In this document: one piece after another, positions 1 through 64,000 of the stretch
How the letters are laid out: each line of letters begins with the position of its first letter
How positions within the stretch are numbered: the first letter of the stretch is position 1
Assembly (NCBI RefSeq): GCF_017377745.1
Contig: NZ_JAFVMG010000007.1
Span: forward strand, 62,001 to 126,000
Length of the DNA: 64,000 nt
DNA from: Acetobacter suratthaniensis
Lineage (GTDB): Bacteria; Pseudomonadota; Alphaproteobacteria; Acetobacterales; Acetobacteraceae
Direction of reading: 5' to 3'
Program-made: the position numbers and the translations under genes
The notes under the pieces: generated by a model
What the model was told of the DNA's origin: nothing
Seen by the model: the letters and a program-made list of their open reading frames with translations, nothing else
The model's database searches: none

Positions 1-864
1 GCCGGGCATGGCGATCAGGTCGGGTATGACAGTCTGGTGGGTGCGCTGACCGGACATTCCATCGACAAGAGCCACAGATTTACCGACTGGTCGGCCCGGC
101 CGCTTTCTCCCGCACAGCTGACTTATGCGGCGGGGGATGTAACCTGGCTGCGGGTTGTGTACGAGCGCCTGCACCGTAAGCTTGAGCAGGAGCAGCGCCT
201 GAGCTGGGTGGCGGCGGAAATGGCCGAGCTGGAAGAACCTTCAACCTTCCAGCCAGACCCGGAAAAACAGTGGGAGCGCCTGCGTGCGCGCACCAATAAC
301 CGGCGTATGCTCGGGGTGCTGCGTGCCGTAGCGGCCCTGCGTGAGCGGGAAGCCCAGCGGGTTAACGTGCCACGCCAGCGTCTGATCAAGGATGAAAGCC
401 TGCTCGAAATCGCGGCGACCACCCCGAACAGCACCGATGCGCTCGCCCGTGTGCGTGGCGTTGCACGCGGGCTGGCGGAAGGGCGCACGGGGCAGGCTCT
501 GCTGGAGGCAATCCGTCAGGCGCAAGCTCTGCCAGATGCGGAACTGCCGCGCCTGCCCAAAGGCCGTGGGCGTGATGCTGCGCGGCCTCCGGCTTCTCTT
601 GTGGCGTTGCTGAAAGTGCTGCTCAATGCCTGCTGCGAGGCACATGATGTTGCCCCGAAGCTGGTGGCCTCGCAGGAAGAGCTGGAAGCGCTGGCCCTTG
701 ACCCCGCACAGGCGCCAACCCTGCTGGGTGGCTGGCGTGGGCGTGTGTTTGGTGATGCCGCCCGTGCTTTGTGCGAAGGCCGTATGGCCCTGCGTGTGCA
801 GGATGGGCGGGTTATCAATGTCCCGTGTGAGGACGAAACCCTGTCTGAACCTGCCCTCGGTTAA
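1..864 (+). CDS. rnd: Ribonuclease D, C-terminal part (5' end outside window)
   Basis: The frame is open from base 1, so the gene starts upstream of the window. RNase D is a 3'-5' exoribonuclease that trims tRNA and other structured RNA 3' ends in the cytoplasm. Visible are the end of the DEDD exonuclease domain, including the last catalytic motif (LTYAAGDVTWL, Tyr and Asp of ExoIII), and then an HRDC-type helical domain (RMLGVLRAVAALRE through ALARVRGV). Only the N-terminal exonuclease motifs are missing, because of the window edge. The downstream kinase gene is convergent, 33 bp away. A short hairpin (851-870) overlaps the stop codon and has no T-tract. Confidence 0.93.
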   Translation, partial: AGHGDQVGYDSLVGALTGHSIDKSHRFTDWSARPLSPAQLTYAAGDVTWLRVVYERLHRKLEQEQRLSWVAAEMAELEEPSTFQPDPEKQWERLRARTNNRRMLGVLRAVAALREREAQRVNVPRQRLIKDESLLEIAATTPNSTDALARVRGVARGLAEGRTGQALLEAIRQAQALPDAELPRLPKGRGRDAARPPASLVALLKVLLNACCEAHDVAPKLVASQEELEALALDPAQAPTLLGGWRGRVFGDAARALCEGRMALRVQDGRVINVPCEDETLSEPALG

Positions 865-897
865 GGGCAGGCTCGGGACTGGGGAGAGCGCGGTCGC

Positions 898-1896
898 TCA
901 GAACCCCATTTCTGCCCACAGGTTGGACAGCGGACGCGCACCGTAGTGGGAAATGATTTCCGATGCCGCAACAGATGCCAGCCTGCCGCATTCAGGCAGG
1001 GTACGGCCTGCTGTCAGCCCGGCCATGAAGCCCGCCGCATAGGCATCGCCCGCGCCGGTGGTATCAACCACCTGAGTAGGAACGGGGTCTACTTTCGTAA
1101 ACGTGCCTTCGTGTACGACCACGCTGCCAAGGCCCGAACGGGTCAGAGCCGCAAAAGTGGTGTCCTGTGCGGTATGGCGGGCGGCGGTATCAAAATTTTC
1201 CGTTTCATACAGCGCGCAGATTTCATCTTCATTGGCGAACAGGATGTCCACATGCCCTTTGACCAGATCAAGGAAGGCAGCGCGGTGGCGGCCAACGCAG
1301 AAGGGGTCTGACAGGGAAAGGGCAACCTGCCGTCCGCTCTGATGGGCAATGGAGGCGGCCCGGCGGAATGCTTCCTGTGCGTGCGGGGGGTCGAACAGAT
1401 AGCCTTCAAGATACACAATGGAGGATGCGGCAATGACATCGGCCAGCACATCATCCGGTGTAAAACAGGTGCAGGCTCCCAGATAGGTGGCCATGGTGCG
1501 CTGGCCGTCAGGTGTAATCATGACAATGCAGCGCGCGGTTGGCAGGTTATCGAACAGCTGCGCATTTAGCGGTTCGGACGGGAAAGCCACGCCGTTGCTG
1601 TGCAGATCCTGACCGAACTTTGTTCCGGCTTCGTCCCGCGCAACCTTGCCTAGATAGGCTACGCGTGCGCCAAACTGTGCGGCCACAACGCAGCTATTGG
1701 CTACTGAACCGCCGCCCATGACCTGTTCCGGGGTCAGTGCCGCCTGCAGGGCATTCGCGCGTTCAGCGTCGATCAGGGTCATGCTGCCCGGTGTCAGGCC
1801 CTGTTTTTCAAGGAAAGCAAAATCGACCCGTGCGAGAATGTCTGTAATGGCGTTGCCAATACCCAGAATATCGTAACGAATGTCAGGATCGGTCAT
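898..1896 (-). CDS. PfkB-family sugar/nucleoside kinase (adenosine kinase type)
   Basis: Ribokinase/PfkB-fold kinase of the adenosine-kinase-like subgroup common in alphaproteobacteria, expected to phosphorylate a nucleoside or sugar with ATP. Family motifs are GNAITDILA near the N terminus, the GGGSVANS substrate/hinge motif and VVDTTGAGDAYAAG near the C terminus, which holds the catalytic Asp and anion hole. I start at the ATG of MTDPDIRYD. The frame can be extended seven codons upstream only to a TTG at 1917, and GAAGAAAAG lies at a plausible Shine-Dalgarno distance from the ATG. The exact substrate cannot be read from the sequence. Confidence 0.85.
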   Translation of the reverse strand: MTDPDIRYDILGIGNAITDILARVDFAFLEKQGLTPGSMTLIDAERANALQAALTPEQVMGGGSVANSCVVAAQFGARVAYLGKVARDEAGTKFGQDLHSNGVAFPSEPLNAQLFDNLPTARCIVMITPDGQRTMATYLGACTCFTPDDVLADVIAASSIVYLEGYLFDPPHAQEAFRRAASIAHQSGRQVALSLSDPFCVGRHRAAFLDLVKGHVDILFANEDEICALYETENFDTAARHTAQDTTFAALTRSGLGSVVVHEGTFTKVDPVPTQVVDTTGAGDAYAAGFMAGLTAGRTLPECGRLASVAASEIISHYGARPLSNLWAEMGF

Positions 1897-2098
1897 TTTG
1901 TTAAAACTTTTCTTCAAAAATGGATAAGTCTGGCTGTTTGGCTAGCCCGCCGCCATAAAAAGGGCAACAGTTGGGGCTACGCAAAGTTTGCCCAACGGTT
2001 ATCGGCTCGTATAGACTCGCGCCCGACCCGGATGGGCAATGTATGTGCGGACGAACGCCGCCCGGTAAGGCGGGCGGCCTAACGGCAGGGGGACATTC

Positions 2099-2806
2099 TT
2101 GTTCAGACGACGCAAGACTGAAGAAAGCAAACCACCGGAAAAGCCCGCACAGACCGGCGCGCAGGCGCCGCGAGATGCGGCCGGAGCCTCTTCTGGTGCT
2201 CCGTTTTCTTCCATTCCAGGACGCCCCTCCCTTTCTCAGGCGGGTGTTTCCGGCTCCAATCATGATAATACAAAGGAGGCCCCCGCAATGGGTCGTGCGC
2301 CACTTCCTTCCGGTTCCCCTCTGCCCGCAGGGGCTGGTATTCCGCCGATCCCCGGTGGTGGCGCGCGTGGCGGCCTGCCGTCCCAGCTTGCCGGGCGCAA
2401 GGATGCAGCCGAGCAGCGCACCCTTGTTGTCGGGCGCGGGATCAGCGTGCAGGGTTCCGTTCAGGATGCCGAGCGCCTTGTGGTGGAAGGCACCGTTGAA
2501 TCCAGCATGATCAACGCGACCGAGCTGGTTGTCATGCCCGGCGGTCTGTTCCGTGGTGGCGTGGAAGTCGAAACGGCTGAAATTTCCGGCACGGTCGATG
2601 GTTCGCTGGTTGTGCGGGGCAGCCTGACGGTGCGCGGCACCGGGCGCCTTCTGGGCAAGGCCTCGTGCTACCGCCTGAAGGTGGAAGACGGTGGCCAGAT
2701 CAGCGGTCAGCTTGAAATGCTGCCCGAAAACAGCGGGGCGAAGGCCTCTGCCCCGGCGACACTTGCCTCGGCTTCGGCTGCTTCTGAGACCCCGTCTCAG
2801 AGCTGA
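2099..2806 (+). CDS. Bactofilin (polymer-forming cytoskeletal protein)
   Basis: Bactofilins form beta-helical filaments that organise cell-wall enzymes, stalks or cell shape. The core (about residues 100-205, from RTLVVGRGISVQGSV to GGQISGQLEML) shows the regular beta-helix pattern of short V/I/G-rich rungs. It is flanked by a Pro/Gly-rich N terminus and an Ala/Ser-rich tail. The start is uncertain. TTG at 2099 gives MFRRRK, a typical bactofilin N terminus, with GGGGGA upstream. An ATG at 2288 has a near-perfect AAAGGAGG 8 nt away and would give a 172-residue form. Both may be used. A bidirectional terminator follows. Confidence 0.87.
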   Translation: MFRRRKTEESKPPEKPAQTGAQAPRDAAGASSGAPFSSIPGRPSLSQAGVSGSNHDNTKEAPAMGRAPLPSGSPLPAGAGIPPIPGGGARGGLPSQLAGRKDAAEQRTLVVGRGISVQGSVQDAERLVVEGTVESSMINATELVVMPGGLFRGGVEVETAEISGTVDGSLVVRGSLTVRGTGRLLGKASCYRLKVEDGGQISGQLEMLPENSGAKASAPATLASASAASETPSQS

Positions 2807-2812
2807 AAACGC

Positions 2813-2855
2813 AAAAAGGCTGGCCCGTGGTATTATTCCGGGCCAGCCTTTCTGG
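2813..2855. terminator. Bidirectional intrinsic terminator between bactofilin gene and gcrA
   Basis: Perfect 13-bp stem AAAGGCTGGCCCG (2815-2827) with CGGGCCAGCCTTT (2839-2851) around an 11-nt AT-rich loop. A-runs and T-runs on the two sides let it work for both convergent genes. Confidence 0.85.
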
Positions 2856-2881
2856 TTTGAACGCGATCAGGCCTGAGTGGA

Positions 2882-3478
2882 TCAGGCCATGGTATCGCGG
2901 CGGTCGCGTAGCCTGACATATGCGATCTGGGCATGTTCCTCGCAGTAAGGCTTGCCCGGCAACGGTGTTGCTCCACAAAAATGAAAGCCCGGTGTGCCGG
3001 GGTCACCGATCGGCCAGCAGCAGGCAGGGCCGCGGCGCTTCTGCGGCTCGGGGTCTGATACGCTGCGGAACGTGGGCTTGGGTTTGGCTGCCGGTTTGGG
3101 GGCTGCCTTTTCCTTGCGTTCGACGGTTTCAGCCGGTGCGGCTACTGCTGCCGGGCTGGGGCGTGCGGCAGGCGGCGCGGGCGGCGGCGCAGACTGGGCC
3201 ACCACGGGAGCCGGAGCCGCCTCACGCGGGGCAGAGGCTGCTGGCTGGGGGGCTGCTTCCGCAGCGGGTGTGGCCGGTTTTTCGGCTTTTTCCGCAGCAG
3301 CAACCTTGGGTTTACCATCACGGCGAATGGGCGAAGGACGCGGGGGCAGGCCCAGCCGGTGCGCCTTACCCACAACGGCGTTCTTCGTAATGGAGAGGCG
3401 GCGACCTATTTCCGCCGTCGAAAGACCTTCACCCCATAGCTCTTTGAGCTGGGCGATTATTTCGTCGGTCCACTCCAT
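2882..3478 (-). CDS. gcrA: GcrA cell-cycle transcriptional regulator
   Basis: GcrA binds methylated GANTC promoters together with sigma-70 RNA polymerase and is a hallmark of alphaproteobacteria. The N terminus (residues 1-45, MEWTDEIIAQLKELW and STAEIGRRLSITKNAVVGK) is the conserved helix-turn-helix. A long Ala/Pro-rich linker (about 50-130) leads to the conserved C-terminal segment CCWPIGDPGTPGFHFCG followed by KPYCEEHA, the part that contacts sigma-70. At 198 residues it is within the family range. The linker is strongly low-complexity. Confidence 0.95.
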   Translation of the reverse strand: MEWTDEIIAQLKELWGEGLSTAEIGRRLSITKNAVVGKAHRLGLPPRPSPIRRDGKPKVAAAEKAEKPATPAAEAAPQPAASAPREAAPAPVVAQSAPPPAPPAARPSPAAVAAPAETVERKEKAAPKPAAKPKPTFRSVSDPEPQKRRGPACCWPIGDPGTPGFHFCGATPLPGKPYCEEHAQIAYVRLRDRRDTMA

Positions 3479-3598
3479 TCCCTGTACACCTTTTCGACCA
3501 TTGATGACCTAAGCAGCGCAACAGATGCAGCGCGAAGCCATCCATCTTAGGGGGATGGGGGCGGCGGCTCAAGCAGAAAGCCTGAAAGAAGGCATTGT

Positions 3599-4453
3599 TC
3601 AGTCTGCTTTTCCTGCTGAGGTGCAGTCTGGCGTCGGGGATGTGGCGCGTTCGGGCACGATCAGGGCAATCCGGCTTTGCACCTGTTCGAGCAGGGTGCG
3701 GGCGGTTTCCTGCTCTTCAGCCGAGGGGTTGTGGGGGTGTGTGGCATCATGTGGGGGCAGGGTGATCATTGTGCTCAGGCTGCGCTCCATCGCCAGAAGA
3801 ATATCGGATGTGGCGTGGGGCTGGGCCTGTGTCCACCAGTGTAGGGCTTCTTGCCATGCGCCCTGCTGGGTCAGCACGGTGGCGTGGTTATGGCAGCCCC
3901 GATAGTCGCCGCCTTCGGCCGAGGCGCGATACAGGGCGCGCGCCCGCTCAGGGTCAGGTGGGACTGTCCAGCCTTCCTCGTAAAAGCGGGCGAGAATATT
4001 CATGGATTTGGCATGGCCGTTCTGCGCGGCTTTGGCGAACAGCGCGAACGCCCGGGGCAGGTTCTGCGGCATGCCCAGTCCGCGCATGGTCAGGATGCCG
4101 AGATTGTAACGCCCCCATTCATCGTTCTGTTCAGCCGCGCGGGCGTAGTAGATGGCGGCTTGTTCGAAGCTTTTGGGTACGCCCCAGCCAAAATGATGGC
4201 ACCGCCCCAGCATGTTGGAAGCGGGGCCATACCCGGCATCGGCGGCCATAGTGAACCAGATGATGGCCTGCGCGTGATCTGGCGGTAAAAAGGTGCTTTT
4301 GAGGAGCGCCTTGCCCCATAGAACCTGATCGAGATGGTGCCCCCGGCAAGCCCGCTCGTAAATGGCCTGCATGGAGTCAGGCAGGACGAGGGGCTGCGTC
4401 AGTGCCTTGCGGCGCTTGCGGGCAAACAGGCGGGAGAAAAAGGAGCGGGACAT
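3599..4453 (-). CDS. Sel1-repeat (TPR-like) protein
   Basis: 284 residues made largely of Sel1-like repeats: AIIWFTMAADAGYGPASNMLG, then AAIYYARAAEQNDEWGRYNLG, then AFALFAKAAQNGHAKSMNILA, then ARALYRASAEGGDYRGCHNHA, each about 36 residues apart. Such alpha-solenoids are protein-protein interaction scaffolds. The N terminus is basic (RLFARKRRK) and has no convincing signal peptide. No catalytic domain is visible. It stands alone downstream of the siderophore receptor on the same strand, separated by a strong hairpin, so it is probably its own transcription unit. The specific role is unknown. Confidence 0.8.
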   Translation of the reverse strand: MSRSFFSRLFARKRRKALTQPLVLPDSMQAIYERACRGHHLDQVLWGKALLKSTFLPPDHAQAIIWFTMAADAGYGPASNMLGRCHHFGWGVPKSFEQAAIYYARAAEQNDEWGRYNLGILTMRGLGMPQNLPRAFALFAKAAQNGHAKSMNILARFYEEGWTVPPDPERARALYRASAEGGDYRGCHNHATVLTQQGAWQEALHWWTQAQPHATSDILLAMERSLSTMITLPPHDATHPHNPSAEEQETARTLLEQVQSRIALIVPERATSPTPDCTSAGKAD

Positions 4454-4470
4454 TGCAGGGCTTTGTCAGG

Positions 4471-4498
4471 CGGAGCCAGCCTGTGGGGGCTGGCTCCG
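4471..4498. terminator. Strong hairpin after the siderophore receptor gene
   Basis: Perfect 11-bp inverted repeat CGGAGCCAGCC/GGCTGGCTCCG with a 6-nt loop, 18 bp past the stop of the TonB receptor gene. There is no clear T-tract, so it could be a terminator or an mRNA-stabilising hairpin. Confidence 0.6.
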
Positions 4499-4516
4499 TA
4501 ATCGCGGGTCTGTGGC

Positions 4517-6922
4517 TCAGTAATCAGCCGACAGGTTGAACAGGAACGCCCGGCCGATGGACGGCGTGACACGGTCGCTGAACAGGTTGCTGTAGTTCAG
4601 GCGGTTGGCCAGATTGTAGCCGTTCATGGCGATTTTCCAGTGGTTGTCGAAACGGTGCGAGATCACGCTGTCGAATTCCACATTGGCGGGCACGCGGCCA
4701 GAGTTGCTTGCGTCCACGAACACCCCTTCACGCCATGTCATGCCGCCACCGATGAGCAGGTTGTAAGCGCTGGAGGGGGCAATTTCGTATGTTGTCCACA
4801 CCGTGGCCTGATTGCGCGGCACATACTGGAGCTGCTTGCCAATATCTGCTGCGGCACCACCGGTTGTGATGCTGTCGTAGCGGGCATAGGTCGCAATCAT
4901 ATTCCAGTTCCGCAGGATCTGGCCCGATACGCTCAGTTCCAGCCCCTGATTACGCTGAGAGTCGCCGGAGGTAAGAATTTGGCCAGGATTTGAAGAATCC
5001 TGCATGGTCGCGTTGCTTTTTTCCAGACGGAACACCGAGGCCGTGAAACCGATACGGTCATGGAAAGCCGAGTATTTCGCGCCCAGTTCATACAGTCGGC
5101 TGCGTTCGGGTTTGAAGTTCTGGTTTGTGGTCGTCAGAGGTTCGGAACTGTTGGTGACATACAGGCCCAACGGCGTGGTGGATTCAGACCATGTGAAATA
5201 CACCATAGCGTGGTCGTTAGGCGTGTACATCAGGCTGACATTCGGGTTGATGGTGTCCTGTGTCTGGCCCATGTATTTGTCGGCACCTTCTCCGCCGGTC
5301 ATGCTGTAATGACTGATCCAGTGATCCCAGCGGAACCCGGCGCGGATGGAGAACCACGGTGCAACCCATGCCTGTTCAGACAGGAACAGACCGATATCGG
5401 TGGCATCACCCTTTTTCCAGAGTTTCTGGCCCGCCGTTTTGGTGTTGACCAGATGGCCGGGGGCGCTAGAGCCATCAACCACGGCCAGACCGGGCACGTA
5501 GGAAGAAGGGTTCAGCAGGTTGACGTATTGCCGGGCGGTGGGGTTGTTGTAGGCGTAATTCTTGCGCTGATCATCGACATGCATAATGTCCAGACCGCCG
5601 AGCATCTGATGGCGCACGCTGCCGGTATTGAACTTGGCAATGGCTGACAGCACGTTCTGCACCGACCAGTCATCCTGCTGGTAAGGATTGGGGCCGAAAA
5701 CACCGCCAGTGCGTGAGAGCTTGGCTGCCGCAGCGTTGCCGCCGAAAAAGTCACTATTACAGTTGTAAGATGCGCCGTTACTCAGCTGGCCGTTTTTATC
5801 CAGCAGCTTTTTGCTGCTGCACCCCACACCCGAAGCGGAGAAATATCGGCTATAAAGGCCACCACGAGTATCGTTGGAAACGGTGATGAAGCGGTTGGCC
5901 TCCCATTGCAGGCGGCCGGTCAGCATGTCTACGGTCGAATTATCGGCATCAAGCGTAGTGCCATACCAGTTGGTGCGGTTTACGCCATATTCTGTAGCCG
6001 GTGCACTGTAAGCGGCCTTGGGGTCCTTGACCATCGGCACGCCGTAATCGGGTAGGCGGTTATCGGTCTGGTGGAAATATTCAACGGTATAATTAAGCTT
6101 TTTTCCAAGTCCGAAAGTAATGGACGGCGCAATGCCCCAGCGGTGCGAATAGACGGCATTGCGGCCGATCATGTCATTTTCATTGCCCATGCCGGTTATA
6201 CGGAAAGCAATGGTGTCGGTAATCTTGTGGTTGATGTCGAGCGTGCCGCGATAATAATTGCCGCTCCCACCTGAGAACGAAGCCCGGTAATGATCCTTGG
6301 CCGTGGGGGTTTTGGTGACGACGTTGATCGCGCCCCCCGTAGTGCCGTTGCCAAATACCTGTGAGGACGGGCCTTTGATCACTACCACGCGCTCATAATC
6401 GAAGCTGTCGCGGGTATAGACGCCAAAATCGCGCAGACCGTTTTCGTAAATATCATTCTGTGCGGCAAAGCCACGGATCAGGAACTGGTCGCCCGCCATG
6501 CCACCTTCGCCCTCACCCACGGAGGCGGTAATGCCGGGCACGTTCTTCAGGGCTTCATCAAGCGATTTCACGTTCTGCTGCTGCATGACAATCTGCGGCA
6601 CCACATCGATGGTCTGTGGTGTGTGCAGCACGTCATCAGGCATGCGGCTCAGGCCGATGGGGGTATGCAGCGTGTTCATGGGGGAGGCGGTTACAACCCA
6701 TTCCTCCACCTGCGACCCATCCTTGCGGGTGGTGGTCTTGGGGCCGTGACCACCGGCATTGGACAGGTTGGAACTGGCCTGCGTGCTGGTATCGGCAACG
6801 GTGTTCTTTTTGGCGGCGGCAGGCTGCTCATCGGCGAAGGCGGACCATGCGTGACACCCGAGGGCCAGCCCTACGGCCAATGGGGTTTTATGCAAATGGG
6901 CGTTCAGTCGTGAGACAGCCAT
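4517..6922 (-). CDS. TonB-dependent siderophore receptor
   Basis: Outer-membrane gated channel for ferric siderophore uptake driven by TonB. About 800 residues: a signal peptide (VGLALGCHAWSAFA-DE), a plug domain starting near TPQTIDVVPQIVMQQQ and containing the conserved DQFLIRGF and VIKGPSSQVFGNGTTGGAINVVTKTP segments, and a 22-strand barrel ending in an aromatic residue (FLFNLSADY). The hydroxamate class (FhuA/FcuA-like) is plausible, but the ligand is not readable. I use the second ATG (MAVSRLN), which has GGAA about 9 nt upstream. The first ATG at 6937 has no ribosome-binding site. A Fur box lies directly upstream, so iron repression is expected. Confidence 0.92.
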   Translation of the reverse strand: MAVSRLNAHLHKTPLAVGLALGCHAWSAFADEQPAAAKKNTVADTSTQASSNLSNAGGHGPKTTTRKDGSQVEEWVVTASPMNTLHTPIGLSRMPDDVLHTPQTIDVVPQIVMQQQNVKSLDEALKNVPGITASVGEGEGGMAGDQFLIRGFAAQNDIYENGLRDFGVYTRDSFDYERVVVIKGPSSQVFGNGTTGGAINVVTKTPTAKDHYRASFSGGSGNYYRGTLDINHKITDTIAFRITGMGNENDMIGRNAVYSHRWGIAPSITFGLGKKLNYTVEYFHQTDNRLPDYGVPMVKDPKAAYSAPATEYGVNRTNWYGTTLDADNSTVDMLTGRLQWEANRFITVSNDTRGGLYSRYFSASGVGCSSKKLLDKNGQLSNGASYNCNSDFFGGNAAAAKLSRTGGVFGPNPYQQDDWSVQNVLSAIAKFNTGSVRHQMLGGLDIMHVDDQRKNYAYNNPTARQYVNLLNPSSYVPGLAVVDGSSAPGHLVNTKTAGQKLWKKGDATDIGLFLSEQAWVAPWFSIRAGFRWDHWISHYSMTGGEGADKYMGQTQDTINPNVSLMYTPNDHAMVYFTWSESTTPLGLYVTNSSEPLTTTNQNFKPERSRLYELGAKYSAFHDRIGFTASVFRLEKSNATMQDSSNPGQILTSGDSQRNQGLELSVSGQILRNWNMIATYARYDSITTGGAAADIGKQLQYVPRNQATVWTTYEIAPSSAYNLLIGGGMTWREGVFVDASNSGRVPANVEFDSVISHRFDNHWKIAMNGYNLANRLNYSNLFSDRVTPSIGRAFLFNLSADY

Positions 6923-6939
6923 AATGAGGGGTTCCATTC

Positions 6940-6958
6940 AAATATGATAATCATTCTC
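6940..6958. promoter_or_regulatory. Fur box upstream of siderophore receptor
   Basis: The stretch centred on TGATAATCATTCTC matches the 19-bp Fur consensus at 15 of 19 positions, with the second half nearly perfect. It lies just upstream of the receptor start codons, as expected for iron repression. Confidence 0.75.
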
Positions 6959-6964
6959 ACTCAT

Positions 6965-7329
6965 GGCGATAGAAGCACTAGGAATGATTCGCAATAACGA
7001 GTGGGGCGAAAAAAGCCATCAGAAGGCCGTATTGATAGGAACTGTTGCCTATCAGACACGTTGAACCCGATCGTGCCGAGCAGATGCCATAAAGCGCCGT
7101 TTTGTGGCGCTCTGCCCGCCGGGGTAGGGATTCCCGTTGCGGGCCGGGGGCTGTGTGCTAAGATCAAGCCTGAAGGCGATTGGGTCGGTGGTCGTATGGC
7201 TCTTTGGGAAAGACATATCATACGCAAATAAAAGAAAATTTTGGCGGTTCCACAGGTGTCTGTTTTCGGAATGCGAAAGTGCCTTCACTTTCACTACGGC
7301 GTGGAGCTTTGCGAGGCATACCAGATATT
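6965..7329. other. Divergent intergenic region, siderophore receptor / diguanylate cyclase
   Basis: About 365 bp between divergent genes. Apart from the Fur box at its edge I see one small dyad (AGCGCC/GGCGCT around 7093-7112) and AT-rich stretches near 7215-7245 that could hold promoters. Reading frames here show no conserved protein signal. The cyclase frame is open upstream to about 7180 but is not convincing as protein. Confidence 0.5.
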
Positions 7330-8706
7330 ATGGATAAGAATTTCATCTATCTTACGCCGCAGGAACAATGGCGTGACATTATTTTGCAGACACCACAGGA
7401 TGAACGCGAACATGTCCGGCGACAGGTCGAGGTGCAGGGGCAGGCCTGTGTGGCGTTCTTTTGCGAAGCGCTGCTTCAGCATGCCGATGTGGCGGATTTT
7501 CTGGAAAAGGACAGTATCCAGAAATCGCTCAAGCGCAGCCTGTATTACTATCTGGTAACCCTGTTTTCCGCCACGCCCGATCATGTGTCCCGCCTGTGCA
7601 AGATACAGATGCGGCTGGGGGCCAGTTATGCCCGTCTGGAAATACCGACCCATATCGTCGCATATGGCTTCTATATTCTGAAAAAGCAGATTCTCGGGCT
7701 GTTCACACAGGACGATGTGGGCAGCTTTGATCGTTCAGGACTGATCCTGTACGCCGGGGGCATGATGGACTTCGCGTTTAAGTTCATTATGCGTTCCTAT
7801 GAAAAAAGCTTTCGCAAAATGGTCGAGGATAATGAGGCGCTGCGCCTTGTTTCTATCGGGCAGGATCTGAGTTTTGAAAAAGAGACGCAGGCACGGACGT
7901 TTTTTTCATGGTGCATGCAAACCATGCGCGCCCTGTGCGAAAACAGTTTTGATGATCTCGAAAATCTGGAAGATTCTGATTTCGGCCTGTGGTTTACCCA
8001 TAAGGGACGCAACCTGTTTAATGGCCGTTCCGAGTTTATGCAGATTCAGCGCGAGATCGAATCTCTCGATACGCAGCTCCATGCCATCCGGCAGGACGGG
8101 TCTGTGCCGGAGCGATTTGTTGCGTCTCTGCATAGGAGTATTCGTAAAATCGTTTTCCTTATGGAAAGTATTTTCCATAATATCGAGCAGATAGAGACCG
8201 GGCGCGACCCGCTGACAAAAGTGCTCAATCGCCGGTTTCTCGATGTGGTGGTGCAGAACGAAATCTCCTTTGCGCTGTCCAAGAACAAGCATTTCAGTAT
8301 CGCGCTGTTTGATATTGATAATTTCAAATCGATCAACGATACGTTCGGGCATCTGGCCGGGGATGAAATCCTGTGCTTTGTGGCTAATACGATTACCTCG
8401 TCCCTACGGGTGAATGATTACGTTTTCCGTTATGGAGGCGAGGAGTTTCTGATTGTTCTGACAGAAACTGACACCGAGGCCGCGCGTAAATGTGCGGAGC
8501 GCATTCGTCTGGCTATCTGTGGCCAGCCCGTAACCCTGCGTTCCGAACAGCAGGTAAGCGTCAGTGTCTCGGGCGGGCTGACAAGCCTGCATGGGCAGAC
8601 CAATGTCCGCACCTTGATCAACCGGGCGGATCAGGCGCTCTACACGGCCAAGGCGCAGGGGCGTAACCGCATTGTTGTCGGGCATATGCCGCAGAGTGTG
8701 GCGTAA
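7330..8706 (+). CDS. Globin-coupled diguanylate cyclase (DosC-like) with altered heme ligands
   Basis: 458 residues in the order globin-sensor domain (about 1-155), middle helical domain and C-terminal GGDEF domain. The layout and many stretches resemble E. coli DosC (ARLEIPTHIVAYGFYILKK versus its ARIGIPVEIVEMGFRVLKK; FGLWFTHKGR; DPLTKVLNRRFL). The cyclase has an intact GGEEF active site (residues 369-373) and an upstream RxxD inhibitory site (RVND), so it should make c-di-GMP from two GTP. The position of the proximal heme His (DosC His98) is Tyr100 here, and the distal Tyr looks replaced by Phe, so O2 sensing through heme is doubtful. The ATG at 7330 is chosen because the upstream extension has no homology. 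Confidence 0.88.
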   Translation: MDKNFIYLTPQEQWRDIILQTPQDEREHVRRQVEVQGQACVAFFCEALLQHADVADFLEKDSIQKSLKRSLYYYLVTLFSATPDHVSRLCKIQMRLGASYARLEIPTHIVAYGFYILKKQILGLFTQDDVGSFDRSGLILYAGGMMDFAFKFIMRSYEKSFRKMVEDNEALRLVSIGQDLSFEKETQARTFFSWCMQTMRALCENSFDDLENLEDSDFGLWFTHKGRNLFNGRSEFMQIQREIESLDTQLHAIRQDGSVPERFVASLHRSIRKIVFLMESIFHNIEQIETGRDPLTKVLNRRFLDVVVQNEISFALSKNKHFSIALFDIDNFKSINDTFGHLAGDEILCFVANTITSSLRVNDYVFRYGGEEFLIVLTETDTEAARKCAERIRLAICGQPVTLRSEQQVSVSVSGGLTSLHGQTNVRTLINRADQALYTAKAQGRNRIVVGHMPQSVA

Positions 8707-9006
8707 CCTTTCGCAAGGGGTGGGCCTTGTGTCTGCTTGGTCTGCCCCGTTATGCACGGCATGGCTGCACTGTCTCATTGGTGGGCTTGATTACCGGCCG
8801 TGTTTTTTCCAGTCGGTTCCGCATTGTATGGTTGCTTGACACATTGTCCGATGGCAGAATAGAACCCCGTTCTTCAGTCGAATGAGCGACATCGTTTAAG
8901 ATTTCTTTAAGATTTTTCAGACCGCAGCCCGCTCTGGTCCCTTGCGTGGGTGGGAGACTTTTTCGCCTCGGTGCCGAAAAAGGGCGGTATCCAAGGATAG
9001 CGAGCA
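8707..9006. other. Intergenic region between cyclase and HD-GYP genes
   Basis: About 300 bp without a credible gene. It contains a TTGACA-like hexamer near 8836, a duplicated TTTAAGATTT (about 8895-8918) and a Shine-Dalgarno AAGGA before the HD-GYP start. The HD-GYP gene probably has its own promoter here. Confidence 0.4.
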
Positions 9007-9657
9007 ATGTCAGGGGAACAAGAGACCGGGGCGTGGTCAGAGCACGCATTGCCCCCCAAGACACTGCCGTTTGCGCATTTTATCCGCCATGTGGCGGATA
9101 TGGATGAAGGGCATGGGTTCAGGGTTGGTCACGTGGCGCAGGTCATTGCTGATCTGGCGGGCATAGATAGTCTCGACCGCTCAGTCCTGAAAACCGCTGG
9201 CGAATTGCACGATACCGGCAAACTGCTGATCCCTGAGGCCATTCTTCAGGCTCCCAGACGTCTGACCGATGACGAGAAAAGAACCGTCCAGCGTCACCCG
9301 CTGCTCGGGCTTGCGGTAACCCAGTGGTACGATCACGTCTTTACGCAGGATGTGCTCGATACAATTCTTATGCACCATGAACACTGGGACGGCAGCGGTT
9401 ATCCGTTGGGGCTGAAAGGGGAAAACATTCCCCTGTTGGTGCGTATTGTCTCGCTGGCGGATACGATTGATGCCTGTGCGTCACGCAGACGTTACAAGGC
9501 GCCTTGGTCTGTCCCCCGTTTGCAGGACTATCTCCGCAAGGAAAGCGGCCGGAGCTTTGATCCGCATCTGGCGACACTGTGCGCTGATAACCTTCCCCAG
9601 ATTGTCAGCTCCATGCATGACATACAGCCTACTACGCCCACATCGCAGACCAGCTAA
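9007..9657 (+). CDS. HD-GYP domain c-di-GMP phosphodiesterase
   Basis: 216-residue, single-domain HD-GYP protein expected to hydrolyse c-di-GMP. Metal-binding motifs are all visible: GELHDTGKL (HD), VQRHPLLG, HHEHWDGSGYP (HHE plus GYP loop) and SLADTIDA. There is no sensor or membrane segment, so control must be by expression or partner proteins. It follows the globin-coupled cyclase on the same strand, giving a make-and-break pair for c-di-GMP. The start ATG has AAGGA 9 nt upstream. Its stop overlaps the stop of the convergent LysR gene by 3 bp. Confidence 0.88.
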   Translation: MSGEQETGAWSEHALPPKTLPFAHFIRHVADMDEGHGFRVGHVAQVIADLAGIDSLDRSVLKTAGELHDTGKLLIPEAILQAPRRLTDDEKRTVQRHPLLGLAVTQWYDHVFTQDVLDTILMHHEHWDGSGYPLGLKGENIPLLVRIVSLADTIDACASRRRYKAPWSVPRLQDYLRKESGRSFDPHLATLCADNLPQIVSSMHDIQPTTPTSQTS

Positions 9658-10622
9658 CTCAGCACGCGCATCTGTTCAACAAAAGCCGGAAAGAGCGTGC
9701 CGAGTGCGGGCATGACATCTTGTTTAAGCTGCTCGCGCAGGAACAGGGCCAGATCAAGCGGGAAACGACCGAACTCACGCCTGCGCACCACCAGCGTCAA
9801 GCGCCGGTGAAACGCCGGGGTGGGCAGAGGGTGGCAGGACAGGCCACAGCCCTGTGTGTAACCCGCTTCGTACAGGCAAAGCGGGGTGGTTATGGCAACA
9901 CCGCGCGTGCGGCAGGTGGCATAGACACCATAGGGCAGATCAAACTCCTGCTGAAACGGCACATCAATGCGCAGGCGGCGCAAAAAGCGCTCGATTTCAG
10001 CCCCCGTGCGTGAGCGTTGCGAAAAGCGGATGAAAGGGTGGCGACCCAGAAAATCTCTGAGTTCGGCTGTATCGCGCGGTGGGGTTTCGTGTTCGGGGTA
10101 CAGCAGCAGGTAGGGTTCTTCAAATAGTGGCCAGCGTTCCAGACCGGACACATCCTCCATTTCATCCACCCCGATCACACAGTCGATCTGACGGGTTAGC
10201 AGGGCTGTCGCGTGGGTTTCTGTCAGGCCCGCGTGGACAATAAGCCGTCCGACCCGTTCGTGCATGAAGTCGGAAATGGAGGTGGAGAGCGCACGGGCCA
10301 GCGAGTCCACCACCCCCATACGCAACTGCGGCACCCGGCCAAGGCGCATTTTCTGTATGCCTGTAGCCACCAGCCGCACCTCGGCCAGCATGGTCTGTGC
10401 GTATTGGCGCAGCACCGTGCCTGAAGGGGTTAGGGCCAGCGGGCGTACATTCCGGTCGAACAGCGTCGTGCCGAGGCGGTTTTCAAGGTCTGCTATGGTT
10501 TGCGAAATGGCGGGCTGGGTTACCTTGAGGGTGCGTGCGGCCGCAGCCATGCTGCCATTGTCGCACACCGCCAGAAATACGGTCAGGGATGACAGGTCAA
10601 ACGGAAGGTCTGCAATGGCCAT
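9654..10622 (-). CDS. LysR-family transcriptional regulator of the methylated-amine region
   Basis: 322 residues with an N-terminal winged HTH (about 10-70; MAAAARTLKVTQPAISQ then LENRLGTTLFDR) and a LysR substrate-binding domain. It is transcribed divergently from the sox/mgd operon, the classical arrangement for a LysR activator of the neighbouring operon. A palindromic element lies 10 bp from its start and recurs upstream of the dmm operon 12 kb away. Inference: it senses a methylated amine or its breakdown product. The effector cannot be read from the sequence. Confidence 0.88.
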   Translation of the reverse strand: MAIADLPFDLSSLTVFLAVCDNGSMAAAARTLKVTQPAISQTIADLENRLGTTLFDRNVRPLALTPSGTVLRQYAQTMLAEVRLVATGIQKMRLGRVPQLRMGVVDSLARALSTSISDFMHERVGRLIVHAGLTETHATALLTRQIDCVIGVDEMEDVSGLERWPLFEEPYLLLYPEHETPPRDTAELRDFLGRHPFIRFSQRSRTGAEIERFLRRLRIDVPFQQEFDLPYGVYATCRTRGVAITTPLCLYEAGYTQGCGLSCHPLPTPAFHRRLTLVVRRREFGRFPLDLALFLREQLKQDVMPALGTLFPAFVEQMRVLS

Positions 10623-10631
10623 GCCCGTATT

Positions 10632-10653
10632 ATAAGAAAAATTTATGCTGTCT
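10632..10653. promoter_or_regulatory. Putative LysR operator, copy 1 (LysR / sox-mgd divergent promoter)
   Basis: ATAAGAAAAATTTATGC followed by TGTCT. It holds a dyad ATAA-N7-TTAT (ATAAGAAAAATTTAT) with the T/A-ended symmetry typical of LysR sites. 21 of 22 bases are shared with the element at 22677-22698. Confidence 0.7.
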
Positions 10654-10704
10654 CAAGCGTGAACGCTCCGTAAGGGTGAAAGCAGAGCAAAGAGCGGATT
10701 TATC

Positions 10705-11964
10705 ATGCAGACTGATCGTTATTCCCTGTTTGCGTTGCTGCGTGAGGCCATGCGCGGCAATACGGGCTGGAAACCGGCCTGGCGCAAGGCAACCCCGGCC
10801 CCGACCTATGATTATGTAATCGTGGGCGGTGGCGGGCACGGGCTGGCAACAGCCTATTATCTGGCGCGCCGCTATGGCGGGCAGCGTATTGCCGTGGTGG
10901 AAAAAGGCTGGATTGGCGGCGGCAATGTCGGGCGCAATACCACCATCGTGCGCTCGAACTACCTCCTGCCCGGTAATGAGCCATTCTATGAATGCGCCAT
11001 GAAACTGTGGGAAGGGCTGGAGCAGGACATCAATTACAATGCGATGGTGAGCCAGCGCGGCGTGCTGAACCTGTTCCATAACGATGCCCAGCGGGGGGCT
11101 TATATCCGCCGGGGCAACGCCATGCGCCTGCACGGCGTGGATGCGGAACTGCTTGATACACAGGCGGTGCGTGAAAAGGTGCCGTTCCTCAATTTTGACG
11201 ATGCGCGTTTTCCCATTCGTGGCGGGCTGTTGCAGCGCCGTGGTGGTACCGTGCGGCACGATGCTGTGGCCTGGGGCTATGCCCGCGCGGCGGACAGGCT
11301 GGGCGTGGACATTATTGAAAACTGCGAGGTTACCGGTATCCGCCTTGAAGGCGGGCGGGCCGTGGGGGTGGAGACAACGCGCGGCTTTATTGGGGCTGGC
11401 AAACTGGGGCTGGCCTGCGCGGGCAATTCCTCACGGGTGGCGGGTATGGCGGGCCTGCGCCTGCCGATTGAAAGCCATGTGCTTCAGGCTTTTGTCAGCG
11501 AAGGGATCAAGCCGTTCATTGATTGCGTGGTCACATTCGGGGCCGGGCATTTCTATATCAGTCAGTCCGACAAGGGCGGGCTGGTCTTTGGTGGTGATAT
11601 CGACGGCTATAACTCTTACGCCCAGCGCGGCAACCTGCCCGTGATCGAGGATGTGTGCGAGGGCGGCATGGCGCTCATGCCCCGGATCGGGCGTGTGCGG
11701 CTGCTGCGGCACTGGGGCGGTATCATGGATATGTCCATGGATGGCAGTCCCATTATCGATCATACGCCGGTGCAGGGCCTCTACCTGAATGCGGGCTGGT
11801 GTTACGGCGGGTTCAAGGCCACGCCTGCATCGGGCCTGTGTTTTGCGCATCTGCTGGCGCGTGATGAGCCGCACCCCGTCGCGACAGCCTACCGGCTGGA
11901 CCGTTTCGCACGCGGCGCCGTGATTGATGAAAAAGGCATGGGCGCACAGCCCAATCTGCATTGA
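10705..11964 (+). CDS. soxB: Sarcosine oxidase beta / N-methylglutamate dehydrogenase subunit A-type FAD protein
   Basis: 419-residue FAD-dependent oxidoreductase, the N-methyl amine-oxidising subunit of the heterotetrameric SoxBDAG family. It has the dinucleotide fold YDYVIVGGGGHGLATAYYLA near residue 37, VVEKGWIGGGNVGRNTT, and the late GWCYGGFKATPASG segment. It opens a tight four-gene operon. MgdA of N-methylglutamate dehydrogenase is homologous, with genes in the same order, and the C-terminal tail (GMGAQPNLH rather than GAAAVAH) and the surrounding methylamine genes make the Mgd assignment at least as likely. The symbol given is the family name. Confidence 0.85.
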   Translation: MQTDRYSLFALLREAMRGNTGWKPAWRKATPAPTYDYVIVGGGGHGLATAYYLARRYGGQRIAVVEKGWIGGGNVGRNTTIVRSNYLLPGNEPFYECAMKLWEGLEQDINYNAMVSQRGVLNLFHNDAQRGAYIRRGNAMRLHGVDAELLDTQAVREKVPFLNFDDARFPIRGGLLQRRGGTVRHDAVAWGYARAADRLGVDIIENCEVTGIRLEGGRAVGVETTRGFIGAGKLGLACAGNSSRVAGMAGLRLPIESHVLQAFVSEGIKPFIDCVVTFGAGHFYISQSDKGGLVFGGDIDGYNSYAQRGNLPVIEDVCEGGMALMPRIGRVRLLRHWGGIMDMSMDGSPIIDHTPVQGLYLNAGWCYGGFKATPASGLCFAHLLARDEPHPVATAYRLDRFARGAVIDEKGMGAQPNLH

Positions 11965-11971
11965 GGTTTCC

Positions 11972-12256
11972 ATGCGTCTGACCTGTCCTTTCTGCGGTTC
12001 GCGCGGAGTTGAGGAATTTACCTACCGGGGCGATGCCACGGTGCGTCGTCCGGCTGGCGAGGCCAGTGCCGAAGCCTGGGTGGATTATGTCTACCTGCGC
12101 GACAATCCGGCCGGGCCTCATCAGGAACTCTGGTACCATGGTGCGGGGTGCCGTTCATGGCTGGTGGTGACGCGCGATACGCGCACACATCAGATTACCG
12201 AGGTGCGTGCCGCCCGTGCGGTGGCGCAGGCTGAACACAAGGAGGGCGCGGCATGA
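11972..12256 (+). CDS. soxD: Sarcosine oxidase delta / MgdB-type small zinc subunit
   Basis: 94 residues, the expected size of the small subunit that binds zinc through Cys residues (CPFCG near the N terminus; a further Cys in GAGCRSWL). The start is the ATG of MRLTCPF with GAGG 6 nt upstream. It lies 7 bp after soxB and overlaps the next gene by 4 bp, so it is translationally coupled in the soxBDAG-type operon. Confidence 0.85.
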   Translation: MRLTCPFCGSRGVEEFTYRGDATVRRPAGEASAEAWVDYVYLRDNPAGPHQELWYHGAGCRSWLVVTRDTRTHQITEVRAARAVAQAEHKEGAA

Positions 12257-15200
12257 CGGACGCCCATATGTCTTCTGCTTTGGCTACGGGTGTGCCGCAG
12301 CACCGTGTGGCGGGTGGTAACGGTATTGATGCGGGGCGGACGGTTCGCTTCACGTTTGATGGGCGGCAGTATACTGGCCATCCGGGCGATACGCTGGCCT
12401 CTGCGCTGCTGGCGCATGGTGTGCGGCTGGCGGGGCGGTCGTTCAAATATCACCGTCCACGCGGCATTTTGTCCGCCGGGCCGGAAGAACCCAATGCACT
12501 GGTGGAACTGCGCACCGGCCCCCGGCGGGAGCCGAATACACGCGCTACCGTGGCGGAGCTGTACGAAGGGCTGTCCGCCGCCAGCCAGAACCGCTGGCCC
12601 AGCCTTGCCTTTGATGCGCTGGGGATGAATGGCCTGTTTTCCTCCGTGCTGGGGGCGGGGTTTTACTACAAGACCTTCATGTGGCCTGCGGCTTTCTGGG
12701 AGAAGGTTTACGAACCGCTGATTCGCAAGGCGGCAGGGTTGGGGCGGGCTGCGGATGAGGCCGATCCTGACCAGTATGAAAAAGCCACGGCGTTTTGCGA
12801 TGTGCTGGTCGTGGGTAGCGGCCCGGCCGGGCTTGCCGCAGCCCTTGCTGCGGGCCGGTCAGGGGCGCGGGTTATTCTGTGCGAGGAAGACAGCCTGACA
12901 GGTGGCCGCCTGCGGGCCGAAAGCCGCCAGCTGGATGCCGCCCCCGCATGGCGCTGGGCGGAGCAGGTGCGCGCAGCACTCGAAGCGCTGCCCGAGGTGC
13001 GGATCATGGAGCGTACCTGTGTGTTCGGTACGTATGATGGTGGCACCTATGGGGCGCTGGAGCGGGTGGCCGATCATCTGCCCCAGCCCGCAAAAGGGCA
13101 GCCCCGCCAGCGGCTGTGGCGTATTGTGGCACGGCAGTGCATCGTGGCGGCGGGCGCGGTTGAACGGCCCATCGTGTTTTCTGGCAATGACACGCCCGGT
13201 GTCATGCTGGCCGGTGCGGTGCGCACCTATCTGAACCGCTTTGGCGTGGCGCCGGGGCGCCGGGCCGTTGTCTATACTTGCAATGATGATGGTCTGCGCA
13301 CAGCTCTGGATCTGGCACGGGCAGGGGTATCGGTTGCGGCTATTGTCGATTCACGACCCGAAGGGGAAGGGCAGGGCGCACAGGTGGCGCGGGCCTGTGG
13401 CGCACCCTTCCTGCCCGGTGCGGCCATTACGGCGGTCAAGGGCCGTATGGCAGTCAGCGGTGTGAGCGTGCGCGATGCACAGGGCCGGGAGCAGCGCTTT
13501 GCGTGTGATCTGCTCGCCATGTCGGGCGGGTGGTCGCCCAATATTGCGCTTACGACCCATCAGGGCATGCGCCCGGTTTATGATGAGGCGCTGTGCGCGT
13601 TCCTGCCTGCGGCCCTGCCGCCGGGTATGGTGGTGGCTGGTGCCGCAGCCGGGGTGTTTGGCACGGCTGAGGCTTTGCGTAATGGTGCGCAGGCGGGGGT
13701 AAGGGCTGCACAGGCCTGCGGTTTTGAAGCGGAACAGCCCGCCCTGCCGGATGCCGAACCGGAATCCTGCGCCATTGCTCCGTTGTTTCACGCGCTGGCG
13801 GGTGTGCCGTCAGCCCGGTGGGCCAAGGCGTTTGTGGACTTCCAGAACGATGTTACCGCCAAGGATGTGGCCTTGGCCGCGCGGGAAGGGTTTGTCTCGG
13901 TCGAGCATCTCAAGCGCTACACCACGCTGGGCATGGCCACGGATCAGGGCAAGACATCCAATGTCAACGCCATTGCCCTGCTGGCGGAAATTACGCAGCG
14001 CGCCATTGGGCAGACCGGCACCACACTGATCCGCCCCCCGACCCAGCCAGTAGCGATCGGTGCGCTGGCCGGGGCGCATCGCGGCCAGCATTTCAAGCCT
14101 GCGCGTCTGCCGCCCACCCATCAGTGGGCGGAAAGTCAGGGGGCCGTGTTTACCGCCAACGGGCTGTGGCAGCGTGCGCAGTGGTACCCCCGTCCCGGCG
14201 AGACGGACTGGCTGCAAACAGTCAACCGCGAAGTGCGCACCGTGCGCGGCGCGGTCGGGTTCTGCGATGTCACGACCCTTGGCAAGATCGACATTCAGGG
14301 GCCTGATGCCGCGGAGTTTCTGGAACGGGTCTATGTTAACGCGTGGAAAAAACTGCCCATCGGGCGGGCCCGCTATGGTCTGATGCTGCGTGAGGATGGT
14401 TTTGCCTATGACGATGGCACTACCGCCCGCCTGAGCGAGACCCATTATGTCATGACCACAACCACTGCTAATGCGGGCGGTGTCATGGCGCATCTGGAAT
14501 TCTGCCACCAGTGGCTGTGGCCCGAACTGGATGTGCAGTTCATTTCCGTGACGGATGAATGGGCGCAGATTGCCGTGGCCGGGCCGCAGGCCCGTACCGT
14601 GCTGCGCCATGTGGTGGACCCCGCGTTCGATCTCTCCAACGAAGCGTTTCCCTACATGGCGGCAGGGGAGGTTACAGTGTGTGGCGGCGTTGCGGCGCGG
14701 CTGTTCCGCCTGTCGTTCTCGGGGGAGCTGGCGTACGAGCTGGCCGTGCCCGCCCGTTATGGCGATGCACTGGCCCGCAGACTGATGGAGGTGGGTGCCC
14801 CCTACGGTATTGCCCCCTACGGCACTGAAGCGCTGGGCGTGATGCGTATTGAAAAAGGCCATCCCGCCGGGCCGGAACTCAACGGCCAGACCACAGCGCA
14901 TGATCTGGGCATGGGGCGGATGCTGTCCACTCGCAAGGACTTCATCGGTCGGCACATGGCCCAGCGCGTTGCGCTGACAGACCCCGCGCGGCCAACGCTT
15001 GTGGGCCTGCAACCGCTCAACCCGGCAGATCAGGTTGTGGCGGGCGCGCATCTGCTGCCCGATGGTGCGCCGGCTACGGCGGCGTCTGATCAGGGCTGGG
15101 TGTCCTCGGCGGCGTTTTCGCCTACGCTTGGCTCGTGGATCGGGCTTGGTCTGCTGTCCAACGGCCCGGCCCGGCATGGCGAGATCGTGGCGTTGCACAA

Positions 15201-15282
15201 TCCGCTGGCAGGCACGGTTGTGCGTGCCCGTGTTGTATCTCCTGTTTTTGTCGATCCCGAGGGAGCGCGTGTGCATGGTTGA
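12253..15282 (+). CDS. soxA: Sarcosine oxidase alpha / MgdC-type large subunit
   Basis: 1009 residues, the usual length of the alpha subunit. It has an N-terminal 2Fe-2S-like/ubiquitin-fold segment (VRFTFDGRQYTGHPGDTLASALL), a pyridine-nucleotide-disulfide-type dinucleotide domain (VLVVGSGPAGLAAALAAGRSG, about residue 180), and a C-terminal GcvT-like tetrahydrofolate-binding domain (from about residue 620). The enzyme oxidises an N-methyl amine and passes the methyl carbon to THF as 5,10-methylene-THF, with NAD+ bound here. ATGA overlap with soxD and an 8-bp overlap with soxG indicate one operon. Confidence 0.88.
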   Translation: MTDAHMSSALATGVPQHRVAGGNGIDAGRTVRFTFDGRQYTGHPGDTLASALLAHGVRLAGRSFKYHRPRGILSAGPEEPNALVELRTGPRREPNTRATVAELYEGLSAASQNRWPSLAFDALGMNGLFSSVLGAGFYYKTFMWPAAFWEKVYEPLIRKAAGLGRAADEADPDQYEKATAFCDVLVVGSGPAGLAAALAAGRSGARVILCEEDSLTGGRLRAESRQLDAAPAWRWAEQVRAALEALPEVRIMERTCVFGTYDGGTYGALERVADHLPQPAKGQPRQRLWRIVARQCIVAAGAVERPIVFSGNDTPGVMLAGAVRTYLNRFGVAPGRRAVVYTCNDDGLRTALDLARAGVSVAAIVDSRPEGEGQGAQVARACGAPFLPGAAITAVKGRMAVSGVSVRDAQGREQRFACDLLAMSGGWSPNIALTTHQGMRPVYDEALCAFLPAALPPGMVVAGAAAGVFGTAEALRNGAQAGVRAAQACGFEAEQPALPDAEPESCAIAPLFHALAGVPSARWAKAFVDFQNDVTAKDVALAAREGFVSVEHLKRYTTLGMATDQGKTSNVNAIALLAEITQRAIGQTGTTLIRPPTQPVAIGALAGAHRGQHFKPARLPPTHQWAESQGAVFTANGLWQRAQWYPRPGETDWLQTVNREVRTVRGAVGFCDVTTLGKIDIQGPDAAEFLERVYVNAWKKLPIGRARYGLMLREDGFAYDDGTTARLSETHYVMTTTTANAGGVMAHLEFCHQWLWPELDVQFISVTDEWAQIAVAGPQARTVLRHVVDPAFDLSNEAFPYMAAGEVTVCGGVAARLFRLSFSGELAYELAVPARYGDALARRLMEVGAPYGIAPYGTEALGVMRIEKGHPAGPELNGQTTAHDLGMGRMLSTRKDFIGRHMAQRVALTDPARPTLVGLQPLNPADQVVAGAHLLPDGAPATAASDQGWVSSAAFSPTLGSWIGLGLLSNGPARHGEIVALHNPLAGTVVRARVVSPVFVDPEGARVHG

Positions 15283-15862
15283 GTCTCTGTTAGCCCTGCC
15301 TCCAGTAAGTGCCGACCCTGTGCGGGCTGGCGATACGGTGCTGGCTCTGGCCCCTATGGGCGAGGCTGTCAGCCTTGGAGCCTTTGCCGGAGCGGGGCGG
15401 GCCGCGCTGCTGGCGCGGGTGCGCGAAACCTTTGGGGTCGATCTGCCTGAACAGCCCCGCGCCGTGGCTTCGGCCGATGGGCAGGTGACGTTCGTGTGGT
15501 GCGGCCCTACCCAGTGGCTGGCCCTTTCTTTGGGTGAGAGCGGTGCGGAGGGCGGGTTGCTGGCGCGCCTGCGTGCTGCCTGCGGCGATCTGTGCGCCCT
15601 GACCAGCCAGAGCGACAGCCGCACCACCTTACGGCTATCCGGCCCGCAGGCGCGTGAGGTGGCTGGCCGTCTTGTGCCGGTTGACCTGCACGATGCGGTG
15701 TTCGAACCCGGCCACGTGGCCCTGACACTGGCCGGACATATCCCTGTTCTTATCAGACAGGTTGCACGAAACCCGGTTACGTATGAGTTTCTGGTATTCC
15801 GCAGTTTTGCGGAAAGCCTGTTTCATGATCTTCATGTCGCCATGAACGGCGCACTTTCCTAG
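15275..15862 (+). CDS. soxG: Sarcosine oxidase gamma / MgdD-type subunit
   Basis: 195 residues, homologous to the gamma subunit, which resembles the GcvT folate-binding fold (DSRTTLRLSGPQAREVAGRLVPVDLH). I start at the ATG inside the end of soxA with GAGGGA 10 nt upstream. The longer open frame upstream is an out-of-frame reading of soxA. Last member of the tight BDAG-type set; purU follows 3 bp later. Confidence 0.82.
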   Translation: MVESLLALPPVSADPVRAGDTVLALAPMGEAVSLGAFAGAGRAALLARVRETFGVDLPEQPRAVASADGQVTFVWCGPTQWLALSLGESGAEGGLLARLRAACGDLCALTSQSDSRTTLRLSGPQAREVAGRLVPVDLHDAVFEPGHVALTLAGHIPVLIRQVARNPVTYEFLVFRSFAESLFHDLHVAMNGALS

Positions 15863-15865
15863 GAA

Positions 15866-16759
15866 ATGGACCCAAAACGCATGTCGACACTGTCTCCCAA
15901 TGCCAAAGGTTATATCCTGACCCTGAGCTGCCCGAACCGGCCGGGTATTGTCGCCGCACTCAGCCAGACGCTGTATGAAGCCGGGGCCAATATTACCGAA
16001 GCCCAGCAGTATGATGATGTGGGTAGCGGCAGTTTTTTCATGCGGATCATGTTCGATATCGTCAAAGGCAAGACCACCGAGGCCGAGCTACGCGCATTGG
16101 TGGATGTTATGGCCGGGCAGTTCGGCATGGAGTACCGGCTTAACTGCCAGTCTTACCGGCCCAAGGTCGTGATTATGGTTTCCAAGTTCGATCACTGTCT
16201 GGTGGACCTGCTCTACCGCTGGCGGATCGGGGAACTGCCGATCGAACCTGTTGGCATTATCGCAAACCATCCTGAAGAAACCTATAAGGATATCGATTTC
16301 TACGGTATTCCTTTCTACCATCTGCCCATTACCAAAGAGACCAAGGTCGAGCAGGAAGCCCGTATTCTCTCGGTGGTGGATGGCAGCGGAGCCGATCTTG
16401 TCGTGCTGGCGCGGTATATGCAGATTCTCTCCAACGACATGGCCGCAGCTCTGTCCGGGCGGTGCATCAATATCCATCATTCCTTCCTGCCCGGTTTCAA
16501 GGGGGCGCGGCCCTACCATCAGGCTTATGAGCGTGGCGTGAAACTGATTGGCGCTACCGCGCATTATGTTACGCGCGATCTGGATGAAGGCCCGATTATC
16601 GAACAGGATGTGGAACGCATTTCCCACGCCGACAGCCCCGATGACCTGATCCGCAAGGGCCGTGACATCGAGCGGCGCGTGCTGGCGCGTGCGGTGCGTT
16701 ACCATATTGAAATGCGTACGATCATGAACGGAAACAAAACCATTGTTTTCGTTTCCTGA
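15866..16759 (+). CDS. purU: Formyltetrahydrofolate deformylase
   Basis: 297 residues: an N-terminal ACT domain ([21 protein letters not shown]) and a C-terminal formyltransferase-fold catalytic domain with the conserved [19 protein letters not shown] and the [15 protein letters not shown] segment. PurU hydrolyses 10-formyl-THF to formate and THF, recycling folate when methyl-group oxidation overloads it. It follows the sox/mgd genes with a 3-bp gap, so it belongs to the same operon. PurU genes accompany both sarcosine and methylamine operons in other alphaproteobacteria. Confidence 0.93.
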
Positions 16760-16780
16760 ACGGATGGAGGAGACCGTGTC

Positions 16781-17656
16781 ATGGAGGCAGGTGGAAAGCT
16801 GATCAACGGCGTGGCATTTGCCCGCCAGCTCAGAAGTGAAATAAGGCAGGAGGCTGAAAACCTCCATGCCGTTCATGGTATTCTTCCAACACTGGCGGTT
16901 GTTATGGTGGGGGAAGACCCCGCCAGCGCCGTATATGTGCGCAACAAGATCCGCGCGACCGAGCAGGCGGGTATGCGTTCGGTTTCGCACCATCTGCCTG
17001 CCAGCACGCAGGAGGGCGAGTTGCTCGCCCTGATTGCGGCCCTGAATGTGGATGAAACCGTACACGGTATTCTGGTGCAGTTGCCCCTGCCCGAACAGAT
17101 CAACCGTGATGCCGTGCTCGATGCCATTGCCCCCGCCAAGGATGTGGATGGCTTTCATATCGTCAATGCCGGGCTTCTGGCCGTGGGGCGGCATGATGGC
17201 TTTATTCCCTGCACGCCCAAAGGCTGCATGATGCTGCTGCATTCCGTGCTGCCTGAACTGGCCGGGCTGCATGCCGTGGTGGTGGGGTGTTCGAATATTG
17301 TCGGGCGGCCTATGGCGCGGCTTTTGCAGCAGGCCGGTTGCACGGTGACTGTTACGCACCTGCAAACGCGTGATGTCGCGGCGGAAACGCGCCGGGCGGA
17401 TATTGTTGTGGTGGCGGCCGGGCATCCGGGGCTGGTGCGGGGTGACTGGATCAAGCCCGGCGCGGTGGTCATTGATGTGGGCATCAACCGGGCGGAAACG
17501 CCGCAAGGGGCGCGGATTGTGGGCGATGTGGCGTTTGACGAGGTTTACCCCCATGCTGCTGCCATTACGCCCGTACCCGGTGGTGTGGGGCCGATGACCA
17601 TTGCCTGCCTGCTCCAGAACACCCTGCGTGCGGCACAGGGGCTGGCGGCTGATTGA
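16781..17656 (+). CDS. folD: Methylenetetrahydrofolate dehydrogenase/cyclohydrolase
   Basis: 291 residues, full-length FolD, which converts 5,10-methylene-THF to 10-formyl-THF with NADP+. The catalytic Lys is in [14 protein letters not shown]. The Rossmann motif is [14 protein letters not shown], with Cys where many FolD proteins have Arg or Ala, a variable site. [20 protein letters not shown] closes the protein. It lies 21 bp after purU in the same direction. Together the two genes route methylene-THF to formyl-THF and formate. Confidence 0.93.
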
Positions 17657-17658
17657 AC

Positions 17659-18726
17659 TTACTGTTGCCGCAGGGCCTGCAAGCGGCTGAGCAGGCCCCT
17701 TTCCGTAGTGACACCCATTTTGCGGTACAGGCGCTGACGGTGGTTTTTGACCGTGCCTTTGCTGATACCCAGTGTCTGGGCGATTTCGCCTGTATTGCGG
17801 CCCTGTAGCAGCAGTTCCAGCAGATCCTGCTCGCGCCGGGTGACATGTAGCCCCGGCAGCGCGGAAAGTGGCGCCTGCGTGGTGGCCGGGGCAAGGCTCA
17901 GCAGGTAGCCTCCGGGGGCCAGCGGGCAGTCTTCGGGCAGGGCTGTCAGGTTCAGGGTAAAACCGTTTTCTTCCAGTATTGCGGGGGTATGGCCCGGTAT
18001 CAGGCCATCGGTGCTTCTGAGTAGCCGGTGTACAGCCCGGCGAAACGGTGCGCCATGCCGCGTTTCCGCTGCGCACCATGTGGGGTTGCTGTGCAGGTGG
18101 TTGCGGTGGCGATCGAGCACCAGTGCGCCTTCGCTTTCGGGGCGGTGGCTGGTCTGGGTCTCTGTCTGTGGGGGGCGGCTCCAGGCTTGCAGGGTCTGGT
18201 TGATGTGGCTTTGGTGCAGGCCATAGAAAAGCGGCTGTACCAGTCTGGCCCGGTTGAACTCTTTTTGGGTAAAAGGCCGGTCTGTCTGCTGTAGAAACAG
18301 CATGATGCAGGTATTGGACAAAATGGGCAGGATAATGGCCAGCTCGTCTGAAAATCCGCAGTTTTTCTGGAAAATGGATGTGTATTCATAAGGCTTTACG
18401 GCCTTGTCCAGTGTGCAGAGCGATGCCACAGGCTGGCGGGCCTGACTGCGCCACAAATGCCAGAACGGGTCGAACGTGCGAAAATGGTTTCTGTAATCGC
18501 TAAAGGCGGTGGATTCGACGTCCTCGGTATGCAGCACATGGGGCAGCACCCCCGGTGCATAGGCGATAATCCATGAGGACTGGTGTGGAATAAGCCGGGA
18601 AAACACGGACAGAAGGCGGGCATGAAAATCCGCACTGCCGATATGGCCCGCGACATGCCCCAGTTCGGCCAGCCATTGTTCCATGAAAGGGGGGGTATGG
18701 CTGTCCGGCTTTATGATGCCGGTCAT
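17659..18726 (-). CDS. LuxR-family transcriptional regulator
   Basis: 355 residues with a C-terminal LuxR HTH (LHVTRREQDLLELLLQGRNTGEIAQTLGISKGTVKNH, about 290-330) and a long N-terminal region with no receiver domain signature, possibly a PAS/GAF-like sensor (PHQSSWIIAYAPG, FRTFDPFWHLW). I start at the ATG of MTGIIKPD; the extension upstream would need TTG. It is divergent from the tdm-tmm operon. A perfect dyad at 18891-18912 between them is a candidate operator. It converges with folD with a 2-bp gap. Confidence 0.82.
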   Translation of the reverse strand: MTGIIKPDSHTPPFMEQWLAELGHVAGHIGSADFHARLLSVFSRLIPHQSSWIIAYAPGVLPHVLHTEDVESTAFSDYRNHFRTFDPFWHLWRSQARQPVASLCTLDKAVKPYEYTSIFQKNCGFSDELAIILPILSNTCIMLFLQQTDRPFTQKEFNRARLVQPLFYGLHQSHINQTLQAWSRPPQTETQTSHRPESEGALVLDRHRNHLHSNPTWCAAETRHGAPFRRAVHRLLRSTDGLIPGHTPAILEENGFTLNLTALPEDCPLAPGGYLLSLAPATTQAPLSALPGLHVTRREQDLLELLLQGRNTGEIAQTLGISKGTVKNHRQRLYRKMGVTTERGLLSRLQALRQQ

Positions 18727-18890
18727 GGTTCCATTGTCCTCTTTTTCCCGTGCCGGAGCAGTCGGGTGCCACAAGGGCTGGCGTTTGCCGTTCTTTTGCG
18801 GCGACGAGTCCGTAGCAGGTTTGATTGTTTCGTTTGAGAGATGGTTCTGTCAAGCGCCTTCAGGCGCATGGGCCTGTGCGGTCGCAGGGG

Positions 18891-18912
18891 AATGGTGCCA
18901 AAAGGCACCATT
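18891..18912. promoter_or_regulatory. Perfect dyad, candidate operator upstream of tdm
   Basis: AATGGTGCC-AAAA-GGCACCATT, a perfect 9-bp inverted repeat in the divergent region between the LuxR-type gene and tdm. A second perfect dyad, GCGCCT-TC-AGGCGC, sits at 18854-18867. Function is inferred from position. Confidence 0.55.
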
Positions 18913-18979
18913 GAGAAAGGGGGGCGGCCTTCCCTAGTCTTGTTTTGTAAAAGAAACGGATGGGGAGTGGCCTATCGCC

Positions 18980-21190
18980 ATGACACTCTTGTTTGCACCA
19001 CCGCATAAAGCGGCTCCTGTGCGGGTAGCCGGGGGCAGCGGCCCCCGGCGGTTTACCGTTCGGGCCGGAGAGGGGCTTGAAGTCATCACGGTTGATGGCG
19101 GGCAAGCCGGTATGCTGGCGGCTCCCCTGGGGGTGCTGCATGCCCTGACACTGGATCAGCCTGCTGGACAGGGGGCTCAGGGTGAGGCGCTCTACACCCT
19201 GTTTACAGCGGATGAACAGGCGGGTGCCGGGTGCCGTTTCGATGTGCTGGCCGATGGCGAGATCGTGCTTGATCTCCCGGCCGAGGACATGATGCCCGAT
19301 CAGTCCAACGCGCCGGGGGCGTATGACCTGCATTTTACCCCCGCCCCGCAGGGCGGTAGCCGCCTGCCGGAGCCTCTGGCCCCCGTTGTGCAGGATGTGC
19401 GCGTGCCTGCGGCGACTGCTGTCAGCTATCGGGTGCGCAAAGGCGAATATATCCAGATTATTGATGTGGATGGCCGCCAGTGTTCGGATTTTCTGGCCTT
19501 TGATGCCGCAGCACTCGAAGGCGGGCAGGAATACGGGTTGGATGCCACGGCCACGCGCACGGTGCAGGGCCACGCCCTGCCAGTGCCCGGCCTGCACGGG
19601 CGCTTTTTAGATAGCCGCCTGCAACCGCTGGTGGAGGTGGTGCAGGATACCGTGGGGCGGCATGATGCATTCCTGCTGGCCTGCACCGCCAAATATTATG
19701 ATGATACCGGCTATCCGGGCCACGATAACTGCAGCGACAATTTCAACGCGGTTCTGGAGCCTGAAGGGCTTGTGCCACGGAATGGCTGGCCTGCCATCAA
19801 CTTCTTTTTCAACACACAGGTGCAGGATTGCGGCGCCATTACCAGCGCCGAACCCTGGTCACGCGCGGGGGATTACGTGCTGCTGCGTGCCCTGACAGAC
19901 CTTGTCTGTGCCTCGTCCTCCTGTGCGGATGACGTGACAGAAGCCAACGGCTGGCAGCCGACCGATATTCATGTGCGGGTTTATGACCGCGCCAGTACCA
20001 TTTCCAGCGGGGTTGCCCATCGTATGACACCACAAGCACCGGCAATCATGACACGGCAGAGCGGCTTTCATGCAGACCTTGCTGAACAGGGCGCGCAGTT
20101 TGTCGAATACAAGGGATTCTGGCTGCCTGCGCGGTTTGAGGGATACGGGCCGGTTGCGGAATACTGGGCCTGTCGCACACGGGCTTGCGTTATGGATTTG
20201 TCGGCCCTGCGCAAGTTTGAAATAACCGGGCCGGATGCCCTGTCCCTGCTGCAACTGGCCGCCACGCGCGATATTCGCAAGCTGGCGGTGGGGCAGGTGG
20301 TCTATACAGCGCTTTGTTATCCGCATGGCGGCATGCTGGACGATGCAACGGTTTTCCGTCTTGCGCCGCAGGCATTCAGGCTGGTCTGTGGCGATGAATA
20401 TTGCGGTGAGTGGCTGCGGGCACTCGCGGTGGAGCATGGGCTGCATGCTTTTGTGCGCCCCTCTACCGACCAGTTGCACAATCTCTCGGTGCAGGGGCCG
20501 CAAAGCCGCGCCATTCTGGCCCCCCTGATCTGGACGCCACCGACACAGCCGGACATTGCGGCCCTTAAATGGTTCCGCTTTACCATCGGGCGTGTGGGCG
20601 GGCCTGCGGGCATACCCGTTCTGGTATCGCGCACCGGTTACACGGGCGAACTGGGTTATGAAATCTGGTGTCACCCACGCCATGCCCCTGCCGTGTGGGA
20701 GGCCGTGTGGGCAGCCGGTCAGCCGGAAGGCATGGTGCCTCTGGGGCTGGATGCGCTCGACTGGCTGCGGATTGAGGCTGGTCTGGCTTTTGCCGCGTAT
20801 GAGTTCTGCTCCGAAACAGATCCGTTCGAGGCGGGGATAGGTTTTGCGGTTCCGGCTTCCAAAACCGAGGCGTTCATTGGCGCTGAGGCTCTGGCCCAGC
20901 GCAGACTGGCGCCACGGCACAGGCTGGTGGGGCTGGAGAGCCTGTCTAACGAACCCCTCGCGCATGGTGATGCGGTGTATGATGGTCGGGCCAGAGTGGG
21001 CAGCATTACCAGTGCGTGTCTGTCGCCCGTTCTGGGTAAAAGCATTGCCCTGGCACGGGTAGATACGGCCGTGGCCGAGCCGGGGCGTATGCTGGAAATT
21101 GGTCAGCTTGACGGGCTGCAAAAGAGAATTGCCGTAAAGGTCACATCTTTTCCAGCCTATGACCCGGATAAAAGCCGGGTGAGATCCTGA
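18980..21190 (+). CDS. tdm: Trimethylamine N-oxide demethylase Tdm (DUF1989-GcvT fusion)
   Basis: 736 residues: an N-terminal DUF1989 domain (about 20-350) fused to a GcvT-type folate-binding domain (about 365-730, including LVSRTGYTGELGYEIWC). This architecture matches TMAO demethylase of Methylocella and roseobacters, which cleaves TMAO to dimethylamine plus formaldehyde; the C-terminal domain can capture formaldehyde on THF. Cys251 (GHDNC), Cys310 and Cys315 (VCASSSC) are candidate zinc ligands in the first domain. The next gene encodes the TMAO-forming monooxygenase, which supports the assignment. A urea-carboxylase-associated function of DUF1989 is less likely because of the fusion. Confidence 0.88.
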   Translation: MTLLFAPPHKAAPVRVAGGSGPRRFTVRAGEGLEVITVDGGQAGMLAAPLGVLHALTLDQPAGQGAQGEALYTLFTADEQAGAGCRFDVLADGEIVLDLPAEDMMPDQSNAPGAYDLHFTPAPQGGSRLPEPLAPVVQDVRVPAATAVSYRVRKGEYIQIIDVDGRQCSDFLAFDAAALEGGQEYGLDATATRTVQGHALPVPGLHGRFLDSRLQPLVEVVQDTVGRHDAFLLACTAKYYDDTGYPGHDNCSDNFNAVLEPEGLVPRNGWPAINFFFNTQVQDCGAITSAEPWSRAGDYVLLRALTDLVCASSSCADDVTEANGWQPTDIHVRVYDRASTISSGVAHRMTPQAPAIMTRQSGFHADLAEQGAQFVEYKGFWLPARFEGYGPVAEYWACRTRACVMDLSALRKFEITGPDALSLLQLAATRDIRKLAVGQVVYTALCYPHGGMLDDATVFRLAPQAFRLVCGDEYCGEWLRALAVEHGLHAFVRPSTDQLHNLSVQGPQSRAILAPLIWTPPTQPDIAALKWFRFTIGRVGGPAGIPVLVSRTGYTGELGYEIWCHPRHAPAVWEAVWAAGQPEGMVPLGLDALDWLRIEAGLAFAAYEFCSETDPFEAGIGFAVPASKTEAFIGAEALAQRRLAPRHRLVGLESLSNEPLAHGDAVYDGRARVGSITSACLSPVLGKSIALARVDTAVAEPGRMLEIGQLDGLQKRIAVKVTSFPAYDPDKSRVRS

Positions 21191-21258
21191 ATGTTCTTGC
21201 AGTGACAGACAATGCGGCGGGCTGATGGCCCGACCGCGAACAGGGAGCGCGTGTGAGC

Positions 21259-22632
21259 ATGACAGCAAAAAGAGTGGCGATTATTGGTGCAGGCCCGAGC
21301 GGGCTGGCCGCACTGAGAGCCTTCGGCGCGGCACGCAAGGCGGGTGAGAAAGTGCCTGAACTGGTCTGTTTTGAAAAACAGGCAACGCTGGGCGGGATGT
21401 GGAACTATACATGGCGCACCGGGCTGGATGAATATGGCGAGCCCGTCCATGCCAGCATGTACAGGTTCCTGTGGTCGAACGGCCCCAAGGAAGGCCTTGA
21501 ATTTTCTGATTATTCTTTTGAAGAGCATTTCGGGCGGCCCATTCCGTCCTATCCGCCCCGTGCTGTGCTGCTGGATTATATTGTCGGGCGTATCAAGCGC
21601 GATAATCTTGAGGGCGATATGCGCTTCAGCACCTCGGTGCGTGAGGTCGAGTGGGATACCGAGGCGGATAATTTTCTGGTGACGGTGGAAGACCTGACCA
21701 CAGCCCATGTTTACTCAGAACGATTTGATTATGTGATTGTTGCATCGGGACATTTTTCAACGCCGAATGTTCCCTCCTTTCCCGGTTTCGACCTTTTTCC
21801 CGGCCGTGTCCTGCACGCGCATGATTTCCGCGATGCCAATGAGTTCGCGGGTAAGGATGTGCTGCTGGTCGGCAGTTCATATTCGGCGGAAGATATTGGG
21901 AGCCAGTGTTATAAATACGGCGCAAAATCCATAACATTTTCCTATCGCTCCCATCCGCTCGGCTTCAAATGGCCCGAAGGCTTTGCGGAACATTCCCTGC
22001 TGCTCAAGGTGGAAGGAGATGTTGCACATTTTCAGGATGGTGCGACAAAAAAGGTCGATGCCATCATTCTGTGCACCGGCTACAAGCATTATTTCCCGTT
22101 CCTGCCGGATTACCTGCGTCTGAAAACGCATAACTGTCTGTATCCGGTGGATCTGTACAAGGGTGTGTGCTGGATCGATAATCCGAAACTTCTCTATCTT
22201 GGCATGCAGGATCAATATTATACCTTTAACATGTTTGACGCGCAGGCATGGTTCGCGCGCGATGTCATCATGGAAAAGCTGGATCTGCCCGGCCGGGCAG
22301 ATATGCTGGCGGATAGCAAGGCATGGGTGGCACGAGATCAGGCGTTGGAAAATGCCACGCAGGAAATTGATTTCCAGACCGATTATGTGCGCGATCTGAT
22401 GACCTATACAGATTACCCGCCTTTTGACCTTGATCAGGTTGCGGCCCTGTTCAAGGAATGGAAGCATGACAAGGAAGACGGCATCATGACCTTCCGTGAT
22501 CGCAGCTACCGTTCGGTGCTGACCGGCACGATGGCCCCCCCGCACCATACCCCGTGGATGGAGGCTATGGATGACTCGCTGGAAGCCTTTCTGGCCCCGG
22601 CAGAGCCTGCGCGTGTCAGGGCTTCAGGCTGA
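21259..22632 (+). CDS. tmm: Trimethylamine monooxygenase (flavin-containing)
   Basis: 457-residue FAD/NADPH monooxygenase that oxidises trimethylamine to TMAO. Motifs: FAD-binding GAGPSGLA near residue 10, FMO signature [16 protein letters not shown] motif [12 protein letters not shown] with the Tyr seen in bacterial Tmm, and [15 protein letters not shown]. Long stretches match the Ruegeria-type Tmm ([49 protein letters not shown]). The ATG at 21259 aligns with known N termini; a GTG two codons earlier is possible. It lies 68 bp after tdm, likely the same operon. Confidence 0.93.
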
Positions 22633-22676
22633 AGTTTTTTGTAAAAATGTCCTGAATTTGTGAGAGTTCTCCAAGG

Positions 22677-22698
22677 ATAAGAAAAATTTATGCAGTCT
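22677..22698. promoter_or_regulatory. Putative LysR operator, copy 2 (upstream of dmm operon)
   Basis: ATAAGAAAAATTTATGC followed by AGTCT, one mismatch in 22 to the element at 10632-10653 beside the LysR gene. It lies 109 bp before the start of the first dmm-operon gene. Confidence 0.7.
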
Positions 22699-22806
22699 AT
22701 AACGCATGATCTTTTCACATTCGTAATGGACTGGAATATGATGGTTCCCGTCGTGGTGGTTTGTGGCCCCCACGGTGGCGGCCCGGCGTAGTGAGGACTG
22801 AAAAAC

Positions 22807-23940
22807 ATGACGACTAGCTGGCGTTCAAGCACTCTGGCAGATCGCCACCGTGCCCTTGGCTCCGCCCTCGAAAACTGGAACGGCATGGCTACGGCCTGGA
22901 GCTACGATTCCAGCCTGCAGGATCACCACGTGGCGGTGCGCACCCGTGCGGGGCTGATGGATGTTTCGGGGCTTAAAAAGGTGCATCTGGTCGGCCCGCA
23001 CGCCACGGCCATTCTGGATTACGCAACCAGCCGTAATGTCAGCAAGGTGCAGCCGGGGCGCTCGGTTTACGCCACGGCCCTGAATGACGATGGCAAGTTT
23101 ATTGATGACTGCCTTTTATACCGCACCGGCCCCAATAGCTGGATGGTGGTGCACGGGGCAGGCACCCTGCATGAAATGCTGGCGCAGGCTGTGGTGGGGC
23201 GTAATGCCGCCATGCTGTTCGATGACGATCTGCACGACCTGTCGTTACAGGGGCCTGTTGCGGTTGATTTTCTGGCCCGCCATGTGCCGGGTATCCGCCA
23301 GCTCAACTATTTCTGCCATATGCAGACAACGCTTTTCGGTGCGCCGGTCATGATTTCGCGCACTGGTTACACAGGTGAGCGTGGCTACGAGATTTTCTGC
23401 AAAGGCACCGATGCGCCGCTGATCTGGGATACGATCCTTGAAGATGGCAAGGCCGATGGCATTGTGCCGGTGTGCTTTACCGCGCTCGATCTCCTGCGGG
23501 TTGAAAGCTATCTGCTGTTCTATCCTTACGATAATTCCGAAATGTATCCATTTGAACAGGAACTGGCGGGGGATACGTTGTGGGAACTGGGGCTGGATTT
23601 CACGGTCAGCCCCGGCAAAACGCATTTCCGTGGCGCACCGGCGCATTATGCGCTCAAGGGGCGTGAACGTTTTAAAATTTTCGGTCTTTTGCTGGACGGT
23701 ATGACAGCGGCCGAAGCCGGAGCCGGTGTGTACGATGGCGAGCAGCGTGTGGGTACCGTTACCTGCGGTATGATTTCCACACTGACTGGCCGCTCAATGG
23801 CGCTGGCACGCATGGATGTACCCTACGCCGTGGCCGGGTGCCGCATTGTCGTGCGCTCGGCGGGGGAGACCCTGTCCGGTGTTACGCACACGCTGCCGTT
23901 TGATGACCCCGAAAAGAAAAAGCGTACCGTTAAAGGCTGA
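22807..23940 (+). CDS. GcvT-family aminomethyltransferase-like protein of the dmm operon (DmmD-like)
   Basis: 377 residues, folate-binding GcvT/T-protein fold (GLMDVSGLKKVHLVGPHA, MISRTGYTGERGYEIFCKG, GMISTLTGRSMALARM). In alphaproteobacterial dmmDABC operons a gene of this type precedes the three dimethylamine monooxygenase genes and probably captures the released formaldehyde on THF. It has its own GAGGA Shine-Dalgarno and a shared regulatory element upstream, so it probably heads a second transcription unit. DMSP demethylase (DmdA) is a related family but the context speaks against it. Confidence 0.85.
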   Translation: MTTSWRSSTLADRHRALGSALENWNGMATAWSYDSSLQDHHVAVRTRAGLMDVSGLKKVHLVGPHATAILDYATSRNVSKVQPGRSVYATALNDDGKFIDDCLLYRTGPNSWMVVHGAGTLHEMLAQAVVGRNAAMLFDDDLHDLSLQGPVAVDFLARHVPGIRQLNYFCHMQTTLFGAPVMISRTGYTGERGYEIFCKGTDAPLIWDTILEDGKADGIVPVCFTALDLLRVESYLLFYPYDNSEMYPFEQELAGDTLWELGLDFTVSPGKTHFRGAPAHYALKGRERFKIFGLLLDGMTAAEAGAGVYDGEQRVGTVTCGMISTLTGRSMALARMDVPYAVAGCRIVVRSAGETLSGVTHTLPFDDPEKKKRTVKG

Positions 23941-23995
23941 ACAAACAGGGTTGCCGCATTGTCTGCCTGTGGAGCATGCGGGAGGAGAAAAGAGC

Positions 23996-24547
23996 GTGAT
24001 CGTCAGTAGTCAACTGCCTTTTGCCCCACTGGTTCTGGATGCGTCGGGCGTGCGGCACCTGTATGTTCGGGATACGGCGGACTGCCCCCTGCCGGATGGC
24101 TGCGGCGCGGTCATGCCCGAGATATGGACAGTGGTATCCGATGCGACAGTGATGGCGGATGCGCGCGAAGGAGAAGTGCTGCTGCGTTCCGTAACGGCCT
24201 TGCTGGAAAGGCTGGCCGGACGGCTGGCGCGGGAGAGGGTAGGCTTGCGGCTGTATGGAGCGGGTGGGGCCTCGTTCCTGTCTCGCGTGGCCATAGTGGC
24301 GGATGCGGCCGGGCTGGCCACGGGCGAGGTTCTGTTGGCCCCCCCACGGGATACGGCGCGGCGCGTGGTGTGCGTGCATTGCGATACGCTGAATGATGGG
24401 GTGCAAGCCGATACGGTGCGTTGCCTTGGCTGCGGCACCACCCTGTTCGTGCGGGAGCATTATTCACGTGGGCTGGGCGCCTATATGGGAGTGGGCGAGC
24501 CAGAAATCCTGTTGCAGGCGATGGAGGCAGCAGCCCGTCATGGTTGA
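23996..24547 (+). CDS. dmmA: Dimethylamine monooxygenase small subunit (DmmA-like, zinc-ribbon C terminus)
   Basis: 183 residues. The C-terminal part carries two CxxC pairs (VCVHCDTL and VRCLGCGTTLFVREHYS) followed by RGLGAYMGVGEPE, the pattern of the DmmA-like C-terminal domain. The GTG start at 23996 is fixed by a perfect GGAGGAG 8 nt upstream; longer readings run into the dmmD-like gene. It is the small component of the heme-dependent oxidative N-demethylase that turns dimethylamine into methylamine and formaldehyde. It overlaps the reductase gene by 8 bp. Confidence 0.83.
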   Translation: MIVSSQLPFAPLVLDASGVRHLYVRDTADCPLPDGCGAVMPEIWTVVSDATVMADAREGEVLLRSVTALLERLAGRLARERVGLRLYGAGGASFLSRVAIVADAAGLATGEVLLAPPRDTARRVVCVHCDTLNDGVQADTVRCLGCGTTLFVREHYSRGLGAYMGVGEPEILLQAMEAAARHG

Positions 24548-25490
24548 ACGTTCTGGTTATCTGGCAGTTATTGCCTCGGTTGAAGTGCTGACACCAACCT
24601 TGCGTAAATTCGTGCTTGCGGCACAGGGTGTGCGTTTTCCTGCTGTGTCTGCGGGCAGTCATGTGGTGCTTGGGTTTGGTTCTGCCGCACGGCGCTATAA
24701 AAATGCCTATTCCGTTGTCTCAGCTACGCCGGATGGGCGTGAACTGAGTGTGATCGTGCGGCGCGCTCCGCAATCACGCGGGGGTTCGGCTTTCCTGCAC
24801 GATCAGGCGCAGGATGGCACGCCTGTTACGGTTCTGAGCAGTGCCAACCTGTTTCCTGTTTCCAAAACAGCCAAACGGCACCTTCTGCTTTCTGCTGGGG
24901 TGGGTATTACGCCTTTTCTTGCTCATGCCCGCACGCTTGAGGCGGAAGGGGCGGATTACACTCTGCATCATTTTTGCCGCCCTGAGGAAAAACCGGCTTT
25001 TGTAACCTTGCTGGCAGACCTGCCCCCCGGCCGGGTTTTTATTCATGACCGTCCGCCCGAAGATGCGGGCATGAAGCACCATATGGCGGAGGAAGGCATA
25101 GCAACCCATCTGTATTTCTGTGGGCCGGAAGGCTTCATGGGCTGGGTGGAGCAGGCGGCCGCCCAACTCGGTTTTGTGGCGGCCAAGGTGCATTCAGAGC
25201 ATTTCTTCGTACCCGAAGGGGGTAAGCCGTTCACGGTTGTTCTGGCCAGCAGCGGACAGCGGATTGCTGTAGCGGGCGATGAAACCTTGCTGGAAGCACT
25301 GGAGAATGCCGGGGTGGATGCTCCGTGCATGTGCCGTGGTGGTGCCTGCGGTGCCTGCGCTCTGGAGGTTATGGACGGTGTGCCGGAACATCGTGATCAT
25401 GTGCTGACAGAGCAGGAAAAAACTGAAGGCCGCACCATTCTGACCTGCGTATCCCGTGCCAGAACGGATACGCTGACACTCAACCTGTAA
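24540..25490 (+). CDS. Dimethylamine monooxygenase reductase (PDR/VanB-type flavoprotein with 2Fe-2S domain)
   Basis: 316 residues: flavin-binding barrel (RRYKNAYSVVSA), NAD-binding domain (LLLSAGVGITPFLAHA; YFCGPEGFMGW) and C-terminal plant-type ferredoxin (CRGGACGAC plus a distal Cys in ILTCVSRA). It passes electrons from NAD(P)H to the heme subunit encoded next. The ATG at 24540 lies inside the end of dmmA with GGAGG upstream; the longer frame reads out of frame through dmmA. Subunit letters for this and the heme subunit differ between reports, so no symbol is given. Confidence 0.88.
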   Translation: MVERSGYLAVIASVEVLTPTLRKFVLAAQGVRFPAVSAGSHVVLGFGSAARRYKNAYSVVSATPDGRELSVIVRRAPQSRGGSAFLHDQAQDGTPVTVLSSANLFPVSKTAKRHLLLSAGVGITPFLAHARTLEAEGADYTLHHFCRPEEKPAFVTLLADLPPGRVFIHDRPPEDAGMKHHMAEEGIATHLYFCGPEGFMGWVEQAAAQLGFVAAKVHSEHFFVPEGGKPFTVVLASSGQRIAVAGDETLLEALENAGVDAPCMCRGGACGACALEVMDGVPEHRDHVLTEQEKTEGRTILTCVSRARTDTLTLNL

Positions 25491-25503
25491 AGAGGAGGCG
25501 GGC

Positions 25504-26583
25504 ATGACCGTTCAGACCAGTGCGCGGGAAAGTTATCGCCCGCCCTATCAGGTAACGAATAGTGCAGAAACCATCCTGCGGTTTCCATTTCCGTTCCCTG
25601 AAGACAGTTATATGTATTCCATGAACGTGGAGCCGCATATCCGTAGTGGCCCGGTAGCCGCCATGCATAACACGTTCGATATTGATGAGCATTATGTCGC
25701 GGAATGCGCGGAAAAAGCCCGTATTTTGCAGGAAGATCCCAAGCGCTGCATTGTTCAGCCCCATATGCGCGCTGCTGAGTGGGATTTCGTGGAACTGGCC
25801 ATGAGCAGCCTGTCCGATCAGTATCCGCAGCATTTTTCCTTGCGGCGTGAAGGGCAGGACTGGCATTGGGTTAACCGGCTTTTGGGGTATGAGCAGAGCT
25901 TTGTGTTTGGCGATGCGACAACCCTGCCGCTGCCACCCTTTGAGTATATGGCCCGACAAATGCAGGGAGATTTCACGCTTCATGATCAGCGTGAGGATGA
26001 TCTGTGGATGGATGGCGGCATGGTTACGGCACAGGCTGACTGGTCGCTCAAGTTCGATCTGGGCATGTCCTTCCGGCAGTGGCATGCGCCTGTACCCAAG
26101 GCGGCGGAAATGGGGGTGTTTGATCGTGGCCTGCGCTTTCTGCTCATGTTGCAGCACGAAAAACCGGTGCGGCGGCTGAACTGGACAATGACCATCAACC
26201 CCCGGCTGGATACCTCGCCCGAGAATTTCATGGTTTGGGGGCCAGACCGGGCTTCGGTCACGCCGGATAATGTAGCGGATAAGGTGCATCTGCGCGTGGA
26301 GTTGCAAACGCTTTACCGCCTGCCACGCTCCAACGCCATTCTGTTTTCCATCCGCTGTTACCTGATGCCGCTGCGCGATATCATGCGCGTGCCTAAATGG
26401 CGCAGGCGGCTCCATCGGGTGCTGCGTGATCTCGATCCCACCTTGTCCAGCTACAAGGGGCTAGATCTGTACCGGCAGACCGTGGTGGATTTTCTTGCTC
26501 CGTATGATGATGGCGCCCCCCTGTCCAGCGGGATACAGCCCGAGGTCGTACAGCTTGAAAAGGCACTGGCACCGGCAGCCTGA
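25504..26583 (+). CDS. Heme-dependent oxidative N-demethylase alpha subunit (DUF3445), dimethylamine monooxygenase
   Basis: 359 residues of the HODM alpha-like family, the catalytic heme subunit of dimethylamine monooxygenase: dimethylamine + O2 + NAD(P)H to methylamine and formaldehyde. The family pattern is seen in LRFPFPFPEDSYMYSM, CIVQPHMRAAEWDFVELAM, RLNWTMTINPRLDTSPE and LRVELQTLYRLPRSNAILFSIR. A strong GAGGAGG precedes the ATG, 13 bp after the reductase gene. It completes the tmm-tdm-dmm route from trimethylamine to methylamine. Confidence 0.9.
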   Translation: MTVQTSARESYRPPYQVTNSAETILRFPFPFPEDSYMYSMNVEPHIRSGPVAAMHNTFDIDEHYVAECAEKARILQEDPKRCIVQPHMRAAEWDFVELAMSSLSDQYPQHFSLRREGQDWHWVNRLLGYEQSFVFGDATTLPLPPFEYMARQMQGDFTLHDQREDDLWMDGGMVTAQADWSLKFDLGMSFRQWHAPVPKAAEMGVFDRGLRFLLMLQHEKPVRRLNWTMTINPRLDTSPENFMVWGPDRASVTPDNVADKVHLRVELQTLYRLPRSNAILFSIRCYLMPLRDIMRVPKWRRRLHRVLRDLDPTLSSYKGLDLYRQTVVDFLAPYDDGAPLSSGIQPEVVQLEKALAPAA

Positions 26584-26691
26584 CACTATGGGCCTGCCAG
26601 CGGGTGGGTTGGCCCGCAGGTTCGGTAAAACTGAATATTCATGGCGCGTTCTTGAAAGCGGGGCAGGGCCAGTCGGTTTTGTATGGTGCAA

Positions 26692-26718
26692 CCCTGCCGG
26701 GGCTTGACCCCGGCAGGG
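26692..26718. terminator. Strong hairpin between dmm operon and GNAT gene
   Basis: Perfect 11-bp inverted repeat CCCTGCCGGGG/CCCCGGCAGGG with a 5-nt loop. No T-tract, so it may be an attenuating or RNA-stabilising hairpin rather than a full terminator. Confidence 0.5.
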
Positions 26719-26764
26719 CAGGCGCGCAAGCGTGTTTGGCGGCAAGGCTGAAAACGGACCGTGG

Positions 26765-27397
26765 ATGAGTATCACGCTTGAAACCCTCTCGGGAGAAGCC
26801 CTCAGGCCTGTCATGGCGGATCTGGCCCGCCTGAGGATGAGCGTATTCCGCGAATGGCCCTATCTGTATGAGGGCGATGCTGAATACGAACAGAAATATC
26901 TGGAATTTTACGTCAAAAGCCGCGCCGCAGCGGTGGTAATCGCACGCGATGGTGCGCAGGTGGTGGGCGCTTCCTCCTGCCTGCCCTTGCAGGATGAAGC
27001 GCCAGATGTGCGCGCGCCGTTCGAGGCCCGTGGCCTGTCACCCGAGCAGTTTTTTTATTTTGGTGAATCGGTTCTGTTACCTGCCTATCGGGGGCAGGGG
27101 CTGGGTGTTCGGTTTTTTGAAGAGCGCGAACGCTATGCCCTGAAGGATAGCCGGGCCGCATTTGCGGTATTCTGCTCTGTGCGGCGGCCAGCGGACCATC
27201 CGCTACGGCCCGCCGGGGCAGGCACCCTGCATGCGTTCTGGGCCAAAAGAGGATTTTCTCCTCTGCCGGGTGTGGCCTGCACTATGATGTGGAAAGAACC
27301 GGGGCAGGCTGAGGAAACCCAGCATTGGCTCGATTTTTTTATTAAACCATTGCGGTCGGCCCCCGTGCCGCAGGTTCTGTTACAGCCGGAGAAATAG
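26765..27397 (+). CDS. GNAT-family N-acetyltransferase
   Basis: 210 residues with a GNAT core (YFGESVLLPAYRGQGLGVRFFEERERYAL contains the acetyl-CoA pyrophosphate loop R/Q-x-x-G-x-G). The N-terminal segment EYEQKYLEFYVKSRAAAVVIARDG is typical of the subgroup paired with nitrilase-fold hydrolases. I start at ATG 26765. The downstream hydrolase gene begins 2 bp after its stop, so they are co-translated. Substrate unknown; acetylation of an amine or carboxamide linked to methylamine breakdown is only a guess. Confidence 0.78.
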   Translation: MSITLETLSGEALRPVMADLARLRMSVFREWPYLYEGDAEYEQKYLEFYVKSRAAAVVIARDGAQVVGASSCLPLQDEAPDVRAPFEARGLSPEQFFYFGESVLLPAYRGQGLGVRFFEERERYALKDSRAAFAVFCSVRRPADHPLRPAGAGTLHAFWAKRGFSPLPGVACTMMWKEPGQAEETQHWLDFFIKPLRSAPVPQVLLQPEK

Positions 27398-27399
27398 TC

Positions 27400-28281
27400 A
27401 TGACACAGCCGTTGCGCCTGGGCGTTCTGGCATGGGAGGTCGTGCGCATTGGCACGATCGAGGAGTATGCGGCCCATCTGGATATGCTGGTGGCGCAGGG
27501 AGCAGCCGATGCAGATCTGCTGCTGATGCCCGAATATGCCTGCATGGAGGTGGCGTCCGCTCTGGTGGGGGCACCCGACCCGGCTGCCGAGCTTGAGGCC
27601 GTATGTGCGCAAAGCGATGCCCTGCTGGCCATTATGCGCGATACGGCCATGCGGCATGGTGTGTGGCTTATGCCCGGCACCCTGCCCAGACCCGAGGCTG
27701 AAGGTGTGCGCAATCGCGCCCCGCTGATAGCCCCTGATGGGCGTATCATGTTTCAGGACAAGCATGTCATGACCCGTTTTGAAAACGAATCATGGGGTGT
27801 GCGGGCGGGCAATCCACCCGGTGTGTTTGAAACACCTTGGGGGCTGATTGGTGCAGCCGTTTGTTATGATTCCGAGTTTCCCATGCTGACCCGCCGCCAG
27901 ATTGAGGCCGGTGCGTGGTTGATCCTGGTGCCAACCTGCACGGATTCCCTGCATGGCTTTAACCGGGTGCGGATTTCGGCACAGGCCCGCGCACTGGAAA
28001 ACCAGTGTTTTGTGGCGGTGGCGCCTACGGTAGGCGATGCCCCGTGGCTGGCCACACTGGATGAAAACCACGGATGTGCAGGTGTTTACGGCCCGGTGGA
28101 TCGTGGTTTTCCAGCAGATGGAATCATGGCGGAAGGCAAGCTGGATCAGGGGGGGTGGGTGTTTGTAACCCTCAACCCCGAAACACTTGATGCCGTGCGC
28201 GAAAATGGCGCCGTGCGCAATTGTCGTGATTGGCCCACGCAGGTACCCCCAGCGCAACTCCGCCCGGTAGAGGTAACCTGA
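27400..28281 (+). CDS. Carbon-nitrogen hydrolase (nitrilase superfamily)
   Basis: 293 residues with the Glu-Lys-Cys triad of the superfamily: Glu in LLLMPEYACME, Lys in FQDKHVMTRFE and Cys in AAVCYDSEFPML. It hydrolyses a C-N bond (amide, nitrile or carbamoyl); substrate not readable. It is tightly coupled (2-bp gap) to the GNAT gene, a pairing found in many bacteria. Both follow the dmm genes in the same direction but after a strong hairpin, so co-regulation is uncertain. A perfect 11-bp stem follows the stop. Confidence 0.83.
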   Translation: MTQPLRLGVLAWEVVRIGTIEEYAAHLDMLVAQGAADADLLLMPEYACMEVASALVGAPDPAAELEAVCAQSDALLAIMRDTAMRHGVWLMPGTLPRPEAEGVRNRAPLIAPDGRIMFQDKHVMTRFENESWGVRAGNPPGVFETPWGLIGAAVCYDSEFPMLTRRQIEAGAWLILVPTCTDSLHGFNRVRISAQARALENQCFVAVAPTVGDAPWLATLDENHGCAGVYGPVDRGFPADGIMAEGKLDQGGWVFVTLNPETLDAVRENGAVRNCRDWPTQVPPAQLRPVEVT

Positions 28282-28287
28282 TTGCGC

Positions 28288-28315
28288 ACGCGCCGCCGTT
28301 AATCCGGCGGCGCGT
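28288..28315. terminator. Hairpin after the nitrilase-fold gene
   Basis: Perfect 11-bp stem ACGCGCCGCCG/CGGCGGCGCGT with a TTAATC loop just downstream of the stop codon. No T-run follows. Probable operon end. Confidence 0.55.
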
Positions 28316-28386
28316 CAACGGCGGACACGCCGCAGGGCAACGGTTTTGCTTGACGTTGCGCCCCGGAACCGTCAGCTCTGGCAGCT

Positions 28387-29649
28387 ATGGACACCATCAG
28401 CCTTGTCGCCTTGTTGCTGGCCTGCGCCGCGGGTTTCAGCATCCTCAATCACCACTTTCTGCGGGTGCCTGTCACGATTGGGGTGCTGATTTTCTCCCTG
28501 CTGGCCTCGCTCCTGCTGGTGGCGCTGGATCGGCTGATACCAGCGCATAATCTGCTGGCTTTTCCCCGTTCCGTGCTGGGGGCGGTCAATTTGCCGGAAT
28601 CGTTATTGAACGGTGTTCTCTGCCTTCTGCTGTTTGCCGGGGCCATGCAGGTGGATGTTGCACATCTGCGCACCCGGCTGGCATCGGTTGCGGCCCTGTC
28701 TGTGCTGGGTACCATTTTTGCTGTGGCTTTTCTGGCCGGAGCAGCATGGTATCTGTTTCCCCTGCTAGGTCAGGCGGTGCCTTTCTCGTGGTGTATCGTG
28801 CTGGGAGCCATTTTGGCTCCGACTGACCCGGTTTCGGTTGTAGGCATGCTTAAACGGCTTGGGCTGCCCGGTCAGGTTCAGGCGGTTTTCGCGGGGGAGA
28901 GCCTGTTTAATGACGGGGTGGGTGTGGTCATTTTCGGCGTCACACTGGGGCTTGCAACTGGCAGTCGTGACGTGGTTTCAGCCTCCGGTATCGCACTGGA
29001 TTTCTGCCGCGAGGCTCTGGGCGGCGGGGTGCTGGGGGCGGTTACAGGCTGGATTGCGCTGCGTATGCTGGCATGGCAACGCGATGGGCATATCGACCTG
29101 TTGATTTCGTTGGCGTTGGCGACGGTTACATTCAGCATCGCTAGTCATCTTGGCATGTCCGGGGCTATCGCCGTGGTGGTGGCCGGCCTGTATTTCGGCA
29201 CAGGGTTTGCCCGCACAGAGCCAGTGTTGTTTGATGAGGCTTCACAGCGTGCACTGGAGAATGCCTGGACCCTGATTGATGAAGTCCTGAATGTACTGCT
29301 GTTTTTGCTGATCGGCTTTGAAGCTCTGGAGATCACACTCAGCCCATTCACTGTTACGGCCATGCTGTGCGTTATTCCCCTATCCATTGTGGTGCGGGCG
29401 CTTAGTATATTGTTGTCCATCCTGCCCGAGCATCTGCGCCGGTGGGAGAAGGGGCGTGTTCTGGCCGTTCTGACATGGGGTGGCCTGCGTGGCGGCATAT
29501 CGGTGTCTCTCGTGCTTGGCCTGCCACCCGGCCCGCTTCGTGATCTGCTGCTGCCAGTCTGTTACGGCGTTGTGGTGTTCACCATTATTGTGCAGGGCCT
29601 GACCATGGAAAAGGTCGTGCGTAGATTCTACCCGAAAGCGGTAACTTAG
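28387..29649 (+). CDS. Sodium/proton antiporter, CPA1 (NhaP/NHE) family
   Basis: 420 residues, about 12 hydrophobic segments. Family signatures: GAILAPTDPVSVVGMLKRLGLP and FAGESLFNDGVGVVIFGVTLG, where the Asp-bearing motifs bind the cation, plus LTWGGLRGGISVSLVLGLP near the end. It exchanges Na+ (or K+) for H+ across the inner membrane. It stands alone between two hairpin-bounded units; acid or salt stress is a plausible role in an acetic acid bacterium (inference). Confidence 0.88.
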   Translation: MDTISLVALLLACAAGFSILNHHFLRVPVTIGVLIFSLLASLLLVALDRLIPAHNLLAFPRSVLGAVNLPESLLNGVLCLLLFAGAMQVDVAHLRTRLASVAALSVLGTIFAVAFLAGAAWYLFPLLGQAVPFSWCIVLGAILAPTDPVSVVGMLKRLGLPGQVQAVFAGESLFNDGVGVVIFGVTLGLATGSRDVVSASGIALDFCREALGGGVLGAVTGWIALRMLAWQRDGHIDLLISLALATVTFSIASHLGMSGAIAVVVAGLYFGTGFARTEPVLFDEASQRALENAWTLIDEVLNVLLFLLIGFEALEITLSPFTVTAMLCVIPLSIVVRALSILLSILPEHLRRWEKGRVLAVLTWGGLRGGISVSLVLGLPPGPLRDLLLPVCYGVVVFTIIVQGLTMEKVVRRFYPKAVT

Positions 29650-29663
29650 CCGCATTGAAGCGG

Positions 29664-31127
29664 TTAGGAGTAGCGGGGTAGATCGTTTACCCGGGTGTAA
29701 ATTTCCTCGGCGGCAGTTGGTAGTTGCGTATGATGGACAAGGATAACACCCGTTGTTGCGGCTACCTGTCTTGCAGACTGAGAGAATGTCGAGTTCGTGG
29801 CTACAATGGCACCGCTTGCCCCTTGAAAATTTTGGGCGGCGAAAGCCTGCTGGACGGCATCATTTCCGACGGTTCCTGAATACAGCTTGCACTGTACGAC
29901 GATCCTGACATTTCCTTTTCGGGCAATAACATCAGCCCCCTGATCACCACTTTTTTTGGTAGCATGAGCATCCCATCCAGCATTGCGGAGAATGAGGGCG
30001 CAGTGTTGTTCGTAATCAAATGGATCCATTCGGGTGTCAAACACGGTTGGATCACTGATATACGCTGTCGTTCCCGCATTGACGGGAAGCGGATGCGCGG
30101 CAAGGTCGGCAATCATATTGATGGCATTTGCCCGGAGCTTTTGCCGAAGGTTTTTATTGGTCGTTCCAGAATCAATAATGTTATCAATTCTGGTTTCCAT
30201 GAAATAGCTTATTTCTCTTGCCCACGCTGCCGTTTGAAGCGTTCCATATTGATCCTTGGTAAGTTTTTGGGTTCTTGCGATTTGTAGGTTCAGTTTCTGG
30301 AAAGATATTTCTTTCGATACTGCATCCCAGGTAGCCTGATAGGCTTTGGTTTGCAGTGTCTTGGCTGTTGCATAGAGAGCTATAACAATAGCGGAAAAGA
30401 TCATGAAATAATAAGGAACATTCGACCCTGATTGGTGATTGTAGCTGTGAATGTCCGGGGTTTGGTCCGGTTTTTCTGGGAGAATGGACGCATCTGGGCT
30501 GTTCCTGTCCATAACAGCTTTTGATACCGGCAGGTTTTTTGTTTCAGAATCCAGCCTTATAGCATCACTATCAGAAAGGAACCCGTCAGCGACCATGTCT
30601 TCATGCGATTTTTGCCATTGCATGATGGCTGCACGCGTTCCCTCTCCATAGACACCATCTGCCCGGCTGCTGCTTTTTAGAAAGCCGAGGTTAATCAAGT
30701 CCTGCTGCAGAGCGATATGTTGGTCAATCGGGCGGTCGGCTTCTTGTAAAGGGGCACCACTGAGGCGGGCTTTGTACTTGTCAGTCAGGGTGTCCATATG
30801 TGTGATGTAGCAGGTCGGGTCAGCCTGAGGGATATTTTGAGGGCCAACCAGACTTGAAGGATCAAGGCATTCAGAGAATGCGGCATCATCCGCAATAATT
30901 TCCTGCTTGAGCGTTTTCCAGCCGTCTTTTCCGACAATCTGGCGCAGAGCGTAATAAGCCTGATCAAACATCAGTTCGTGTTTGGCGGCTTCGCTGTTCT
31001 CACACAGCATTGTGGCGATGCTGTCTTTTGTGTGATCTGCGGAACAGTTGAAATCAGGTTTGTACTCTTGAGCCCATGCTGCGGGTGCTAGCGATAGCCC
31101 AGCCATAATAAACAGGAACCGTCTCAA
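29664..31127 (-). CDS. Membrane-anchored Mrr-type nuclease with periplasmic LprI and peptidoglycan-binding domains
   Basis: 487 residues with an unusual order. A signal peptide (1-19, ends AWA-Q) is followed by an LprI/DUF1311-like Cys-rich domain (about 27-124; FNCSADHTKDSIATMLCENSEAAKHELMFDQAYYALR in spirit), a PG_binding_1-like domain (about 134-192; DGVYGEGTRAAIMQWQ), one transmembrane helix (about 238-255), a helical linker, and a C-terminal Mrr-type restriction-endonuclease-fold domain (about 368-470) with GADVIARKG (Asp399) and VVQCKLY (Gln412, Lys414), the D...QxK active-site pattern. Predicted topology puts the nuclease in the cytoplasm. The gene is AT-richer than its neighbours (26 of 60 GC at 30301-30360) and lies next to a tRNA gene, suggesting transfer. 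Confidence 0.8.
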   Translation of the reverse strand: MRRFLFIMAGLSLAPAAWAQEYKPDFNCSADHTKDSIATMLCENSEAAKHELMFDQAYYALRQIVGKDGWKTLKQEIIADDAAFSECLDPSSLVGPQNIPQADPTCYITHMDTLTDKYKARLSGAPLQEADRPIDQHIALQQDLINLGFLKSSSRADGVYGEGTRAAIMQWQKSHEDMVADGFLSDSDAIRLDSETKNLPVSKAVMDRNSPDASILPEKPDQTPDIHSYNHQSGSNVPYYFMIFSAIVIALYATAKTLQTKAYQATWDAVSKEISFQKLNLQIARTQKLTKDQYGTLQTAAWAREISYFMETRIDNIIDSGTTNKNLRQKLRANAINMIADLAAHPLPVNAGTTAYISDPTVFDTRMDPFDYEQHCALILRNAGWDAHATKKSGDQGADVIARKGNVRIVVQCKLYSGTVGNDAVQQAFAAQNFQGASGAIVATNSTFSQSARQVAATTGVILVHHTQLPTAAEEIYTRVNDLPRYS

Positions 31128-31294
31128 ATTTCTCTCCCCTCTTATATCGAGACGATAGCCCGATGAGTCAGTTCGGGCGAGTCAGGATCCTGTGGGGCTG
31201 AAGTGAGGGGACTTGTTTTCCAAATGTTATGAGGTTGGGAGGCGGCACCTGTTGGCTGCCGCTTTTCTGAACCGCTTTTGCTTGGTGTGTGTGT

Positions 31295-31607
31295 TGGTGT
31301 CCGCGGCGGGATTCGAACCCACGGCCCCAGGATTCATCCCACTACGGTTTTCACCGCCGTCCTGTTCCTGAGCGGAGCAGGGCGTTCGTGGGCTGGACTG
31401 TCCCTTTGCCATAAACCTGCATGCAGGTTGTTAGGCACCGCCCGTCCAGTCTCTACACCTTCCGCCCGAGGGCGGCTTGGCTCGGGATTGGCAAGGCCTT
31501 GCGGCCGTAGCGTTCCCCGACTTTGAGCGGATTCACCATGACGTTTCCTGACATGGTGCCCAATTTATCTAGGAATCCTGTGCTCTATCCTGCTGAGCTA
31601 CGCGGAC
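31295..31607 (-). tRNA. tRNA-Arg(CCU) interrupted by a group I intron
   Basis: The 5' exon is 31571-31607 and the 3' exon is 31295-31334, including an encoded CCA. Joined exons fold as a complete tRNA: acceptor GTCCGCG/CGCGGAC, D stem GCTC/GAGC, anticodon stem CAGGA/TCCTG with loop TTCCTAA (anticodon CCU), T stem GTGGG/CCCGC (one G-C wobble-free set with loop TTCGAAT), discriminator A. The two halves are 236 nt apart; the break lies right after anticodon base 36. It lies 72 bp downstream of holA on the same strand. Confidence 0.93.
31335..31570 (-). ncRNA. Group I self-splicing intron in tRNA-Arg(CCU)
   Basis: 236 nt, inserted between anticodon positions 36 and 37. The 5' exon ends in U and the intron ends in G (omega-G), as required. 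GGG at intron nt 10-12 can pair with the exon end CCU, giving the U-G wobble at the splice site. A P2-like stem CACCATG/CATGGTG with a GGAAAC loop follows. CTGGAC and GTCCAG further on form a P7-like pairing around GTGCCTAAC, and a GAAA loop lies in GGTGAAAACC near the 3' end. Size and site match the small IC3 introns of Agrobacterium-type tRNA-Arg(CCU). No ORF inside. Confidence 0.88.
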
Positions 31608-31678
31608 ACACACCCGCAGTCTATACTGAAAGCCGCCCCAATGGACAAGAGGGGCACGTCAGGCAGGCCACATACCCG

Positions 31679-32692
31679 TTAACGGCGGGCCTGTCGGGCG
31701 GCCTGCGCCGCCAGCATGGCGGTCTGGCGGCGGCACAGGAGCAGGTCTGGTGCGCCGGTCTGTTTGCAGGCCAGTTCCAGTGCCTGCCACTGGGTGAGTT
31801 CGTGGGTGAGCGCAGGGAGTGTCCAGAGTTCCAGCGCACGGCTGAACCCTGCGGTGCGTTTGAAAAAAACCGGCGGGCGCAGGGTTTTGAGCGCGTCTGT
31901 GCGGCTTTCTCCCGCAGCCATGGCCGCGCGCACCCGGCGCAGCCGGTGTAGGTGCGCCATGAACGCCCGGATAATGGCGATAGGGCTGGTGCCTTCGGCC
32001 AGAGCCCGCTCCAGAGCCAGATCGGCCTCGGCCCGGTTGCCCTGTGCTGCGGCAAAAGCGGCATCTTCAAGGGAAACACTGCCCGCATCGCCAATACAGG
32101 TGCGGACATCCTCCAGAGATAGCGTGCCGCCGTCTCCCGCATAGAGCGCCAGTTTTTCCACCTCGCCGCGGGTTGCACTCCGGTCGGCCCCGAGGCACCC
32201 CATGAGCCAGTGCAGGGCGTCGTTGTCGATGCGGATACGGTGTGCCGCCAGCATTTTGGTAATGCTGCTTTCAAGCGTGCGGCCTTCTTCGGGGTAACAG
32301 CCGATGGAGGCACAATCCTGCCTGCGTTCAAGCAGGGCGCGGAGCTTGGAGCGGGAGGACAGGCCCGGTGCTTCGAGAATGACCAGCGTATCGGTCGTCT
32401 GGTTCAGGATATGCTCCACGGCCTTGAGCTGGCTGTCGGAAGCATCGCGCACGCGCACAACCCGCCGCCCCCCCATGAGGGATAGGGCTGTGGCTTCTTC
32501 TTCCAGCCGATCATGGGTTTCGCGGTCGAGCAGGGCCAGACGGAAAGGGTCTTCCTCTGGCCCGATAATCATGCGTGCGGCTTCCTGCGCACGTTCCCGG
32601 ATCAGGCCCGTATCTTCGCCATGGAGCAGGATAACCCGCCATGCGCCGGGGTCTGCCAGAACGCGCGGCAGGGTGCGGGCGTCAATTTTCAT
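31679..32692 (-). CDS. holA: DNA polymerase III delta subunit
   Basis: 337 residues. HolA opens the beta sliding clamp as part of the clamp loader. The N-terminal AAA+-like domain lacks Walker function but shows the family pattern (VILLHGEDTGLIRERAQEAAR, LSLMGGRRVVRVRDA, TLVILEAPGLSSRSKLR), and the C-terminal helical part has the collar domain (LALERALAEGTSPIAIIRAFMAHLHRLRRV). It follows lptE in the minus-strand operon leuS-lptE-holA. Confidence 0.92.
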   Translation of the reverse strand: MKIDARTLPRVLADPGAWRVILLHGEDTGLIRERAQEAARMIIGPEEDPFRLALLDRETHDRLEEEATALSLMGGRRVVRVRDASDSQLKAVEHILNQTTDTLVILEAPGLSSRSKLRALLERRQDCASIGCYPEEGRTLESSITKMLAAHRIRIDNDALHWLMGCLGADRSATRGEVEKLALYAGDGGTLSLEDVRTCIGDAGSVSLEDAAFAAAQGNRAEADLALERALAEGTSPIAIIRAFMAHLHRLRRVRAAMAAGESRTDALKTLRPPVFFKRTAGFSRALELWTLPALTHELTQWQALELACKQTGAPDLLLCRRQTAMLAAQAARQARR

Positions 32693-32755
32693 GACAGGAC
32701 GGAAAAATGCCGGGCTGTACGGCGCGGAGAGGCCGCGCCGCCCAAGCGGGCTGGC

Positions 32756-33451
32756 TTAGGGTGCGCCGTCATTTTCGCCGGAGGAGCGACCCGTGGCCAT
32801 GGCGGGAATGGCGTCATCCGCCCCCGCGTCCATCGGGGTTTCGTTGTTGGAATTGGGGATGGCCGTGGGGATAGGATAATAGGTCTTTGGCCCCTGTGCC
32901 GGTCGAATAAGCGGGTTGGTGCCTGTGCGCAGCCATACCGCCACCTGCTGGGCAATCTGGGCCGCCAGTGTCTGGGCTACGCGGCCAAACGCCGTTTCCG
33001 CATTGAGGGTCTGGGCAAAATATTGCTCAAACGACGAGGTATAGCCGTCCATTGTGGTCGTATCCCCCTGTGCCAGCAGGCGGGGGTGCTCCTCAACAGA
33101 ATACAGCATCCAGTGTGCAGAGCCGACAATCCGCTGGCGGCCAGCGGTGTTGTCGTTATGGATGTCGATGGCCTCGGTACTGATCCGGGGTATAACATTC
33201 AGCCGGTATTTATGCGGATTTTCAGGCCCATCCTGCGCCATGAATTGCTGAAGCGCGAGACGAAGCTGCTGGCCCACACGTTCGGGAAGATTATTGACGT
33301 AGATTTCCTTCATTTCCGCCGAGATGTTCGTCTGGCCTTCCTGCTCGCCGTAGAGGGGTTTGAACCCGCAGCCATCCAGTAGCAGAGGCAGGAGCAGCAG
33401 CAGGGCCGGGAGCGGGCGTGCCAGACGGAGCATAAAGGCGGTACGGTTCAT
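32756..33451 (-). CDS. lptE: LPS-assembly lipoprotein LptE
   Basis: 231 residues with a lipoprotein signal (LLLLLPLLLDGCGFKPLYG, Cys after the lipobox) and the short LptE fold (IYVNNLPERVGQQLRLALQQFM, then YRLNVIPRISTEAIDIHNDNTAGRQR in alternating strands). LptE plugs LptD in the outer membrane for LPS insertion. Its start overlaps the leuS stop by 1 bp, and holA follows, the usual leuS-lptE-holA order. The C-terminal tail after about residue 190 is Asn/Pro-rich and variable. Confidence 0.9.
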   Translation of the reverse strand: MNRTAFMLRLARPLPALLLLLPLLLDGCGFKPLYGEQEGQTNISAEMKEIYVNNLPERVGQQLRLALQQFMAQDGPENPHKYRLNVIPRISTEAIDIHNDNTAGRQRIVGSAHWMLYSVEEHPRLLAQGDTTTMDGYTSSFEQYFAQTLNAETAFGRVAQTLAAQIAQQVAVWLRTGTNPLIRPAQGPKTYYPIPTAIPNSNNETPMDAGADDAIPAMATGRSSGENDGAP

Positions 33452-36093
33452 CAGCCTGCCGTGACAAAATTAACGATACGGTTAGGAACATGCACGCGCT
33501 TGACGATACGCTTGCCTTCAAGCAGGCGCGCCACGTTGGGCTCGCTTTCAGCGCGGGCCAGCACGGCGGCGGCGTCTTCATCCGGCTGTGCTTCCACCGT
33601 GCCGCGCAGCTTGCCCATGATCTGCACTGCGATCGTAACACTGGTGGCCGTCAGCAGGTCTGGCTCGGCCTGCGGCCAGGGCTGCTGTGCCGCCAGCCCG
33701 TCAGCCGGGTTCAGGCGGGAGAAAATTTCCTCAGCCAGATGCGGCATCATCGGTGCGCAGAGCAGGCACAGAGCGCGGGCGCATTCACGCCGGGCAAAAT
33801 CCATACCTGCGGCATCGGCCTGTTTTTCCGCATCGATCAGGGCGGAGGTCAGCTCGTGCAGGCGTGCAACCGCCACGTTAATGGCAAAGCCTTCCAGCGC
33901 CTCGGTTACAGCCGCGATGGTGCGGTGTGTTACGCGGCGCAGGGTATCGGCCTGCGGGCTGGCGGGATTGTCCTGCGTGGGAGCCGTGGCTGTGGCCGGT
34001 GTGGTTTCGGCAATAGTGCAAACCGCGCGGAACAGACGCTGGGCAAAGCGCGCAGCACCCGCAACACCGGATTCCGTCCATTCCATATCCCGCTCGGGCG
34101 GGCTGTCGGACAGCACGAACCAGCGCGCCGTATCCGCGCCAAAACGCTCGATAATTGCCACCGGCGCGACCGTGTTGCGCTTGGATTTGGACATTTTTTC
34201 CACACGCCCGACGGTTACGGGTTCGGTGGTGCCGCGTTTGATCACACCTTGGGCTGTGTGCTCCACTTCCTCGGGGTACAGCCAGTTGCCTGTGCTGTCC
34301 TTGTAACTTTCGTGGCTGACCATGCCTTGTGTAAACAGCCCCGCAAAAGGCTCGCTCACATCCAGATTGCCGGTTTTGCGCATGGCGCGGGTAAAGAAGC
34401 GCGCATAGAGCAGATGCAGGATGGCGTGTTCGATCCCGCCAATATACTGGTCTACCGCCAGCCAGCCATCCGCTGCATCGCGCACGGTGGGGGTTGCGGC
34501 ATGCGGCGCGGTAAAGCGGGCGAAATACCACGAACTGTCCACGAACGTGTCGAACGTATCGGTCTCGCGCGTGGCGGGCTTGCCGCAGCAGGGGCAGGTG
34601 GTGTGCTTCCAGCTTGGGTGGTGGTCCAGCGGGTTGCCGGGTTTGTCGAAAGTGACATCCTCGGGCAGTTCCACCGGCAACTGGTCTGCGGGTACAGGCT
34701 GGGGGCCGCAATCGGGGCAGTGGATGATGGGAATAGGGCAGCCCCAGTAGCGCTGGCGCGAAATGCCCCAGTCGCGCAGGCGCCAGTTGACCACACCCTG
34801 CCCAACGCCCATGGCCTCAAGCCGGGTAATGGCTTCGCGCCGGGCATCCTGCGTGGACAGCCCGTCGAGAAAGCCCGAGTTGATCATGCTGCCATCGCCT
34901 GTAAAGGCGGAGGTGGTAATGGCAAAGTTTGCTTCCGCCTTACCCGGCGGGAGCACAACCGGCACCACAGGCAGGGTGTATTTATGGGCGAAGTCAAGGT
35001 CGCGCTGGTCGCCCGAGGGGCAGCCAAACAGCGCGCCGGTGCCATAATCCATCAGAACGAAATTGGCGATCCAGACCGGAAAGCTCTGGTCAAGGAACGG
35101 GTGGTTAACGCGCAGGCCGGTATCGAAACCACGTTTTTCGGCTGTTTCAACCGCCTCTACCGACGTGCCGAGCCTACGGCATTCCGCCACGAACTCCGCA
35201 GCTTCGGGGTTACGTTCAGCAACCCATGCGGCTAGCGGGTGGTCAGGGGCGATAGCCAGAAACGACATGCCAAACAGCGTATCGGGGCGGGTGGTGAACA
35301 CTTCCACCGCGTTCAGGTCTGTATCCAGTCCGGCGGGGGGCTGGTGCAGGTTGAAGATGACCTTTGCCCCTTCGGAGCGGCCAATCCAGCGTTCCTGCAT
35401 GGTGCGTACGCGTTCGGGCCAGCGATCAAGGCTGTCCAGCCCGCCCAGCAGGTCTTCAGCAAAAGACGTGATTTTGAAGAACCATTGCGAGAGCTGCTTT
35501 TTTTCGATTGGCGCACCGGAGCGCCAGCCCTTGCCGTCCACAACCTGTTCGTTGGCCAGCACGGTCTGGTCCACCGGGTCCCAGTTCACCCAGCTTTCGC
35601 GCCGTTCCACCAGCCCTGCACGCAGGAAATCAAGGAAAAGCTGCTGCTGCTTGCCGTAATAGTTGGGCAGGCAGGTTGCGATCTCACGGTCCCAGTTCAG
35701 GGAAAAACCAAGCCGCTGCAGGGTTGTGCGCATGGCGGCGATATTGGCCAGAGTCCACTCGCGCGGGTGTACGCCCCGTTCGCGTGCCGCGTTTTCGGCG
35801 GGCAGACCGAAGGCATCCCAACCCATGGGGTGCAGCACGCAGTAACCACGCGCACGCTTGTAGCGGGCAATAACATCGCCCAGCGCGTAATTGCGCACAT
35901 GGCCCATGTGCAACTGCCCTGACGGGTAGGGAAACATTTCCAGCACGTAGTATTTGGGCTGCCCCGCCGGGGGCACGTCAGGCACGGTAAAGATACCGGC
36001 CTTATCCCACTCAGCCTGCCACCGTGGTTCGACGGTGTGGAAGTCATAAGGGGCGGGGGTAGCAGGAACAGGAGTGCTGGAAGGCTGGGACAT
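33451..36093 (-). CDS. leuS: Leucyl-tRNA synthetase
   Basis: 880 residues, full length class I synthetase. HIGH motif as [23 protein letters not shown] as [17 protein letters not shown]1 editing domain between ([20 protein letters not shown]), a zinc-finger-type insertion ([30 protein letters not shown]) and the C-terminal anticodon-binding domain. It charges tRNA-Leu in the cytoplasm. Confidence 0.97.
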
Positions 36094-36196
36094 GGAAGGT
36101 TCTGTACTGTCAGGCTGGAATGAAAAGTCCTGCCCCCGCTACCCGGCCTTGTGGCCGGGAACGGGAGCGGCAGAGAAAAAAGGCGCTGGCCCCGGA

Positions 36197-36697
36197 TCAG
36201 TCGCGGTTGCCGTTATTGGCCCGTAGCTTGCGTGCGCGGGAGAGAATGCGTGCCGCGATGTCGGATGCGGTGTTGGGGGCGGGGGGGGTATCTACCCATG
36301 CACCGCCTTCACGCACCTGACGGAACACGCTCAGGCGCAGCGCATCCGAGCGCAGGCGGCGGTCCAGAATGAAGGCGGTAATCTTGAAGCGCTCATCATG
36401 GGCTGCGGGCGGGGTGTACCAGTCCGTCAGGATGATCCCGCCTTCCGCATCGGCCGTTGCGACCGGCATGAAGGAAATCGTATCCAGCGTGGCCCGCCAC
36501 AGATAGGCGTTTACCCCGCCTTTAAGGCCGGTTTCCCCGCCGGAGGCGCCACGGTCCTCATGGAGGAGGCGGCCGTCCGGCGCGGTCAGGCCCTGACTGG
36601 TTTTGGGGTCGGATGAGCACGACGCCAGAAGGCAGAGAGCCGCGAGGGCCATTACCGGGCGCGGTGAGGGAGAGCGGGGCATGAGACGGCGAAGCAT
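36197..36697 (-). CDS. DUF3576 lipoprotein
   Basis: 166 residues with a lipobox (MALAALCLLASC-S) and the DUF3576 body (GVNAYLWRATLDTISFMPVATADAEGGIILTDWYTPP, FKITAFILDRRLRSDALRLSVFRQV). This alphaproteobacterial family of outer-membrane-linked lipoproteins has no settled function. It is usually encoded just upstream of leuS, as here. I start at the ATG preceding MLRRLMPRS, which gives a normal signal peptide; an in-frame ATG at 36832 would add 45 polar residues. Confidence 0.85.
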   Translation of the reverse strand: MLRRLMPRSPSPRPVMALAALCLLASCSSDPKTSQGLTAPDGRLLHEDRGASGGETGLKGGVNAYLWRATLDTISFMPVATADAEGGIILTDWYTPPAAHDERFKITAFILDRRLRSDALRLSVFRQVREGGAWVDTPPAPNTASDIAARILSRARKLRANNGNRD

Positions 36698-36936
36698 GAT
36701 GGCGATACGGCTCCTTGACGCTGGGATGTCTGTCCTTCCCGCTCCGCCGTGGAGGACAGAAGTCAGGTCTGGCTGGCGGCTGCGATATTCCTGCCAGCCT
36801 TCATATCCTTTCAGGTCTGTCCCGCCAAGCATTCTTGGCGCGTGTCGTGCCGCATGGTTCAGGGTTGGGGCATGGCGGGGCTGGTACGTGGCCCGTGCGC
36901 GGGGGCTCCGGGGCGGGTGTGGGCTGTGTGGAAGGG

Positions 36937-38007
36937 TTAATGGACGGGCACGCAGGCCAGTCCCTGCTGGTGCAGCGCCTGACAGATAATGCTGGTCTGG
37001 GCAGCGGGCAGCCCTTCAAGCCGTGTGCGCCAGACGGACGCCCCCGAGCCGGACAGAATCCGCTCCACCCGGTCATGCGCCTGCTCCAGAGCGGGTGCCG
37101 CGCCATGGGCGGTACGCAGGGCGGCATCGGCGCGCCCGCGTGTTGAAAACGCACCGATCTGGATGACCGCATTGCCGGTAATGCGGTTCTGCCGCCATGT
37201 AATGGCTGGCCCGCTGAGTGCGACTTCCCGGCTGGACTGGCCGGGCAGGGGGGTAATGCTGACCTGCCGTGTGTCCGCGCCGGTGGTGGTCGTGTCTGTT
37301 GGCGTATCGTTCAGGGGGTCTGCCTGCGGGTGGTCTGAATCGCTCCAGTTCTGGGCTTCCGCCGCCGCGACCGCCTGTGCGATCTGCGTATTATCTCCGG
37401 GGACAGGGTCGTTCAGATGCGGCGAGACTGCCGCCAGATACGCCACGGCGTAAGAGGGCAATGGTGCGCCGCGTGTGCGGTGGTTGCTCATGCACTGGGG
37501 GCCACAGCTATACGCACCTGCGAAATCCGGTGAACCAAAGCGGTTATACAGCTCACGAATATAGCCGCTGCCCGCCATGATATTGTCATGCGGGTCATAA
37601 GGGTCGGAACCCAGATGGTAGCGGCCTGCCAGTTCGGCATAGGTATCGGGCTTGATCTGCATCAGTCCGACCGCGCCATGTATGGAGCGGGTCAAGTGGC
37701 CGTGTAGATACTGATGCCCGCCCGATTCCTGCCGCATGATGGCGCGAATCCATGATTGCGGAATGGTGAAGCGTTGCGAGGCCTCCTGCACATAGGGAGT
37801 CCACTGGTTCAGGGCGTTGTCGGAGGCAACGGGAGGCGCATAGTTGCTGCGTGGCCCGGCACAGCTTGCCAGCACGCATAGAGCGGCCAGTACGAGCAGG
37901 CGCGCAGCCTGATGGGCTACGGCGAGGCTGCGGCGTGTGGGCGCGCTGTGGCCGTGCCGCCTTATGGCGAAGGAACTGGGGAGGGGAAAGGTCTCACGCC
38001 CGTGCAT
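36937..38007 (-). CDS. Lytic transglycosylase (SLT) lipoprotein with C-terminal SPOR-like domain
   Basis: 356 residues: signal with lipobox (LLVLAALCVLASC-A), SLT catalytic domain (IPQSWIRAIMRQESGGHQYLHG with the catalytic Glu, then HGAVGLMQIKPDTYAELAGRY and ILRELYNRFGSPDFAGAYSCGP-like end), a Thr/Asp-rich linker, and a C-terminal SPOR-like repeat (VIQIGAFSTRGRADAALRTA). It cleaves murein glycan strands to 1,6-anhydro products in the periplasm. The ATG at 38007 is chosen; the frame extends to 38196 with an Arg/Pro-rich segment that looks non-coding. Confidence 0.85.
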   Translation of the reverse strand: MHGRETFPLPSSFAIRRHGHSAPTRRSLAVAHQAARLLVLAALCVLASCAGPRSNYAPPVASDNALNQWTPYVQEASQRFTIPQSWIRAIMRQESGGHQYLHGHLTRSIHGAVGLMQIKPDTYAELAGRYHLGSDPYDPHDNIMAGSGYIRELYNRFGSPDFAGAYSCGPQCMSNHRTRGAPLPSYAVAYLAAVSPHLNDPVPGDNTQIAQAVAAAEAQNWSDSDHPQADPLNDTPTDTTTTGADTRQVSITPLPGQSSREVALSGPAITWRQNRITGNAVIQIGAFSTRGRADAALRTAHGAAPALEQAHDRVERILSGSGASVWRTRLEGLPAAQTSIICQALHQQGLACVPVH

Positions 38008-38087
38008 GGGGGCATGGTGCCCTTCCGGGCGGGCGGATGCAATCTTCGGGCGCATGCCAGCCCGCCTGTGGCGGGTGCGAGGGGGTG

Positions 38088-38321
38088 TCAGCCGCGCTGC
38101 GCGGTCGTGATGCGGCGCACCAGTTCGGGGTTGGCGCGCCGGATCTGGCCTGCGCGCAGCACGCTTGCGGCGCTGTAGTTCACGCCCGAAGCCCATGATT
38201 GCAGGAAGGCAAGGTCGGACTGGCCATCACGTCCCGCAGGGTATTGCTGCGCGGATGTTGTGAACGTGGTGGAAGGGAGAGCAGTAGTGTGGGCCTGATG
38301 TGAGGCCTGTTTGCGCGACAT
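38088..38321 (-). CDS. Small hypothetical protein upstream of the transglycosylase
   Basis: 77 residues (MSRKQASHQAH...), with AGGA 10 nt before the ATG, ending 80 bp before the SLT gene in the same direction. The C-terminal half (DLAFLQSWASGVNYSAASVLRAGQIRRANPELVRRI) looks like a folded helical segment with sensible amino-acid use. No family recognised. It may be co-transcribed with the transglycosylase. Confidence 0.5.
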   Translation of the reverse strand: MSRKQASHQAHTTALPSTTFTTSAQQYPAGRDGQSDLAFLQSWASGVNYSAASVLRAGQIRRANPELVRRITTAQRG

Positions 38322-38458
38322 GGTACGGGTCCTGCATCCGTCTCGGGTTTGTTGTTGCCGCATTGGCGCATGCCATGCGGACGGGCCACGATACAGCGGC
38401 AGATTGTGTCAATTTTCGCGCAATTGTGTTTCAGTGATGTTGCTTGACCTGCTTGTGA

Positions 38459-39004
38459 TCAGAAACGACGTTTTTTCTCGCTCCGTTCGTGCTGCACACT
38501 GCTGCCCAGTGCTTCAAGCGCTTCACGCAGGGGGCCTTCAGGCAAGGTGGGGAGCGAGACGGCCTGCCGCAGGGCAGGGCGGGTGGCGGCTTTGCGGACA
38601 GGCTGGCCCGCCGTCGGGTCCTGCACGAAACGCAGGCGGGTCACGAGTTTCTCGCCGCTCCATGTGTTGATCCGCTCGATCAGCAGTTCCGCATGGTGCT
38701 GGAGTTCCATGGCCACGGGGCCAGCGCAGGCAATGCTCAGTGTGCCAGCACTCAGGCGCTGGGGGGTGGTCTGGGCTGCATGGCCCGGCCCTACAATATC
38801 ACGCCAGCCGCTGAGCAGCCGTGCCCCCGAAGGGGAGCGGCGGCGGAAGGCAGGAGCCGTGACACCGGGCAGCAGGGCCGCGAGGCTGCGCGCGGTCATG
38901 GCGCGGCGCGGCGGCTTTTCAGCGGCTATGGGCTGGGCGCGCGTAGTCCGTGCCTTGGGGGGGGATGCTGGCTCCGTCTTGCCGGAGCGGGGTTCCTTCG
39001 CCAT
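38459..39004 (-). CDS. DUF721 / DciA-like protein
   Basis: 181 residues. The central segment (PSGARLLSGWRDIVGPGHAAQTTPQRLSAGTLSIACAGPVAMELQHHAELLIERINTW) is the DUF721/DciA KH-like domain, a family whose member DciA loads the replicative helicase in bacteria lacking DnaC. N and C termini are basic and low-complexity. The ATG at 39004 is 10 bp from the divergent mutY start, so the two share a promoter region. Confidence 0.82.
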   Translation of the reverse strand: MAKEPRSGKTEPASPPKARTTRAQPIAAEKPPRRAMTARSLAALLPGVTAPAFRRRSPSGARLLSGWRDIVGPGHAAQTTPQRLSAGTLSIACAGPVAMELQHHAELLIERINTWSGEKLVTRLRFVQDPTAGQPVRKAATRPALRQAVSLPTLPEGPLREALEALGSSVQHERSEKKRRF

Positions 39005-39014
39005 AACTGCCTCC

Positions 39015-40097
39015 GTGATTACGCCATCTGACCACGCCTTGTTGCACTGGTATGACAGACATCGCCGCACCCTGCCATGGCGGGCGGAGGGTGGGCGCAC
39101 GCCTGATCCTTACCATGTCTGGCTGAGCGAAATCATGCTCCAGCAGACCACGGTTACGGCGGTTATTCCGTATTACCAGAAATTTCTCGCCCTGTTTCCC
39201 ACCGTGCGAGCACTTGCCACGGCACCGCAGGAGCAGGTTCTGGCGGCATGGGCGGGGCTTGGTTACTACGCACGGGCGCGTAACCTGCATGCTTGCGCAC
39301 AGGCCGTGGTGGCGCGTGGGGGTTTTCCCGCGCAGGTGGCCGAACTCAGAACCCTGCCGGGTATCGGGGTTTATACGGCGGCCGCTATTGCCGCCATTGC
39401 CTTCGGGGTGCCGGTGGTGCCGGTCGATGGCAATGTGGAGCGTATTACCGCCCGCCTGTTTGATGAACACACGCCCCTGCCGGGTGCGCGCAAGGTGCTG
39501 GCGCGTCTGGCGGAGGGGCTGAATACGGGGGCCGAGGCGCAGGCCCGCCCCTCTGATTTCGCACAGGCTTTGTTCGATCTGGGGGCGAGTGTCTGCGTGC
39601 CGCGCACACCGGCCTGTGGGGTGTGCCCTTGGCAGACCTCCTGCGCGGGGCAGGCGGCAGGTACGGCGGCGACCCTGCCGCGCAAAATGCCCAAAGTGGC
39701 GCGGCCTGTGCGGCATGGAGTGCATTTTTTTGTGGTGGATGAAGCCGGACAGGTGCTGCTGCAACGCAGGCCGGAGACCGGGCTGCTGGCCGCCATGACC
39801 GAAATACCCGGAACCCCCTGGCAGGCCACCGCATGGCCTGAAGCCGAGGCTTTGGCCAGTGCGCCCGTGCGGGCCGTGTGGCAGAAGGCGGGTATGGTGC
39901 GGCACGTGTTTACGCATTTTTCGCTCGAAATTATCGTGCTGGCCGCGCGGGTGGCGCGTTTTGGCAATGCCGAGGTCGGTCAGGGTTTTCTGCTGCCCGT
40001 TACACGGCTGCAAGGGGCGGCGCTGCCATCGGTCATGCGTAAATGTGTCGCGGTGGGTATGCAGGGTCTGTCGGAGAGTGAGAGCCTGTCAGGCTAA
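39015..40097 (+). CDS. mutY: A/G-specific adenine glycosylase
   Basis: 360 residues. MutY removes A mispaired with 8-oxoG. It has the HhH-GPD core (LSEIMLQQTTVTAVIPYYQKFL, LPGIGVYTAAAIAAIAFGVPVVPVDGNVERI with the catalytic Asp), a 4Fe-4S loop (C-x6-C-x2-C-x5-C in CVPRTPACGVCPWQTSC) and a C-terminal NUDIX-like domain that reads 8-oxoG (VHFFVVDEAGQVLLQRRPETGLLAAMTEIPG). The start is GTG at 39015; the open frame continues upstream but only as antisense to the dciA-like gene. Confidence 0.94.
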   Translation: MITPSDHALLHWYDRHRRTLPWRAEGGRTPDPYHVWLSEIMLQQTTVTAVIPYYQKFLALFPTVRALATAPQEQVLAAWAGLGYYARARNLHACAQAVVARGGFPAQVAELRTLPGIGVYTAAAIAAIAFGVPVVPVDGNVERITARLFDEHTPLPGARKVLARLAEGLNTGAEAQARPSDFAQALFDLGASVCVPRTPACGVCPWQTSCAGQAAGTAATLPRKMPKVARPVRHGVHFFVVDEAGQVLLQRRPETGLLAAMTEIPGTPWQATAWPEAEALASAPVRAVWQKAGMVRHVFTHFSLEIIVLAARVARFGNAEVGQGFLLPVTRLQGAALPSVMRKCVAVGMQGLSESESLSG

Positions 40098-40130
40098 GTG
40101 CTGGACAGCGGTGCGGAAAGGAAAGAAGTC

Positions 40131-41177
40131 ATGGTTTTCCATCATGTGCCGTCACAGGCGGAGCGTGGGCGGGTTGGCATTTTGCTGATCAATCTGGGCA
40201 CGCCGGATGATACGGGCTACCGGGCGGTCAGGCGCTATCTGTCGGAGTTCCTTTCCGACAGGCGTGTGATCGAAGGTTCGCCGCTGTTTTGGCAACCGCT
40301 GTTGCAAGGTGTGGTGCTGACAACCCGCCCGCGGGCGAGTGGGCGGGCCTATGAGCGGATCTGGAACACGGGGCGTAATGAAAGCCCCCTGCGCACCATC
40401 ACCCGTGCACAGGCGGAAAAACTGGCCGAGCGTTTTGCGGCCAGCAATGTGCCTGTCGCGTGGGGCATGCGTTATGGCGGGCCTTCGTTGAAGGACGCCG
40501 TGCATGACCTGCTACGGCAGGGCTGCGAGCGGATTTTGTGCATGCCGCTCTATCCGCAATATAGTGCGACCACGACCGCCACGGCCAATGATCAGGTGTT
40601 CCGCGCACTTATGCGCCTGCGCAACCAGCCTGCCATTCGTACGCTGCCACCGTTTGCGGATGACCCGGACTTTATCGCCGCCGTGGCGCAGAGCGTGCGG
40701 GCCGCGCATGATGAAGCCCTGCGTGCGCAGGCGGAGGAGGGGCGCGAGGGAGAGCCTTTCCAGAAGGTGGTGGCGTCTTTCCACGGTCTGCCGGTGGATT
40801 ACGTGAAAAAGGGCGATTCCTATCACGCGGACTGCGAGAAAACGGTGGCCGCCCTGCGCGTGGCGCTAGGGCGGGATGAGCAGACCCTGCCCATGACCTT
40901 TCAGTCCCGTTTCGGCCCGACACGCTGGCTGGAGCCCTATACCGAGCCGTATATTACCGCCCTGCCCGCGCAGGGGATCACGCGTATTGCCGTGGTCATG
41001 CCCGGTTTTATGGCCGACTGTCTGGAAACGCTGGATGAAATCGGCAACGAGGTGCGCGAGCGCTTCCTGCATGCGGGGGGGGAGTCGTTTACCCTTATCC
41101 CCTGCCTGAATGAATCGCCCGCCTGTATCGACCTGCTGGAAACACTGGCCTGCCGGGAACTGTCTGGCTGGCTGTAA
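40131..41177 (+). CDS. hemH: Ferrochelatase
   Basis: 348 residues. It inserts Fe2+ into protoporphyrin IX, the last step of heme synthesis. Conserved: GILLINLGTPD, MRYGGPSL, LPLYPQYSATTT-like (CMPLYPQYSATTTATA), and the active-site His in VASFHGLPVDYVKKGDSYHADC, then PGFMADCLETLDEIGNE. The ATG is preceded by AGGAAAG. It lies 33 bp after mutY on the same strand and converges on nth. Confidence 0.95.
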   Translation: MVFHHVPSQAERGRVGILLINLGTPDDTGYRAVRRYLSEFLSDRRVIEGSPLFWQPLLQGVVLTTRPRASGRAYERIWNTGRNESPLRTITRAQAEKLAERFAASNVPVAWGMRYGGPSLKDAVHDLLRQGCERILCMPLYPQYSATTTATANDQVFRALMRLRNQPAIRTLPPFADDPDFIAAVAQSVRAAHDEALRAQAEEGREGEPFQKVVASFHGLPVDYVKKGDSYHADCEKTVAALRVALGRDEQTLPMTFQSRFGPTRWLEPYTEPYITALPAQGITRIAVVMPGFMADCLETLDEIGNEVRERFLHAGGESFTLIPCLNESPACIDLLETLACRELSGWL

Positions 41178-41202
41178 CCCATATCGGGTGACAGCCGGGC
41201 GT

Positions 41203-41976
41203 TCAGGCAGCGGCGGATGCCCGCCGGGGTGGCGTGGGTAAGGGCGTTTTGTCGGGGTAGAGGCATGGCTCCTGTGCCGCACAGCGCCAGCATTCGGGTT
41301 TGCGGGCCTTGCAGACATAGCGCCCCTGCAGGATCATCCAGTGGTGGGATTCCTGCTTCATTTCCTGTGGGATACGGCGCTCCAGCGCTTTTTCCACCGC
41401 CTCCACCGTGCGCCCGCGCCCCAGCCCCGAGCGGTTGGCCAGCCTGAACACATGGGTATCCACCGGCACGGTGGGCTGGTCGAACGCGACACTCAGCACC
41501 ACATTGGCGGTTTTACGGCCCACACCGGCCAGTTTTTCCAGTGCTTCGCGCGTGCCGGGTACCGCGCCATCATGCTCGGCCAGAAGCTGGCGCGACAGTT
41601 CCACCACATTATGCGCCTTGCTGCGCCATAGTCCGATGGTGCGGATAAGCTGGGCCACGGCTTCCTCCCCCAGTGCGACCATAGCAGCGGGGGTGGGGGC
41701 TGCGGCAAACAGGGCCGGTGTGACACGGTTGACCGAGGCATCGGTTGCCTGTGCCGAGAGCACGACCGCCACCAGCAGGGTGAAGGGTGTTGTATAAACC
41801 AGCTCGGTTTTGGCGTCGGGCCATGCGCGGGCCAGATCAAGCAGAAAGGCCCGGATTTCTGGGGGTTTCATGTCGCGTTTGGCCCGTGCGGCAGCGGGTG
41901 CGGCCGCCTTGCGTGCAGGCCTGGCCTGCGGTGCCGGGGCTGATGCGGTGGTGGAAGAGCGGGGCTTGGGGGGCAT
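41203..41976 (-). CDS. nth: Endonuclease III
   Basis: 257 residues. Bifunctional DNA glycosylase/AP lyase for oxidised pyrimidines. HhH motif LAGVGRKTANVVLSVAFDQPTVPVDTHVFR contains the catalytic Lys (in VGRKTA) and Asp (VDTHV); the 4Fe-4S cluster is C-x6-C-x2-C-x5-C in CKARKPECWRCAAQEPC. The first 40 residues are an Ala/Pro/Lys-rich extension. I start at MPPKPRSS; the frame continues 305 codons upstream only as antisense to the ABC gene. Confidence 0.94.
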   Translation of the reverse strand: MPPKPRSSTTASAPAPQARPARKAAAPAAARAKRDMKPPEIRAFLLDLARAWPDAKTELVYTTPFTLLVAVVLSAQATDASVNRVTPALFAAAPTPAAMVALGEEAVAQLIRTIGLWRSKAHNVVELSRQLLAEHDGAVPGTREALEKLAGVGRKTANVVLSVAFDQPTVPVDTHVFRLANRSGLGRGRTVEAVEKALERRIPQEMKQESHHWMILQGRYVCKARKPECWRCAAQEPCLYPDKTPLPTPPRRASAAA

Positions 41977-42126
41977 AAGCGGGCCTGCGGCTGGTCGATC
42001 CGGGCGGTATTGTCGGGGATAGGGGGTATTTGTGCAACCACCCCCTTTCACGATACAGGCAGTGCGGGCGTTCCTGCGCCACCAAGAATGATCTCTCTGT
42101 TTTACTGACCTGTCCGGGGTACCCTT

Positions 42127-43914
42127 ATGCCTGTTCACGGTTCCGAAGTGGCTGCGGCCACGCGGAAAACTAGCCTGTTTATTGATGTGCTGCGCTTTGT
42201 GGCAGGGCACTGGCTGGGCTTTCCGGTGCCGTTGGCCGTGACCTTGGCGGGAACCCTGCTGGCGACGCTGACAGATGTACTGATGCCCGTTATCGCCGGG
42301 CAGCTGGTGACGGATGTTGCGCATCCGGTAGCCGAAATGGGGCGGGATGCACTGTGGATGCTTGCCGCCATGGCCGGGTGCGGTTTTACCAGCGTGCTGG
42401 CCAAGCGGGGGGCGTATCTGGGCATTACGCGGCTGACCACACAGGTCATGCAGAAAATCGGCACGGAAGCCTTCGCCCATGTCCAGCGTCTGTCTACCGA
42501 CTGGCACGCCAGCACCTTCGCGGGTTCCACCGTGCGGCGGCTGACGCGCGGCATGTGGGCGGTGGACATGCTGGATGACACGCTGCTGCTTCTGCTGTTG
42601 CCCGAAGTGGCGCTGCTGGTGCTGACAACCCTTGTGCTGGGCTGGCACTGGCCCGCTATGGGGGCGTTGCTGGGGGTGCTGTCGGTCCTGTTTGTTGCTC
42701 TCTCCTGTGCGTTGACCCTGCGTTACGTGGCGCCATCCGCGCAGGCTGCCAATGAGGGAGACAGCCGCATGGGGGCGGCTCTGGCTGATGCCATAACCTG
42801 CAATGCCGTGGTGAAGGCCTTCGGAGCGGAAGCGCGGGAGGATGCGCGTCTTGAGCGTATTGTTACCCGCTGGCGCAAGGCAACGGCGCATATGTGGGTG
42901 CGGGGCACGGACAGCGCCAATATTCAGTCGGCAGCGGTCATGGTCATGCGGCTGGCGCTGGCGGGTGGGGCGATCTGGCTGTGGATGGTCGGGCGCGCTG
43001 GCCCCGGCGATGTGGCCTATGTGCTGACCATGACCTTTCTGGTGCAGGGCTACCTGCGCGAGATCGGCCAGCAGGTTTCCGTGGTGCAGCGTTCGGTGAA
43101 TGAAATGGAGGAGCTGCTGCTGCTATGGCGCACGCCCGCCGCCGTGGCCGATCCCGCCCATCCGCAGCCCTTGCAGGTTAGTCAGGGCGAGATCCGTTTC
43201 GAACATGTCGGGTTCTGTTATCCGGGGCAGGCCCGGCCGCTGTTCGATGATTTTTCGCTGACGATCAAGGCAGGTAGCCGTGTGGGGCTGGTGGGGCCGT
43301 CAGGCTCGGGCAAGACAACGTTTACCAAGCTGTTGCAGCGGCTGTACGCGCCACAGGCGGGTGTGATCCGGGTGGACGGTACGGATATTGCCACAGTCAG
43401 CCAGTCCGCCCTGCGTGCGCATATTGCGCTGGTGCCGCAAGAGCCCATGCTGTTCCACCGTAGCCTGGCGGAAAACATTGCTTATGGCCGCCCCGATGCC
43501 ACACGCGAACAGATTGAGCAGGCCGCACGGCTGGCCAATGCGGCGGGTTTCATAGACCGCCTGCCAGAAGGGTATGAAACCCTTGTGGGTGAGCGCGGTA
43601 TCAAGCTGTCTGGCGGGGAGCGCCAGCGTGTGGCCATAGCCCGCGCTTTTCTGGCGGATGCCCCTATTCTGGTGCTGGACGAGGCAACGGCCAGTCTGGA
43701 TTCGGAGTCCGAGGCGCTGGTGCAGCAGGCGATGGAGCGGCTCATGCACGGGCGCACAGTGCTGGTGGTGGCGCACCGTCTGGCCACCGTGCGGGGGTTG
43801 GACAGGATTGTGGTGTTTGAACATGGGCGCGTGGTGGAAGATGGCCCACATGCGACTTTGGTGGGTAAGGAAGGTGGCTTGTATCGCAGGCTGTATACCT
43901 TGCAGAGCCTGTAA
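42127..43914 (+). CDS. ABC exporter, fused permease-ATPase
   Basis: 595 residues: N-terminal six-helix transmembrane domain (about 20-320) and C-terminal ATPase with Walker A GPSGSGKTTF, signature LSGGERQRVA, Walker B ILVLDEATASLD and the H-loop VAHRLATVRG. Half-transporter that acts as a dimer in the inner membrane. Resembles lipid A/multidrug-type exporters, but the cargo is not readable. A small membrane protein gene follows 43 bp later. Confidence 0.9.
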   Translation: MPVHGSEVAAATRKTSLFIDVLRFVAGHWLGFPVPLAVTLAGTLLATLTDVLMPVIAGQLVTDVAHPVAEMGRDALWMLAAMAGCGFTSVLAKRGAYLGITRLTTQVMQKIGTEAFAHVQRLSTDWHASTFAGSTVRRLTRGMWAVDMLDDTLLLLLLPEVALLVLTTLVLGWHWPAMGALLGVLSVLFVALSCALTLRYVAPSAQAANEGDSRMGAALADAITCNAVVKAFGAEAREDARLERIVTRWRKATAHMWVRGTDSANIQSAAVMVMRLALAGGAIWLWMVGRAGPGDVAYVLTMTFLVQGYLREIGQQVSVVQRSVNEMEELLLLWRTPAAVADPAHPQPLQVSQGEIRFEHVGFCYPGQARPLFDDFSLTIKAGSRVGLVGPSGSGKTTFTKLLQRLYAPQAGVIRVDGTDIATVSQSALRAHIALVPQEPMLFHRSLAENIAYGRPDATREQIEQAARLANAAGFIDRLPEGYETLVGERGIKLSGGERQRVAIARAFLADAPILVLDEATASLDSESEALVQQAMERLMHGRTVLVVAHRLATVRGLDRIVVFEHGRVVEDGPHATLVGKEGGLYRRLYTLQSL

Positions 43915-43957
43915 GGGAGCCGATACGATTCCTGCGGCACGGAGGGGCTGACACATC

Positions 43958-44293
43958 ATGGCGGTAACAATGAAGCCTGATAACGAAACCGAACGGCTGA
44001 GAAAACAGCGGCGCGATGCGCTGGTGGCCCATCTGCCCGCCCGTGTGGGCCGCTGGGTGCGGTGGCTGCTGGCGGCTGAACGGCGCACGATCAGGATGGT
44101 CGCGGGTTTTCTGTTCCTGCTGGGAGGGTTTTTATCTTTTCTGCCTTTGCTGGGGATCTGGATGCTCCCGCTGGGTGTGGTGCTGCTGGCTGAGGATATT
44201 CCGCTGTTTCGCGGGCTGAGCGTGTATTTGTTCGCATGGATGGCCCGCCGCAGGCCCGATCTGTTTGGCGAACAGAAGGAGGGGGGGCAGTAA
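43958..44293 (+). CDS. Small membrane protein, two-helix hairpin (PGPGW-like)
   Basis: 111 residues with a basic N terminus, one long hydrophobic hairpin (MVAGFLFLLGGFLSFLPLLGIWMLPLGVVLLAEDIPLF) and a basic C-terminal tail. The hydrophobic core with a LP-x-LG turn resembles the small PGPGW-type transmembrane family often annotated only as hypothetical. It follows the ABC exporter in the same direction. Function unknown. Confidence 0.65.
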   Translation: MAVTMKPDNETERLRKQRRDALVAHLPARVGRWVRWLLAAERRTIRMVAGFLFLLGGFLSFLPLLGIWMLPLGVVLLAEDIPLFRGLSVYLFAWMARRRPDLFGEQKEGGQ

Positions 44294-44500
44294 GGGTGCC
44301 CTGTTTTCCTGTGCGGGACGTGCACTGGTGTTTCTATATTGTTTTTATTTAACAATAATCGCTTTCGAAAAGAGTATATTTTTCATTTGTTTGAACGCAG
44401 CGTTTTATAAACGATCATTTTTCATCATAACTTAACTGTTAGTTATTTTTGATTGCGTCAAAATGGGCAAAATTTCTGCAAAACTAGGAAAGACAGAATT

Positions 44501-46111
44501 TTGTCTGAAACAAGTGTCTCACAGGGCCGCTTTCTGCGCCCGCGCATGAATGCAGGGGAAACCCCTGCATTCAGGTTGTTTTTTCTGACGGTTATTGCTG
44601 CTGCGCTGGCCTTTGTGGGTTACAGCGTCCTGACTGACCTGCAGGCCGCAGGCGAGCACGGGATTGCGGTGGGTGCGTTCGCCCTTCTGGCGCTGGCGCT
44701 GCTGATTGCTCTGGGCTTTGAGTTCGTCAACGGTTTTCATGATACGGCCAACGCTGTTGCAACCGTTATTTATACCAACAGCATGCCGCCGCTGGTTGCG
44801 GTGGTGTGGTCGGGTATGTGGAACCTGCTGGGCGTGCTCGTCTCATCCGGTGCGGTGGCGTATAGTGTTGTCACCCTGCTGCCGGTCGAGCTGATCCTGC
44901 AGGCTGGCGGAAGTGCCGGTCATGCCATGATCTTCGCGCTGCTGATTGCCGCTATTTTGTGGAACCTCGCCACATGGGCGCTCGGCATTCCCAACAGTTC
45001 CTCTCATGCCCTGATCGGTTCGATCATGGGGGTGGGGATTGCCAACCAGCTCATGGCTCCGGCCGGTGCGGCGACATACGGCGTAGACTGGTCGCAGGTG
45101 CAGAAAGTGTTCAGCGCGCTGCTGTTCAGCCCGCTTTGTGGCTTTATTCTTTCCATGCTGCTGTTCTGGTCTTTCAGAACCTTCATCCGCCAGCGCGTGC
45201 TGTTTGAGGCCCCCGAAGGCCACAAGCCGCCGCCGCTGTGGATCCGTGGCATGCTGGTTGGCACCTGCACGGGCGTTTCCTTCTTCCACGGGGGTAACGA
45301 CGGGCAGAAAGGCATGGGCCTGATCATGCTGATCCTGATCGGTGCGGCCCCCACCGCCTATGCTCTTAACCGCGCCATGCCCGAAACAGCCATGCCGGCC
45401 TTTGTGCAGATGGCGGGCGATGCCAGCACCATTTTCCAGCTTCATGCCAAGGAAATCGCGGCGCCTACCGTAGCCGATGCCCGCGTGCAGGTTACGGACG
45501 CGCTGCGCAACCGGCATGTTGATACGCCGCAGGTTTATAGCGCACTGGCCGTGCTGTCTGATGACATCACAGCTTCGGTCAAGGGGTATCACTCGCTCAA
45601 CGCCATTCCCGCAGCAGAGGTGCCCAACGTTCGTACGGATATGTATCTGGTGTCCGACGCCATCCGTGTCCTGACAAAAACCACGGCGTTTGAAGGTAAG
45701 GAAGCAGCGGGCCTCAAAAGCTTCATGGGCCAGCTTAATGCAGGCACCCGGTTCATTCCCACATGGGTCAAGATTGCGGTGGCCGTGGCTCTGGGCATGG
45801 GCACCATGGTTGGCTGGAAGCGCATTGTCGTGACCGTGGGTGAGAAAATCGGCAAGACCCACCTTAACTACGCACAGGGGGCTTCGGCTGAAATTGTGGC
45901 CATGGGTACAATCGGTCTGGCGGAAGGGTTTGGCCTGCCGGTTTCCACCACACATATCCTTTCAAGCGGTGTGGCGGGCACTATGGCTGCGGCGGGTTCC
46001 GGCCTGCAGTGGCGCACCCTGCGCACTATGGCTATGGCGTGGATTGTAACGCTCCCGGCCGCGATGCTGATCAGCGGTGTGCTGTTCTTTGTTTTCCGGC
46101 ATGTTTTCTAA
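44501..46111 (+). CDS. Inorganic phosphate transporter, Pit family
   Basis: 536 residues, about 10-12 transmembrane segments. Pit repeats are visible: FEFVNGFHDTANAVATVIYTNSM in the first half and GLAEGFGLPVSTTHILSSGVAGTM in the second, plus FFHGGNDGQKGMG, where a large soluble loop (about 300-430) follows. Pit carries metal phosphate with protons. The start is uncertain: TTG at 44501 has AGGAA 10 nt upstream; ATG 44546 (MNAGETP) and TTG 44453 are alternatives. The 200 bp upstream is AT-rich and probably holds the promoter. A polyphosphate kinase gene follows. Confidence 0.88.
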   Translation: MSETSVSQGRFLRPRMNAGETPAFRLFFLTVIAAALAFVGYSVLTDLQAAGEHGIAVGAFALLALALLIALGFEFVNGFHDTANAVATVIYTNSMPPLVAVVWSGMWNLLGVLVSSGAVAYSVVTLLPVELILQAGGSAGHAMIFALLIAAILWNLATWALGIPNSSSHALIGSIMGVGIANQLMAPAGAATYGVDWSQVQKVFSALLFSPLCGFILSMLLFWSFRTFIRQRVLFEAPEGHKPPPLWIRGMLVGTCTGVSFFHGGNDGQKGMGLIMLILIGAAPTAYALNRAMPETAMPAFVQMAGDASTIFQLHAKEIAAPTVADARVQVTDALRNRHVDTPQVYSALAVLSDDITASVKGYHSLNAIPAAEVPNVRTDMYLVSDAIRVLTKTTAFEGKEAAGLKSFMGQLNAGTRFIPTWVKIAVAVALGMGTMVGWKRIVVTVGEKIGKTHLNYAQGASAEIVAMGTIGLAEGFGLPVSTTHILSSGVAGTMAAAGSGLQWRTLRTMAMAWIVTLPAAMLISGVLFFVFRHVF

Positions 46112-46277
46112 CAACAGGGGCTTTTATGGCCTGCGGGTGAGTTTGATCTCCCTGCAGGTTTCCTGTTCTGGAAAAAGAGTTTTCAGGGCTAATGCTTTTT
46201 TCATCAGTCCTGCCGTTTGAATGATTTTTATCATACGCTGCGTGTAACGTGTGATCCTTTGCCTGAAAGGGAAAACC

Positions 46278-47198
46278 ATGGCCGACGATCAGTATCTGCA
46301 AAGCCTGTCCCCGGAAGAGCGTATCCGTGTACAGATGCGGCGCGAAATCATTGATGATCTGGACGAGGAGTTTGAACTTTCTTTGGAGGAGGAAGCCGCT
46401 GGCGGCGCTCTGGATGAGGAAGAAAGGGCTTTTCGCCGGACGTATTTCCGTGAGCTGGTCAGATTGCAGGGCGAACTGGTCAGGCTACAGGATTGGGTCA
46501 AGGCCAGTGGGCACCGTCTGGTCGTGCTGTTTGAAGGGCGCGATGCAGCGGGCAAGGGCGGGGCGATCAAGCGGATTGCCCAAAGGCTCAACCCGCGTAT
46601 CTGCCGGGTGGCGGCTCTGCCTGCGCCTAACGACCGTGAGCGCACGCAATGGTATTTTCAGCGCTATATCGCCCACCTACCTGCCGCAGGCGAAATCGTT
46701 CTTTTTGACCGGAGCTGGTACAATCGCGCTGGCGTGGAACGGGTGATGGGGTTCTGCACCGACCAGCAATATGAAGAATTTTTCCGCTCTGTTCCTGAGT
46801 TTGAGCGCATGCTTGTGCGCAGCGGTATTCAGGTGGTCAAATACTGGTTTTCAATCACGGATGATGAGCAGGAAGCCCGTTTTCGCGCCCGGATAGAAGA
46901 TCCCCTGAAACAGTGGAAACTGTCTCCCATGGATCTGGAAAGCCGTCGTCGCTGGGAGCATTATACCCGTGCGAAGGAAGTTATGCTTGAACGCTCCAGC
47001 ATACCTGAAGCCCCCTGGTGGGTTGTGCAGGGTGTGGACAAGAAACGCGCACGGCTGAACTGCATTTCCCATCTGCTGTCTCAGGTACCGTATGAGGACG
47101 TGCAACACCCCGAAATTGTACTGCCAGAACGTGTTCACCACCCTGATTACGAACGTCAGCCGACACCGGAAAACATGATTGTTCCTGAAATTTACTGA
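46278..47198 (+). CDS. ppk2: Polyphosphate kinase 2
   Basis: 306 residues. PPK2 moves phosphate between polyphosphate and nucleotides. Walker A is FEGRDAAGKGGAIKRI, Walker B VLFDRSWYNRAGVERVMGF, lid region KQWKLSPMDLESRRRWEHYTRAKE. An N-terminal acidic helix (DDLDEEFELSLEEEAAGG) precedes the kinase core, as in class I proteins. The ATG at 46278 has AAGGG upstream. It follows the phosphate transporter, suggesting a phosphate-storage pair. Confidence 0.92.
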   Translation: MADDQYLQSLSPEERIRVQMRREIIDDLDEEFELSLEEEAAGGALDEEERAFRRTYFRELVRLQGELVRLQDWVKASGHRLVVLFEGRDAAGKGGAIKRIAQRLNPRICRVAALPAPNDRERTQWYFQRYIAHLPAAGEIVLFDRSWYNRAGVERVMGFCTDQQYEEFFRSVPEFERMLVRSGIQVVKYWFSITDDEQEARFRARIEDPLKQWKLSPMDLESRRRWEHYTRAKEVMLERSSIPEAPWWVVQGVDKKRARLNCISHLLSQVPYEDVQHPEIVLPERVHHPDYERQPTPENMIVPEIY

Positions 47199-47210
47199 TT
47201 TTATAGAGGA

Positions 47211-48857
47211 TTAATTCCGCAGGCGTGGGCGGAAGCTGTCAGGATCAGCTTCATCCCACCAGCGGCGCAGCATGGGCTGGTCTGTGCCTGCTACGAGTTC
47301 GCCAGGCGCTACAAACGGATAGAGTTCATCCATTTGTAGTGCCTGCGCCACGTTGATCCGGTGGCGCAGATGGGCTGGCCTGAAATCATCTGGCGAGCGC
47401 AGGCCTGCGGCCACCACGATTTCATGCAGCGCGGCTATGGTTGATTTATGAAATCGCGCCACGCGTTCTGCCTTTTCTGAAACCACAAGCCCACGTTGCC
47501 GCGCGGGAGACTGCGTGGCAATGCCGGTGGGGCAGGTATCTGTATGGCAGCGCATGGACTGGATGCAGCCGAGCGAGAACATGAAGGCGCGCGCAGCATT
47601 GCACCAGTCCGCCCCAAGGGCCGCGTGCATGGCAATACCCGCAGCCGAGGCCACCTTGCCGGAGGCCGCGAGCTTGACCTGACTACGTAGCCCGGAGCCG
47701 ACGAGCGCATTGCGCGCGAGAATAAGCCCTTCGCGCAGGGGGGTGCCCAGACTGTCCGAAAGCTCCTGCGGGGCAGCTCCCGTGCCCCCTTCCGCGCCGT
47801 CGATCACGATAAAATCCAGCATGATACCACTGGCCAGCATGGCTTTTGTTACGGCAAACAGTTCGTGCGGGTAGCCAACACACAGCTTGATCCCGACAGG
47901 TTTGCCGCCAGAGAGTTCGCGCATGCGTGCGGCAAATTCCAGCAGCTCCCGTGGGGTGGAAAACGCACTATGCGCAGCGGGAGAAAGACAGTCCTGCCCC
48001 GGTGCAACACCCCGGATATGGGCGATTTCTTCAGACACTTTGGGGCCGGGCAATACGCCGCCATGCCCTGGCTTGGCACCTTGTGAAAGTTTGATTTCGG
48101 TCATTTTCACCCGCTCGTCCGCCGCGCGGTCACGAAAGCGCTCGGGGTCAAACCGGCCATCGGCTGTGCGGCAGCCAAAATAACCCGACCCCAGTTCCCA
48201 TACCAGATCGCCTCCGTGGCGCAGGTGGTAGGGGGAGAGGCCACCTTCGCCCGTATCATGGTAAAAACCACCGATTTTTGCACCAAGGTTCAGGGATTCT
48301 ATGGCATTGGCGCTCAATGCCCCGAAGGACATGGCTGAAATATTCAGCCGCGATGCACTATAAGGCTGGCTGCACTGGTTAGAGCCTACCTGCACGCGCA
48401 TGGCGGTATCCGCACTGGTATTGGGTACCATGGAATGGGCCAGCCATTCGTATTCGCCGTCGTAAACATCCAGCTCTGTGCCAAAAGGATGCGCATCGGT
48501 TGCCCCGGTGGCGCGGGCATAAACCAGTGCGCGTGTATCGAGACTGAACGGACGGCCTTCGAGATCGCCCTCAACGATATAGGAGCGCAGGAAGGGGCGC
48601 AGCCATTCAAAAAACCACCGAAACCGTGCTGAAGCAGGGAAAGTGCGCCGGAGGCTATGGCGGCTTTGTGTCAGATCAATCAGGCACAGGGCCAGTACCG
48701 GCAGGGCAGGTACTAGCAGAAACAGCACGTAAGGGTGAACCGGTGCCAGACAGAATGCCGCTGCTGTCAGAAGTATGCTGGCCCAGAGCAACCCGTTGCG
48801 CCCGAGCGCATGATCTGTGAACAGGGCGGCTATCAGGGTTGCTGTCTTCATGGTCAT
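47211..48857 (-). CDS. FMN-binding glutamate-synthase-like protein with N-terminal membrane helices
   Basis: 548 residues. Two hydrophobic segments (about 20-60) are followed by a glutamate-synthase FMN/TIM-barrel domain (LNISAMSFGALSANAIESL, EIKLSQGAKPGHGGVLPGPKV, VIDGAEGGTGAAPQE, LAASGKVASAAGIAMHAALGADWCNAARAFMFSLGCIQSMRC) and a 3Fe-4S cluster motif C-x5-C-x4-C (CIQSMRCHTDTC). It lacks the amidotransferase domain, so it is not a complete glutamate synthase. These stand-alone GltB2-like proteins are widespread, with unclear electron donor and substrate. Confidence 0.85.
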   Translation of the reverse strand: MTMKTATLIAALFTDHALGRNGLLWASILLTAAAFCLAPVHPYVLFLLVPALPVLALCLIDLTQSRHSLRRTFPASARFRWFFEWLRPFLRSYIVEGDLEGRPFSLDTRALVYARATGATDAHPFGTELDVYDGEYEWLAHSMVPNTSADTAMRVQVGSNQCSQPYSASRLNISAMSFGALSANAIESLNLGAKIGGFYHDTGEGGLSPYHLRHGGDLVWELGSGYFGCRTADGRFDPERFRDRAADERVKMTEIKLSQGAKPGHGGVLPGPKVSEEIAHIRGVAPGQDCLSPAAHSAFSTPRELLEFAARMRELSGGKPVGIKLCVGYPHELFAVTKAMLASGIMLDFIVIDGAEGGTGAAPQELSDSLGTPLREGLILARNALVGSGLRSQVKLAASGKVASAAGIAMHAALGADWCNAARAFMFSLGCIQSMRCHTDTCPTGIATQSPARQRGLVVSEKAERVARFHKSTIAALHEIVVAAGLRSPDDFRPAHLRHRINVAQALQMDELYPFVAPGELVAGTDQPMLRRWWDEADPDSFRPRLRN

Positions 48858-48969
48858 GCCTCATGGCTGATTACGCCGGAGCGGGTGTCCGCCGGTTGGA
48901 GCGGACGATAGAATGCCGCACACGCAATGCGTAAACACGCTTGCGCTATCAGCATGAACATTTACGTAA

Positions 48970-49866
48970 TCAGGAAGCGGGCATGGCCTGTGGCGGCAGG
49001 GTGCCAGCGGGCAGGGGAATGTATTCGTCATGATCGGCATCGGGCAGTTTCATGCGGCCAGCCTGCCAGTCCATGGCGGCCTGTGTCAGCCTGTCTTTTG
49101 ATGAGCTGACAAAGTTCCACAGCAGAAACCGCTCTCCTATTGGCTCGCCGCCCAGCAACATGACGGTGGCGGGTTCAAGGGCTTCAAACCACGTGCTGCC
49201 GGGGCTTGCAATCAGCATCCGCCCGGCCTCGTAGTCTTGTGCGTCAAGGCGGATACGGCCTTTGGCAATATAAAGTGCGCGTTCAGGGTAGGCGGTGGGT
49301 AGTTCCGCCTTTGCGCCGGTTGCGAGTTCAAGATGCACGTAAAAAAGAGGGGAATGGGTGCGGGCGGCGGCTGTCAGTCCGTAGGCGCTGCCTGCAATGA
49401 GCTGGCCGTGCAGACCGCTTTCTGTCCAGTGGGGCAGGTCGGCTCCTTCCAGATGTGCGAAGGAAGGGGCTGTTTCCTCATCCTCACACGGCAGGGCCAC
49501 CCATGCCTGTATGCCGTGCAGGTGGTCGCCTATGGCACGGGCTTTTTCAAAGCGTTCGCTATGGGTGATGCCGCGCCCGGCTGTCATCCAGTTGACGGCA
49601 TCGGGGCGTACGGCCTGTTCTGAGCCCAGACTGTCACGGTGCATGATCTCGCCCGAGAAAAGATAGGTCACGGTTGAAAGGCCGATATGCGGATGAGGCC
49701 TGACATCCACCTGACGATCCACCCCCGCAGGCAGAGTGAGCGGCCCCAGATGATCGAAAAAAATGAAAGGCCCCACCATACGTCTGCGGGCATGGGGCAG
49801 GACACGCCCGACTTCCAGCCCGCCGCCCAGACTGCGCCTGCGTTGTTCTATGGTCAGTTCGATCAT
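48970..49866 (-). CDS. Pirin-family cupin protein
   Basis: 298 residues, bicupin. The N-terminal cupin keeps the iron ligands of pirins (His pair in VRPHPHIGLSTVTYLF; His and Glu in GRGITHSERF). Pirins bind Fe and some have quercetinase activity; others act in redox signalling. No partner gene; function in this organism unknown. Confidence 0.9.
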   Translation of the reverse strand: MIELTIEQRRRSLGGGLEVGRVLPHARRRMVGPFIFFDHLGPLTLPAGVDRQVDVRPHPHIGLSTVTYLFSGEIMHRDSLGSEQAVRPDAVNWMTAGRGITHSERFEKARAIGDHLHGIQAWVALPCEDEETAPSFAHLEGADLPHWTESGLHGQLIAGSAYGLTAAARTHSPLFYVHLELATGAKAELPTAYPERALYIAKGRIRLDAQDYEAGRMLIASPGSTWFEALEPATVMLLGGEPIGERFLLWNFVSSSKDRLTQAAMDWQAGRMKLPDADHDEYIPLPAGTLPPQAMPAS

Positions 49867-49973
49867 GGCAGAGCCTCCTTGGCATCTGTGGGGCGCGTAT
49901 CGTGGGCAGCATGACAGGCGCGCCCCATAGCCCGTTCTGTTGCATAACGCAGGGGCAGGCCAGTGGCTTCCGT

Positions 49974-51404
49974 TCAGAAACCGCTATGGGCCTCGGTGTG
50001 CAGAAAGTTCAGCAGGGCAGGGCTATCACATTGAGTGACATTGAAGCGGAACCACGGCGTATCCTGCCCATCGGGGCGGAACAGGCTGCCCGGTGCCAGC
50101 AGGATATCGGCCTGTGCCGCACGGCGCATGATGGCGCGGGCCGGTTTGTCGCCCGGAAAGCGCGCCCAGACAAACATCCCGCCCGAAGGCTGGGCATACA
50201 GGGCCAGCCCGGCTTTGAGCAGGGCGGCAATGGTGGTTTTCTGGGCTTTGAACAGTCCTTCACGCAGGTCTGCCAGATGTGACTGGTAGAATCCGCCTTG
50301 CAGAATGGAGCAGACCAGCGCTTCGTTGAGGGAGGATGAGGTCAGCCCCACCGCCATTTTATATTCCATGATCCGGCGAGCCAGGTCGGGTGCGCAGCGC
50401 ACATACCCTACACGTAGGCCGGGCGTTATGGTTTTGGAAAAGCTGCTGACATGCACAACCCGTTCCTCGGTATCAATCCGGGCCAGGCAGGGCTGGGTCT
50501 GGGGGGCGAGGTCGAGAAAGATGTTGTCCTCGATCACATGCAGCCCATATCGGCAGGCCAGCGCATAGAGCGCCGTTATATTGGCCGCTGTGGCGCAGAC
50601 ACCCGTCGGATTGTGCAGCACGGAGGTTGTCACCATGACGGCGGCGGGCGTATCGGCCAACCGCTCTTCCAGTGCGGCAATATCGACCCCTTCCTTCGTG
50701 CGGGGTACCCCCTGCGCGCGCAGGCCCAGCATGTGCAGCAGGGGGTAGAGATTACAGTAGCCGGGGTCATCGACCAGCACTGTATCGCCCGGTTTGGTGC
50801 AGGCGCGCAGGGCCAGTTCCAGCCCCTGCGAGGCGCCGTGGGTCAGCACGATACCGTTTTCGGGGCAGGGAATGTTCCGCCGGGCCAGAAGCTGGCGTAT
50901 GGCCAGCCGCAATGCGGGAAAACCCGCCGGGTTTCCATAATCCAGAAAAGTGGGCAGTAAATCCGAACGGGCCAGCCTTTCCAGCGCACGGCGCACGGAC
51001 AGGGAGTAGCGATACTGCTCCGACAGCCAACCGCATCCGGCTTTTATGGTGGGGGCCGTAGTCTCATACGCATGCTGGAGCAGCCAGAGAGGGTCTCCCT
51101 CGCCGGGGTCTGGCCGGGGAGGCGGGGCCATGCGTGCTGCAAAATAGCCGCCCCGTGCATGGGCCACGAGCACGCCGGCTTCCACCAGCCGGGTATAGGC
51201 ATTGGCCACGGTCAGCGGGCTGACCTTGCACAGGCGTGCCATGTGACGGATGGAGGGAACGCGTTCGCCTGCGGGAATATCCCCGTTTCTGACCAGCGCG
51301 CTCAGGCGTGCGGCAAGCTGCGCCACCAGAGGTGTGGGGAGCGAGCTATCCAGATGAATGGACGAGGCAGCGGAAAAATTTCCAAAAGCAGGCGGGGTGG
51401 ACAC
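49974..51404 (-). CDS. MocR-type regulator (GntR HTH fused to aminotransferase-like domain)
   Basis: 476 residues: a GntR winged HTH (about 20-85; LAARLSALVRNGDIPAGERVPSIRHMARLCKVSPLTVANAYTRL) fused to a fold-type I aminotransferase-like domain (about 110-470) with the PLP Lys in VHVSSFSKTITPGLRVGYV. MocR proteins bind PLP adducts of amines or amino acids as effectors. It is divergent from the amidase-permease-aminotransferase genes, so it probably controls them. The start appears to be GTG at 51404, inside an inverted-repeat operator, with no Shine-Dalgarno. Confidence 0.88.
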   Translation of the reverse strand: MSTPPAFGNFSAASSIHLDSSLPTPLVAQLAARLSALVRNGDIPAGERVPSIRHMARLCKVSPLTVANAYTRLVEAGVLVAHARGGYFAARMAPPPRPDPGEGDPLWLLQHAYETTAPTIKAGCGWLSEQYRYSLSVRRALERLARSDLLPTFLDYGNPAGFPALRLAIRQLLARRNIPCPENGIVLTHGASQGLELALRACTKPGDTVLVDDPGYCNLYPLLHMLGLRAQGVPRTKEGVDIAALEERLADTPAAVMVTTSVLHNPTGVCATAANITALYALACRYGLHVIEDNIFLDLAPQTQPCLARIDTEERVVHVSSFSKTITPGLRVGYVRCAPDLARRIMEYKMAVGLTSSSLNEALVCSILQGGFYQSHLADLREGLFKAQKTTIAALLKAGLALYAQPSGGMFVWARFPGDKPARAIMRRAAQADILLAPGSLFRPDGQDTPWFRFNVTQCDSPALLNFLHTEAHSGF

Positions 51405-51444
51405 CAGTACAGATTCTTTCAGATTATGGCGTTTCTGTACATAT
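51403..51444. promoter_or_regulatory. Putative MocR operator, copy 1 (regulator / amidase divergent region)
   Basis: AGTACAGA (51406-51413) and TCTGTACATAT (51434-51444) form an inverted repeat about 31 bp apart, covering the start of the MocR gene. The same half-site TCTGTACATAT recurs at 53920-53930. Confidence 0.65.
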
Positions 51445-51591
51445 CATAAACGGCTTTCCGCCCGCCATGGCGTGGTGCGCGTGCCTTCACTCCCTTGTGG
51501 TCGGGGTTGTGGTGTTTGCGGGCATTGAGTTCCGCATCGTGGAGCCTATAGTGGCCTGATTGTTTTGATATAGAAACAGGATGACACGTTC

Positions 51592-52395
51592 ATGCGTATA
51601 GCCGGCCTCCAGACCGCAGGCACGCCCGGCAGGGTGGACGCAAACCTGACCGAACTGGGGCAGGCGGTGGTCCGTGCCCGTCAGGACAATGTCCAGCTTC
51701 TTGTAACGCCCGAACTGTTCGTGACTGGCTATGATATTGGCGAAAGCCTGCGCGATCTGGCCCGTTTTGACCCGTTGCCCGCCATCCGGGCCATGGCGGC
51801 GGCGCATGGCGTGGCCATTCTGGCAGGCTATGCCGAGCACACGCCGCAGGGGCTGTATAACGCTGCAACACTGGTGGATGCCCAAGGCCACACTGTGCTG
51901 CATTACCGCAAGCAGCATCTGTTCGGGGCGCTGGACAGGGCGTTTTTCCTGCCCGGCTCCGCCCAGCCTGAAGTTGTTTCCTTTCAGGGTATGCGTGTTG
52001 CCAGCATGATCTGTTACGATGTGGAGTTTCCCGAATATGTGCGCGCCACCGCTCTGGCAGGGTGCGAACTGCTGCTGGTGCCCACCGCCCAGATGGAGCC
52101 GTTCACATTCGTTGCCCGCGAGGTCATCCGCACCCGCGCATGGGAAAACCAGATCTATATCGCCTACATCAACCATGATGGGCAGGAAGGCCAGACACAC
52201 TATGTCGGCAACAGCCAGATTGTCGCACCCGATGCCACCGTTCTTGCCCGGATTGAGCAGGGCACGGGGCTGATTACGGCCGATGTATCGGCGCAGGTTG
52301 TCGCCCGCGCCCAGCATGCGAACCCCTATCTGCAGGACAGGCGCCCCGCTTCCTATCAGAGCCTGGTCGCCGCTTTTGAAAAGGATACCCCATGA
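51592..52395 (+). CDS. Carbon-nitrogen hydrolase (amidase/beta-ureidopropionase-like)
   Basis: 267 residues, nitrilase superfamily with triad Glu in LVTPELFVTGYD, Lys in HYRKQHLFGAL and Cys in SMICYDVEFPEYVRA. Resembles short aliphatic-amide hydrolases of this fold. It opens a set with an APC permease (4-bp overlap) and, after a short gap, an omega-aminotransferase and a tautomerase. An amide or carbamoyl derivative of beta-alanine or a similar amino acid is a reasonable substrate (inference). Confidence 0.83.
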   Translation: MRIAGLQTAGTPGRVDANLTELGQAVVRARQDNVQLLVTPELFVTGYDIGESLRDLARFDPLPAIRAMAAAHGVAILAGYAEHTPQGLYNAATLVDAQGHTVLHYRKQHLFGALDRAFFLPGSAQPEVVSFQGMRVASMICYDVEFPEYVRATALAGCELLLVPTAQMEPFTFVAREVIRTRAWENQIYIAYINHDGQEGQTHYVGNSQIVAPDATVLARIEQGTGLITADVSAQVVARAQHANPYLQDRRPASYQSLVAAFEKDTP

Positions 52396-53840
52396 GCACG
52401 AACCATTCTGCCGCCCCGTGTGAGGGCGGGAAGGAACACGGACGCCTTTCGGGCAATCTGGGTGTTGCGGAAATCATTTTCATGGTGATGGCCGCCGCCG
52501 CACCGCTGACAGTGGTGAGTGGCAATGTGCCACTGGCCATCGCGCAGGGTAACGGGGCGCTGGCATGGACTGGTTTTGCGGCAGCCTCGTTCGTGCTTTT
52601 GCTGTTTTCCGTCGGGTTTGTAACCATGACACCGTATATCACGCAGGCAGGGGCATTTTTTACCTATGTGCGTGAGGGGCTGGGCGCGCGGGCCGGGCGG
52701 GGTAGCGCGTTTCTGGCATTGCTGACTTACACGGCTATCCAGCTTGGTGTGTATGGCTTTTTTGGCTGGGCGATGGATGATGCCGTGCGCCAGTGGGGTG
52801 GCCCGGCACTTCCTTGGTGGGCTTATGCGCTGGTTGCTCTGACCTTGGTGGGCTTGCTGGGATACCGGCATATCGAACTCAGCTCCCGCGTGTTGGGGAT
52901 TGCTCTTGTTCTGGAAATCGGGGTTGTTTTGATCATGAATGCCGCCATTGTGTGGCATCCCGTGCCTGTGGCGGCCCCGGCAGGGAGTGCGCCTGTTGCA
53001 TCCGGCCCGTTTGCGGTGGCGTTGCTGTTCGCCATTACCGGGTTTCTGGGTTTTGAGGCCACGGCCATTTTTCGGGATGAAGCCCGCGAGCCGGAAAAAA
53101 CCATTCCCCGTGCGACCTATGGGGCAGTGTTGATTATTGGTTTTTTCTATGCGTTTTCCTGCTGGTGCATGATTGAGGCGTGGGGAACGGAGTCTGTTAC
53201 GGCCATTGCCCGCACATATCTGGACAACGGTGGCAACATGGTGCTGGAAACTGCCGGGCGCTATGCGGGTGGTACAGTGCGTGAAATTATGCAGGTTCTG
53301 CTACTGACAAGCCTGTTTGCCTGCCTGCTGTCCTTTCATAATATTATTGCGCGTTATTTTCTGGTTCTCGGGCGTGAGACCATTCTGCCGGGCTTTCTGG
53401 CCCGCACGCATGATCACCATGCCTCCCCCCATGCGGCATCGCTGTCGCAGACAGCTATGGCGGTTGTACTGGTAGGGCTGGCCGCATGGTCAGGCGCAGA
53501 CCCGCTGATTAGCGTTTTTGGTTCCATGGCTGGGATTTCAACAGTGGGTATTATTCTGCTGATGATCATGACATCGCTTGCAGTGGTCAGGTTTTTTCAG
53601 ACCAGACCAGATCTGGCGCGTGGGCAGACACTCAAAACGGTGTGGCTGCCGGTTATGGCATCTGTGGTTTTGGTGGCGGTGCTGTACATTATTCTGGTTA
53701 ATTTCGTGATTATCACGGGACTTTCAGCGCTCATCAGTACAGGGCTTGCCATTCTGCCTTTCTTTATAACCCTTTTTGGATTCTGCCTGAAAAATACGGC
53801 CACGCCCTCTGCGGCTGTGGCCTCCGGTATGGTGGATTAA
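52392..53840 (+). CDS. APC-family amino acid/amine permease
   Basis: 482 residues, about 12-14 transmembrane segments, amino acid-polyamine-organocation superfamily (MVMAAAAPLTVVSGNVPLA in helix 1, AITGFLGFEATAIFRDEAREPEKTIPRA in the helix 6 region). It overlaps the amidase gene by 4 bp (ATGA), so they are co-translated. Likely imports the substrate of the pathway encoded around it. Confidence 0.87.
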   Translation: MSTNHSAAPCEGGKEHGRLSGNLGVAEIIFMVMAAAAPLTVVSGNVPLAIAQGNGALAWTGFAAASFVLLLFSVGFVTMTPYITQAGAFFTYVREGLGARAGRGSAFLALLTYTAIQLGVYGFFGWAMDDAVRQWGGPALPWWAYALVALTLVGLLGYRHIELSSRVLGIALVLEIGVVLIMNAAIVWHPVPVAAPAGSAPVASGPFAVALLFAITGFLGFEATAIFRDEAREPEKTIPRATYGAVLIIGFFYAFSCWCMIEAWGTESVTAIARTYLDNGGNMVLETAGRYAGGTVREIMQVLLLTSLFACLLSFHNIIARYFLVLGRETILPGFLARTHDHHASPHAASLSQTAMAVVLVGLAAWSGADPLISVFGSMAGISTVGIILLMIMTSLAVVRFFQTRPDLARGQTLKTVWLPVMASVVLVAVLYIILVNFVIITGLSALISTGLAILPFFITLFGFCLKNTATPSAAVASGMVD

Positions 53841-53889
53841 ACAGTGCGGTAAATCTACGTGTTCTTGCCGCGTCATACTGTCTGGCTCG

Positions 53890-53930
53890 ATATGTACAGA
53901 TGCGCCATAGTTGGGGGTGTCTGTACATAT
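53890..53930. promoter_or_regulatory. Putative MocR operator, copy 2 (upstream of aminotransferase)
   Basis: Perfect 11-bp inverted repeat ATATGTACAGA (53890-53900) and TCTGTACATAT (53920-53930) with 19 bp between. It lies 78 bp before the aminotransferase start. It shares its half-site and spacing with the element at the MocR gene. Confidence 0.72.
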
Positions 53931-54007
53931 CCCACCGACCGGCAAATTGTTACGGTTGGTTATGAACCGCCCCGGATCGGACGGCCACAAAGACAGGATT
54001 TTTTACC

Positions 54008-55357
54008 ATGTCGCACGCTACAGGCAATTTTGACCCCATGGCCACCGCTCGTGAGGGCACGTACTGGCAGCCTTTTACCGCTAACCGCCGTCTGAGCGCT
54101 AACCCTGCCCCCCGTACGATGGTGGGGGCCGAAGGCGCTTATTATAAAACGCTTGAAGGCAACAGGCTGTTTGATACGCTATCCGGCCTGTGGTGTACGC
54201 CGCTCGGGCATGCGCATCCGCTGATTGCCGAAGCGGTCAAGACACAGGTGGAAACGCTCGATTTCGCCCCCAGCTTCCAGCTTACGCATCCCGGTGCGCT
54301 GCAACTGGCCCAGCGGATTGCGACTATGGCACCCGATGGCATGAACCATGTGTTCTTTGCCAATTCGGGTTCCGAGGCAGTTGATACCGCGCTGAAGGTC
54401 GCACTTGGCTATCACCGTATCCGTGCGGAGGGTAACCGCTTTCGCATGATCGGGCGTGAGCGCGGGTATCATGGTGTCGGGTTTGGCGGCATGTCGGTGG
54501 GCGGGATTGTCTCCAACCGTAAAATGTTTGCGGCAGGCATGATGCCGGGGGTTGATCACCTGCGCCATCCTTACGTGCCGGAGCAGATGGCGTTTTCACG
54601 CGGACAGCCCGCATGGGGTGCCGAAATGGCGGACGACCTCGAACGCCTCGTGGCCCTGCATGATGCCTCGACCATCGCCGCCGTTATCGTTGAGCCGGTG
54701 CAGGGGTCTACAGGGGTTCTGGTGCCGCCGGTCGGTTATCTGCAGCGCCTGCGCGAAATCTGCACACGGCATGGCATTCTACTGATTTTTGACGAAGTCA
54801 TTACGGGTTTTGGCCGCATGGGGGCCGCGTTCGGTGCCCAGCGCTTTGGCGTAACCCCGGATATGATCTGCTTTGCCAAGGCCGTTACGAACGGTATCGT
54901 GCCTATGGGCGGTGTGATCGTTAGTGACGAGATTTACAATACGTTCATGACCGGGCCGGAAAGCGCCATAGAGTTCTGCCACGGTTATACCTATTCAGGC
55001 CATCCGCTGGCGGCTGCCGTTGGGAATGTGGTGCTGGATGTCATGGAGCGCGAAGACCTGTTCGCACAGGTGCGGGCGCTGGAACCTGTGCTGGAAGAAA
55101 GCATTCATACCCTGTCGGATCTGCCCGTTGTGGCCGACATCCGCAATATCGGCCTGACAGCGGCCATTGACCTCAAACCAGCGGAAGGCAAACCGGGAGC
55201 ACGGGGGCTGGCGATTTTTGAAGCCGGGTTGCAGCAGGGCCAACTCCTGCGCTGCACGGCAGACACTATTTCCTTTGGGCCTCCCTTCATTTCCACCGCG
55301 CAGGAGCTGCGCGACATGGTGGCGACAGTCCGCAACCTGATCAGCGCGGTTGCCTGA
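54008..55357 (+). CDS. Class III aminotransferase (beta-alanine:pyruvate / omega-amino acid type)
   Basis: 449 residues, PLP-dependent. Conserved: YWQPFTANR near the N terminus, SGLWCTPLGHAHP, FANSGSEAVDTALKVALGYHR, LIFDEVITGFGRMGAAFGA with the PLP-contacting Asp, and the PLP Lys in CFAKAVTNGIVPMGGV. The whole pattern matches beta-alanine:pyruvate transaminases, which would yield malonate semialdehyde and alanine. The tautomerase gene 45 bp downstream encodes a likely malonate semialdehyde decarboxylase, supporting this. A related omega-amine substrate is not excluded. Confidence 0.88.
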   Translation: MSHATGNFDPMATAREGTYWQPFTANRRLSANPAPRTMVGAEGAYYKTLEGNRLFDTLSGLWCTPLGHAHPLIAEAVKTQVETLDFAPSFQLTHPGALQLAQRIATMAPDGMNHVFFANSGSEAVDTALKVALGYHRIRAEGNRFRMIGRERGYHGVGFGGMSVGGIVSNRKMFAAGMMPGVDHLRHPYVPEQMAFSRGQPAWGAEMADDLERLVALHDASTIAAVIVEPVQGSTGVLVPPVGYLQRLREICTRHGILLIFDEVITGFGRMGAAFGAQRFGVTPDMICFAKAVTNGIVPMGGVIVSDEIYNTFMTGPESAIEFCHGYTYSGHPLAAAVGNVVLDVMEREDLFAQVRALEPVLEESIHTLSDLPVVADIRNIGLTAAIDLKPAEGKPGARGLAIFEAGLQQGQLLRCTADTISFGPPFISTAQELRDMVATVRNLISAVA

Positions 55358-55402
55358 CAGACACACTGTTTTTCGTATTTCTGCTAGAAAAGGGACAATC
55401 CT

Positions 55403-55795
55403 ATGCCTTTGCTGCATTTCCATATTATCAAGGGTAGCCGCACACCGGCTGAAACCAGAACGCTTCTGGATACCGCACACGCTGCCATGCTCGAAGCCTT
55501 TGGCGTGCCTGAGCGCGACCGCTACCAGCTTGTTTCCGAGCATGAAGCATCGCACATGATTATTGAGGATACGGGGCTGGATATTCCGCGTACCGATAAG
55601 GTTGTGCTGCTACAGGTTGTTTCCCGCCCGCGCTCCAAGGAGCAGATTGCGGCGTTCTATCGCCTGCTGGCTGAAAAGCTCGAACAGAGCTGCGGTCTGG
55701 CTCCGGCTGATCTGATGGTGTCTATCATCCAGAACGCCGATGAACACTGGAGCTTCGGCCTCGGCCGCGCCCAGTTCCTGACTGGCGAACTCTAA
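55403..55795 (+). CDS. Tautomerase-superfamily protein, malonate semialdehyde decarboxylase-like
   Basis: 130 residues starting Met-Pro, so Pro1 is the catalytic base after Met removal. Close to Pseudomonas malonate semialdehyde decarboxylase in length and sequence (PERDRYQLVSEHE, VVLLQVVSRPRSKEQ, WSFGLGRAQFLTGEL). The catalytic residues known there (Pro1, Asp37, Arg73, Arg75) correspond to Pro1, the Asp of ERDRY and the two Arg of SRPRS. Expected reaction: malonate semialdehyde to acetaldehyde and CO2, directly using the product of the preceding aminotransferase. Confidence 0.85.
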   Translation: MPLLHFHIIKGSRTPAETRTLLDTAHAAMLEAFGVPERDRYQLVSEHEASHMIIEDTGLDIPRTDKVVLLQVVSRPRSKEQIAAFYRLLAEKLEQSCGLAPADLMVSIIQNADEHWSFGLGRAQFLTGEL

Positions 55796-55861
55796 GCATG
55801 ATCGGGGGCGGCGGGAAAATCCTGTCCGCCCCGGTTTGCTGATCAGCCTGTGCGGAGGCGG

Positions 55862-56359
55862 TCAGTTATCTGTGCAACTGGGGAGGAGGTTCTCAGGGGC
55901 AAGATCAACCAGATTAATTTTCCAGCTATTTTTGTCGCGCTGTAGCCTTACGCATACGGCAAGTGCGTTATTGACCGGTCCTGAAGACGCCATAAAAACG
56001 CGGACAACGGCTTGATTATTGTCTCCCCTGATTTTTTTGACTGATATGAGAGAGGCCCACTCAGCGGCAAAATCCTGAGTGTGCGTAAAGTAATCTGAAT
56101 CTCCCAAGTAATTTGGATCTGTATCGGGCAGTAAATCCCCAATCGGTTGAGCGCGCTGCGAGCGCATAATTTTTTCGTATAATGATTTTGTGATATATTT
56201 CTGAATATCTATATTGCAGAAATAATCACGATTTATGTTCCCGGAAGGGGGACCAAAATCTTTGGCACATTGGATCATATATTTTTTATAAAAATTCAGG
56301 GTCATCTGCTCTGGTGTTGTGGTTTGAGCATTGGCCCAGAATGGGAAAAAGGCTGCCAT
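55862..56359 (-). CDS. AT-rich secreted hypothetical protein (possibly DUF3828-like)
   Basis: At least 165 residues. Hydrophobic leader ending WANA-Q, then a body with FYKKYMIQCAKDF, YLGDSDYFTHTQDFAAEW and AVCVRLQRDKNSWKINLVDL, reminiscent of periplasmic DUF3828 proteins, with three or four Cys that could pair. Only about 25 percent GC at 56161-56220, far below the window. The frame stays open upstream and encodes more of a signal peptide (GLTLSALILF) with no ATG/GTG/TTG, so the true start may be unusual or the 5' end altered. It sits at the prophage border. Confidence 0.6.
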   Translation of the reverse strand: MAAFFPFWANAQTTTPEQMTLNFYKKYMIQCAKDFGPPSGNINRDYFCNIDIQKYITKSLYEKIMRSQRAQPIGDLLPDTDPNYLGDSDYFTHTQDFAAEWASLISVKKIRGDNNQAVVRVFMASSGPVNNALAVCVRLQRDKNSWKINLVDLAPENLLPSCTDN

Positions 56360-56470
56360 AAAAAGTATTAAAGCTGATAGTGTTAATCCATGACGTATTT
56401 CTGTAAATTGTCTTGTATGGTTTGGAATTGTTTTATCCCTCTGCCATAAGGCAGTGTAGCGGGCCGAATG

Positions 56471-56502
56471 ATTTGGAACCGTCAGCCATATAATTTGGAA
56501 CC
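56471..56502. repeat. Direct repeat ATTTGGAACC, two copies 22 bp apart
   Basis: ATTTGGAACC at 56471-56480 and 56493-56502; a weaker TTTGGAA occurs near 56420. They lie between the AT-rich gene and the phage terminator. Repeats of this kind can mark a transposon or phage end, but nothing else identifies one. Confidence 0.5.
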
Positions 56503-56507
56503 CTAAA

Positions 56508-56537
56508 AATCATTCTCCCGTTGCCGGGAAAATGATT
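56508..56537 (-). terminator. Intrinsic terminator of the prophage late operon
   Basis: Minus-strand stem AATCATTTTCCCG/CGGGAGAATGATT (one mismatch) with a 4-nt loop, followed by TTTTT. It lies 24 bp after the Dam methylase stop, closing the long minus-strand tail operon. Confidence 0.8.
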
Positions 56538-56560
56538 CTAAGCGGGGCGTAAAACACCTT

Positions 56561-57358
56561 TTAATTGGCGATTAAAACCTCTCCACGCACCCCTCGGCCG
56601 GAAGCCTTGCCACTCACCGAGTAGTTGACCTTCACGGCCTCGATGCTGAACGCAGCGAACACCTCGCGCACTTCCGGCCGGTCATTCAGCGACAGCACGA
56701 ACCGCCCTTTAATGGCTGCCAGACGCTCAGCCATCTCAGTAAACTGATCCCGAGAAAACGCAGCATTGTAGTCCCGCTCGTTCCCCCAATACGGTGGGTC
56801 AAGATAGAACAGCGTCTTCTCACTATCATAGCGGCGCAGCACGTCCTGCCAAGGCAAACACTCGATCACCACGCGGCTCAGCCGGGCATGCACGTCTTCC
56901 AGCATCCCGCCAAGCTGCTGAACATCGAAACGTGCCCGCCGCAGCGACACCCCGAAATTTCGACCGCTAACCTTGCCGCCAAATGCCGTGCGCTGAAGAT
57001 ACAGGAAGCGAGCCGCACGGTGCAGATCGGTCAGGCTGTCAGGGTTGGCGCTCACCAGACGCTCGAAATCAGCTCGTGTTGTGAGCTGCCAGCGCAGGAT
57101 GTCCATCAACGGCACATAGTGCCATTGCAGCACCCGAAACAGAGTCGCCACATCCCTATTGAGATCATTGACCACCTCACATTCTACACTAAACGGACGG
57201 CGCAGGAACACGCCGCCCATGCCCACAAATGGCTCGACATAGGCTGTATGCGGGATTGTCCGCAGTCTCTTGATGATCTGGGCCGCCAGACGCAGCTTGC
57301 CGCCAAGGTAAGGGGCCACAGGTTTGACAGGCTCGACTGGCCTGAGATTCGACTCCAT
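56561..57358 (-). CDS. Dam-type DNA adenine methylase (phage)
   Basis: 265 residues. N6-adenine methyltransferase of the alpha/Dam class: motif I as VAPYLGGKLRLAAQI and YVEPFVGMGGVFLRR, catalytic motif DPPY in LFYLDPPYWGNERDYN. The methylation would protect phage DNA or alter host expression. It is the last gene of the tail operon, where Mu itself carries the DNA-modification gene mom. The ATG at 57358 (MESNLRP) is chosen; GTG at 57430 would add 24 poorly conserved residues. Recognition site not readable. Confidence 0.88.
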   Translation of the reverse strand: MESNLRPVEPVKPVAPYLGGKLRLAAQIIKRLRTIPHTAYVEPFVGMGGVFLRRPFSVECEVVNDLNRDVATLFRVLQWHYVPLMDILRWQLTTRADFERLVSANPDSLTDLHRAARFLYLQRTAFGGKVSGRNFGVSLRRARFDVQQLGGMLEDVHARLSRVVIECLPWQDVLRRYDSEKTLFYLDPPYWGNERDYNAAFSRDQFTEMAERLAAIKGRFVLSLNDRPEVREVFAAFSIEAVKVNYSVSGKASGRGVRGEVLIAN

Positions 57359-57442
57359 GAGGTTTTCTGTCCATATAGACCCCGCCCCTGCAGGGGTCGG
57401 CGGGGCGGTTATCCGTGGGTGTTGACGCACCCGGCTAGGCTG

Positions 57443-57898
57443 TTAGCGCAGCCTGTCCCCCGCCACTGTCGCCGCGTCCGGCTGTAGCGGGGTATCCTTC
57501 TGTTTTTCCTGTTCTGCGGGCTCATCACTGGCGGAAGATGGATAGGCAGGCAGCGGCACAAACACGCGTGGTGGTCTGCCAGCCTTAGCATCCAACTCGT
57601 GCACCAGCATGCGGGCGGATATCGCCTGCGCGTAAACATCCGCAAGCAGATCATCCATCTGCCAGCGCAGATGCAGTAACCGCTTCAGGCGCTCCATCGT
57701 GCTGCTCAACAACTCGTTAAACAGGCGATCCCGCCCGCTGGCCTGATCCAGCAGTGTCAACGCCTGTTGCCCGGCGTTCAGGGCATCCTTTCTGGTCTGA
57801 GCCCGGTCGTAAACGACCTTACTATACCAGCCGACCACACCTGAGCCGATAGCGCCTGCCGGGGCCGCCAGCGCGTTTATGAGCGCCAGAGTGTCCAT
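57443..57898 (-). CDS. Small phage protein with N-terminal hydrophobic segment
   Basis: 151 residues. It begins MDTLALINALAAPAGAIGSGVVGWYSKVVYDRA, one hydrophobic stretch, then helical charged sequence (DQASGRDRLFNELLSSTMERLKRLLHLRW) and a Pro/Glu-rich tail. It starts 1 bp after the stop of the preceding gene. Position between tail fibre and methylase would suit a holin-like or tail-associated protein, but no family was recognised. Confidence 0.55.
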   Translation of the reverse strand: MDTLALINALAAPAGAIGSGVVGWYSKVVYDRAQTRKDALNAGQQALTLLDQASGRDRLFNELLSSTMERLKRLLHLRWQMDDLLADVYAQAISARMLVHELDAKAGRPPRVFVPLPAYPSSASDEPAEQEKQKDTPLQPDAATVAGDRLR

Positions 57899-57899
57899 G

Positions 57900-58562
57900 T
57901 CAGGCCGATGCCGTATTGCTGGCCATCGGCACACCCGGCAGCGCCGTGCTGGTGGTATCTGTGCCGTTGGCAATGGCCATCAAGCCCTTGAGATACGTTA
58001 CCCACGCATCCGGTGTAGTCTCATTCAGCATGGTATAGTTGTTACTGACATAAGTGCGGGCGGTAGAGAGCGCAGCGGTCGCCTGCTCTGTCAGAGTAGC
58101 AACGACAACGGGAGCCACGTAGTCGGCCAACTTTCCAGTGGCAGTGTCATAATACTGCTCCCGGTAGTTAGTTTGCCGGTCTGCATATTCGGATGCAGTA
58201 ATGGCATAGAGATCACCGATGGCTGGCACGCTCGGCGGGGATGAGAACGCCCACATATCGTACACGGCGCAGGGTGCATTTTTGTCGCAGTAGAACCGGT
58301 CGGGATATTGGACAACCAGACCGCTGACAGGCACCGTCAGGAGACCAGACACTGATGCCACCTGAGCTAACGTCCACTGAGCGTCGGTCAGAGGTGCCAT
58401 TGCAGACGCGGCCACGAGGCCGAGCACATTAATGGTAGCGCCGCGCAAATCTGTTGCAGTCCAAACATCGTAGACTGCAGAAAGGCTGGTGCCGCCAGAG
58501 GCGACTACACCATAATACTGTGCCGGGTAGGTGGATTTAATCGCATCTAGTGCCGTGGCCAT
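57900..58562 (-). CDS. Phage protein of unknown function downstream of tail fibre
   Basis: 220 residues, Ala/Thr/Tyr-rich (MATALDAIKSTYPAQYYGVVAS, YCDKNAPCAVYDMWAFSSPPSVPAIGDLYAITASEYADRQ in parts). GGGAGA lies 9 nt before the ATG, and the gene starts 1 bp after the tail-fibre stop. Tail-fibre assembly or host-adhesion proteins usually occupy this slot, so that is the likeliest role (inference). No motif recognised. Confidence 0.6.
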   Translation of the reverse strand: MATALDAIKSTYPAQYYGVVASGGTSLSAVYDVWTATDLRGATINVLGLVAASAMAPLTDAQWTLAQVASVSGLLTVPVSGLVVQYPDRFYCDKNAPCAVYDMWAFSSPPSVPAIGDLYAITASEYADRQTNYREQYYDTATGKLADYVAPVVVATLTEQATAALSTARTYVSNNYTMLNETTPDAWVTYLKGLMAIANGTDTTSTALPGVPMASNTASA

Positions 58563-58563
58563 A

Positions 58564-59970
58564 TCAATATCTCCCGTAGACCGTGATGTAAAAATTGTAA
58601 GTAGAGCCGTATATAGTGATGGATTTACCATCGTTTGCTGAGGCTCCGGCGATGAACCATTCATCTGAGGGGGTACCCGATAGAATGGGCGTCAGGTTGA
58701 TACCGATAATAGAGCTAAACGCGGTCGGTAGCGTGTTGACGCCGGTCTTCCCGGTGAAAACCTGCGCTTTTATAGTCGGGTCTGAAAATGGCAGGTCGGC
58801 TGTGACGGCCATCGTGCCTGCTGGTGACGACAGGCGCCCAGATTTTGGGAACGTGTAACGCACGTCCAGACCATAACCTGCAATCTGTATTGTTGCGCCC
58901 TGATCCTGTCCTACATTTTCCCACGAGAAAATCGACGTTGTAACGTCCCGTCCGGTAATGCGGCTCGTTAGGTATCCACCCCAGTTACCAACAACACCAT
59001 TTACCGTACTGGTGGTGGCGGACACCGCTGCCCAGTTGGTGGCAGTGTATATGCCAGTGGTCGTATCACCGCCCCGGCTCAGTTTGCCGCTCTGTAGCGC
59101 TGTATCTGCTGCCGCGCGGGCAGTCGATTCAGCAGTAATATTGCCCTGCAGGGTGCTCTCCACACCCTCTGCTCGTGCAATCTCGGTGGTGATGTTTGTT
59201 TGCAGCGTTGTATCGGCGTTAGACCGCAGCTTTGCTTCTGCAGAGACTGCGCTCGCAACGTCCGTCAGATAGGCAACCTGATTCCCCCCGAACAGCATTA
59301 CAGCGGCCCCGGAACCCAGCAACCGGAAATCAACGTCTGCACGCTGTCCGTATCCCTGAACCTGTATCCTACCCCCCACGAACGAACCCACAACCTCAAT
59401 GGGGTAGAGATAGGCCCCGACTGGCCCGTTCGTTCCGGCCGTTCCGCGCCCGAGTATCTGCCCCCCGGCGGAACCGCCCCAGCAGAGTTGCCCCGCTGCC
59501 GTGCTGCCGTTCAGCGTATTGGATGTGATGTTGCCATTCGTAACCGTCTGCGTTCCGCTCAGGTTATTCCCGCCCGACAGTTGGGGTAGGCCGTCGAACA
59601 GGCTTTTCCATTTTGCACCGGTTGTGCCGGGCACTGTCTTGTTGGCACCTACGGTGGACGTCCAGTAGACGCCGTTACCGTCCACGACCAGAGCACCGAG
59701 CCAGTAGCCACCCACCGCATCAGACAATGCCTTTGACCAGGGATGAATGTTACCGAGCACCTGAATAGCCAATGCCAGTTGCTCATGGTTTTGACCGTCT
59801 AGCGTCATGCCAGCCGCCCGAACCGCATTCACCAACTCATTGCGATCCATGTTCCGGTCATCTGCAATCAGGTACGTGCCCTGCACACCGTTAGCATCGT
59901 TGCGATCGACATACTGCCGCCTGCCCGAACCGTCGGTCTTGTAGCCGCTGGCGGCTGTGTAATCGACCAT
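58564..59970 (-). CDS. Phage tail fibre protein
   Basis: 468 residues. The N terminus (MVDYTAASGYKTDGSGRRQYVDRNDANGVQGTYL) resembles tail-fibre attachment segments. The middle is a repetitive, coiled-coil-like region with repeated LRSNADTTLQTNIT / VESTLQGNITAEST / AAADTALQSG units. The C terminus is Gly/Ser/Thr-rich (receptor-binding). Forms the trimeric fibre that binds the host. Overlaps the upstream baseplate gene by 1 bp. Confidence 0.82.
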   Translation of the reverse strand: MVDYTAASGYKTDGSGRRQYVDRNDANGVQGTYLIADDRNMDRNELVNAVRAAGMTLDGQNHEQLALAIQVLGNIHPWSKALSDAVGGYWLGALVVDGNGVYWTSTVGANKTVPGTTGAKWKSLFDGLPQLSGGNNLSGTQTVTNGNITSNTLNGSTAAGQLCWGGSAGGQILGRGTAGTNGPVGAYLYPIEVVGSFVGGRIQVQGYGQRADVDFRLLGSGAAVMLFGGNQVAYLTDVASAVSAEAKLRSNADTTLQTNITTEIARAEGVESTLQGNITAESTARAAADTALQSGKLSRGGDTTTGIYTATNWAAVSATTSTVNGVVGNWGGYLTSRITGRDVTTSIFSWENVGQDQGATIQIAGYGLDVRYTFPKSGRLSSPAGTMAVTADLPFSDPTIKAQVFTGKTGVNTLPTAFSSIIGINLTPILSGTPSDEWFIAGASANDGKSITIYGSTYNFYITVYGRY

Positions 59971-60611
59971 CAGCCGATCTCCTGATCTATGACAATGAGG
60001 TTGGTATCAATGGGGCTCTGCGCGGCCATCGGGCAGTACAGTCTCCGTACAAGGTCAGAAATAACCGGCACCAGAACGGACCCACAGAGCGAAGCACCAG
60101 CCAACCCGGTCCCGCAGATCGCAGCATTCGGTTCCAGATTTTCAGCGCCCGCCACCACACGTACGACCCAGTCCAGCAGCAGGGCCTCGTTACCGCAGAC
60201 CTCCACCCCGCAGATCACCGTGCCGCATACCGGCGGGTAAGGTTCATCAATCTCGACGGTCACGCCCAGCGCTGCCGCCATCTGGATGAACGATGCCAGC
60301 GTGTTGTCGCCAATGCCCACCCAGCGCTGATGGGCGAGCGATTGCCGCATGACGGTCGTAAGTGCCAGCGCATCGCGCCCGCACGGGTCAGGCCCGAGGG
60401 TCTGCTCGTAATCGTCCAGCAGCCGCGTTGCCGTGCCGGGATTGATCTCCAGCTTCAGAGCATCCAGAAACGCTTCCGCGTCCGCTATCATCCCGGAACC
60501 GGGATAGAGATACCCGGCCACATTGCTGCTCTCATCCGCAGGCCATGCGAAGCCGCGCGGGATCAGCGCATCAAGGCGTGCAGACAGCACCTGTTCGGCC
60601 GTCCGGCTCAT
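59970..60611 (-). CDS. Phage baseplate protein, Mu Gp48 / YmfQ (DUF2313) family
   Basis: 213 residues. The family pattern is RLDALIPRGFAWPADESSNVAGYL, IDPGTATRLLDDYEQTLG-like (INPGTATRLLDDYEQTLGPDP) and RQSLAHQRWVG, followed by a Cys-rich C-terminal part (VCGTVICGVEVCGNEALLL). It is a baseplate component next to the Gp47/J protein, as in Mu and e14. Overlaps its upstream neighbour by 4 bp. Confidence 0.85.
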   Translation of the reverse strand: MSRTAEQVLSARLDALIPRGFAWPADESSNVAGYLYPGSGMIADAEAFLDALKLEINPGTATRLLDDYEQTLGPDPCGRDALALTTVMRQSLAHQRWVGIGDNTLASFIQMAAALGVTVEIDEPYPPVCGTVICGVEVCGNEALLLDWVVRVVAGAENLEPNAAICGTGLAGASLCGSVLVPVISDLVRRLYCPMAAQSPIDTNLIVIDQEIG

Positions 60612-61696
60612 ACCACATTACCCCACGTAATCGTCCCGAGGGCCGCAACCTGATTGGCAGCAAGCTGCGTGTCCTGCGTGGGTGCTGAAATAAAGTGGCT
60701 GGTTTCTCCCGCGACCGTCGAAATCGCATCTGAAAGGGCGGATACATAGAGCCAGCCGCCCATCTCGACGCTGGCGTAGTAGGATGTCACAGCCGCCTGA
60801 ACCAGCGTGCGCGCACTCTGCGTATCCGGGTTGAGCGAGATCGTCAGATTCTGTGGCACAATAACGCCAGGCACCACCGTCACATTGGCTCTGACCGGCC
60901 TGTTGGCATCGACATACGCCTGAATGGCGGCAATCTTGCCAGCCGTCGGTACGGTAGGGCCGGACATCAGCACGATAATCCCGGCTGTATTATTGCCCAG
61001 CCAGCCTCCCACCACATTTACATAGGCCGCACCACTATCGGTCGCCAGTTCCTCATACTGCGCCCGTGTGCCGGTGGCCGAGCGCTTGCGCACCCGCAGC
61101 AGAATGCGCGAACGCCACGCCTCCACATCCTCGATATCAGCGCCCCCGGCTATGCCTGACACGTCAACACTCACACTGCTGATGCCCGCAACGGTGGACA
61201 CCAAAGTGAGCTTTGTGTTCGCCGCCAGATTGCCCGCCGCGCCGGACGCGGCCGCCATAACTGCGATACTGGTGGACGTAGAACCCGCAGGCACCGTTGC
61301 CGCCGCTATCGTGCTCCATGTAGCTGAGCCATCGGTCGTCAGTTGTGTGCCAGCAGGAACAACCACATCGGCCGTGCTTGTGGCGGCGTTGAAAACCGCA
61401 TAGCCAGAGGCCTGTGTGGCCCCGTTACGCTTCACCCCCCATGTATCCGCGTGCATGGGCAGCAGGCCATCAAGCGTTGCGGTCTGGATGAACATCTCTC
61501 GGGCGAGCTGGCGCACGGTCAGATAAAGCTCATACAGTCCCATGGCATGTACGGCCGCCAGCACGTTCTCGAAGGTGTTCGCCGCCCGCCCGTCCAGCGT
61601 CACAACAGAACCATCGTCTGCCGTGAATGACCGACCATCCAGATAGGTGCAGAAACGTTCCGCCAGTTCGGTCGGTGTGGGGATGGCCAGCGTCAT
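60608..61696 (-). CDS. Phage baseplate J / Mu Gp47 family protein
   Basis: 362 residues. Baseplate wedge protein of contractile tails: N-terminal PTPTELAERFCTYLDG, middle GYAVFNAATSTADVVVPAGTQLTTDG and GTLRVEAV-like AGNLAANTKLTLVSTVAGI, then the ADIEDVEAWRSRILLRVRKRSATGTRAQYEELA core. The ATG at 61696 overlaps the upstream Gp46 stop by 4 bp; longer readings are antisense-like. Confidence 0.88.
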   Translation of the reverse strand: MTLAIPTPTELAERFCTYLDGRSFTADDGSVVTLDGRAANTFENVLAAVHAMGLYELYLTVRQLAREMFIQTATLDGLLPMHADTWGVKRNGATQASGYAVFNAATSTADVVVPAGTQLTTDGSATWSTIAAATVPAGSTSTSIAVMAAASGAAGNLAANTKLTLVSTVAGISSVSVDVSGIAGGADIEDVEAWRSRILLRVRKRSATGTRAQYEELATDSGAAYVNVVGGWLGNNTAGIIVLMSGPTVPTAGKIAAIQAYVDANRPVRANVTVVPGVIVPQNLTISLNPDTQSARTLVQAAVTSYYASVEMGGWLYVSALSDAISTVAGETSHFISAPTQDTQLAANQVAALGTITWGNVV

Positions 61697-62190
61697 GAGC
61701 CAGTTCCCACCGCCACGGGGGTTGATACAACCGTGCCGAGGGCCGTGGCGGTCACCTGCAAGCGACCGCGTGCGGTCCATGCAGCCGATACCGTGTAGTC
61801 ATGCCCATGATCACTGGCAATCTGGCCGATTGATTCATCCAGATACCGGATGGCAGCCTGCCGGGTCGCCTCTGTCTGCTTGGCATCCTCCAGCAGCCAC
61901 AGACGGCAGCCAGTCTGCTGTCCATCACCAAGCAGCACATCCCCCGGCCAGCCCCGTTTTGCTGTGAGGCCGCCGGAAGCAACACCATTGAGCGTGCCGG
62001 GGATGCGGTCATCCGCCCGTGCCCGGCGGAAAGAACCCATGGCAATCAGAAATGTGCTGGCGGGAGTGCGATCAATCACCACGGAACCACGGCCATTGCC
62101 GCGCGCGGCCACACGCACGTCACACCGGCCGAAGGCGGCAGACCATCCAATGGCGATGTTGGCGTAAGGCACATAAGTCATGCGGCGCAT
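61693..62190 (-). CDS. Phage Mu Gp46-family baseplate protein
   Basis: 165 residues. The second half (KRGWPGDVLLGDGQQTGCRLWLLEDAKQTEATRQAAIRYLDESI, then VSAAWTARGRLQVTATA) fits the GP46 family, with G-SRLWLL-like and K-T-x-E-T-x-x-x-A motifs. Lies between Gp45 and Gp47 homologues, as in Mu. Confidence 0.8.
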   Translation of the reverse strand: MRRMTYVPYANIAIGWSAAFGRCDVRVAARGNGRGSVVIDRTPASTFLIAMGSFRRARADDRIPGTLNGVASGGLTAKRGWPGDVLLGDGQQTGCRLWLLEDAKQTEATRQAAIRYLDESIGQIASDHGHDYTVSAAWTARGRLQVTATALGTVVSTPVAVGTGS

Positions 62191-62241
62191 CTTCGCGCGC
62201 GCACATCCAGACTAGCAGACTGCGGGATAACAGGAGGATTT

Positions 62242-62799
62242 TTACGCCTGCGGCGCTCCCGTGCGGGCTAATCCCACCTGAACGCCGCCATGGCTGTGGT
62301 TTTGCAGACTGATTTTCCCGGCCACAATATCCTCGCTGGCCTGTATGCCGCCCTTCACCTTCAGAGGCACATTCAGCGTTGCAAGGTCCGCGGTCAGATC
62401 CAGCACGACCTCACCACCAATCTCGATCGTCATTTCCGTTGCGGCCTGCACCCGGATAATCCTGCCATTCTGCAGATAGACCGCCTGACCCACCGCGTCA
62501 TACAGAACGCTCTCACCTTCAGACAGCCCGCCCATATGCCCGGTGGACGGGTTGGCGGGGGGCAACGCCATCAGGTCAGCCTCATCCCCACCCAGCGGTA
62601 TCACATGGGTCAGCGCGCCGCGCACCGGCGCATGGGACGAAAACCCGAACGGCTGATGCACAGGCACATCACTGCGTGGGCAACCCGCATGCGCCTCCAC
62701 GGTCACGGTCTGGCCCGCACCGTTATCGTTGATCGCATACACCACCGCGCGCCGGGTCAGCGAACGGAGCTTCTGGGCGTTGTCGTAGCTGTCCGTCAT
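62242..62799 (-). CDS. Phage baseplate assembly protein V / Mu Gp45 family
   Basis: 185 residues. The tail-spike/V-like fold is suggested by DNGAGQTVTVEAHAGCPRSDVPVHQPFGFSSHAP, LPLGGDEAD-type (VIPLGGDEADLMALPP) and a C-terminal beta-helix with HSH metal-site motif (LQNHSHGGVQ), like the iron-binding tip of Mu Gp45. Overlaps the upstream gene by 4 bp. Confidence 0.86.
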   Translation of the reverse strand: MTDSYDNAQKLRSLTRRAVVYAINDNGAGQTVTVEAHAGCPRSDVPVHQPFGFSSHAPVRGALTHVIPLGGDEADLMALPPANPSTGHMGGLSEGESVLYDAVGQAVYLQNGRIIRVQAATEMTIEIGGEVVLDLTADLATLNVPLKVKGGIQASEDIVAGKISLQNHSHGGVQVGLARTGAPQA

Positions 62800-64000
62800 G
62801 ATGCGCGGCCCGATGCCGTGCCATCAAATGCCCTCGCGCGTTTCGTGCGGCGCAGGCCGTTATGGCTGGTGTCCATATCGCCCGTCAGGTCATAGACATC
62901 CGGCTGCACAACGGAAAGGCGGGTGCGGTAGCCGTCCGGTGCCGCCACCCATGTCACGGCACCGATGAGCATGTCCTGATCAATCCCCGCGAAATGGTCC
63001 TGTACCAGCACAAGCTGGTTAGGCAGCCACAGAGCGCCATTCTGCGCGCGCAGCCCGATAACCGAATACACCCGCATGGCTGCTCCCGCGCGGGTTGAGC
63101 GCATGCGCCATTCCGCCTGATCCTGCATCGTCCAGGCAGATGCATCGGTTCTGGGTTTCATCGCCTTACGGCGCACATGCCGTACACTCCCCCGATACGC
63201 CCCGGATGCCGGGGTGGAGGCTCCCGAGTTAGGGTCAACCGGGTTCATCGCCTGCTGGGCCGCCACCGAACCGCCACTCTGGCTGGCGGACAGGAACACG
63301 CGCGGCCTGTAGCGACGCACGGCTGGATCAATCGCATGACCAAAGCGCAAGGTCGCCGCCGCTTCGGCCGCGTCTGGAGTTACCCCGGCACCGGAGCCAT
63401 CCGGCGGCGCGTCCAGCGGTGCGCCTCCAGCCCGCAGCGGGCTTTGAACAGGCCTTAAAAGGCTGTTGAAAGATCCTTTTACATAGACATCGGAAAACCG
63501 CCCCCGCGAGGAAAGCCGCGCTTCCATGGCATGCACATTACCGGGGTTGCGCAGGCTGTCGGGGGCTCGCGTCTGGCCGGATTTTGTCAGCACCACGCCG
63601 CCCACACCATCTGACGTGACCAGAACGCCCCGCTGGCGTGAATGGCGCTCGATTGCCGCCATCGCCGTCTCGGCCGGTTCCAGCGCTACCAGAGTAAAGG
63701 GGGTTCCTGCATCCACATCCGCCGCCACGGTAAAACCAAAGGGCAGGCAGATTGTCTGCACCAGCTTGGCCAGCGTAACCATGCGATATTCACCGGGGCC
63801 GGTAGGATTGGCGGTGGAATCCACAAGATCACCCGTCACGTCCCGCCCCGTGATCCACGCCTCGAATGCGCCACCCTCCATACGGAGCTGGATATCATCC
63901 ACCCAGCCCTTCATTACCGTCTGACCATGGATGAGGATTTCAACCGGGTCATGCTCGGTCACACGGTAAATCTCTGCCAGCGCCGTGCGGGAGACAGGGG
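62796..64000 (-). CDS. Phage tail/baseplate hub protein, Mu Gp44 (P)/gpD-like, partial
   Basis: At least 401 codons; the frame is open to the window edge, reading SRTALAEIYRVTEHDPVEILIHGQ, so the true start is outside. Hub-protein features: AFEAWITGRDVTGDLVDSTA, YRMVTLAKLVQTICLPFGFTV, EPAETAMAAIERHSRQRGVLVTSDGVGGVVLT, and late LPNQLVLVQDHFAGIDQDMLIGAV. It joins the tail tube to the spike. Confidence 0.85.
   Translation of the reverse strand, partial: PVSRTALAEIYRVTEHDPVEILIHGQTVMKGWVDDIQLRMEGGAFEAWITGRDVTGDLVDSTANPTGPGEYRMVTLAKLVQTICLPFGFTVAADVDAGTPFTLVALEPAETAMAAIERHSRQRGVLVTSDGVGGVVLTKSGQTRAPDSLRNPGNVHAMEARLSSRGRFSDVYVKGSFNSLLRPVQSPLRAGGAPLDAPPDGSGAGVTPDAAEAAATLRFGHAIDPAVRRYRPRVFLSASQSGGSVAAQQAMNPVDPNSGASTPASGAYRGSVRHVRRKAMKPRTDASAWTMQDQAEWRMRSTRAGAAMRVYSVIGLRAQNGALWLPNQLVLVQDHFAGIDQDMLIGAVTWVAAPDGYRTRLSVVQPDVYDLTGDMDTSHNGLRRTKRARAFDGTASGRAS

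Follow-up and report, generated by a model that had tools for sequence, protein, structure and literature searches.

A membrane-tethered Mrr nuclease with a wall-facing module in Acetobacter suratthaniensis, predicted to act in superinfection exclusion

What might a protein do that faces the cell wall at one end and carries a DNA nuclease in the cytoplasm at the other? The question is raised by a reading frame of 487 residues in a 64,000-nucleotide stretch of the Acetobacter suratthaniensis genome (contig NZ_JAFVMG010000007.1, positions 62,001 to 126,000), hereafter the window. The frame is a real gene. Eight of the ten rows we looked at, the window copy included, have the purine-rich stretch 5' of the TTG start; two relatives (L025 and L046) begin with ATG instead of TTG, and in two others (L019 and L045) we chose the TTG although an in-frame start exists further upstream. 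Compared with a relative of 69% identity, the gene has saturated synonymous sites (pS 0.78) and an overall pN of 0.171, indicating that the window gene is a maintained protein. Constraint differs along its length; pN is 0.061 in the Mrr nuclease and reaches its maximum in the stalk, the least constrained part (Table 1). A preliminary description had called the gene AT-rich, and indeed GC is 0.488 for the gene and the insert that holds it, compared to 0.599 for the whole window. This is the lowest-GC stretch of the window: only 2 of 1251 gene-sized stretches are equally low, and both overlap the gene. We detected no sigma-70-like site upstream of the gene on the coding strand.

Table 1 Features of the nuclease gene and its insertion, in window coordinates.
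Feature	Position	Strand	Basis or remark
Whole gene, 487 aa, TTG start	29664..31127	-	same start codon and purine-rich stretch found in relatives too
Insertion relative to near relatives	29635..31287	.	flanking genes 82 bp apart in G002, ~51 bp in G030
Signal peptide, residues 1-19 (..AWA|Q)	31071..31127	-	sequence; pLDDT <50; cleavage site by eye
LprI-like periplasmic domain (plausible), residues 20-128, Cys 28, 42, 87, 106	30744..31070	-	fold near DUF1311 3gi7
Peptidoglycan-binding domain, residues 134-197	30537..30728	-	Pfam E=1.8e-8; SleB/SltB3 fold
Disordered stalk, residues 198-236	30420..30536	-	pLDDT <50 at 202-234; pN 0.442
Transmembrane helix, residues ~237-255	30363..30419	-	hydropathy; model helix 237-276
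Cytoplasmic helical linker, residues 256-363, motif LQI..Q..YGT..W..E..F	30039..30362	-	invariant or nearly invariant columns in alignment A1
Mrr (PD-D/ExK) nuclease domain, residues 364-470	29718..30038	-	Pfam E=2.7e-24; fold
Codon of predicted catalytic Asp399	29931..29933	-	sequence and A1 alignment
Codon of predicted catalytic Lys414	29886..29888	-	sequence and A1 alignment

The domain layout proposed earlier held for the signal peptide, the PG_binding_1 domain, the transmembrane (TM) helix and the Mrr domain; the LprI-like domain is placed by its predicted fold, without a match to PF07007. Mrr_cat (PF04471) matches residues 366-469 with 85.9 bits against a cut-off of 21, and PG_binding_1 (PF01471) matches residues 138-175 with 34.8 bits against a cut-off of 23. 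Mrr_cat_2 and NA-iREase1 also pass their Pfam cut-offs, more weakly than Mrr_cat; the latter, a model of an 'inactive' restriction endonuclease, scores 38.5 bits against 27. All 14 rows of alignment A1 have E373, D399, Q412 and K414 unchanged, in agreement with the earlier remark that the Asp and QxK residues (Asp399 and Lys414) are intact. From the known Mrr fold, we take E373 (the Glu of helix A), D399 and the QxK residues to form the active site. QxK or ExK lies downstream of a GDQGAD-type motif in all 35 rows extracted for the chassis formed by the TM helix, linker and Mrr domain; this motif was the search string for those rows, 16 of the 34 loci L177-L210 were excluded because they held no reading frame of at least 150 aa with such a string, and our own protein is counted twice (L001 and L178).

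Structure prediction yielded the Mrr fold as well. The AlphaFold2 model, built from a 17-row alignment, has a mean pLDDT of 82.6 and a pTM of 0.42, meaning that the individual domains are good and their relative arrangement is not. The nuclease domain (368-471) superimposes on AF1548 (1y88) with a Z of 11.9, at 2.8 A over 104 residues, and further matches the restriction-endonuclease folds of Can2, AspBHI and Hjc. The peptidoglycan-binding (PGB) domain matches SleB (6tci) with a Z of 9.5 and SltB3 at 1.6 A over 63 residues. A plain Foldseek search against the PDB returned nothing at E<=0.001; its top match was again 1y88 (E 1.9e-3). By profile, active-site residues and fold, we conclude that the protein is a predicted Mrr nuclease that would cleave DNA, with a PGB domain predicted to bind peptidoglycan.

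The remaining domain, at residues 20-128, is plausibly LprI-like. LprI is named as a lysozyme-inhibitor family. Sequence searches for it (Pfam, NCBIfam, PF07007 in 31 genomes, PDB) returned nothing convincing: PF07007 has no match in the protein at E<=1 and none in its own genome, and an HHalign comparison against 11 LprI domains, with L002 excluded from the input, was marginal (P=0.014, probability 3%). The assignment therefore leans on the fold. Modelled alone, the domain reaches a pLDDT of 83.7 and a pTM of 0.73, and its top solved match is the DUF1311 structure 3gi7 (Z 7.6, 5.9 A over 91 residues; the runner-up has a Z of 5.9), which a profile of eight LprI domains also recovers (E=9.2e-7). 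Its cysteines are conserved in alignments A2 and A4, Cys28 being only nearly invariant in A2; we compared their pattern with that of LprI by eye.

Where does this gene sit? An antiporter gene and a tRNA-Arg gene flank the insert and are 1653 bp apart in the window. The longest direct repeat common to the insert ends is 7 nt, which rules against the tRNA gene having served as an integration site with direct repeats. The tRNA-Arg(CCU) gene is itself split by a group I intron (window ~31295-31607, minus strand; ends and anticodon by eye). The intron matches RF00028 at 31385-31580 (E=9.3e-6, under the Rfam gathering score), and neither ARAGORN nor Rfam at the gathering score detected a tRNA at this locus. 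The tRNA-intron locus is matched in 49 of 49 genomes of the genus, 48 of them strongly (E<1e-45) and G016 at only 4e-4; these data indicate that the locus is old and not tied to the nuclease insertion.

The surroundings are otherwise ordinary, with genes for a haem-dependent oxidative N-demethylase alpha-like protein, a CN hydrolase, a Na/H exchanger, DNA polymerase III delta and leucyl-tRNA synthetase. Eight of the ten flanking proteins have Pfam matches and two have none; PADLOC found no match among the ten at E<=1e-5. The window copy lies outside any prophage, and a search of its own genome, run without a positive control, found no match to one of the phage tape-measure proteins described below. 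The gene had been likened to defence genes as isolated and next to a tRNA; the window copy is both, and the PADLOC result argues against a defence island.

Across 100 genomes of relatives, 35 match some part of the protein and five hold the entire fusion or almost all of it: our own, G019, G034, G006 (where the 5' end runs off the contig) and G045 (estimated contamination 9%), which has two copies on one contig and a fusion site ~5 kb from a tyrosine integrase. Two further genomes carry interrupted fusions, G048 by a stop and an insertion sequence (IS; by eye) and G005 by frameshifts. The fusion is absent from G002 and G030, the two genomes with the closest tRNA locus. Its sites vary: beside tRNA-Arg in the window, in a prophage tail cluster in G019, near coaD/gyrA in G006 and G005, and elsewhere in others, the gene names at sites in relatives being assigned by eye. 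Within the family, a profile of the LprI-PGB part matches 25 of 200 genomes (15 at E<1e-20; the other 10 are weak matches to the PGB part) and a profile of the TM-linker-Mrr part matches 35 of 200 at E<=1e-15; in the class, the latter matches 9 of 385 genomes at E<=1e-20, five from the same family, our own included. Plasmid records match the query somewhere in 45 of 72,556 cases, as relatives of the Mrr part, and none covers 80% of the query. Of 50,697 isolated-phage records, 4 match, each within the Mrr part alone; the L143 protein described below, an LprI-Imm fusion, has no match there, so that the LprI-PGB slot is unseen in this collection. The LprI-PGB form is met on phage contigs and on bacterial contigs.

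The relatives in prophages make the defence guess more specific. The closest full-length relative (69-70% identity) belongs to a prophage, where it is flanked by tape-measure and baseplate genes, runs in the opposite direction and is rich in AT. IMG/VR holds six distinct contigs with an LprI-PGB gene. On each of them the gene adjoins the tail genes or stands among them, reads from the other strand and is separated from the tape-measure gene by 2 to 3368 bp; its GC is 0.41-0.52 against 0.51-0.61 for the rest of the locus. The L045 contig ends ~1.2 kb away on the other side of the gene. The tape-measure genes were identified through PHROGs for G019/L043 and L044, and through Pfam, homology or by eye for the others. 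Since IMG/VR is preselected for viral contigs, six of six tells us about position within phages, not how often such genes are phage-borne. Where flanks were read around LprI-PGB loci in the 100 genomes, only G019 and G028:C23 lie in tail clusters. Related genes are also found at ordinary chromosomal sites, and the separability from structural genes expected of a phage-borne moron is seen in the relatives only.

The six IMG/VR proteins differ in what follows the LprI-PGB part: a TM-Mrr part in L043 (judged from gene order and lengths to be the G019 prophage), a split TM-Mrr part in L044, an Imm_superinfect domain in L143 and L145, and no TM helix in L045 and L046. In L044 (7737-9344), LprI-PGB and TM-Mrr are parted by an in-frame TGA with an ATG immediately after it; this may reflect a nonsense mutation, or the two parts may naturally be separate proteins. 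Directly upstream of this fusion is a separate 90-aa Imm_superinfect gene (E=4.1e-16) whose PHROG match is 'immunity to superinfection' (E=3.9e-21). A prophage of G022, L227, has a tape measure 96% identical to that of L044 and keeps the Imm gene and a 164-aa neighbour, and there a TPR-like protein (by eye, P0002) occupies the fusion's place. The tail lysozyme/tape measure of the isolated Acetobacter phage phiAP1 is related to these (31% over 63%), and no insert is annotated at the corresponding place there.

The link to superinfection immunity extends through the genus. PF14373 (Imm_superinfect) has 15 matches in 14 of the 49 genomes, and 13 of these lie within frames containing LprI-PGB. The remaining two are small genes of their own, at a distance of 1578 bp (G022) and 44 bp (G017) from prophage tape-measure genes. 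The 631-aa LprI-PGB-Imm proteins are chromosomal and away from phage genes, the G032 copy lying beside truA/fmt/def (by eye). In five of eight prophages (L044, L143, L145, L227 and L228) the tape measure matches Phage_lysozyme2 or SLT with a score that exceeds the cut-off, and so does that of phiAP1. No peptidoglycan hydrolase domain was seen in the tape measures of L043, L045 and L046; PHROGs gave an endolysin-like match in G019, the same prophage as L043.

Both halves of the protein recur with other partners. The N-terminal 200 residues are found with C-termini that are TM-Mrr, Imm_superinfect (E ~1e-14 to 5e-11), DnaJ or nothing; L005, L019, L020, L021, L024, L045 and L046 have no TM helix beyond the signal peptide, and many LprI-PGB proteins lack any membrane effector. 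All five distinct LprI-PGB fusions without an interruption have the TM tether, as does L044 in its second half. The TM-linker-Mrr chassis likewise recurs with differing N-termini, which one-link BLAST clustering of 32 rows (our own counted twice) sorted into groups of 10, 10 and 6, the latter LprI-PGB, and six singletons; three further rows carry short N-termini. Chassis relatives with other periplasmic domains stand singly among ordinary chromosomal genes (by eye), and the helical linker is partly common to plasmid relatives. A tree was built from 34 rows, after L178, L203, L204, L205 and one identical row had been removed from 39 candidates. In it the LprI fusions cluster together (100/99), along with a Zymomonas plasmid copy. 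The rows nearest to them bear a different periplasmic domain (87/78; joined at 97/98), which suggests that a nuclease chassis already in existence probably acquired this wall-side part by a swap, within what midpoint rooting and long branches allow.

Several observations accompany these families. In L153, L154 and L155 (genus g72), LprI-PGB is followed by TM helices, and a DnaJ domain is present in both of those scanned (L153 and L155), making DnaJ another possible output of the module. The N-termini of L003, L004, L014, L018 and L044 differ from that of the window protein in having a basic cytoplasmic peptide, KPFW.(R/K)DY(K/R)KA.YNR.YY, and a hydrophobic anchor in place of the signal peptide. 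DUF6232 genes at L047:8085-8495 (minus strand) and L055:7827-8252 (plus strand) have an Mrr fusion as neighbour in one genome and, in the other, an LprI-PGB gene; their product is a possible partner of these genes. A remnant of the Mrr part lies at L054 ~8400-8600 (G022:C1:946413-946589), just upstream of a type I-C CRISPR-Cas-like operon (by eye). On the E. coli plasmid pE16EC1016-4, a related linker-Mrr protein (L111:5680-6639) is encoded near a 'baseplate protein' gene, across an IS, with an annotated LprI-family gene ~4 kb away.

We think it probable, with considerable room for doubt, that the gene encodes a superinfection-exclusion nuclease, was spread by prophages as a moron and is now found on its own next to the tRNA gene. 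This reading starts from what was computed: the domains, the intact active-site residues and the conservation and, for the relatives, the prophage slot and the Imm_superinfect linkage. The LprI-PGB part would lie in the periplasm at the cell wall, bound to peptidoglycan, and the flexible stalk and single TM helix would hold the Mrr nuclease just beneath the inner membrane. The tail of an infecting phage, on its way through the wall, would be engaged by the periplasmic part, most likely through the tape-measure/tail-lysozyme complex; alternatively, the periplasmic part might simply keep the nuclease near injection sites. The nuclease would then cut phage DNA upon entry, and in lysogens the gene is predicted to bring about superinfection exclusion. 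Cutting under the membrane, as predicted here, would explain by place how the chromosome is spared, as in SNIPE, a membrane-bound nuclease to which we return below.

The swapped modules are read most economically as two arms, LprI-PGB on the side of the wall and the fused Imm or Mrr on that of the membrane. LprI-PGB might report envelope damage, as first suggested; instead of sensing, it may also serve as an anchor or inhibit the tail lysozyme, possibly resembling Spackle of phage T4 by analogy. A fuller version is more tentative and, in our judgement, sooner wrong than right: phages of acetic acid bacteria would carry a modular exclusion system of receptor and effector, in which the wall-side module, LprI-PGB or another, would recognise or inhibit the tail's peptidoglycan hydrolase as Spackle does and be joined through a TM helix to an interchangeable Imm or Mrr arm.

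Several observations count against superinfection exclusion by a former moron. The window copy is outside a prophage, LprI is assigned by predicted fold, and relatives occupy ordinary chromosomal sites. PADLOC matches cover the nuclease part only, the NA-iREase1 cut-off is passed and a sigma-70-like site was not detected. Many LprI-PGB proteins have no membrane effector, and three of eight tape measures have no hydrolase domain. The original guess of a defence role is nonetheless strengthened, and sharpened, by the closest relative in a prophage tail cluster and by a module that is fused to, or shares its slot with, superinfection-immunity domains; defence itself is what these associations predict.

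The alternative that survives best, unlikely as we judge it, is abortive infection: LprI-PGB would sense wall damage by a phage tail or endolysin, the nuclease would be disinhibited, and the cell would die as its chromosome is destroyed. A membrane nuclease with a wall-facing domain would suit this, as would the lack of an obvious immunity partner gene adjoining in the window. The Imm_superinfect linkage points instead to a block of entry, and the TM tether favours local over nucleoid-wide cutting.

Two further proposals seem to us improbable to the same degree, and more so than abortive infection. The protein could be a general barrier to DNA arriving by conjugation, transformation or on plasmids. 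Relatives of the Mrr part do occur on plasmids, where excluding rival elements would pay; yet the LprI-PGB form is met on phage and bacterial contigs, plasmid records covering most of the query were not found, and naked DNA would need no wall-facing module. Or it could be an ordinary envelope or DNA-repair protein of acetic acid bacteria, with the prophage copies being captured host genes. The chromosomal sites of LprI-PGB-Imm and of other Mrr-chassis genes (by eye) fit this view, as does the existence of J-domain fusions, but the fusion is sparse, occupies several different sites and is missing from the two genomes closest at the tRNA locus. We rank lowest the idea of a moron that has decayed or become passive and no longer functions in this genome, since, despite two broken relatives (G048 and G005), the frame is open, its amino acids are strongly conserved against saturated silent sites and its start recurs.

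If superinfection exclusion by this nuclease is correct, cutting of DNA at the injection point has evolved in at least two nuclease families (GIY-YIG for SNIPE, Mrr here) and can travel on prophages as superinfection exclusion. If the Spackle-like modular reading also holds, the two-protein exclusion of T4 would be found here as one molecule, with DNA cutting as a new output. Reciprocal swapping of modules offers a direct way to probe the roles of Imm_superinfect and LprI in these bacteria, and the phage phiAP1 and a cured host already exist (PMC8566455). Practical use might come through phage trouble in vinegar fermentation.

How does the protein compare with known systems? Mrr/type IV-like nucleases are cytoplasmic, DNA-recognition-driven enzymes. 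The window protein resembles them in catalytic domain and fold (Mrr_cat; PADLOC mREase_IV and PDC-S02) and differs in being membrane-tethered with an extracytoplasmic module. A HEPN survey describes Mrr fusions with other domains (PMC3710099). In the open-licence literature, among the matches listed, titles and abstract openings mention no membrane-anchored Mrr nuclease with an LprI or peptidoglycan-binding domain. Membership of a named defence system was rejected, as PADLOC run on the protein and ten relatives matches the nuclease part only (ZorD, PDC-S02, mREase_IV and LmuA). The highest-ranking of the protein's PADLOC matches, ZorD (E=8.2e-14), is confined to the Mrr part. P22 SieA has, to our knowledge, no nuclease, in contrast with the Mrr domain here. 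The SieA paper cites escape from other exclusion proteins via changes in the tape measure (PMC10883804).

Zorya type I likewise couples a peptidoglycan-binding membrane component to an Mrr-like nuclease (PMC11890865, PMC12904381). The window protein differs in being a single protein with no helicase and in having PG_binding_1 rather than the Pal-like domain of ZorB; none of the ten flanking proteins is a ZorA/ZorB motor component. Domain content and neighbours indicate that it is a member of neither Zorya nor SNIPE.

Superinfection exclusion by T4 involves two proteins, Imm and Spackle, the latter a periplasmic helical inhibitor of tail lysozyme (PMC7677548, PMC7650644). The likeness to Imm lies in the T4-Imm-like Imm_superinfect domain on LprI-PGB in 13 of 15 genus cases; that to Spackle lies in a periplasmic part alongside tail-lysozyme or SLT domains in five of eight tape measures, and is by analogy, not sequence or structure. 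Spackle is missing from our lists of structural matches, but since Foldseek preselects what enters these lists, its absence carries no weight. The difference is that the window protein joins its periplasmic part to a nuclease.

SNIPE, as reported, is a membrane-bound GIY-YIG nuclease that cuts phage DNA during injection and associates with the tape-measure protein; it is a single-pass inner-membrane protein with a periplasmic N-terminus and a cytoplasmic nuclease, its N-terminal regions variable and its nuclease conserved (PMC13190303). The main text of that paper contains no occurrence of Mrr or restriction endonuclease, and neither DUF4041 nor GIY-YIG is among the window protein's Pfam matches at E<=1. 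The two share an inner-membrane anchor, a periplasmic N-terminus, a cytoplasmic nuclease and variable N-terminal regions; they differ in the Mrr nuclease and the folded wall-side domain of the window protein. By analogy with SNIPE, the window protein may cut phage DNA at the membrane during injection.
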